Shown here one piece after another: positions 1 through 26,079 of a DNA stretch of 26,079 nt. Source of the stretch: a virus; the IMG/VR virus record IMGVR_UViG_3300030943_000154, positions 1-26,079 of that record; one strand, 5' to 3'. The notes beneath the pieces are model-generated. The model was not told the origin of the DNA, ran no database searches, and saw nothing but the letters and a program-made list of their open reading frames with translations. Position 1 is the first letter of the stretch; every line of letters starts with the position of its first letter. A program made the translations under genes and the position numbers.

Positions 1-123
1 TGGTCCGTTTGCACAGCTGCTTTGATGATCTGGGAAGAGGTGCGCAAATTTAATCGATCGGAAATGGATATAGGTGTATTCACTTTTGGAATGAATTTCA
101 TTGAAATAATTCTAAGTGGTTGA
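1..123 (+). CDS. C-terminal fragment of an unidentified gene, cut by the window edge
   Basis: Frame 1 is open from the first base to a TGA at 121-123, giving about 40 residues that end in MNFIEIILSG. The stretch is less AT-rich than the DNA just after it, which suits coding sequence. It would be the last part of a gene that starts outside the window. I do not recognise the fragment and no motif is visible. It is followed at once by a non-coding control region, so it probably ends an upstream transcription unit. It could be a chance open frame, because 40 codons without a stop is not strong evidence. Confidence 0.45.
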   Translation, partial: WSVCTAALMIWEEVRKFNRSEMDIGVFTFGMNFIEIILSG

Positions 124-200
124 TATACTATATATTATATTCTTTTTTTTTATATTTTTCTTTTTTTGAAAAACAACCTATGTATAAAATAAGAAATAGA

Positions 201-216
201 CTGTACTTTCGTACAG
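201..216. repeat. 16-bp palindrome CTGTAC-TTTC-GTACAG, possible operator
   Basis: The two 6-bp arms CTGTAC and GTACAG are perfect inverted repeats around a 4-bp centre. GTAC-centred half-sites recur nearby (TGTAC at 297, 324 and 353). A dimeric repressor site is a reasonable reading, but its protein is unknown. Confidence 0.4.
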
Positions 217-329
217 AAGGACAAAAAACACCACTTATTGCACTCATTTCCAAACAAATAAACTACGCACCATTTTTGCACGATTCCGTTCCACCTGTAC
301 AAAATTGCATTTTGCACGATTTTGTACGT

Positions 330-337
330 TATTTTTG
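330..337 (+). promoter_or_regulatory. Possible -7 box TATTTTTG
   Basis: TATTTTTG is a full match to the Bacteroidota -7 consensus TAnnTTTG. No good TTTG box sits 19-21 bp upstream, and the only candidate is an ATTG at 304-307. If used, transcription would start near 344, cross the palindrome at 354-368 and end at the terminator at 377-414, giving a transcript of about 70 nt. Confidence 0.3.
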
Positions 338-353
338 ACCTTTAATGTTAATT

Positions 354-368
354 GTACTAAAATAGTAC
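354..368. repeat. Palindrome GTACTA-AAA-TAGTAC
   Basis: Perfect 6-bp arms surround AAA. Closely related palindromes occur at 1602-1620 (GTACTAT, 5 nt, ATAGTAC) and 11592-11604 (GACTA-AAA-TAGTC). This copy and the one at 11592 lie just upstream of a terminator hairpin. Confidence 0.4.
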
Positions 369-376
369 GGTTTTAA

Positions 377-414
377 AGCATTGATATCTAAACAATTATC
401 AATGCTATTTTTTT
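377..414 (+). terminator. Rho-independent terminator
   Basis: A perfect 9-bp stem, GCATTGATA (378-386) with TATCAATGC (397-405), is extended by an A-T pair. It has a 10-nt loop and is followed by TATTTTTTT. The stem is rather AT-rich. It would stop transcripts coming from upstream or from the box at 330. Confidence 0.6.
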
Positions 415-513
415 ATTTGTAGCTCGTGCACGATTTTTTTCCTTATCCAGCCAAGGTTACCCTGCAAACAACTGATTTTTGCATGAAAAAACATCTTAAT
501 TTTATGCTATTCG

Positions 514-545
514 TTTGATAATCTGCAAACTATTAGTTAACTTTC
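514..545 (+). promoter_or_regulatory. Host-type promoter for the gene at 569
   Basis: TTTG (514-517), a 20-nt spacer and TAACTTTC (538-545) match the Bacteroidota -33/-7 pattern in every position but the last. The expected start near 552 leaves a short leader before the ATG at 569. Unlike the late-block promoters it has no GTCCTTT element, consistent with expression from host machinery alone. Confidence 0.5.
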
Positions 546-568
546 GTGTTAAAATACCCTTTTAAACC

Positions 569-1063
569 ATGGATAAACCACAAATTACGATCAGCCTGGA
601 TAAACACTTGCACGATTTTCTCTATCATGAATACAAGACGGATGAAAATGGAGCTTTTATTTTGACGAAAAGGTCTGATATTTGTTTATACATTGATTCG
701 ATGTGGTGTGTGTCTGATTTGCCGGTCAAACCAAACGTCAAAGAAAACGCCGTTACGTTTATCTTACCACTTTCAGACATCAATCATCGGATACTTAGGG
801 AACATTTCATTTATGTACCATCATGGAAGGAACTGCAGATTCAACAATTCATAGAATCCGAATTCAGAAGACGGGTGAGGGATTTTTTCTGCATAGGATA
901 TCAGAAGGGATACAAGCAAAAAAGAATCATTGAAGCGTTCCTGGCCAGCTACGGAATGAAGTTTAATGCGATAAATTTCGATCAGATCAAGAAATTCGAC
1001 TACAGAAACCGCGAAAACTTCCTTAAAGAAGTATATACAGAGATTCAAAACGCTATGGTTTAA
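569..1063 (+). CDS. Unknown 164-residue protein, possible phage regulator
   Basis: I do not recognise this protein with confidence. The N-terminal half (1-80) looks like beta-rich sequence with 'ISLDKHLHDFLY' near the start. The C-terminal half is basic and helical. Residues about 95-155 carry FRRRVRDFF, then GYKQKRIIEAFLASYGM, a turn and INFDQIKKFDYRNRE, which could form a helix-turn-helix. Small proteins of this general look are seen in Bacteroidota mobile elements. It follows the palindrome-rich control region and has a host-type promoter, so a role as the switch or late activator is attractive but is inference. The ATG at 569 is the first in frame and lies 24 bp after the -7 box. Confidence 0.6.
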   Translation: MDKPQITISLDKHLHDFLYHEYKTDENGAFILTKRSDICLYIDSMWCVSDLPVKPNVKENAVTFILPLSDINHRILREHFIYVPSWKELQIQQFIESEFRRRVRDFFCIGYQKGYKQKRIIEAFLASYGMKFNAINFDQIKKFDYRNRENFLKEVYTEIQNAMV

Positions 1064-1077
1064 TAACTTACAAAAAA

Positions 1078-1126
1078 TGTCAGAGATAAACGGAACTTTG
1101 CCCCTTTTTTCTCTGACAATGTCAGA
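1078..1126. repeat. Inverted repeats built on TCTGAC/GTCAGA between the first two genes
   Basis: TGTCAGAGA (1078-1086) pairs perfectly with TCTCTGACA (1110-1118) across 23 nt. A compact palindrome, TCTGAC-AAT-GTCAGA, covers 1112-1126. Three half-sites in under 50 bp, ending 14 bp before the ATG at 1141, fit an operator or an mRNA hairpin. There is no T-run directly after the right arm, so it is not a standard terminator. Confidence 0.4.
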
Positions 1127-1140
1127 CAAAAACACTCAAA

Positions 1141-1566
1141 ATGATGGATATCACACAAAACTTAGATCGCAGGAATAGGATTATAGGCCTTTCGTACGTT
1201 CCCAGTTCGGAAGCGACGGTAAACGATTATCCTGGTAAGGGCATTCAGGTGCTTGTAATTGAATGGATACCCATCAAGTTCACCACCGTTTCCTTTGTGG
1301 AATCCGATGATACGAATGGAGAATTCGTTGTCCAGGAACTGACCATCATCATGTCTGGAAACAATGACGAAATTGAAAAACAGATTCGCAACCTGACCGG
1401 TATGGAGGTTTTGGTCAAACTTGAATACATGTCAGGATTGCAAAAAATAGTCGGAACGGAACATAACCCGGTGTTATTTTCCGCCAGCAGCTCCGGATCA
1501 CCGGTTCAACAGACGCTCTCAACCAAGCGTAATTCTGCAGAAAAATCCAAATTGCTGCTAAGCTAG
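1141..1566 (+). CDS. Unknown 141-residue phage protein
   Basis: The predicted product is mainly beta-strand in character, with the conserved-looking segment LEYMSGLQKIVGTEHNPVLF at about 94-115 and a polar Ser/Lys-rich tail. No enzyme motif or membrane segment is visible. Its place just before the head protease and capsid genes suggests a virion or assembly protein (for example a head-completion or tail-terminator protein), but I cannot assign one. Two ATG codons stand in tandem (1141 and 1144) and either could be used. It ends 2 bp before the first GTCCTTTT element, so it belongs to the transcript upstream of the head block. Confidence 0.65.
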   Translation: MMDITQNLDRRNRIIGLSYVPSSEATVNDYPGKGIQVLVIEWIPIKFTTVSFVESDDTNGEFVVQELTIIMSGNNDEIEKQIRNLTGMEVLVKLEYMSGLQKIVGTEHNPVLFSASSSGSPVQQTLSTKRNSAEKSKLLLS

Positions 1567-1567
1567 A

Positions 1568-1602
1568 GTCCTTTTACCATCCTTATTTCATCGGTAGAAT
1601 TG
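1568..1602 (+). promoter_or_regulatory. Late-type promoter A: GTCCTTTT, 19 nt, TAGAATTG
   Basis: GTCCTTTT at 1568-1575 is followed after exactly 19 nt by TAGAATTG (1595-1602), which matches five of the six fixed bases of TAnnTTTG. The same upstream octamer and spacing recur at 11656, 16223 and 18320. It begins right after the stop codon of the previous gene and drives the protease-capsid block. The palindrome at 1602-1620 covers the likely start point. Confidence 0.6.
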
Positions 1603-1620
1603 TACTATCAAAAATAGTAC
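1602..1620. repeat. Palindrome GTACTAT-CAAAA-ATAGTAC at the promoter A start point
   Basis: Perfect 7-bp arms surround a 5-nt centre. It overlaps the last base of the -7 box and the expected start site, and ends 6 bp before the ATG at 1627. A protein bound here could block initiation, or the transcript could fold near the ribosome site. It resembles the palindrome at 354-368. Confidence 0.4.
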
Positions 1621-1626
1621 CTACTG

Positions 1627-2535
1627 ATGAAGTATTCTCATCTCATTTCTGCTGTCATGAATGGCAAGTGGTTTTTAAGACCACAAGACGCCTTCGCTAG
1701 CGATGCCATCATTCATAAATTGCTGGAGCGTGAGTATGATTCCGTTACGGATTCACACATTCTTTCCGATTCCAAGCCGTTTATGGCCATTATTGGTTCC
1801 TCCAAAGTAGCAGCAAGAGCTTCTTCGTATGACAATGTTCCTGAAGAAAGCACCGCCATCGTATCGATAGCCGGTACCATGCTCAAGTATGGTACCATGT
1901 GCAGTTATGGAACAACTGAAATTGCTGCCGCCATCATTGAAGCTGCCAACCATCCGAGAATCGGATCCATGGTTGCTGATTATGACTCTGGTGGTGGTTC
2001 CGTCGATGCCATCGCTCCCATCATTGAGGCACAGAACTATTTCCGCAGCAAGGGTAAATCCATTGTTGCCTGTGTCGATTTGTGCGCTTCAGCTGCTTAC
2101 TACTCCGCCATCTATTGTAATGAGATCATTGCCGGCAACGACATTTCATCCGAGATCGGTTCTATCGGTGTGATGATGTCGTTCTGGGATTGGGCAAAAG
2201 CAAAAGAAGAACAAGGTGGAAAACAGCACACCATTTATTCAAACCATAGCGATTGGAAAAATAAACCGTTCGAATTAGCACTTAAAGGAGAATATGAACA
2301 AATCAAACTCGAGGAACTGGATCCCCTTGCAAAAAAATTCCAGGCCGCCGTCATCCAACGTCGGGGAGACAAACTTAAGCAAGAAACTGCAGGGATACTC
2401 GCCGGAAGAATGTTCTTCGCTGAAACAGCCAAGGAAGTTGGCTTGATCGATCACGTAGGTTCCCTGGACATGGCCATTGGCAGAGCTCGTGAAATCAGAA
2501 ACAACATGTTAGTCAACAACTATCTAAATATCTAA
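1627..2535 (+). CDS. S49 (SppA-type) serine peptidase, likely prohead maturation protease
   Basis: The product has 302 residues, about the size of phage S49-family proteases. Residues 75-90 form the first strand of the clp/crotonase-like fold. ADYDSGGGSVDA (117-128) is the oxyanion loop. CASAAYYSA (153-161) carries the nucleophile, Ser155. The Lys general base of the Ser-Lys dyad is likely Lys211 in SDWKNKPF, at the spacing known for bacterial SppA. In phages this family cuts scaffold and capsid pro-peptides inside the prohead. The capsid gene starts 11 bp downstream, which supports that role. No signal peptide or membrane segment is present, unlike cellular SppA. The ATG at 1627 is just after the palindrome of promoter A. 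Confidence 0.85.
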   Translation: MKYSHLISAVMNGKWFLRPQDAFASDAIIHKLLEREYDSVTDSHILSDSKPFMAIIGSSKVAARASSYDNVPEESTAIVSIAGTMLKYGTMCSYGTTEIAAAIIEAANHPRIGSMVADYDSGGGSVDAIAPIIEAQNYFRSKGKSIVACVDLCASAAYYSAIYCNEIIAGNDISSEIGSIGVMMSFWDWAKAKEEQGGKQHTIYSNHSDWKNKPFELALKGEYEQIKLEELDPLAKKFQAAVIQRRGDKLKQETAGILAGRMFFAETAKEVGLIDHVGSLDMAIGRAREIRNNMLVNNYLNI

Positions 2536-2546
2536 AACCAAAATTT

Positions 2547-3977
2547 ATGTTTGAAAAAATTTTAGCGCTCGTTCTGTCCGTTTTTCCAAAGGTAGCCTCT
2601 CTTCCCAAGAATGCGGAAGGGAAAAGCATCTTGACGGCTGAAATGAAAACCACTCTCCAGGAAAAGTTTGGAGAGAAGTTCGTCGAACAATTCGAAAAGG
2701 ATCTGGCCGAAGCCGAGAAGTCCGATTTGAACGTGACAACCTCCCCCACTGTTGTTAAACTTCAGCAGGATCTGGCTGACATGAAAAGCAAGTTCGAAGC
2801 AGCTCAGGCTGAAAACCTGACGTTGAAGGAAACCAATGGCAAATTGGAAAAAGTTGCTGAGTTGGACATCACTGAAACCATTGACATGAACAAAACCGGT
2901 AAAAAGGTTGCATTCAAGCCGAACATGGCCTACATGCACAACAGAGTGATTGAAGAGTATTTCAATCAAGGTACCATGCAGTATTCGGGTGATGACACCA
3001 TCAAAACCTCCGAACTGCAGGATGAATTCGGCAAGTATGTCAGTGGCCAGAAGCTGGATGTGTTCAAGAGCTTGAATCTCGGATTGACCATCACGGATTA
3101 CATGACCACGGTTGTCACGGACAAATCCGAATGGAGAGCAGCCCACGCCATCATCACGAGCGTACTTCAGCAGTTCACTCCGAAGTGGACGCCCAAAGGG
3201 GTTACTGAATTCACACCCATCACTATCAAGAATTTCATTCTTAAGGTGAATTTCCCGATCACTCCGAGCGACATCATCGACAAGTACATCGCGTACCTGT
3301 ACGACGAAACCAAAACTCCGGACCAGATGCCTATCGTTGCCTTCGTAATCAACGAACTGGTGTTACCCCAACTGTTGGAAGACCTGGAACTGGCCATGGC
3401 TACCGGCAAGTTCGTCGAACGCATCAAAACAACCGACGGTGAAGCCGGTTCTTCCGCCCTGGAATCAATGGACGGTGTTCTGACCATCCTGGAAGCCATC
3501 AAGGCCAACCCAACCAACAATGCAACATTCCTGTTGGATGGTGTTGTTTTGACATCTGAAAACATCCTGGAAGAAATAGACAAAGCCGTCGATGCCGTTC
3601 CCTACAAGTACAAAAAGAAAAAGATGCTGATCCATGCGGATCCGGATCTGATCACCCTGTACCGTCGTGCCTATCGCACCAAATACCCCGTGACCAAAAA
3701 TGAAGATGCCGATAAGTTCCGCGTGGACTTCTCCAATCTGACTTTTGCCCCGATCGACGGTCTTGTTGGCACCGGTGTGTTCTTCATCACCCCGAAAGAA
3801 AACTTCATCCACCTGATGAGCCGTAACGTCAACGACGCAAAAATCTTCATGCAGGTTCAGAACTACGACGTGAAGGTTTTCATGGAGTTCCACAAGGGTA
3901 CCGGTTTTGCCATGGAAGAAGCCATCTTCGCCTACATTCCTCCTACGGGTTCCGGTTCTGTTGGTGGTGGTCTTTAA
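2547..3977 (+). CDS. Major capsid protein with an N-terminal helical pro-domain
   Basis: The product has 476 residues. Residues 1-66 are charged and helical, and 68-106 form a clear coiled coil (KLQQDLADMKSKFEAAQAEN). From about 110 the sequence changes to a globular mixed fold that runs to the Gly-rich tail GSGSVGGGL. The size, its position right after a prohead protease and the coiled-coil leader fit an HK97-fold capsid protein whose N-terminal domain acts as built-in scaffold and is removed on maturation. The fold itself is inferred because I see no diagnostic short motif. Codon use is the most GC-rich and regular of the window, as expected for the most abundant virion protein. Confidence 0.75.
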   Translation: MFEKILALVLSVFPKVASLPKNAEGKSILTAEMKTTLQEKFGEKFVEQFEKDLAEAEKSDLNVTTSPTVVKLQQDLADMKSKFEAAQAENLTLKETNGKLEKVAELDITETIDMNKTGKKVAFKPNMAYMHNRVIEEYFNQGTMQYSGDDTIKTSELQDEFGKYVSGQKLDVFKSLNLGLTITDYMTTVVTDKSEWRAAHAIITSVLQQFTPKWTPKGVTEFTPITIKNFILKVNFPITPSDIIDKYIAYLYDETKTPDQMPIVAFVINELVLPQLLEDLELAMATGKFVERIKTTDGEAGSSALESMDGVLTILEAIKANPTNNATFLLDGVVLTSENILEEIDKAVDAVPYKYKKKKMLIHADPDLITLYRRAYRTKYPVTKNEDADKFRVDFSNLTFAPIDGLVGTGVFFITPKENFIHLMSRNVNDAKIFMQVQNYDVKVFMEFHKGTGFAMEEAIFAYIPPTGSGSVGGGL

Positions 3978-4008
3978 TCCAAATCATTAACCTCTAAAAA
4001 AAGGAAAT

Positions 4009-4587
4009 ATGCCTCCCTACTCCCCCGTATCAGTACCCAAGTCCTCCGCAAATGCAGGTCGTCCAACAGGAAAAAAAGCTTTCCTGTTGGTCTTCCTGAT
4101 GAAAGACTTGCTCACCTTCACCAGAACTGAAGGAACTCCCAGTGTTACCGGCTTTGAATTCTTGCCTGGTAAGAAACCGATCGGCATTTATGCTACCAAT
4201 ACGACACAGAATGTTTACCACCAGAGCGCCGGAGAAAAGGATGCCCGTGGTTTCATTCATCATGCCGATTTCGAACATCCTGGCGACAGCGTGGCTTTTG
4301 ACACGTTCATGGAAAACAACATCAACGAAGAGTTGGGTGTTATCCAGGTGTCTTGCCTTGACGGTATCGATTGCAAGATTGCCGGTTATCCCGGAAATCC
4401 CCTTTCCATCACCCAGGACAACAGCCAGGACAACAAGGATGCCAACAAGCATACTGTTACCATGGCTCAGGATTTCGCTGGCTCCGTGCTTGGTAGAATC
4501 GCTAAAGCCTTGATCCCGGAAACGGACAGTGCAGAAGTGAACGCCTTGCTTGGTTTGCCTTCCGGATCTACCGGTGGAGGAATCTAA
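4009..4587 (+). CDS. Virion structural protein (tail tube or head decoration candidate)
   Basis: The 192-residue product follows the capsid gene by 31 bp, with AAAGGAAAT before the ATG as a plausible ribosome site. It is beta-rich with no membrane segment or enzyme motif. It ends in LPSGSTGGGI, a Gly/Ser tail very like the capsid protein's GSGSVGGGL. The block is closed by a terminator about 40 bp downstream, so the three genes protease, capsid and this one form a single high-output unit. This points to a major virion component, either the tail tube or a capsid-surface protein. I cannot separate these from sequence. Confidence 0.6.
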   Translation: MPPYSPVSVPKSSANAGRPTGKKAFLLVFLMKDLLTFTRTEGTPSVTGFEFLPGKKPIGIYATNTTQNVYHQSAGEKDARGFIHHADFEHPGDSVAFDTFMENNINEELGVIQVSCLDGIDCKIAGYPGNPLSITQDNSQDNKDANKHTVTMAQDFAGSVLGRIAKALIPETDSAEVNALLGLPSGSTGGGI

Positions 4588-4624
4588 AAACCTCGTTTAA
4601 AATAGCAGCCGAATGGCTGAATTT

Positions 4625-4657
4625 AAGAGCCTGGCCGAATCTCGGTCAGGCTCTTTT
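4625..4657 (+). terminator. Strong rho-independent terminator closing the head block
   Basis: AAGAGCCTGGCCGA (4625-4638) pairs with TCGGTCAGGCTCTT (4642-4655) through 14 pairs, one of them G-U, around a 3-nt loop, and the T-run continues to 4657. The next GTCCTTT element begins at 4658, directly on the last T. Confidence 0.85.
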
Positions 4658-4692
4658 GTCCTTTCCCTAATGTTTTTGCAATTGCAAATTGC
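4658..4692 (+). promoter_or_regulatory. Late-type promoter B: GTCCTTTC with a poor -7 box
   Basis: GTCCTTTC (4658-4665) stands at the end of a terminator as in the copies at 11656 and 18320. However, 19 nt on the sequence is CAAATTGC, only a weak -7 match. TTTG at 4675-4678 could instead act as a -33 box with a weak -7 at 4699 (GATTTTTA). A perfect 14-bp palindrome, TTTGCAATTGCAAA (4675-4688), covers this part. The element precedes the gene at 4725 and the terminase block. Confidence 0.4.
4675..4688. repeat. 14-bp perfect palindrome TTTGCAATTGCAAA
   Basis: The sequence equals its own reverse complement over 14 bases and sits inside promoter B, where the -7 box would be. It could be an operator replacing or masking the usual box. 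Confidence 0.4.
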
Positions 4693-4724
4693 ATCATCGA
4701 TTTTTACACTTAAAAACACATGTT

Positions 4725-5801
4725 ATGGCAAAGAAAAAAGACGAAAAACCTATTGAACCGGCTGAAAATATCGGTTTGAATGCGAATGAAACACCGCCGG
4801 AGGAAACACCCGCCGCGGAAAATGCTCCAATTGAAGAGGAAGCACCTGCAGCTGAAGAAATTCCTGCAGAAGAAAGCGATGCACCTGAATCGACGGATGC
4901 TTCTCAGGATGAAAATAAAGCACCTGCAGCTGAAGAAATTCCTGCAGAAGAAAGCGATGCACCTGAATCGACGGATGCTTCTCAGGATGAAAATAAAGCG
5001 CCTGCAGAAGATGATCAGGAAGAGCAACTATACGAAGTGAACAAAAAAAAGGTGGCCATTGTCATCCCTTACCTCAAATCGAAAGCCCAAGGATCCGAAT
5101 TGTTGTATGCCATCCGTTCCATCGCCAAGAATTTCAAAGAAGTCGATTACCAGCTGGTGGTAATTGGTGACAAGGAAGATTGGTTCAGTGATGATATCCT
5201 GTTCATCGAACATGAATGCATCAGTTCAAATCCCCAGGCTGATGTACTGAACAAACTGTTGATGGTCCTGATCAACGAAAATGTCTGTGAGGACTTTATC
5301 TGGTCGAACGATGATATCTATTTCGTTTCCCAGACATCCGTCGAAGACATTCAGGTGTTGAAAATATCCGGGCTGCTGAAGAATGAATCGAACAATCAAA
5401 CCTTGTACAATGCCAATCGTGCACGTACCATCGACCGGCTGTTAAGCAAACAACTTCCAATCCGAAATTTCGACACTCATCTGCCATTTTTCTTTGAAAA
5501 GGGAAAGATGATGGAGGTGATTGAGGCATTTCCTGAAATGCTTTCCCAGGGGCTGTTGATGTCTTCCATGTACTTCAACTTTCATGTCGATCCAGAAACT
5601 GAAACTGAAAAGCTTGACTGGAGCTCGGACAAATGGATGCTGCGTGTCATATCCTCTCTGGCTACGGAAGATAAAAAACAAACCTTCCGCCGCCTGATCG
5701 GTAAGAAACACTTCCTGAATCATTCAGAAGCCGGCTTCAGCAAGCTCCTCATGAGTTGGCTTGACAAGCAATTCTCTGAAAAATCAAGATTCGAAAAGTG
5801 A
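4725..5801 (+). CDS. Glycosyltransferase-like (Stealth-like) protein with an acidic repeat linker
   Basis: The product has 358 residues from ATG 4725. An upstream in-frame ATG at 4689 lies inside promoter B and is less likely. Residues 1-105 are a Pro/Ala/Glu-rich, very acidic disordered arm with a 26-residue unit repeated exactly twice. From 107 it changes to a globular domain: KKKVAIVIPYLK (107-118), WSNDDIYFV (193-201) with an NDD triad like the DxD of nucleotide-sugar enzymes, and NFDTHLPFFFEKGK (248-261). The order NDD then DTHLPF resembles the conserved regions of Stealth-type hexose-phosphate transferases. A role in modifying virion or host surface glycans is inference. The stop overlaps the GTG start of the next gene (GTGA). 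Confidence 0.55.
   Translation: MAKKKDEKPIEPAENIGLNANETPPEETPAAENAPIEEEAPAAEEIPAEESDAPESTDASQDENKAPAAEEIPAEESDAPESTDASQDENKAPAEDDQEEQLYEVNKKKVAIVIPYLKSKAQGSELLYAIRSIAKNFKEVDYQLVVIGDKEDWFSDDILFIEHECISSNPQADVLNKLLMVLINENVCEDFIWSNDDIYFVSQTSVEDIQVLKISGLLKNESNNQTLYNANRARTIDRLLSKQLPIRNFDTHLPFFFEKGKMMEVIEAFPEMLSQGLLMSSMYFNFHVDPETETEKLDWSSDKWMLRVISSLATEDKKQTFRRLIGKKHFLNHSEAGFSKLLMSWLDKQFSEKSRFEK
4840..4995 (+). repeat. Exact 78-bp tandem duplication inside the gene at 4725
   Basis: Copies 4840-4917 and 4918-4995 are identical base for base, and a third begins with AAGCGCCTGCAG at 4996. Each encodes 26 residues of the acidic arm (unit APAAEEIPAEE followed by SDAPESTDASQDENK). Perfect identity at third codon positions indicates a recent duplication. 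The number of units may vary between related phages. Confidence 0.9.
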
Positions 5802-6502
5802 AAGGTGAAATCCTTGAATGGTTGGCTTCGGGTTGCAACCTAGACCGTGGTGTCGAGCTGCTCGAACAATACTCCAAAAACAAGCTGTTGGTCCGCCTCG
5901 TGAAAGCGAGTCCGGCCAACAGCCGTAGTTTGGTCATCAGGGAATTATCAATTCTGGCCGATATCGATGCATCAGATATCAATAAAGTTGCACCTGGTGC
6001 AATTAAATTGGCGCAAAATGCAAATTCCACTCAAAAGAAATACCCTAATTTCAGGGATGAATTCCCATTTCTGAACGAACCAAGCTGCCCCATGGAGCTG
6101 CGTGCCCTGGTGACGGATAAATTTTCATCGTTCTACCGGTACCGGGAATTGCATGCACATCTCTTCAACTGTACTTCCGCCCAGGAGTGTGCACAAACAT
6201 CCGGTGCGATCATTGAGAACTACCTGGAGAATCGTTCCATCTATGCCGAACTGGATTACTACAAAAAGCACAAGACGGTACTAGGTAAACATCCGATATT
6301 CAAGCACTTCAACAAAATGAAGGATCTGCGAAAATTGGGAATAAAAGACCTGGTCATAAAGCAGCTGCAGCTCGAGCATAATATCTGGAGAATCGAATCG
6401 GAAATGGAGAAGAAAGACAAACCACATCTGGAGGCGGAACGCCGGCGCCGGCTGGAGGAAAAGAAGGCGGAACTGTCCGAAGTGGGAAGATTGCTTGGAT
6501 GA
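5798..6502 (+). CDS. Unknown 234-residue phage protein with a GTG start
   Basis: The GTG at 5798 overlaps the previous stop (GTGA), so translation is probably coupled. It begins KGEILEWLASGCNLDRGVELLEQY. The middle (55-110) has PNFRDEFPFLNEPSCPMELRALVTDKF. The C-terminal 35 residues are a highly charged helix (KPHLEAERRRRLEEKKAEL) that could be a coiled coil. I do not recognise a family or catalytic motif. The sequence has no membrane segment. Its place between the glycosyltransferase-like gene and the packaging genes suggests a conserved assembly or packaging accessory of Bacteroidota phages, which is inference. Confidence 0.65.
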   Translation: MKGEILEWLASGCNLDRGVELLEQYSKNKLLVRLVKASPANSRSLVIRELSILADIDASDINKVAPGAIKLAQNANSTQKKYPNFRDEFPFLNEPSCPMELRALVTDKFSSFYRYRELHAHLFNCTSAQECAQTSGAIIENYLENRSIYAELDYYKKHKTVLGKHPIFKHFNKMKDLRKLGIKDLVIKQLQLEHNIWRIESEMEKKDKPHLEAERRRRLEEKKAELSEVGRLLG

Positions 6503-7071
6503 ACAAATATTTTTCAATTGATGATATCCAAAAGGAACGCAACAACGCCAGATTGTATTCAGCCAGGTTTGAAAGGCTGCACTTTTTCCGGATACGGAAT
6601 CTTAAGGATTTATGTGGCCGGTTACCAGGAGAAGAAGAGGTCTTCTTTATTGAGACTACGAAGAGTTTCAACGCCTTCACATTCATTGTCTACCTCATAC
6701 GGCATGCCGGAAGAGTGGATCATCTATTCATCGCTACTTACTCCATCAACGACAGGATCATCAGTTCCCTGGTGCGGTGGAAGGAAGCTGGACTCATCGG
6801 CTCAGTTGAGATTGAGATTTCGGAAAGCATCAAATTTAGGATGCCACGCATTTATGACCGGTTGGAACAGTTGTCCAGGGCTGGACGGATATCCGTCCGC
6901 TATGAATGGACGCACCGGAAGGTTTCCTGCCTCAAGACTCCAGCTGGCCAGTTTGTGGTCGAGGGTTCCGGGAACTATGGAGAGAACGCGATGAAAGAAC
7001 AATACATATTTTGTAAATCAGAAAAAGTCTATGAGTTCAGATATAACCTTGAGAGTTGCCAGGTGGGATGA
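6499..7071 (+). CDS. Phospholipase D-like protein with a degenerate single HKD motif
   Basis: The ATG at 6499 overlaps the previous stop (ATGA). The product has 190 residues. HRK at 139-141 followed by VVEGSGNYGENAMKEQY (153-169) matches the second half of a phospholipase D/HKD site (HxK, later GSxN and a Glu). The usual Asp five residues after the Lys is missing (Lys146 is there), and there is only one such motif. Some small family members act as dimers with one motif per chain, including nucleases. HLFIATYSINDRIISSL (75-91) resembles the core strand-helix before the site. It may bind DNA or phosphodiesters without cutting. The neighbours are packaging genes, so a DNA-handling role fits better than lipid cleavage. 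Confidence 0.55.
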   Translation: MNKYFSIDDIQKERNNARLYSARFERLHFFRIRNLKDLCGRLPGEEEVFFIETTKSFNAFTFIVYLIRHAGRVDHLFIATYSINDRIISSLVRWKEAGLIGSVEIEISESIKFRMPRIYDRLEQLSRAGRISVRYEWTHRKVSCLKTPAGQFVVEGSGNYGENAMKEQYIFCKSEKVYEFRYNLESCQVG

Positions 7072-7387
7072 TGTCAAGCCTCCGGAATGGCTCAGCAAGA
7101 TAAACTTTGACGAGTTGGAAAAACTGGCCGCCGTCGGATATACCACTGAAAAGATTGCCATGTTCTTTGATGTTCCCAAAATAGAGTTCATGTATTACTT
7201 CATGCTGGAGGATAGCAAGCTCCGGTACCACTATGACCGTGGGATACTTTACCATGATGCAAAATCTGGCATGGCCATGCTGGAGGACGCTGATCAGAAT
7301 GCATCACAGGCTCAACGCCTGGATAAACTTCGTAAAACAATGAAATTTAGAAACGCTGTAGAAGAGATCATGTATGGAGGGATTTAA
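7031..7387 (+). CDS. Small DNA-binding-like protein, terminase small subunit candidate
   Basis: The product has 118 residues. FDELEKLAAVGYTTEKIAMFFDV (25-47) looks like a helix-turn-helix with the 'E-L-A-x-x-G-x-x-x-x-x-I-A' pattern seen in small terminases and other site-reading proteins. The rest is helical (SGMAMLEDADQNASQAQRLDKL). It overlaps the previous gene by 41 bp and the next by 14 bp, so translation is tightly coupled. It lies two genes before the large terminase. Either this protein or the next could be the small subunit. The HTH favours this one. Confidence 0.55.
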   Translation: MSSDITLRVARWDDVKPPEWLSKINFDELEKLAAVGYTTEKIAMFFDVPKIEFMYYFMLEDSKLRYHYDRGILYHDAKSGMAMLEDADQNASQAQRLDKLRKTMKFRNAVEEIMYGGI

Positions 7388-8012
7388 TTTCAAGAAATCG
7401 CATTTTGACAAACTGCAGGATTATATCCAGTCAGGATCGACATACATACTCTCAGACGAGGAACAGCGTTATATGGACATCTTGTACCTACTGAACTCGC
7501 TTCGTAGGAAATATGGCAAGGAAAACGCCATTGCGTTCATTCAGCGCCCTCCGTATGACATTTCCTATCGCAGATCCAGGCAGATGTTTGATGAAGCCAT
7601 CAACCTGTTCTACATGGATGATGGGATAGACAAGCAGGCTCAGCGGAACATGCTGTTCGAGCAGTTGATGTCAGCAGCTGCAGTCATTGCCCAGACAGCG
7701 GATTGCAGCCGTGATTTTGAGGTTTACAGCGACATGTTATCGCGTGCTTACAAAATCAAAGGGTTGGATACTCCTGAGCCTCCGCGCATCCCTGAGGGGT
7801 TATACAACAAACCCATCAAGATCTATTCCATTGATGCCCGAAAAATAAGTCTGATGCCGGCAGATCGCAACGACCTGGCTGAACGAATTGATGCCCTGGA
7901 TGTGCCTGAGGCAGAAAAGCGCCGGTTCCGCCAGGAGTCAGGCGTTGAGGAAGTGAACTTCTTAGAAATACTCGATGACCAGGAAAGCAAGATTGGATCT
8001 GAGCAGGCCTGA
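7374..8012 (+). CDS. Packaging-associated protein, second terminase small subunit candidate
   Basis: The 212-residue product is mostly helical. Residues 25-75 (SDEEQRYMDILYLLNSLRRK, then ENAIAFIQRPPYDISYRRSRQMF) and 90-130 form two helical clusters. The C-terminal part (140-212) is Pro-containing and charged, which could be the segment contacting the large subunit. No catalytic motif is visible. The gene overlaps the large terminase by 38 bp, the usual place of a small subunit. With an HTH-like protein directly upstream, the two may share site recognition and motor contact, which is inference. Confidence 0.55.
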   Translation: MEGFNFKKSHFDKLQDYIQSGSTYILSDEEQRYMDILYLLNSLRRKYGKENAIAFIQRPPYDISYRRSRQMFDEAINLFYMDDGIDKQAQRNMLFEQLMSAAAVIAQTADCSRDFEVYSDMLSRAYKIKGLDTPEPPRIPEGLYNKPIKIYSIDARKISLMPADRNDLAERIDALDVPEAEKRRFRQESGVEEVNFLEILDDQESKIGSEQA

Positions 8013-9672
8013 CGTAGAGGTACGTTATTCCAATTGGTTGGCTCAGGTGTGCAGCATCATGATGCCACGGGATTTCTATGGCATCCTTGGACGTGCTGCC
8101 TCAAAGACGACGGACTTTGTGGTCCAACGCCTTCAGGAGGCTGTTTACGACCTTCCAGGAGCTCCGTTCGCGTTTGTTTCAGACACGTATGCCAATTTGC
8201 ATAAGAACGTCATTCCATCCCTTCAGGAAGGTCTAAGGCTGCATGGCTGGGAAGAGGGTGTTCATTATGTGATCAACAATGAACCTCCGGCAGAGTGGCG
8301 TTCACAGATGTATAACATCATGTCGTCCTGGAAGAATACCATGACGTTTTTCAATGGCTTCAACATTACATTCATTTCATTGGATAGACCGGCCATCGGC
8401 GCCGGCCGTTCTTATGTTGGTGTGTTCGGTGATGAAGTAAAATATTTTCCTGAAGTGAGGATCGCCAACCTTTTGAAGGCGGTTCGTGGTTATCGTGCCA
8501 AATATGGGGAATCTCCGTTTTACCGGTCTCAGACCTTTACCACCGATATGCCGGATCCGAACCGGATCGGGGAATATGACTGGATCCTGAAAATGGTCAA
8601 GAAAAACGACAAACAGAAGATCATAGATCTGCTTCAGGTGGGATTCACCTACAATGAAACGAAAAAGGAATATGCTGTCACTTTGGATGGTAAGAATCAA
8701 AAGAGGATTGCCCTGGCTAAACGTAATATGGAGCGTTGGGAGGAACGCTGGAACAAATGCCGGAAGAGAACATCGCTCTTCCTGATCGCATCCTCATTCG
8801 TCAATGTGGATATTCTGGGGCTTGATTGGTTCGATGAAGAGTTTGCCGTCGGACTGGAGGGAGTGATGACTAACATCCTATCCATAATACCCAAACTATC
8901 TGCAGCATCGCGGTTCTACTCAAACCTGGCTGAAAGACATTTCTATTCAGATGGGAATAACAATGAATATATCGAGACCCTACCGTTTGGATCCGATCCG
9001 GATTGCAGGGCTCTCAGACACCTGGACACCAATGCACCCATTGAGGGAGGACTAGACATAGGCAATACCTTATGGATGATCTTTGGTCAGCAGAAGGGCA
9101 GTACCTATCGTGTGATGAAGGAACTGTACACACTACCACCATCCTACATCAGGGAGATGGCAGATGAGTTCATCCGTTACTTTGCCGGGCATCGCCGTAA
9201 GAACCTGAAGTTGTACTATGACAGGGCAGCAAACAACTATGCCAAGATTGGGCAGGATGTGGCCACACAGATCAAGAAGGCTATTGAGGTTGATATCAAT
9301 GGCAAGAGAACCGGATGGGCAGTACAGTTGATGAGTGTTGGCCAAGGGAACATTGGCAGCAATGCTGAGTATAGCTTCATGATGGAACTCATGAGCGGTA
9401 ATAACAAGACGCTACCAAAGCTGTTGATCGATCGGACCAACTGCCCTAACCTGAAGGCACAGCTGGAGAAGACAGCAGCCAAGATGTCAAGCGGTAGCCG
9501 TATGGCTGGCATGGTGGTAAAACAAAAGAAGGTGGACGGACTGCCAGTCCATCGATTGGCAAAGGAATCCACAAACTTCACGGACGCATTCAAGTATCTG
9601 TTATGTAGGAAAGCATTCCTAAAGATGATTAACAAACCATCTGGATCCGCATCAATGACACCCAAAGGATAG
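7975..9672 (+). CDS. Terminase large subunit (packaging ATPase-nuclease)
   Basis: The 565-residue length is normal for the family. GRAASKTTD (39-47) stands where the Walker A loop belongs but departs from GxxxxGK(T/S), as many terminases do. YVGVFGDEVKYF (147-158) is the Walker B strand with Asp153-Glu154. EGGLDIGNTLWMIFGQQ (about 357-373) opens the RNase H-like nuclease domain with its first Asp. LYYDRAANNY and DRTNCPNLKAQLE follow in the expected order. The protein cuts and pumps DNA into the prohead. The start overlaps the upstream gene. The next in-frame ATGs (8059 and 8062) would remove the segment before the Walker A loop. A terminator follows the gene. Confidence 0.85.
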   Translation: MTRKARLDLSRPDVEVRYSNWLAQVCSIMMPRDFYGILGRAASKTTDFVVQRLQEAVYDLPGAPFAFVSDTYANLHKNVIPSLQEGLRLHGWEEGVHYVINNEPPAEWRSQMYNIMSSWKNTMTFFNGFNITFISLDRPAIGAGRSYVGVFGDEVKYFPEVRIANLLKAVRGYRAKYGESPFYRSQTFTTDMPDPNRIGEYDWILKMVKKNDKQKIIDLLQVGFTYNETKKEYAVTLDGKNQKRIALAKRNMERWEERWNKCRKRTSLFLIASSFVNVDILGLDWFDEEFAVGLEGVMTNILSIIPKLSAASRFYSNLAERHFYSDGNNNEYIETLPFGSDPDCRALRHLDTNAPIEGGLDIGNTLWMIFGQQKGSTYRVMKELYTLPPSYIREMADEFIRYFAGHRRKNLKLYYDRAANNYAKIGQDVATQIKKAIEVDINGKRTGWAVQLMSVGQGNIGSNAEYSFMMELMSGNNKTLPKLLIDRTNCPNLKAQLEKTAAKMSSGSRMAGMVVKQKKVDGLPVHRLAKESTNFTDAFKYLLCRKAFLKMINKPSGSASMTPKG

Positions 9673-9693
9673 GTTGGATTACATCTGCACTCC

Positions 9694-9725
9694 AAGGCTC
9701 GTAGCACTCAGCTACGGGCCTTTTT
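9694..9725 (+). terminator. Rho-independent terminator after the terminase
   Basis: AAGGCTCGTAGC (9694-9705) pairs with GCTACGGGCCTT (9711-9722), with one G-U pair and a 5-nt loop, followed by T to 9725. It closes the packaging block and isolates the cargo region. No GTCCTTT element follows, unlike the other strong terminators in this window. Confidence 0.85.
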
Positions 9726-9726
9726 C

Positions 9727-10131
9727 GTATCAGGTGGGATAAAGACTTCGGTCGGTTCGCCCTACGGTGGGAATCGGGCGGAAAATCACATTTCCCGCAT
9801 TCGGGGGGCGTGCAATTGCAACCCACGGACAGAGCGGGGCGGTCAAAACAGTCTCTTTTCTTTTTTGAGAAAAAGAAACAAACCTCTATAAGAGCTAAAA
9901 ATCAATGTGTTAAAGTTTATTAACGAGAAAAACGGCCTATTTTCTGCCCTATTTTGGCGAAAACACACCCCGAATTGAAAGCGAAGTCGGAAAAAAAGTT
10001 TTTGGATAGTTGAGGAAAGTGGAGAGCGGTTTCCACTCGATTTCAATGATGCAATATTGATTTGTAAAACTGTAACGTATTGATATATAGTATTATATAT
10101 CAATTATTTTGTATCTTTATAGTAACAAAAA
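9727..10131. other. Non-coding DNA before the radC-like gene, host-intergenic in character
   Basis: No gene is supported here. 9740-9845 is GC-rich with several G- and C-runs that could fold imperfectly (TTCGCCC at 9755 with GGGCGGAA at 9776). A short inverted repeat, TTTCTTTTT (9857-9865) with AAAAAGAAA (9870-9878), follows. The rest becomes strongly AT-rich. A weak -7 box TATCTTTA lies at 10112-10119. Short hairpins made of TTTCTTT/AAAGAAA are common between genes in Bacteroidota chromosomes (from memory), suggesting this piece came from a bacterial chromosome. Confidence 0.5.
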
Positions 10132-10171
10132 AAACAGGGAGTTAAAACTTTCGACGGCTTTCTCCCTGTTT
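10132..10171 (+). repeat. 10-bp inverted repeat AAACAGGGAG/CTCCCTGTTT in the radC-like leader
   Basis: The arms at 10132-10141 and 10162-10171 are perfect complements around a 20-nt loop containing AAAACTTTCGACGG. If the -7 box at 10112 is used, the hairpin lies almost at the 5' end of the mRNA, 33 nt before the ATG. No T-run follows, so it is more likely a leader structure than a terminator. It may stabilise the message or bind a regulator. Confidence 0.5.
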
Positions 10172-10203
10172 CACAAAATCAATAATCTTTAAAAACTATC
10201 GAC

Positions 10204-10668
10204 ATGACAAAAGTATCAAAAAAAATCGAATCAAACGTTTGCGAAATTTCAATTTCTTACAGCACGAAAGTAATGCCCAGAGAACGTGTCCAAATTCGCA
10301 ATTCAAGAGACATCTATGAATTTCTAACCCCCATTTTCAGCTGTTGCATGGAACACCACGAAGAAATGTGGGCAATATACATGAACAACCAACACAGAGT
10401 TTTAGGATCGGCAAAAATTTCGCAGGGTGGAATTTCGGAAACAACGGCAGACCCGAAAATTATACTGCAAATAGCACTCAAAGCGAACGCCACATCAATA
10501 ATCATTGCACACAACCACCCAGCTGGAAACCCCTATCCAAGTTCTTGCGATGATAAGATAACACAGAAAATAAAAGATGGGGCGAAATTCCTTGATATGC
10601 AACTTACTGACCACGTTGTTATTTGCGATGGCGTTTATTACAGCTATGCGGACGAAGGCAAAATTTAA
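10204..10668 (+). CDS. radC: RadC-type JAB-domain protein, short form
   Basis: The product has 154 residues. HNHPAGNPYPSSCDD (103-117) is the zinc-binding JAMM signature of the RadC family, HNHPxGxPxPSxxD, with His103, His105 and Asp116 as ligands and a Glu at 53 or 54 as the likely catalytic base. Full-length RadC is about 220-230 residues and has an N-terminal helix-hairpin-helix part, which is missing here. Short RadC-like proteins are frequent in Bacteroidota mobile elements. Their function is unproven despite the old DNA-repair name. The gene sits alone between structured non-coding segments, just after the terminase terminator, and looks like cargo. The symbol denotes family only. Confidence 0.8.
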   Translation: MTKVSKKIESNVCEISISYSTKVMPRERVQIRNSRDIYEFLTPIFSCCMEHHEEMWAIYMNNQHRVLGSAKISQGGISETTADPKIILQIALKANATSIIIAHNHPAGNPYPSSCDDKITQKIKDGAKFLDMQLTDHVVICDGVYYSYADEGKI

Positions 10669-10681
10669 GGCCTAATTCGAA

Positions 10682-10749
10682 GCCAGGTGAAGCCTTCCAT
10701 GCGGTGGGCTTGCTGGCGCTACTTTCTTTGAGGGCACATAGAAAGTAGC
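10682..10749. repeat. Two adjacent hairpins after the radC-like gene (REP-like)
   Basis: The first hairpin pairs GCCAG (10682-10686) and AAGCC (10690-10694) with GGCTT (10707-10711) and CTGGC (10713-10717). The second is a perfect 10-bp stem, GCTACTTTCT (10718-10727) with AGAAAGTAGC (10740-10749), and TTTCTTTG/CAAAGAAA (10723-10730/10749-10756) offers an alternative pairing. They may act as a terminator without a T-run or be a chromosomal REP-like repeat. Confidence 0.5.
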
Positions 10750-10781
10750 AAAGAAATGCCTTCATAGGAATTGGTTTTTTA

Positions 10782-10789
10782 TATATTTG
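10782..10789 (+). promoter_or_regulatory. Host-type -7 box TATATTTG for the DUF4468-like gene
   Basis: TATATTTG is a full match to TAnnTTTG, 33 bp before the ATG at 10823. The -33 region has no clear TTTG and no GTCCTTT. A host-driven promoter for a cargo gene is the simplest reading. Confidence 0.45.
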
Positions 10790-10822
10790 CAGAAATGGAT
10801 CAACCTAAAATCTAACTTTACC

Positions 10823-11329
10823 ATGAAAAAAAACATTTTCTTATTTGTCTGCTTATTTTTTGCGGTACATTCTTTTGCCCAAATTGATACAATTTGTGGT
10901 GTAATGCCAATGAAGGATGGAAAAGTATTATATTCGGAGGTAATACCTGCCGATAATTTATCTGCAAATCAATTATATAGTAATGCAAAAATATGGGCAG
11001 GGTCTACTTTTGAAGATTATCAGGAAGTTGTTCAGTCAGATGTTGAAAATACATCATTAACTTTAAAAGGGAATACGTCAATAGATGAATCAACAATAGT
11101 TAAATTTACACTTACAATCCAGTTTAAAGATCATAAATTTAAATATATCCTCACTGATTTTATTTATAGGGCACATTTGTATGATTACAAATACATTGAA
11201 AAACCACTTGAAAATACTCAAGGATTCGCAAGTGGAAATCCTTGCGAAAGAGTTATTTTGGAGGATAAAAAAATTCGAATTATAATAAAACAGATGGTTG
11301 ATAAAATTAAGTTGATTGATAATTGGTAA
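10823..11329 (+). CDS. Secreted DUF4468-like (TBP-like fold) protein
   Basis: I place the start at ATG 10823, not the upstream in-frame ATG 10787, because 10787 directly overlaps the -7 region and the later ATG gives a classic signal peptide: MKKN, a hydrophobic core and a cleavage site after HSFA (19). The product has 168 residues. Residues 30-115 (KDGKVLYSEVIPADNLSANQ, LYSNAKIWAGSTFEDYQEVV, then a TLKGNTSI strand) follow the DUF4468 pattern known from Bacteroidota secreted proteins of unknown function. There is no lipobox Cys. The gene is far more AT-rich than the phage genes around it, which points to recent transfer. An effect on the lysogen's envelope is possible but unproven. Confidence 0.65.
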   Translation: MKKNIFLFVCLFFAVHSFAQIDTICGVMPMKDGKVLYSEVIPADNLSANQLYSNAKIWAGSTFEDYQEVVQSDVENTSLTLKGNTSIDESTIVKFTLTIQFKDHKFKYILTDFIYRAHLYDYKYIEKPLENTQGFASGNPCERVILEDKKIRIIIKQMVDKIKLIDNW

Positions 11330-11367
11330 AAAAAAAATCCAGAGACATAACTTTAAAAAAAAGGTTG

Positions 11368-11375
11368 TATGTTTG
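11368..11375 (+). promoter_or_regulatory. Host-type -7 box TATGTTTG for the small gene at 11391
   Basis: TATGTTTG is a full match to TAnnTTTG and lies only 15 bp before the ATG, so the leader would be very short. There is no clear -33 box and no GTCCTTT. Confidence 0.4.
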
Positions 11376-11390
11376 CAGTGCGAAAATCTC

Positions 11391-11597
11391 ATGACAACAC
11401 TAGTATTCATTCTTCCTTCAGACGACATTGCGTCCGGATTAAAGACATCTCTGGACATCTACACTGCTTCCGGAATGTCACCTAAAATCATTTCAGACGG
11501 CAGAACTACCGTGACTTTTGATTCAAAGGACGCTTCTTTGGTCGTTCATCATTCTGGACCGATCATAAAGTACATCGATAAGCATCAAATTGACTAA
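11391..11597 (+). CDS. Small unknown protein of 68 residues
   Basis: The frame is open from 11316, but ATG 11391 is the better start because it follows the -7 box at 11368 and the first 25 codons of the longer form are Lys-rich AT sequence. The product begins MTTLVFILPSDDIASG and has strand-like segments (TTVTFDSKD, ASLVVHHSG) with no membrane segment or Cys. I do not recognise it. Base composition is closer to the phage than to the DUF4468-like neighbour. It is followed by the strong terminator at 11622, making it the last gene of the cargo island. Confidence 0.5.
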   Translation: MTTLVFILPSDDIASGLKTSLDIYTASGMSPKIISDGRTTVTFDSKDASLVVHHSGPIIKYIDKHQID

Positions 11598-11604
11598 AAT
11601 AGTC
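11592..11604. repeat. Palindrome GACTA-AAA-TAGTC over the stop codon
   Basis: Perfect 5-bp arms surround AAA, overlapping the TAA at 11595-11597. The core ACTAAAATAGT and the TTTTAA shortly after it also occur at 356-376, in both cases just before a terminator hairpin. Confidence 0.35.
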
Positions 11605-11621
11605 GTATTTTAACTCTAAAG

Positions 11622-11655
11622 GCCCGATAAACTACCATGTTTGTCGGGCTTTTTT
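11622..11655 (+). terminator. Rho-independent terminator closing the cargo island
   Basis: GCCCGATAAAC (11622-11632) pairs with GTTTGTCGGGC (11639-11649) around a 6-nt loop, with one wobble pair, followed by six T. The GTCCTTTC element starts at 11656, directly on the T-run, exactly as at 4658. Confidence 0.85.
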
Positions 11656-11690
11656 GTCCTTTCTCAATGCGTGTTACACCGGTATTTTTG
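11656..11690 (+). promoter_or_regulatory. Late-type promoter C: GTCCTTTC, 19 nt, TATTTTTG
   Basis: GTCCTTTC (11656-11663), a 19-nt spacer and a perfect TAnnTTTG box (11683-11690). The ATG of the next gene is 20 bp further on. It would start the tape-measure block. Confidence 0.65.
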
Positions 11691-11710
11691 GGTAAAATGC
11701 CAATTGTGTA

Positions 11711-12160
11711 ATGTCCGAAATTTCTCAAAAAGATATTGATTTTCTATTCCAGGAAGAAGTGTTGGACCAACATGGTGAATTCCTGCAGGATCTGTTCATG
11801 GAAACCATCGAACAGAAGAATATTCGTGTCTCTGATGATCTATTGGAGTCATTGGATGCCAATTACAAAATATTTAGGGAAGGGGCTGACAGAGGACTAC
11901 GCTACAAGTTCAACATCTATGGTCGTTTCATCGAAATCCGGAAGCACAAAAAGAAAAATAGTATGGCTCCGAATACCAACGCTCTACTTTGGGGTGTAAA
12001 GGAGAACCGGCCAAAGAAACGAAAGGATGTTGACTGGTATTCCGCCAATGCATACGGTAGCCTGAATAGGCTTTATTCCATACTCTCGAATGAATTAACC
12101 ACAGAAGAAGTTTCCCGACTCAAGGGAATCATCCAAAATCGCATAAACACACAAAAATGA
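11711..12160 (+). CDS. Unknown 149-residue tail-assembly-associated protein
   Basis: The product starts MSEISQKDIDFLFQEEVLDQ. Residues 20-45 form an amphipathic helix, 60-85 are strands (YKFNIYGRFIEIRKHKKKNS), 90-110 carry the basic stretch ENRPKKRKD, and the end is helical. No known motif is visible. It overlaps the tape-measure start by 4 bp (ATGA), so the two are co-translated. Genes in this place often encode tail-assembly chaperones or a head-tail component. I see no slippery sequence for the -1 frameshift typical of chaperone pairs, and there is only one such gene, so the role stays open. Confidence 0.6.
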   Translation: MSEISQKDIDFLFQEEVLDQHGEFLQDLFMETIEQKNIRVSDDLLESLDANYKIFREGADRGLRYKFNIYGRFIEIRKHKKKNSMAPNTNALLWGVKENRPKKRKDVDWYSANAYGSLNRLYSILSNELTTEEVSRLKGIIQNRINTQK

Positions 12161-15100
12161 GTTTAAAAATTGATAGGGTTGAACTGGAAATTGTAATCAA
12201 GAATGACCAATCCAGGAAAAGACTTCGCGAACTGGAAGGCGACATGCGTGACGCCAGGAAAGAACTGAAAAAGTACAAGGAAGGAACGGACGAATATGTT
12301 GCTGCAGCAGCAAAACTTCGCACTGCCCAGACTGAATATGACAAGCTTTTTGAAAAAATCGGTCTTGGAAATCTTAGCATCAAAGAACTGCAGCGCCGAC
12401 AAAGTGAACTGAATGCCATAATCAAGCATCTTCCAGGCAATAGTCCGTTACTTGATCAATATCGAAAACAGCTTAAGGATGTTACATCAAGAATCGGCGA
12501 GTTATCAGGTAAAGCAACTGCATCTGGTTTCTCGCTATCAAAAATGGCGAATGGCATCAATAAGTATTTTGGAATGCTCACCGTTGGTATTGCCGGTATC
12601 ACCGGGGCATCCATGGCATTTAGAAAAATGGCTGAGGATTTTGCGCACATGGATGATGTATATTCTGATGTCAGAAAAACAACCAACCTAACGAAAGAGG
12701 AAATTCTTAGTTTGAATGAGGAATTCAAGAAGATGGATACCCGAACATCTCGGGAATCCCTTAATAATCTTGCTCGAGACGCAGGGAAATTGGGTATTGA
12801 AGGATCTAAGAATATTTTAGATTTTGTAGATGCCGGAAATCAAATCAATGTTGCCCTAGGTGAGGATCTTGGTGAGGATGCAATTAAAAACATCGGAAAG
12901 ATGGTTGGTGTTTTTGATAAATCAACCAAAGAGTTGCAGGGCCTCGGACTTAAAGAACAGATGCTGGCCGTGGGTTCTGCAATCAATTCTCTTGGAGCCG
13001 CTTCATCTGCTGATGAAGGTTTTCTAGTAGCATTTGCCGGCCGTCTTGGTGGTATCTCAAAGCAGGCGAATATCAGCATGGATGCAATTCTTGGTTTTGG
13101 TTCTGCTTTGGACCAGGACATGCAACAGGTAGAAATGTCGGCCACAGCGCTTCAGAATTTCATTATGAAACTGATGGGCGATCCGGCCAAATTCGCAAAA
13201 CTAGCAGGGCTGGAAGTCAAGGGATTTACAAAGTTGCTGAATACCGATGCAAATGCAGCCATCAAGCAGGTTCTTCGGGCAATGAACGAAAAAGGAGGAT
13301 TCCAAGCCTTAATACCAATATTCCAAGATATGGGCCTTGATGGCGCCAGGGCCGTCGGAGTTCTCAGTTCCATGGCCGGAAGCATTGATAAGATTGATGA
13401 AGCGCAACTTCTTGCAAACAAATCCATGGCTGAAGGGACATCAGTCACAAAGGAATACAACATCAAGAATTCCAATATGGCGGCTCAACTGGACAAGGCC
13501 AAAAAGGGCTTTAACGAGACGGCCTTGGCTCTTGGTTCGAGTTTGAATCCAATTTTGCTTAAATCTACTAATTTATTAACCTACTTAACAAGAGGGCTAG
13601 TTGAACTCCCCAAATGGTTGAACGAAAATAAAGGTCTTATATGGTCTCTAGCAGTTGTTATGACTGCTTATGCCATTGCCATTTCTCGCGCAAAAATAGC
13701 TTCCGCAGAGCAACTTGTCATTGAAAAAGTAAAATTGATTTGGCAGAAAGCAAATACAGCAGCGACTTTATTGCAAGTAGCTGTGACTGGATACTTAACC
13801 GGTGCCACACGCGCTGCAAACCTTGCCACAAAAGCCTTTTTTACTACCCTTGGCTTAAATCCGTATGTCGCGATTGGTGTGGCTATTGCCGCTGTAACAA
13901 TTGGAATATATAAACTGGCAACGGCCAAAACCATCGCTGAAAAAGCGATGAAAAGCTACAATACTCAAATGAATACTGAGATTCTTCGATCGGATCAGCT
14001 ATTTAACGCATTAAAAAAATCAAAAGAAGGTACTCAAACCAGAAAGGACCTTATTACAAAAATCAATGAGATTTATGGGAAATATATTGGTTATCAATTA
14101 AATGAAAAAGATAATCTTGATAAAATTACGACTGCTCAAAACAATGTAAATAATGCTCTTCGATCAAAGATAGCTATTCAAGTAAGGGATCAGGCGAAAG
14201 CTGATGTCACTGAAAAGTATATAAAACAGCAGGTCTCAATAATTAATACAATGACCAATGCGATTGCAGCTACTGAAGGTGATGATGTTGCCAACGTCAT
14301 GGTCAATCGCATAAAAGATATCATTACAACGGCTAAGACGTATGACGAAGGAGTTCAGGCTGCAAGAAAGTATATGTCGGATAAATTGGGAAAGAATTTT
14401 ACACCAGGGATGGAGTTTTATCCTTCGAATCTTGCTAAGTCATTTAGATTAATGAAAAATGATCTTGATTTCATCGATAAAAGTTATTCAGTACTTATCA
14501 GTAAGGTTTCCTCTACGCCTCCACCTCCACCTGGACCAAAAGAAGGTGATGAACGAATTGGTGCTGATGGTAAAACACTTGTATTTAAATCTGGGAAATG
14601 GGTTGAAAAAAAGATTTCACCACCTCCTGGAGGAGACGATGATCCACATAAAGAAGAAGTAGCTGCTTTAGATAAAAAACTTCTTGCCGAACAGGTAAAA
14701 CTAAAGCAGTCCGGAAAATCAAAAGAAGAATTTGATAAAGGGATGCTGGATCTGGAGGTTGAATATTTGAAGAAAAAACGTGATTTGTATGCCAAGGATT
14801 CTGCTCAATACAATGAATACGAAAACAGGCTCCAAGATATTGAAATGGCCAAAAAAATCACGGCCAATGAAGCGTCATTGAAGGTCATTCAGGATGCCCA
14901 CTCCGCTACTCTTCGAGCTATTGACGTTTTTGAAAATACGAAAAGAGAAAAACTTCAGGATGATCTTGATAGTGGCATCATTTCCCAGGAAGATTATGCC
15001 AGCGAAACACTTGCTCTAGATAAAGCCCTGGCAGAAAAACGCCTGCAGGAGGCTAAGGATTTTTCGGAACTGATCAGTGATGCAAAATTCAATTCAAAAG

Positions 15101-16215
15101 AGGAGAAAGATAAAGCCGTAGCTGCTGCAACGGATGCCGTCAATGCTGAAGCAGCGGCTTTATTGAAAGCCGAAAAGGCAATTACGAAAAATAAACTTCA
15201 AAACGAGAAGGAACACCTAGTTAAAGTCGCAAAGTTGCGGGAAGAGCTTGGCTTGAATAAAGAGAAACTATCTTATAAAGAAGGCCTAAAAGCCCTTAAG
15301 AAAAAACTCAAGGAAGCGGAAGCATCGGAGAAAGAGAGTGCCGACGCCATCAATTCCTATAAACTTAAAAAGGGCGAAGAGTATGCTCAGGAGGCACTTC
15401 GATTCGTCAATACCGTTGCTGATTTCGTAAGTGCATCAAATGATGCTCAGGCGGCCAGCTTGGAGGCTTCCAAGCAAAGGGAACTAACTGCAGCGGGAAA
15501 TAACGCCGATGCCCGGGAGAAAATTGAGAAAAAATACGCTCAGAAGGAATTGGACCTGAAGAAAAAACAGGCTGATGCCAATATGGCCATTGGCATTGCT
15601 CAGGCAATTGCCCAAGGTGCTCTAGGTATCGCTCAGATCTGGGACGTCAATGGAATCAATCCTATTTATGCGGGTATCCTGACCGCATTACTTGTTGGTA
15701 TTACCGGCATGAATATCAAGTCTGCAGTCGAACAGCGCAATGCAATCAAGAGCACCTCACTTGGATACTTTGATGGAGGAATGACCAAGTCGGATCCGGA
15801 TGATCATAAAGAAGTTGGTGTTGTTCATGCTAATGAGTTTGTTAATAAGGCTGATGGCGTTCGAAACCCTGCAGTACGCAAATTTCTGGACGTTTTTGAT
15901 ATCGCTCAAAAGAATGGAACCATCCGGATGCTAAACACAACTCAAATTCTTGAGAAGGTAAAACTGTCAGGAGGTTCAAGACGATCTGGCGGATATGGTT
16001 CGGAAATGCCTGGCAACTCATCGTCCTACGGATCCGATCAATCACTCATGCTTAATGCCTTTTCAGACCTGGTGAATCAATACTCTTACATGCATAAAAA
16101 ATTGATGGATCGCCTTGATCAACCCATCGAGGCGTACTCATTGATTTCTGGTCCCAAAGGAAGTTATGAGCAAACAAAGAAATTCCAAACGATGTTGGGA
16201 AATGTTAGTCGATGA
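12157..16215 (+). CDS. Phage tail tape measure protein (TP901 type)
   Basis: The product has 1352 residues, the longest of the window. Residues 1-75 are a charged coiled coil. About 155-420 is the TP901-type core (MAEDFAHMDDVYSDVRKTT, TRESLNNLARDAGKLGIEGS written with its neighbours, then GFLVAFAGRLGGISKQANIS). Two hydrophobic segments, about 494-515 and 565-585, fit the membrane-facing parts of such proteins. A Pro-rich insert lies at 787-834. 840-1140 is long Lys/Glu/Ala coiled coil. The end has IAQGALGIAQIW, LGYFDGGMTKSD and GVVHANEFVNKADG, the usual C-terminal signature. It sets tail length and is expected to leave ahead of DNA. At about 4 kb it predicts a long tail. The middle third is more AT-rich than the ends. 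Confidence 0.9.
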   Translation: MSLKIDRVELEIVIKNDQSRKRLRELEGDMRDARKELKKYKEGTDEYVAAAAKLRTAQTEYDKLFEKIGLGNLSIKELQRRQSELNAIIKHLPGNSPLLDQYRKQLKDVTSRIGELSGKATASGFSLSKMANGINKYFGMLTVGIAGITGASMAFRKMAEDFAHMDDVYSDVRKTTNLTKEEILSLNEEFKKMDTRTSRESLNNLARDAGKLGIEGSKNILDFVDAGNQINVALGEDLGEDAIKNIGKMVGVFDKSTKELQGLGLKEQMLAVGSAINSLGAASSADEGFLVAFAGRLGGISKQANISMDAILGFGSALDQDMQQVEMSATALQNFIMKLMGDPAKFAKLAGLEVKGFTKLLNTDANAAIKQVLRAMNEKGGFQALIPIFQDMGLDGARAVGVLSSMAGSIDKIDEAQLLANKSMAEGTSVTKEYNIKNSNMAAQLDKAKKGFNETALALGSSLNPILLKSTNLLTYLTRGLVELPKWLNENKGLIWSLAVVMTAYAIAISRAKIASAEQLVIEKVKLIWQKANTAATLLQVAVTGYLTGATRAANLATKAFFTTLGLNPYVAIGVAIAAVTIGIYKLATAKTIAEKAMKSYNTQMNTEILRSDQLFNALKKSKEGTQTRKDLITKINEIYGKYIGYQLNEKDNLDKITTAQNNVNNALRSKIAIQVRDQAKADVTEKYIKQQVSIINTMTNAIAATEGDDVANVMVNRIKDIITTAKTYDEGVQAARKYMSDKLGKNFTPGMEFYPSNLAKSFRLMKNDLDFIDKSYSVLISKVSSTPPPPPGPKEGDERIGADGKTLVFKSGKWVEKKISPPPGGDDDPHKEEVAALDKKLLAEQVKLKQSGKSKEEFDKGMLDLEVEYLKKKRDLYAKDSAQYNEYENRLQDIEMAKKITANEASLKVIQDAHSATLRAIDVFENTKREKLQDDLDSGIISQEDYASETLALDKALAEKRLQEAKDFSELISDAKFNSKEEKDKAVAAATDAVNAEAAALLKAEKAITKNKLQNEKEHLVKVAKLREELGLNKEKLSYKEGLKALKKKLKEAEASEKESADAINSYKLKKGEEYAQEALRFVNTVADFVSASNDAQAASLEASKQRELTAAGNNADAREKIEKKYAQKELDLKKKQADANMAIGIAQAIAQGALGIAQIWDVNGINPIYAGILTALLVGITGMNIKSAVEQRNAIKSTSLGYFDGGMTKSDPDDHKEVGVVHANEFVNKADGVRNPAVRKFLDVFDIAQKNGTIRMLNTTQILEKVKLSGGSRRSGGYGSEMPGNSSSYGSDQSLMLNAFSDLVNQYSYMHKKLMDRLDQPIEAYSLISGPKGSYEQTKKFQTMLGNVSR

Positions 16216-16222
16216 GTTTGTA

Positions 16223-16257
16223 GTCCTTTTAAGATTATTGTCAACAAAATACTTTTG
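16223..16257 (+). promoter_or_regulatory. Late-type promoter E: GTCCTTTT, 19 nt, TACTTTTG
   Basis: GTCCTTTT (16223-16230), 19 nt, and a perfect TAnnTTTG box (16250-16257). It lies in the 67-bp gap after the tape measure, 25 bp before the holin ATG. No terminator precedes this copy, so it can add to read-through from promoter C. It would start the lysis cassette. Confidence 0.65.
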
Positions 16258-16282
16258 AATTAACGCTTAAAAAAACAACGCA

Positions 16283-16771
16283 ATGGATCCCAACCCAATC
16301 CCTTTCCTGAAATTAGTATGGATGACCATTCTTGGATGGTTAACAGGTCTCTATTTTTACTTTGAGCCGATTCACTATGTGTGGAAGGTCGCAATCGTCT
16401 TGTGGATTGTAAACGTTTTAGTTGGGTACATAACCGGAATGGTTACCAATAATGAGCATCTCGATTGGAAGAAATTCATGAAGGCTTTTATCGAGATGGC
16501 AATATACCTATTCCTGGCCAATATGCTTTTTGCCCTTGGAGATCAAATGAACAATAGGAATGAAATACTGAAAGGACTAAATATAACCACATGGGGCATG
16601 GTCGCCTTTTATATAATCAATATCCTAAAAAACGTCACACGGCTTTGTCCAGGAGATTCCCCAGGTGCAAAACTATTTAGGTATGTGTACTTCCTGCTAT
16701 CCTTAGAATTTGTCAAGAAATTACCCCACATGAGGGATTTTCAAAAGAACGATCAGTTAACTAACGAATGA
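16283..16771 (+). CDS. Phage holin
   Basis: The 162-residue product has four likely membrane segments at about 10-28, 33-53, 66-86 and 100-116, and a basic cytoplasmic tail. Charged loops (EHLDWKKFMK, DQMNNRNE) separate them. The size and pattern fit the toxin-secretion/phage-lysis holin group common in Bacteroidota phages, which make holes in the inner membrane at lysis time. The neighbour one base downstream is an endolysin candidate and two spanin-like genes follow, giving a complete Gram-negative lysis set. The family name is inferred from topology and context. Confidence 0.75.
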   Translation: MDPNPIPFLKLVWMTILGWLTGLYFYFEPIHYVWKVAIVLWIVNVLVGYITGMVTNNEHLDWKKFMKAFIEMAIYLFLANMLFALGDQMNNRNEILKGLNITTWGMVAFYIINILKNVTRLCPGDSPGAKLFRYVYFLLSLEFVKKLPHMRDFQKNDQLTNE

Positions 16772-16772
16772 C

Positions 16773-17369
16773 ATGAAGACAAATGTAAAACCATACACCG
16801 ATAAGGAAATATTGGCAAGAGTAAAGTCACTCAAAAGTTTTCACGGAATTCCGGTTGGGTATTGGATCATCGGTATTCGATCCAAGGAAGATGCTGCAGA
16901 CGAGTTCGACGACAAGTTCTATCTCTTCCTTGGGGAAAAGTTTATCATGCTTACTTCCGGAACCACCAACCCGGGGAAGTATGGCCTTACGAGCTTTATG
17001 GAGTATAATAAAGCCGGTTGTGCCGTAGTGAAGGCTGACGAATTTTATCACAACTTCTGGAAGAACGGGCTTCATAAAGGAAAAATGGAAGCGTTGGTTC
17101 AGGTCTCGCCAGTTTTTTACTATCGAGACAATAACAAGAATCTCAAGTCTGAGGAAATTGGAGAAGTAAAGATTGGGATCATTGGCATCAACTTCCATAC
17201 TGCAACATACGAAAAAGATGCTAGTAGACTAAAAACCTTTATTGCATGGATTATTGGTAAATGGTCAGAAGGTTGTCAGGTGTGCAATATAGCCGCCGAT
17301 TATTACAGAATAATTGGCTTGGTAAAGAAGCAGATTTTCGTTTCCTATTGTTTACTCAACGAATTTTAA
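16773..17369 (+). CDS. Endolysin candidate with a His...SxGC signature
   Basis: The product has 198 residues, 1 bp after the holin stop. GIIGINFH (135-142) followed by KWSEGCQV (163-170) gives a His142/Cys168 pair spaced and flanked somewhat like the HG...SxGC site of YkuD-type L,D-transpeptidases. Similar 'IHR...W S x GCQV' segments occur in phage lysis-region proteins (from memory). No lysozyme, amidase or M15 motif is visible, so this would be an unusual endolysin. There is no signal peptide, which agrees with export through holin holes. The position between holin and spanin-like genes is the main support. Confidence 0.5.
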   Translation: MKTNVKPYTDKEILARVKSLKSFHGIPVGYWIIGIRSKEDAADEFDDKFYLFLGEKFIMLTSGTTNPGKYGLTSFMEYNKAGCAVVKADEFYHNFWKNGLHKGKMEALVQVSPVFYYRDNNKNLKSEEIGEVKIGIIGINFHTATYEKDASRLKTFIAWIIGKWSEGCQVCNIAADYYRIIGLVKKQIFVSYCLLNEF

Positions 17370-17379
17370 TCAATATAAT

Positions 17380-17634
17380 ATGAATATTCTGAGAAAATTT
17401 AGAAAAGCATGGAAGGCTGAGACGCCTTTATTTTGGAAATGGGTTGCCGGATCATCGACAACCGTCATCGCGATAGTCTTGGCACTGACCAAGATCAGTA
17501 TCCTAAGTCTTACTACTCCTGAATGGTTCACAAACAATGCCTGGAACATTATCGGAGGGGCTACAGCGCTTGGTATTATTGCCAAGACAAGGGTGAAAAA
17601 AACCAAAGAAGCCGGAAAGGAAGTTCAGCCATGA
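17380..17634 (+). CDS. Small membrane protein, second holin or antiholin candidate
   Basis: The product has 84 residues. WKWVAGSSTTVIAIVLALTKI (19-39) and NNAWNIIGGATALGIIA (52-68) are two membrane segments with a basic N-terminal head (MNILRKFRKAWK) and a Lys-rich tail. Two-segment proteins of this size with charged ends are typical of class II holins or holin partners. The stop overlaps the start of the next gene (ATGA). It may set lysis timing together with the four-segment holin upstream. Confidence 0.6.
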   Translation: MNILRKFRKAWKAETPLFWKWVAGSSTTVIAIVLALTKISILSLTTPEWFTNNAWNIIGGATALGIIAKTRVKKTKEAGKEVQP

Positions 17635-17984
17635 AATCGAGAAAACAAGATTGGCTGATGGTGATCATCATCGTGCTTCAGGTTATCATTTTAGCCTCAA
17701 TCAACTTAACCGGTACCGGCCGGCCACCATCTTCCAGTAATGACGACAAACCGCATGCTCAAGCCGTGGCTATTTTGGAGGCAAGGTCCGACTCCATCAA
17801 AAAGCAGGCTGAATTAAGACAGCAGGCAATTGAAAGTGAATACCAAACAAGAATTTCCAACCAACGCAAATATTATGAAAACAAGATTGCTCGCATTTAT
17901 GCTCTTCCTGCTGATAGTTCCCTTTGGTTATTCTCAGCGTATACAGGTGGAGGACGGGGACACCGTGGCTGTGGTTCCGATTGA
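17631..17984 (+). CDS. Inner-membrane spanin-like (Rz-like) protein
   Basis: The start at ATG 17631 overlaps the previous stop. The product has 117 residues: a short basic head (MKSRKQDW), one membrane segment (8-26), a Ser/Pro linker (GRPPSSSNDD) and a coiled coil rich in Gln, Glu and Arg (about 45-92). The end (YTGGGRGHRGCGSD) is encoded where the next gene is read in another frame. An N-terminal anchor plus periplasmic coiled coil is the layout of i-spanins, which link the inner membrane to an outer-membrane partner in the last step of lysis. The assignment is from topology, gene order and overlap, not from sequence likeness. Confidence 0.6.
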   Translation: MKSRKQDWLMVIIIVLQVIILASINLTGTGRPPSSSNDDKPHAQAVAILEARSDSIKKQAELRQQAIESEYQTRISNQRKYYENKIARIYALPADSSLWLFSAYTGGGRGHRGCGSD

Positions 17985-18264
17985 ACAGATCAGGACGGCA
18001 AACGTCATCTTTGTGCAAAAAGATTCCCTGCAGGCGGAGCTATTGGAGGCAAAAACTCTATTAACCGGCCAGATCGAGGTTATTTCAATGTACAAGGACT
18101 TGGACCAACAACGCCAGGCTACGAACCTGGAACAAAAAGAAAGAATCAGCACTTTCCAATCCACCATAAATGAAAAAGATTCGGAGATTAAAACGGAAAA
18201 GATCAGAAGCGCATTGATAGCTGCTGTTTCCGGTGCTCTTTTATTGTTGTCAATTATTTTTTAA
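17875..18264 (+). CDS. Spanin partner-like protein, nested start in another frame
   Basis: ATG 17875 begins inside the upstream gene in a different frame and shares 110 bp with it. An in-frame ATG at 17830 exists but would place a polar stretch before the signal peptide. The product has 129 residues: signal peptide (1-20, ending PFGYSQ), a periplasmic part with a coiled coil (50-108), and a hydrophobic C-terminal segment (110-129) ending at the stop. No lipobox Cys is present, so it is not a standard lipoprotein o-spanin. The two-ended hydrophobic layout recalls single-protein spanins, but with a cleavable signal in place of the lipid anchor. A terminator closes the cassette. Confidence 0.6.
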   Translation: MKTRLLAFMLFLLIVPFGYSQRIQVEDGDTVAVVPIEQIRTANVIFVQKDSLQAELLEAKTLLTGQIEVISMYKDLDQQRQATNLEQKERISTFQSTINEKDSEIKTEKIRSALIAAVSGALLLLSIIF

Positions 18265-18284
18265 AGTGATTTAAGGTTAGGATT

Positions 18285-18317
18285 AGCCGGCTGCCTGCGA
18301 TGGGTTGCCGGCTTTTT
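18285..18317 (+). terminator. Rho-independent terminator closing the lysis cassette
   Basis: AGCCGGC (18285-18291) pairs with GCCGGCT (18307-18313), with further weak pairing inside (TGCC with GGTT), followed by five T to 18317. The GTCCTTTT element starts 3 bp later. Confidence 0.8.
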
Positions 18318-18319
18318 CT

Positions 18320-18354
18320 GTCCTTTTCGAAAGATGCCCTGAAATCTACTTTTA
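18320..18354 (+). promoter_or_regulatory. Late-type promoter D: GTCCTTTT, 19 nt, TACTTTTA
   Basis: GTCCTTTT (18320-18327), 19 nt, and TACTTTTA (18347-18354), one base off TAnnTTTG. The -7 box is 15 bp before the ATG at 18370. It would start the portal and tail block. Confidence 0.6.
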
Positions 18355-18369
18355 TTCAAAAATTAGATC

Positions 18370-18642
18370 ATGGATTTATTTCAGGCAATTGAAAAGATGA
18401 GAGGTCTGAGCGAAAAGAATTTATCCTTTTCGTTTTCATTCATGTCCTACAGCGCAGATCGTGGAAAAAGTGACGGTATAGTTGAAGTCCACAAAGCCAG
18501 GTTAAGAAAGCAAAGCACGGTCGATGACAACCGCCATGCCGATATCATGTTGAATTATTTCGATTTGAATGCAAACGAATATGGCCGCTGCTATCAACTC
18601 CTTCTCCTGGAGTTTGAAGGTCAAAAATTAGAACTGAATTAA
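18370..18642 (+). CDS. Unknown 90-residue protein before the portal gene
   Basis: The product starts MDLFQAIEKMRGLSEKNLSFSFSFMSY and continues with a basic middle (VEVHKARLRKQS) and a short helical region (RHADIMLNYFDLNANEYG). No motif, Cys pair or membrane segment is visible. It ends 2 bp before the portal ATG and has phage-like base composition, so it is very likely real. A small accessory to portal assembly or head-tail joining is possible from position only. Confidence 0.6.
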   Translation: MDLFQAIEKMRGLSEKNLSFSFSFMSYSADRGKSDGIVEVHKARLRKQSTVDDNRHADIMLNYFDLNANEYGRCYQLLLLEFEGQKLELN

Positions 18643-18644
18643 TT

Positions 18645-20000
18645 ATGAGTGATGTGAAGACAATTGGAGGTTTTTCCTTCGTGAACACAACGGCCGGAAC
18701 ATATGCAATCTCTATGACCAGGCCTTCGGACGATATGGCTCTGAGTGCCGTCCTTAATTTCGCTGGATCCTGGGAAAGTCAACCGGCTGTTTTTGGTTCC
18801 GTCCGGGTAGTACCTTTTGGATCCGATAATAATTTGCCGGCAAATGTCCGGAACCTATTGGAAAAAAACAATCTGGGCCCGGGGATTCTTGACAGGAAAA
18901 CAGGTCTTGAGTACGGCCAAGGTCCATTTCTATACCAGTTGAAGTTCGAAAACAATGAAATAATCCGGGAATGGGTGGAAGACGAGGAGGTTCAAGCCTG
19001 GCTCAATACCTGGAACTACAAGGAATACATTCGGAATGCCATTCTTGAGTTCAATTACATGCGCGGAATCTTCGTCAAGTATGTTGCCTCCAGAGGGCGC
19101 CGTGTTGGCAAGAACTGGATTGCAAAGATTGAATGTGAGCATTCCAATGACTGCCGCCTCGAGTGGCCTGAAAACGATGGGAACCGGCTGGAAGATGTAC
19201 GTGGAATCATTGTCGGAGACTTCGAGAACCAACGACGAAGGGTTATGCGCCGGTACAACATCTATGATCCTTCAGATCCAGGAGCCTATCCTGTTTCAAT
19301 GAAGTATCATTCATTCAGGTCATTTTCTCGCTATTTCTATGCCATATCATCCTTTTTTGGATCCATCCCTTGGGTTCGCCGTGCCAATGATATTCCGGAC
19401 ATCATTCAATACCTGACAGACAATATGATTGCTGCAGCATATCACGTCCATCAACCGGCACAATATTGGGATCAGAAGAAAGACCTAATCGAGCAGATCC
19501 ATACGGATTGGGATGAAATTCAGGTTCAAGCCGAACTGATGAAACTCCGGGAAGAATTGACTGCAATGATTGCCAAAGTGCTGGCTGGAAAGCGGAACGC
19601 CGGAAAATTTTTGGAAACTATTGATTTTGTCGATAACGACGGAAATAAATGCGAATGGAAGGTGGAACCTATCGAAATGAACATTGACAAATACATCGAT
19701 GCCCAAACGAAGATCTCGCGTATAGCCGACAGTTCGACAACTTCTGGCTTTGGACTCAATCCTGCTTTGTCTAACATCATCATTGATGGCAAGGGTGATA
19801 GCGGATCACAGATGCTTTACGCTCTGAAAATATTCTATGCTGCTGATTCGCAGATATGTGAGGACATTGTTTTTGAACCTATACATGAAGCATTCAGAGT
19901 GAATTTCCCTGGAAAGAATCTTTCTATGGGATTGTACCGGCAGATTGTCAACAAGGAGGACAACGTTTCGGCCAAGGATCGTTCAACCAATAAAATGTAA
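18645..20000 (+). CDS. Portal protein
   Basis: The product has 451 residues, in the usual 400-550 range. VRVVPFGSDNNLPANVRNLL (53-72) followed by GILDRKTGLEYGQGPFLY (79-96) is the N-terminal portal-type pattern. A long helix-rich middle (QAELMKLREELTAMIAKVL, about 302-320) would be the stem/crown region. The segment KISRIADSSTTSGFGLNPALSNIIIDG (about 356-382) resembles the loop after the stem helices. The portal forms the dodecameric DNA gate at one capsid vertex. Its place 9 kb after the terminase, beyond the lysis genes, is unusual. The call rests on pattern and length and is not certain. Confidence 0.7.
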   Translation: MSDVKTIGGFSFVNTTAGTYAISMTRPSDDMALSAVLNFAGSWESQPAVFGSVRVVPFGSDNNLPANVRNLLEKNNLGPGILDRKTGLEYGQGPFLYQLKFENNEIIREWVEDEEVQAWLNTWNYKEYIRNAILEFNYMRGIFVKYVASRGRRVGKNWIAKIECEHSNDCRLEWPENDGNRLEDVRGIIVGDFENQRRRVMRRYNIYDPSDPGAYPVSMKYHSFRSFSRYFYAISSFFGSIPWVRRANDIPDIIQYLTDNMIAAAYHVHQPAQYWDQKKDLIEQIHTDWDEIQVQAELMKLREELTAMIAKVLAGKRNAGKFLETIDFVDNDGNKCEWKVEPIEMNIDKYIDAQTKISRIADSSTTSGFGLNPALSNIIIDGKGDSGSQMLYALKIFYAADSQICEDIVFEPIHEAFRVNFPGKNLSMGLYRQIVNKEDNVSAKDRSTNKM

Positions 20001-20003
20001 ACC

Positions 20004-20933
20004 ATGATATTCAACAAGAATAATAACGGCTCTGAGGAGCTGAGAGCATTGACGGGAAATTATTATCTCAATAATGAGTTCGCGCTGATCAAGACGGATA
20101 TCGATCTGGCAACGGAAGATTTGATTAAGATTATTGGGCAGCCTGTTTTTGACAAAGCGCAAAAGGCATACGATGAATCCACAGCTGGATTAACTGAGCT
20201 AGTGGAGCGCGTTCAGCTTCCCATCGCGCTGCTTGCCACGTTGAAAATGTCACAGAAAAACGATATCAGTCACGAGGATTCTGGGCGGAAAAATAAGATT
20301 GATTCAAATTCAGAAAAACTTCCTTGGGAATGGCAGCTGAAAAGAGATGATGAAATCCACATGGATTACTATTACAGGGCCGTGGATCGGTTGATTTCTT
20401 ATTTGGATTCGAAAACCTATGATGAATGGAAAGATTCTGATTATAAAAAATCGCTTGAGACCCTTTTCATCAGAAATGCGGAAAAGTTTGATCAATATTT
20501 TCCAATCGATAGATCTGGCCGATTGTTTGTCATCCTTTGCCCTTTCGTCAGAGAAGCGCAGCGCTTATATATCAAGCCGGCTCTTGGAACAGACTACGCT
20601 ACGCTATTGGCAGGTAAGGACTTGACAGCAGCCCATACTGAGTTGTTGGAGTACATCTACCCTCCCATCCCATTGTTGGCCATGTCGCTTGCCATACGCC
20701 GCCTACCGCTGAGCATCATTCCTGCAGGAGTTGTACGAAACTATGTTTCCGGATCTCAGACCATGAACGGCTCCAACCCGGCATCTGTTTCAGAGGTTCG
20801 CTCCTTATCAACCTGGTTGATGGATGATGCTCTTGAGCTGATTGATCGCATGAAGCGGGAACATAATGGAACACCGGTCGAATTCTCCATGTTTCCGGCC
20901 AATGATGAAAACAAAAAATACATGCAGATATGA
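20004..20933 (+). CDS. Head-tail connector candidate (DUF6712-like)
   Basis: The product has 309 residues and starts 3 bp after the portal stop. It is helical with several Pro-flanked segments (LVERVQLPIALLATLKMSQ at about 67-85; EYIYPPIPLLAMSLAIRRLPL at about 215-236). I recall Bacteroidota phage proteins of this size and look grouped as DUF6712, but cannot confirm it here. Following the portal directly, it could be the adaptor that joins portal and tail. The last 4 bp overlap the next gene (ATGA). Confidence 0.5.
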   Translation: MIFNKNNNGSEELRALTGNYYLNNEFALIKTDIDLATEDLIKIIGQPVFDKAQKAYDESTAGLTELVERVQLPIALLATLKMSQKNDISHEDSGRKNKIDSNSEKLPWEWQLKRDDEIHMDYYYRAVDRLISYLDSKTYDEWKDSDYKKSLETLFIRNAEKFDQYFPIDRSGRLFVILCPFVREAQRLYIKPALGTDYATLLAGKDLTAAHTELLEYIYPPIPLLAMSLAIRRLPLSIIPAGVVRNYVSGSQTMNGSNPASVSEVRSLSTWLMDDALELIDRMKREHNGTPVEFSMFPANDENKKYMQI

Positions 20934-22051
20934 CCGTTACACAGAGACCGGATGCATATAGTCTGACCAGCACCATTAAGGATTTCATCATTGCCTCCAG
21001 CACTGGAATCTCTTTTGAGGTGTTGGATGGTGTCGTTTCCATACTCAAGGAATCGTATGTTCCGGACTCATCTGGGAACATCTACATTCGCGACCTTGGA
21101 AAACTGTTTGAGAATTATCTTTCCGGCGAACTGGCGACCGGTCCACAAACGGGGATATCCAAGACGTTCAGCTTTAAAATCAACAATACGGCTTCCGGAT
21201 CCACAACGGTTTTATATTGCAAAGCCTATACATCGCAGGAAGCATCTATATTTTTTGAGACGAAGGCGCTTAACCTGCAGTATCGTTCCAAGGTTACGAT
21301 CCCGAATGCTCGCGAGTTCCTGACCTTCTACATGACAACTGAAGAGCCGGTTCAGGCCAAGGTTATTTACCTGGAGAATAATGTGATTGTTGAATCAGAT
21401 CTGGAAACGTTTCATACCGTTCTTGCCGATGGCTTTGAAACGATTGAAATCACACTGAGGAAAATCTGCCTGCTATTCCCTGAAATTGAACCAGATTCGA
21501 TTTTGGGTTACTATGTCGGCCAGCTTGAAAATTACGTCAAGTATTTGCTTGATCGGGAAAGCTATATCGATGCCAGGACTTTTATTTTTCTTAATTCCTT
21601 CGGAGTTACTGAAACATTGATCACTCGCGGCGAGATGGTCCGTAAAGGTGCGATTTCGTTCGATAGCAGCAAAATTGACCATGTTGAGAAACGCTTCAAC
21701 ATTGAGCATCAGGATACTTTCACTGCCTCCATCGGAAAGGTTTATTCTTCAGCTGACATTCTGCTGCTTCGTGAGCTGGTTGCCTCAGAGCTCGTCAAAT
21801 GCTTCTACAAAGGCGAATACCGTGAGATAGTGATCAATGAGGTGGACTTGGCAGAGAACCAACGGCGTGGTGCAATCACTTCAGCCGGCTTTACTTTCAA
21901 ATTTGCAGAACAATCTCATAACATGATGTTGATTGATTCAACCTGGGCGCTTGAATCCGGTGCTTGGAATGATCCTGGTGATTGGTTGGATACCGGCGCA
22001 TGGAATGATAGTCCTGAATCAGTTTATGGCAGCCAGGGTGCTGGGCTTTAA
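20930..22051 (+). CDS. Tail/baseplate protein with a Trp-Asn-Asp C-terminal motif
   Basis: The 373-residue product is beta-rich throughout (IYIRDLGKLFENYLSGEL, TTVLYCKAYTSQEASIFFET) with no enzyme site. The last 35 residues carry ESGAWNDPGDWLDTGAWNDSP (342-362), in which GAWND occurs twice and a WLDTG unit lies between. A related run is in the product of the gene at 22898. Such Trp-Asp-Gly strings at the ends of Bacteroidota phage tail proteins may be contact or carbohydrate-binding patches, which is inference. It is coupled to the gene before it and lies in the tail block, so a tail-tip or baseplate part is likely. Confidence 0.5.
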   Translation: MTVTQRPDAYSLTSTIKDFIIASSTGISFEVLDGVVSILKESYVPDSSGNIYIRDLGKLFENYLSGELATGPQTGISKTFSFKINNTASGSTTVLYCKAYTSQEASIFFETKALNLQYRSKVTIPNAREFLTFYMTTEEPVQAKVIYLENNVIVESDLETFHTVLADGFETIEITLRKICLLFPEIEPDSILGYYVGQLENYVKYLLDRESYIDARTFIFLNSFGVTETLITRGEMVRKGAISFDSSKIDHVEKRFNIEHQDTFTASIGKVYSSADILLLRELVASELVKCFYKGEYREIVINEVDLAENQRRGAITSAGFTFKFAEQSHNMMLIDSTWALESGAWNDPGDWLDTGAWNDSPESVYGSQGAGL

Positions 22052-22061
22052 TTAAACGACT

Positions 22062-22901
22062 ATGAAAAGATATACAGACATTCCGGAATGTTGGGAAGAA
22101 TTCACTCCCAAACAGTTTAAATACCTGCTGAAATCAGTTTTCAGGATGATGGCCAACGATAAGATTTCGCCCATCGACGTGCTTCGAGATTTGGCTGACT
22201 TCATGCTTGGCCGAAAGAAATTCATTTTACCCTGGCAACAGGAAAGATACCTAGCACTTGTTTCTACCATCGCCGATCATTTGGAGTGGATCTTTTCAAT
22301 TGACGACGGCAATGAAGTAACGATGAACTACACTTCGACGCAAAATCCACTCCCGGCCATTGACGGCTTGATTGGTCCGCAATCGCATGGAGCGGATTTG
22401 CGTTTCGGAGAATACCGAGCTGCAGTTGATTTTTTCAACCGGTTCACGCAAGAACATGATCCTGAATCGCTGGATTGTCTGGTTGGAATACTGTACAGGA
22501 ATCCTCAAAAGGGAAAGGTTGATGCCACTTTCGACGGACAATATCGCGAACCTTTCAATCCTCATTTGATCGGAACGTACTGCGAACATGCCAAACATCT
22601 GGACGAACACCTGAAATGGGGAATCTATCTTTGGTTCAGTGCTTTTTGCAAGTACCTGATTGAGGGTGGAATCTTCATTATCGAAGGCAACGAAGTCAGT
22701 TTTGGCGGCATCTTCCATCGTTCGGATCCGGATCCGGATGTGAAGGTGGAGAACTCGATCGGCATGATGTCTGTCCTTTTCACACTGGCCGATTCTCATA
22801 CTTTTGGTACAGCAATGGAGACCGACGATGCGGAACTTTTCAAAGTGCTGCTCAAGCTGCTCCATGATAAACAAGCCCTAGATAATTTACAGAAACAATG
22901 A
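22062..22901 (+). CDS. Unknown 279-residue tail-block protein
   Basis: The product is helical at the start (EEFTPKQFKYLLKSVFRMMA at 12-31, then ISPIDVLRDLADFMLGRKKF) and in the middle (WGIYLWFSAFCKYLIEGGIF, about 187-206). No membrane segment is strong enough to call and no catalytic motif is visible. The gene overlaps the next by 4 bp. A complete GTCCTTTT-18 nt-TACTTTTG element lies within it at 22773-22806. Its place between tail proteins suggests an assembly or structural role that I cannot name. Confidence 0.6.
   Translation: MKRYTDIPECWEEFTPKQFKYLLKSVFRMMANDKISPIDVLRDLADFMLGRKKFILPWQQERYLALVSTIADHLEWIFSIDDGNEVTMNYTSTQNPLPAIDGLIGPQSHGADLRFGEYRAAVDFFNRFTQEHDPESLDCLVGILYRNPQKGKVDATFDGQYREPFNPHLIGTYCEHAKHLDEHLKWGIYLWFSAFCKYLIEGGIFIIEGNEVSFGGIFHRSDPDPDVKVENSIGMMSVLFTLADSHTFGTAMETDDAELFKVLLKLLHDKQALDNLQKQ
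22773..22806 (+). promoter_or_regulatory. Possible internal late-type promoter: GTCCTTTT, 18 nt, TACTTTTG
   Basis: GTCCTTTT (22773-22780) and a perfect TAnnTTTG box (22799-22806) lie inside the coding region of the gene at 22062, with a spacer one base shorter than in the intergenic copies. It is 92 bp before the ATG at 22898 and could boost the last tail genes. As it lies in coding sequence, chance cannot be ruled out. Confidence 0.35.
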
Positions 22902-23455
22902 TACAACTCAACCGCTATCATGCATTGATGTCACAGCTGCAGAACGAAATCAATGAGCAGCTTAATCCAGGACAATGGACGCTGAAGGATGGCGTCTGGA
23001 TTGATTCAGGTGAATTCAATGATGAAGCCGAATGGAAGGATGCGCCTGAACTTGGAAAAAAGATTGATCGGGTCATAGTCTCAGCAACTGAATCTCATAT
23101 GATCAAGAAAGTTAAAGACAAACCAGGTATTGTTCTTGCTGCCAAAATGCCTGATGCTGATTCTGAAATTCGTTCTGCAGATGAATATCTGGAGAATAAC
23201 CATTGCCTGATATTTCTTCTCGAGAAAATCAATCCTGGATCCATCAATGATGAAGTTGAAAGGCAACACTACGCCAAGATTCAGGATATCATGAAGATGG
23301 TCAAGGAATGGATCCTTAACCATGGATTGAACAGTTCCGAAGATGATGGAGGTGAAACCCTGGCAAAAACAATCCGAACGGAATGGGAATACCAGATTTA
23401 TGGTGGATTTAATGGCATGAGCATCAGTTTTGATTTAAAAGATTTCTCTTTATGA
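22898..23455 (+). CDS. Unknown 185-residue tail protein with a Trp-Asp-Gly run
   Basis: The start overlaps the previous stop (ATGA). Residues 1-22 are helical. 25-48 (GQWTLKDGVWIDSGEFNDEAEWKD) repeat a W-x-D-x-G-x-(W/F)-N-D theme that also closes the product of the gene at 20930. The remainder is mixed, with DEYLENNHCLIFLLEKINPGS and a C-terminal strand YGGFNGMSISFDLKDFSL that looks like a tail or tube domain end. No enzyme motif is visible. It is probably a tail-tip component working with its neighbours. Confidence 0.5.
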   Translation: MIQLNRYHALMSQLQNEINEQLNPGQWTLKDGVWIDSGEFNDEAEWKDAPELGKKIDRVIVSATESHMIKKVKDKPGIVLAAKMPDADSEIRSADEYLENNHCLIFLLEKINPGSINDEVERQHYAKIQDIMKMVKEWILNHGLNSSEDDGGETLAKTIRTEWEYQIYGGFNGMSISFDLKDFSL

Positions 23456-25314
23456 ACGGTTTATTCATTGGCGGACAAAAGGTAGTTTTACCCAAAGGTT
23501 TTTCTCAGACATTCACTGAGGAGAATCCCTTTTTTTCCAAAAATGGACAATACACGTTTGATATCCAGCTATCCCTCAAGCATCCGACCAATGCCAAGAT
23601 ATACAAGCATTACAATCGAATAAATAATTCGGCTGACCTGGTGACAAAACGGTCTGCAGTATTTGTTTCGGATAATCGTGTTTGGCTGAATGGTACTGAA
23701 GTAATCCTGGAGATAAATTCTGACTCGGTTTCCATCCAGCTGGTCAGCGGAAACTCTGAGTTGAATTATTTGATTGGTGGTGATTTGAAGATTCGAACCT
23801 TGGATTTGGGAACTGCCGTTATTGATCCAGCAACAATAGTTTCGAATTTAGACCATCCGTATCCGGAGAATGATTGGTTGTTATTGCCTTTTACTAATAA
23901 TGGCAATGACTATTTAGGGAATGATTATTTTCATCCTGTAGGTGTGGTTAATGATGGCAAACTACAACTTTATCCATTGCATTATGCCTATGATGGCATC
24001 CATCCATTAGGTAATACTGGCAATATATACCATTATCTTAATTATCGGCCACAACCATATTTGTGCTTCATCATTAATAAAATTTTAAGCAGTCTTGGCT
24101 ATGCGTTATCAACCAATATGCTTGCAAATCATGAGGTATTCAAATATTACTATTTGGTGCATGGCTATGATACTTTAAAGTTTGCCGAAATGCTTCCAGA
24201 TTGGACGGCAAAAACCTTCTTTGAGGAGATTGAAAAGTACTTTGATTGTTCTGTTGTGATCAAGGATGATAAAACCGTCGATATCCTATTCAATCATTCC
24301 TATTTGTCAAGCGGAGAGCCGACAAAACTTTCAGTTATTGATGAATTCTCTTGTGAAATCGACTCCGAAAATAAGCTGTCACATTTCGATATAAATATGG
24401 GATATGCCCTTGATTCGGATGATTATTATCAATGGAATAGGCTTGAACAAACTGTTTATGCTAAAGCTATTCACGTAGATCTCGAAGAATTATTACCCGT
24501 GCTTGACCTATTAGAGAAAGTGGCAGATACAAATGATGCCTCACGCTATCGCAAGATATTTCATGACATTCATTTATATGATCAATATATTGCTTTTAAA
24601 GATGGGGCTTCAGATATTCCAAAGAAAATAAACTGCTTCGGCAACTTATACTATAATCCAGATGATAATGAAACCATTAATATGGAATTCAAGATCATAC
24701 CGGCTGCCATGAAGACTGGAAGTAGAAAAATTACGTGCTCAGGAGGATCGGATCTATTTTCCGTCTCATTTTACTGGCAATGCCCTATCGCAGAATATGC
24801 AGATCCATTTTTTATTGATAATGAAAATAGTCAAGATGATTATACTCTTCAATCCCTCATTTCGGGAGAGAACTCAGTCGCCAGCAAAACCTTAACTACC
24901 AAATTACGATTGGCGATTTATGATGGCCAAAAGCCCAAAAGCCTTTTCAATTACCGAACCATCGAAAATGATGTTCTTTCACCATACCCGAATGCTACTG
25001 GATCCAACTTGGAATACCCATTTCCATTTGTTGAATCTAAATCGGAGTACTTCCGTGATTTGAATTCACTCACGAATTTCTTCAGTTCGAATCCATTCCG
25101 CCTGAGTTGGATGTACAACAATCTTTATAGTTTGACTGAAAAGATCAATACTGAAAAACTTTACAAGTTTGTATGTATTGAGTCTGGTCGATTTGATGTC
25201 AAATCCACATTCTTGATAAATAATCGCGAATTTATATGCGCCAAAATTGAGCGAATAGCAACCGATAATGGATTAAATAAACTCGTAACCGGTTACTTCT
25301 ACCCTATTGGATAA
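23452..25314 (+). CDS. Large tail/baseplate protein, hub candidate
   Basis: The product has 620 residues, coupled to the gene before (ATGA). The N-terminal part begins NGLFIGGQKVVLPKGFSQTFTEENPFF, and residues 30-130 are beta-rich (GQYTFDIQLSLKHPTNAKIY). The segment WTAKTFFEEIEKYFDCSVVIKDDKTVDILF (about 245-274) has the 'helix, then strand with F.C.V.I.D....V.I' pattern of baseplate-hub-like domains. Tail-tip position, size and its place just before the fibre gene fit a hub or tail-associated structural protein. Base composition is more AT-rich than in the head genes. No peptidase or lysozyme motif is visible. Confidence 0.55.
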   Translation: MNGLFIGGQKVVLPKGFSQTFTEENPFFSKNGQYTFDIQLSLKHPTNAKIYKHYNRINNSADLVTKRSAVFVSDNRVWLNGTEVILEINSDSVSIQLVSGNSELNYLIGGDLKIRTLDLGTAVIDPATIVSNLDHPYPENDWLLLPFTNNGNDYLGNDYFHPVGVVNDGKLQLYPLHYAYDGIHPLGNTGNIYHYLNYRPQPYLCFIINKILSSLGYALSTNMLANHEVFKYYYLVHGYDTLKFAEMLPDWTAKTFFEEIEKYFDCSVVIKDDKTVDILFNHSYLSSGEPTKLSVIDEFSCEIDSENKLSHFDINMGYALDSDDYYQWNRLEQTVYAKAIHVDLEELLPVLDLLEKVADTNDASRYRKIFHDIHLYDQYIAFKDGASDIPKKINCFGNLYYNPDDNETINMEFKIIPAAMKTGSRKITCSGGSDLFSVSFYWQCPIAEYADPFFIDNENSQDDYTLQSLISGENSVASKTLTTKLRLAIYDGQKPKSLFNYRTIENDVLSPYPNATGSNLEYPFPFVESKSEYFRDLNSLTNFFSSNPFRLSWMYNNLYSLTEKINTEKLYKFVCIESGRFDVKSTFLINNREFICAKIERIATDNGLNKLVTGYFYPIG

Positions 25315-25345
25315 CATCAATTAAAATATTATTAAAACTACAGCT

Positions 25346-26079
25346 ATGGCAACAAAACAAGCTTTTGAATCGATAAAACCCTGGGATGGAAGTGCGGATA
25401 CCGGGAAAGATGTTCGACTGAAATTGGACAGGAATTTTGAAAAAATTGCAGAGAAGGATTTGGATCAGGACGAAACACTGGAAGCTCATGAAACGCGAAT
25501 CCATTCTTTTGAAGACTCTGTTGCAAATAAAGGCCGATTTGCAACTTCTGCCATTTTGATTGATGCTTGGCCAATAGGTAAAGCCGGATGGAATGCGTTT
25601 GTTGAAGATACATCTACAACATGGAATTGGAATTCCGAAAATAGAGTTTGGGAGGATTCAGGCTTAGATTCTTCTGAAAATTCAATCAAGTATGTATCTC
25701 AGGTACTGAGTCCGGCACAAAAGAATCTTGCAAGGACAAACATTGGAGCAGCTTCGAGCTCGGCACTTTCCGCAATTGTTTCAGGAGGCCCAAGAATGCC
25801 ACTTTATGCATCTTTAGCTGACTTAAATGCCGCTGATCCCGATCATAGATATACTTATATAACTACTGATAACGGTAATTGGAACGCTTGGGATGGATTG
25901 GCTTTTGCATCTGGTGGAATATATCAGACAGTTGCTGGTTATGTACTCAAAAATGAAATTTTTAATACTATCATCAGTCCTAATCTTTTTGATAAAACTC
26001 AAGTAATACTTGATAGCATTCTTAATGATGCAGACGGAACAGTTGTTACTGCTGGATGGACTGCAGGGTATGCAGTATC
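25346..26079 (+). CDS. Tail-fibre-like protein, 3' end outside the window
   Basis: The frame is open from ATG 25346 to the last base (244 complete codons), so only the N-terminal part is seen. It starts MATKQAFESIKPWDGSADTG, then a helix (VRLKLDRNFEKIAEKDLDQD) and a heptad-like stretch to about 55, fit to trimerise and attach to the tail. WNWNSENRVWEDSGLD (about 92-107) recalls the Trp-Asp runs in the upstream tail proteins. QKNLARTNIGA (about 124-134) is a typical fibre-shaft motif. WNAWDGLAF follows and the fragment ends in SPNLFDKTQ-type sequence. It is the likely host-recognition protein. The receptor-binding end is not in the window. Confidence 0.7.
   Translation, partial: MATKQAFESIKPWDGSADTGKDVRLKLDRNFEKIAEKDLDQDETLEAHETRIHSFEDSVANKGRFATSAILIDAWPIGKAGWNAFVEDTSTTWNWNSENRVWEDSGLDSSENSIKYVSQVLSPAQKNLARTNIGAASSSALSAIVSGGPRMPLYASLADLNAADPDHRYTYITTDNGNWNAWDGLAFASGGIYQTVAGYVLKNEIFNTIISPNLFDKTQVILDSILNDADGTVVTAGWTAGYAV

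Follow-up and report, generated by a model that had tools for sequence, protein, structure and literature searches.

Why would a phage carry a gene resembling a sugar-phosphate transferase among its head and packaging genes? The question arises from a stretch of viral DNA of 26,079 nucleotides (IMG/VR record IMGVR_UViG_3300030943_000154, positions 1 to 26,079; hereinafter the window), in which a preliminary description had proposed a Stealth-like glycosyltransferase co-translated with genes leading to the terminase. Few systems of phage virion glycosylation are known, and such glycosylation can alter antibody recognition. Here we report that the gene occupies a fixed slot, that its carriers form a single clade, that the active site has been lost repeatedly, and that a mycobacteriophage relative lies upstream of a terminase gene, all of which are new observations.

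The open reading frame is real, as had been assumed: it encodes 358 aa, and homologues are found at the same slot in more than 100 contigs. The protein matches PHROG 7999 (function unknown) with E 1.2e-15, and searches of Pfam, NCBIfam and PHROGs gave it no functional name above a curated cut-off. The proposed co-translation is visible in the sequence. Specifically, the stop of the gene overlaps the start of the next one (GTGA, 5798-5801), and overlaps continue up to the terminase gene. Because a strong hairpin separates the Stealth-like gene from the capsid genes, the Stealth-like gene heads the terminase operon (Table 1). A sigma-70 promoter scan is uninformative here because Bacteroidota use another consensus. 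The identities of the major capsid protein (MCP) and the terminase large subunit (TerL) come from profiles and from the annotation of distant relatives; PDB searches with profiles of these two and of the small head gene brought up nothing useful. Just upstream of TerL, two overlapping genes of the window correspond to one gene of ~311 aa in L038, L043 and other contigs, indicating a gene split or fusion.

Table 1. Positions of genes, domains and sequence elements in the window.
Feature	Coordinates	Strand	Basis or remark
Head maturation protease (S49)	1627..2535	+	Pfam PF01343, E 7e-14; PHROG 53, E 5e-43
Major capsid protein (MCP)	2547..3977	+	Position and family; iterated profile matches annotated MCP of a P. 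gingivalis phage
Small conserved head gene (dec)	4009..4587	+	Profile search of relatives' contigs
Terminator-like hairpin between head gene and Stealth-like gene	4625..4655	+	14 pairs, folding z -5.16
Stealth-like protein gene	4725..5801	+	ORF and translation, 358 aa; stop overlaps start of next gene
N-terminal acidic, Pro/Ala/Glu-rich arm, residues 1-105	4725..5039	+	Composition; probably disordered
Tandem repeat in arm, 78 bp (26-aa unit)	4840..5007	+	TRF, 2.2 copies, 98% identity
GT-A/Stealth-like catalytic domain, residues 102-358 (core numbering 1-257)	5028..5798	+	AF2 model, structure matches
E125 (core E24) of E-L-x-x-A-x-R-S motif (Stealth CR2 EELRYSLRS)	5097..5099	+	Invariant in alignment A7
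N195-D196-D197 (NDD), equivalent of GNPTAB N406-D407-D408 (metal site)	5307..5315	+	Profile alignment
H252-x-P254; H aligns with GNPTAB H956, proposed general base	5478..5486	+	Profile alignment; H252 invariant in A7
Y283-x-N285	5571..5579	+	Invariant in A7; most degenerate copies lack the N
Lineage-specific segment P...W..D....LPVVS..P, residues 293-316 (core 192-215)	5601..5672	+	Kept despite active-site loss
Conserved gene p234	5798..6502	+	Co-translated with Stealth-like gene
Conserved hypothetical gene	6499..7071	+	PHROG 20533, E 1e-43; not found in part of lineage
Two overlapping genes (7031-7387 and 7374-8012)	7031..8012	+	Single ~311-aa gene in relatives
Terminase large subunit (TerL)	7975..9672	+	GRASAKT and FGDE motifs conserved; homologous to annotated terminases

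The N-terminal arm is acidic as described earlier, with 35 D/E and 6 K/R in residues 1-105, and its composition indicates that it is probably disordered. Arms of like composition precede the domain in slot homologues, with a median length of 61 aa in copies with an intact active site and 49 aa in degenerate copies; a few are very short. The gene of an otherwise near-identical contig (L003, 7776-8774) has one repeat unit fewer. Since the copy number of the 26-residue unit differs between nearly identical contigs, the length of the arm changes fast. One degenerate copy (L188, 11359-12237) has, instead of the arm, an N-terminus that is rich in Lys and Glu and resembles a coiled coil. At the corresponding place, a P. 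gingivalis phage (L317, 8555-9220) encodes an acidic protein with QTQNQDGDGTEE repeats that lacks the transferase domain.

The structure of residues 102-358 was predicted by AF2 with pLDDT of 95.2 and pTM of 0.92. The eight best solved matches to this core are all Stealth-family proteins, with Z from 21.9 to 19.6. Specifically, human GNPTAB aligns with Z of 21.9 and rmsd of 2.9 Å (238 of 257 residues), and Mycobacterium tuberculosis CpsY with Z of 19.6, while the next fold after the Stealth entries is that of GT6/GT8 enzymes, with Z of 11.7. CpsY is also the best Foldseek match of the core model (E 5.6e-12). Among viral models, the two best matches are nameless, and named Stealth proteins of giant viruses are close behind. 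Profiles of the family, searched against PDB sequences, find GNPTAB with E 8e-7 (10 sequences) and 1.8e-10 (49 sequences), and below E 1 the 49-sequence profile finds only Stealth enzymes, namely GNPTAB, its fly homologue and CpsY. The Stealth-like fold, originally a guess, is thus recovered by structure prediction and fold search with nothing else close, and we regard a GT-A/Stealth fold as practically certain. Designed PPR proteins, which appeared in a single-sequence phmmer search, were rejected: no stretch passes alone, they are missing from the profile searches, and their fold differs.

The protein departs from the Stealth family in two defining marks. Stealth_CR2 (Pfam PF11380) is matched weakly (E 5e-4; 20.7 bits, under the gathering cut-off of 39.4), as it is in relatives. 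Nevertheless, over the CR2 region with the NDD, the profile alignment is collinear from ELxxAxRS to NDD (E 1.8e-10). The CR1 motif, IDVVYTF in the Stealth family (PMC10668966), is absent, as are very similar sequences; the first strand reads VAIVIPY, and out-of-slot relatives come nearer with MDYVYVC. For the CLND/CIND of CR4, FLNH or FLNN is found nearby, placed differently between alignments, and the FPxxSxFE end is shared. In view of the CR1 motif and the Pfam cut-off, we call the protein Stealth-like, a member of a divergent phage branch and not a textbook Stealth protein.

The NDD triad and the DTHLPF segment, which contains H252 and P254, follow one another in the order claimed by the preliminary description and are collinear with the NDD and H-M-P motif of GNPTAB. 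In GNPTAB, D408 of the NDD binds metal and H956 is the proposed general base; R322, R986, and N1151 are needed as well (PMC11418123). E125, G148, D196, D197, H252, P254, Y283, and N285 are invariant across 49 homologues, a set picked by an [NM]DD pattern, so that the conservation of DD, unlike that of the other residues, is partly circular there. DD conservation was therefore re-tested on contigs ascertained by terminase and by capsid protein. The E, G, DD, H-x-P, and Y-x-N residues are near invariant, including in 21 out-of-slot homologues. By sequence alignment, R322 and R986 (CpsY R419) appear not to be conserved: Ser is found at both likely sites, with Ser, Thr or Ala at the likely position of the CR3 arginine (R986 or CpsY R419) among homologues. 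Because these catalytic arginines are apparently not conserved, the donor chemistry may differ from that of GNPTAB. The copy in the window is likely to be catalytically active.

In humans, GNPTAB attaches sugar-phosphate tags to lysosomal proteins. Its GlcNAc-1-phosphotransferase core (PDB 9bgf, 7s05, 7s6n) has the GT-A fold in common with the phage domain over the 238 residues aligned, and both contain E-L-x-x-x-x-R-S, NDD, H-x-P, and a C-terminal FPxxSxFE in the same order. Unlike GNPTAB, which has R322, R986 and the CR1 motif, the phage protein has a single domain of 257 aa without large spacers or accessory domains, and is encoded in a head operon. CpsY (PDB 8j2n), a bacterial Stealth protein, resembles the phage domain in its NDD and compact size, but its essential CR3 residue R419 is without counterpart there by sequence; CpsY serves the polysaccharide synthesis of the bacterium (PMC10668966).

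The gene is found at one place in the gene order, which runs MCP, small head gene, Stealth-like gene, p234 and, further downstream, terminase. Among viral contigs in which neighbour profile searches found MCP, small head gene, p234, and TerL together, it is flanked by the small head gene on one side and p234 on the other in 51 of 52 ascertained by TerL and 65 of 69 ascertained by MCP; these sets contain near-duplicates of one phage obtained from different samples, and the same phages may be in both. In host genomes, 36 of 63 loci found by terminase have the gene, or 35 by strict coordinates, the difference being L245, where an upstream-extended open frame overlaps the head gene. The hosts are Bacteroidota, including Bacteroides, Proteiniphilum, Algoriphagus, Cyclobacterium, and Sphingobacterium. 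The fixed slot favours a role in the head or in packaging over a role at the host surface.

The carriers group together in one supported clade of the terminase tree, among gene-less relatives such as Duneviridae; within this clade the gene is absent once (L150). This fits a single acquisition; as changes on the tree were counted without direction, gene loss in the outgroups is also possible. The trees are quick or FastTree trees, on which the single long rows L210, L188, and L113 are uncertainly placed. Relatives without the gene include Flavobacterium phage 6H, Cellulophaga phage Ingeline, B. thetaiotaomicron phage BT-TP2, and P. gingivalis phages. Their small head protein is mostly longer (median ORF of 275 aa vs 196 aa), and the extra part may be functionally related. 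In gene-less phages of the same lineage (L313-L316, L268-L311), both MCP and the small head protein are mostly longer. Among the terminase matches listed, this clade's gene is in no cultured phage record searched. In the open-licence literature, phage Stealth proteins are the subject of none of the papers found, and no virion proteome of a phage of the carrier clade came up.

The preliminary description had made its reading depend on conservation of the NDD residues in homologues, and here the result is divided. Both aspartates and the histidine of H-x-P remain in 57 of the 84 distinct slot proteins, leaving 27 without the full set; in host genomes, 21 copies keep them and 15 do not. Intact copies occur in Algoriphagus marincola DSM 16067 (L252), Mariniradius saccharolyticus AK6 (L255) and Bacteroides sp. 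GM023 (L239), and degenerate ones in Bacteroides heparinolyticus DSM 23917 (L238), where NDD has become AAD and H has become N, and in Proteiniphilum sp. X52 (L236). The two TerL trees give at least five independent losses. Most degenerate copies have also deleted residues 115-141. The fold persists. Proteins of the largest degenerate group can still be aligned with the intact profile over its full length (hhalign E 9.5e-28). A model built from degenerate sequences alone has pLDDT of 92.8, and the eight solved entries closest to it are all Stealth enzymes, with Z of 14.1 to 12.6, although searches with the sequences themselves find no Stealth entry. Sequence change is faster in degenerate copies than in intact ones, and faster than in TerL. 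Close degenerate pairs (dS < 0.35) have dN/dS of 0.15-0.32, which indicates purifying selection, compared with 0.03-0.14 for intact ones. The losses leave the fold assignment untouched and are an argument for a function of the protein besides catalysis.

Degenerate copies retain the lineage-specific segment at core 192-215. Core P192, W198, D201, P206, S209, and P215 are 85-100% conserved in degenerate copies (W198 93%, D201 85%, P206 89%, S209 96%), percentages that depend on alignments of very divergent sequences, and are partly conserved in intact copies. In 90% of out-of-slot homologues, the columns of W198 and D201 are gapped. The segment is a candidate partner interface.

A purely structural or assembly protein, whose GT-A domain no longer serves as an enzyme even in copies that retain the residues, would account for the locked slot, for a fold that has survived several losses of the active site, and for a segment 192-215 that is conserved regardless. 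We consider it improbable, since nearly all of the 57 slot proteins with D, D, and H also keep E24, G47, Y182, and N184 (core numbering), and out-of-slot homologues have the same set; if the domain neither catalysed a reaction nor bound a ligand, such a specific set of residues would not be expected to last. Ligand binding without transfer, by a nucleotide-sugar sensor or lectin-like protein, would suit the lack of sequence counterparts to the two phosphate-contacting arginines of GNPTAB. However, H252, the proposed general base, is invariant in intact copies and out-of-slot homologues, and plain binding needs no base; we consider such a protein very unlikely.

The enzyme could instead be directed purely at the host, acting on a glycan of the cell surface or a polymer of the envelope while the phage infects or persists as a lysogen (e.g., in superinfection exclusion), with the place of its gene a historical accident. 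Known bacterial Stealth proteins do make capsular or exopolysaccharide polymers (PMC10668966, PMC5974469), and the active site of the window copy is intact. Against this stand the copies retained without an active site and the 358-aa sequence itself, in which neither a signal peptide nor a membrane segment can be seen by eye. Genes for host-surface modification are usually accessory and mobile; the Stealth-like gene keeps its fixed place between the head genes and the terminase in phages whose hosts range from Bacteroides to Cyclobacterium. A purely host-directed enzyme is thus an unlikely explanation.

We favour an active, head-linked transferase with an additional non-catalytic role, which as a whole explanation we hold to be about evenly balanced between right and wrong. 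The gene product would be a GT-A-fold transferase of a divergent phage branch of the Stealth superfamily, related to GNPTAB and CpsY. Its NDD site would bind a nucleotide-sugar with metal, H252 would activate the acceptor, and sugar-1-phosphate (or sugar) would pass to a protein of the assembling head, while the acidic arm and residues 293-316 may hold the transferase to a phage partner. That a head protein is the acceptor is a tentative assignment, with somewhat less than an even chance. The second, non-catalytic role is rather probable: residues 293-316, the slot, and the fold are retained where the active site is gone, which points to a binding or assembly job without need of catalysis. Because gene-less relatives make heads and the gene has been lost once within the clade (L150), such an assembly role is dispensable in some contexts. 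A fuller history, in which a lineage of Bacteroidota phages captured a Stealth-type phosphotransferase once for head assembly, and the enzyme put sugar-phosphate onto a head protein and then became a structural pseudoenzyme several times, is possible but doubtful.

If the favoured reading is true, a general, so far unnamed modification or assembly route exists in a widespread lineage of Bacteroidota phages, including gut prophages. Phages that have lost the active site, several times over, but retained the gene offer a natural experiment, available in cultured lysogens, for telling catalytic and structural functions apart. If the pseudoenzyme reading is true, these phages illustrate, in natural steps, how an enzyme turns into a protein of the virion or of its assembly.

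A relative is also found in unrelated phages. Mycobacteriophage Fionnbharthvirus gp6 (Reptar3000, Fionnbharth; annotated hypothetical) belongs to the same superfamily, with NDD and E-L-H-x-P, and its gene lies ~500 bp upstream of terminase. It has neither the arm nor the 192-215 segment, and its R-P-G-x-N-E-E-L is nearer to Stealth. This suggests that the superfamily is recurrently associated with virion genes, although mycobacteriophages are a single further case. Capsid glycosylation by glycosyltransferases has been proposed for mycobacteriophages (Che8, cited in PMC11256854). Enzymes of the Che8 type are, on that account, phage-encoded sugar enzymes linked to virion proteins; for the Stealth-like protein, such a link is suggested only by gene position. 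The glycosyltransferases of the phage in PMC11256854 are near the 3' end of the genome, unlike the Stealth-like gene.

The domain has further settings among phages. In a second group (L065, L066, L068, L071-L073, L079, L080), it follows an N-terminal cysteine-rich segment (CGGCGTVKRR) and precedes a basic C-terminal tail. In L075 and L078, it lies within an ORF of 660-670 aa with a further C-terminal domain, possibly a methyltransferase. In Microbacterium phage Leaf (L019, 6037-8154), a relative adjoins genes annotated as two glycosyltransferases, together with an acetyltransferase and a methyltransferase; the group may be a glycan cluster.
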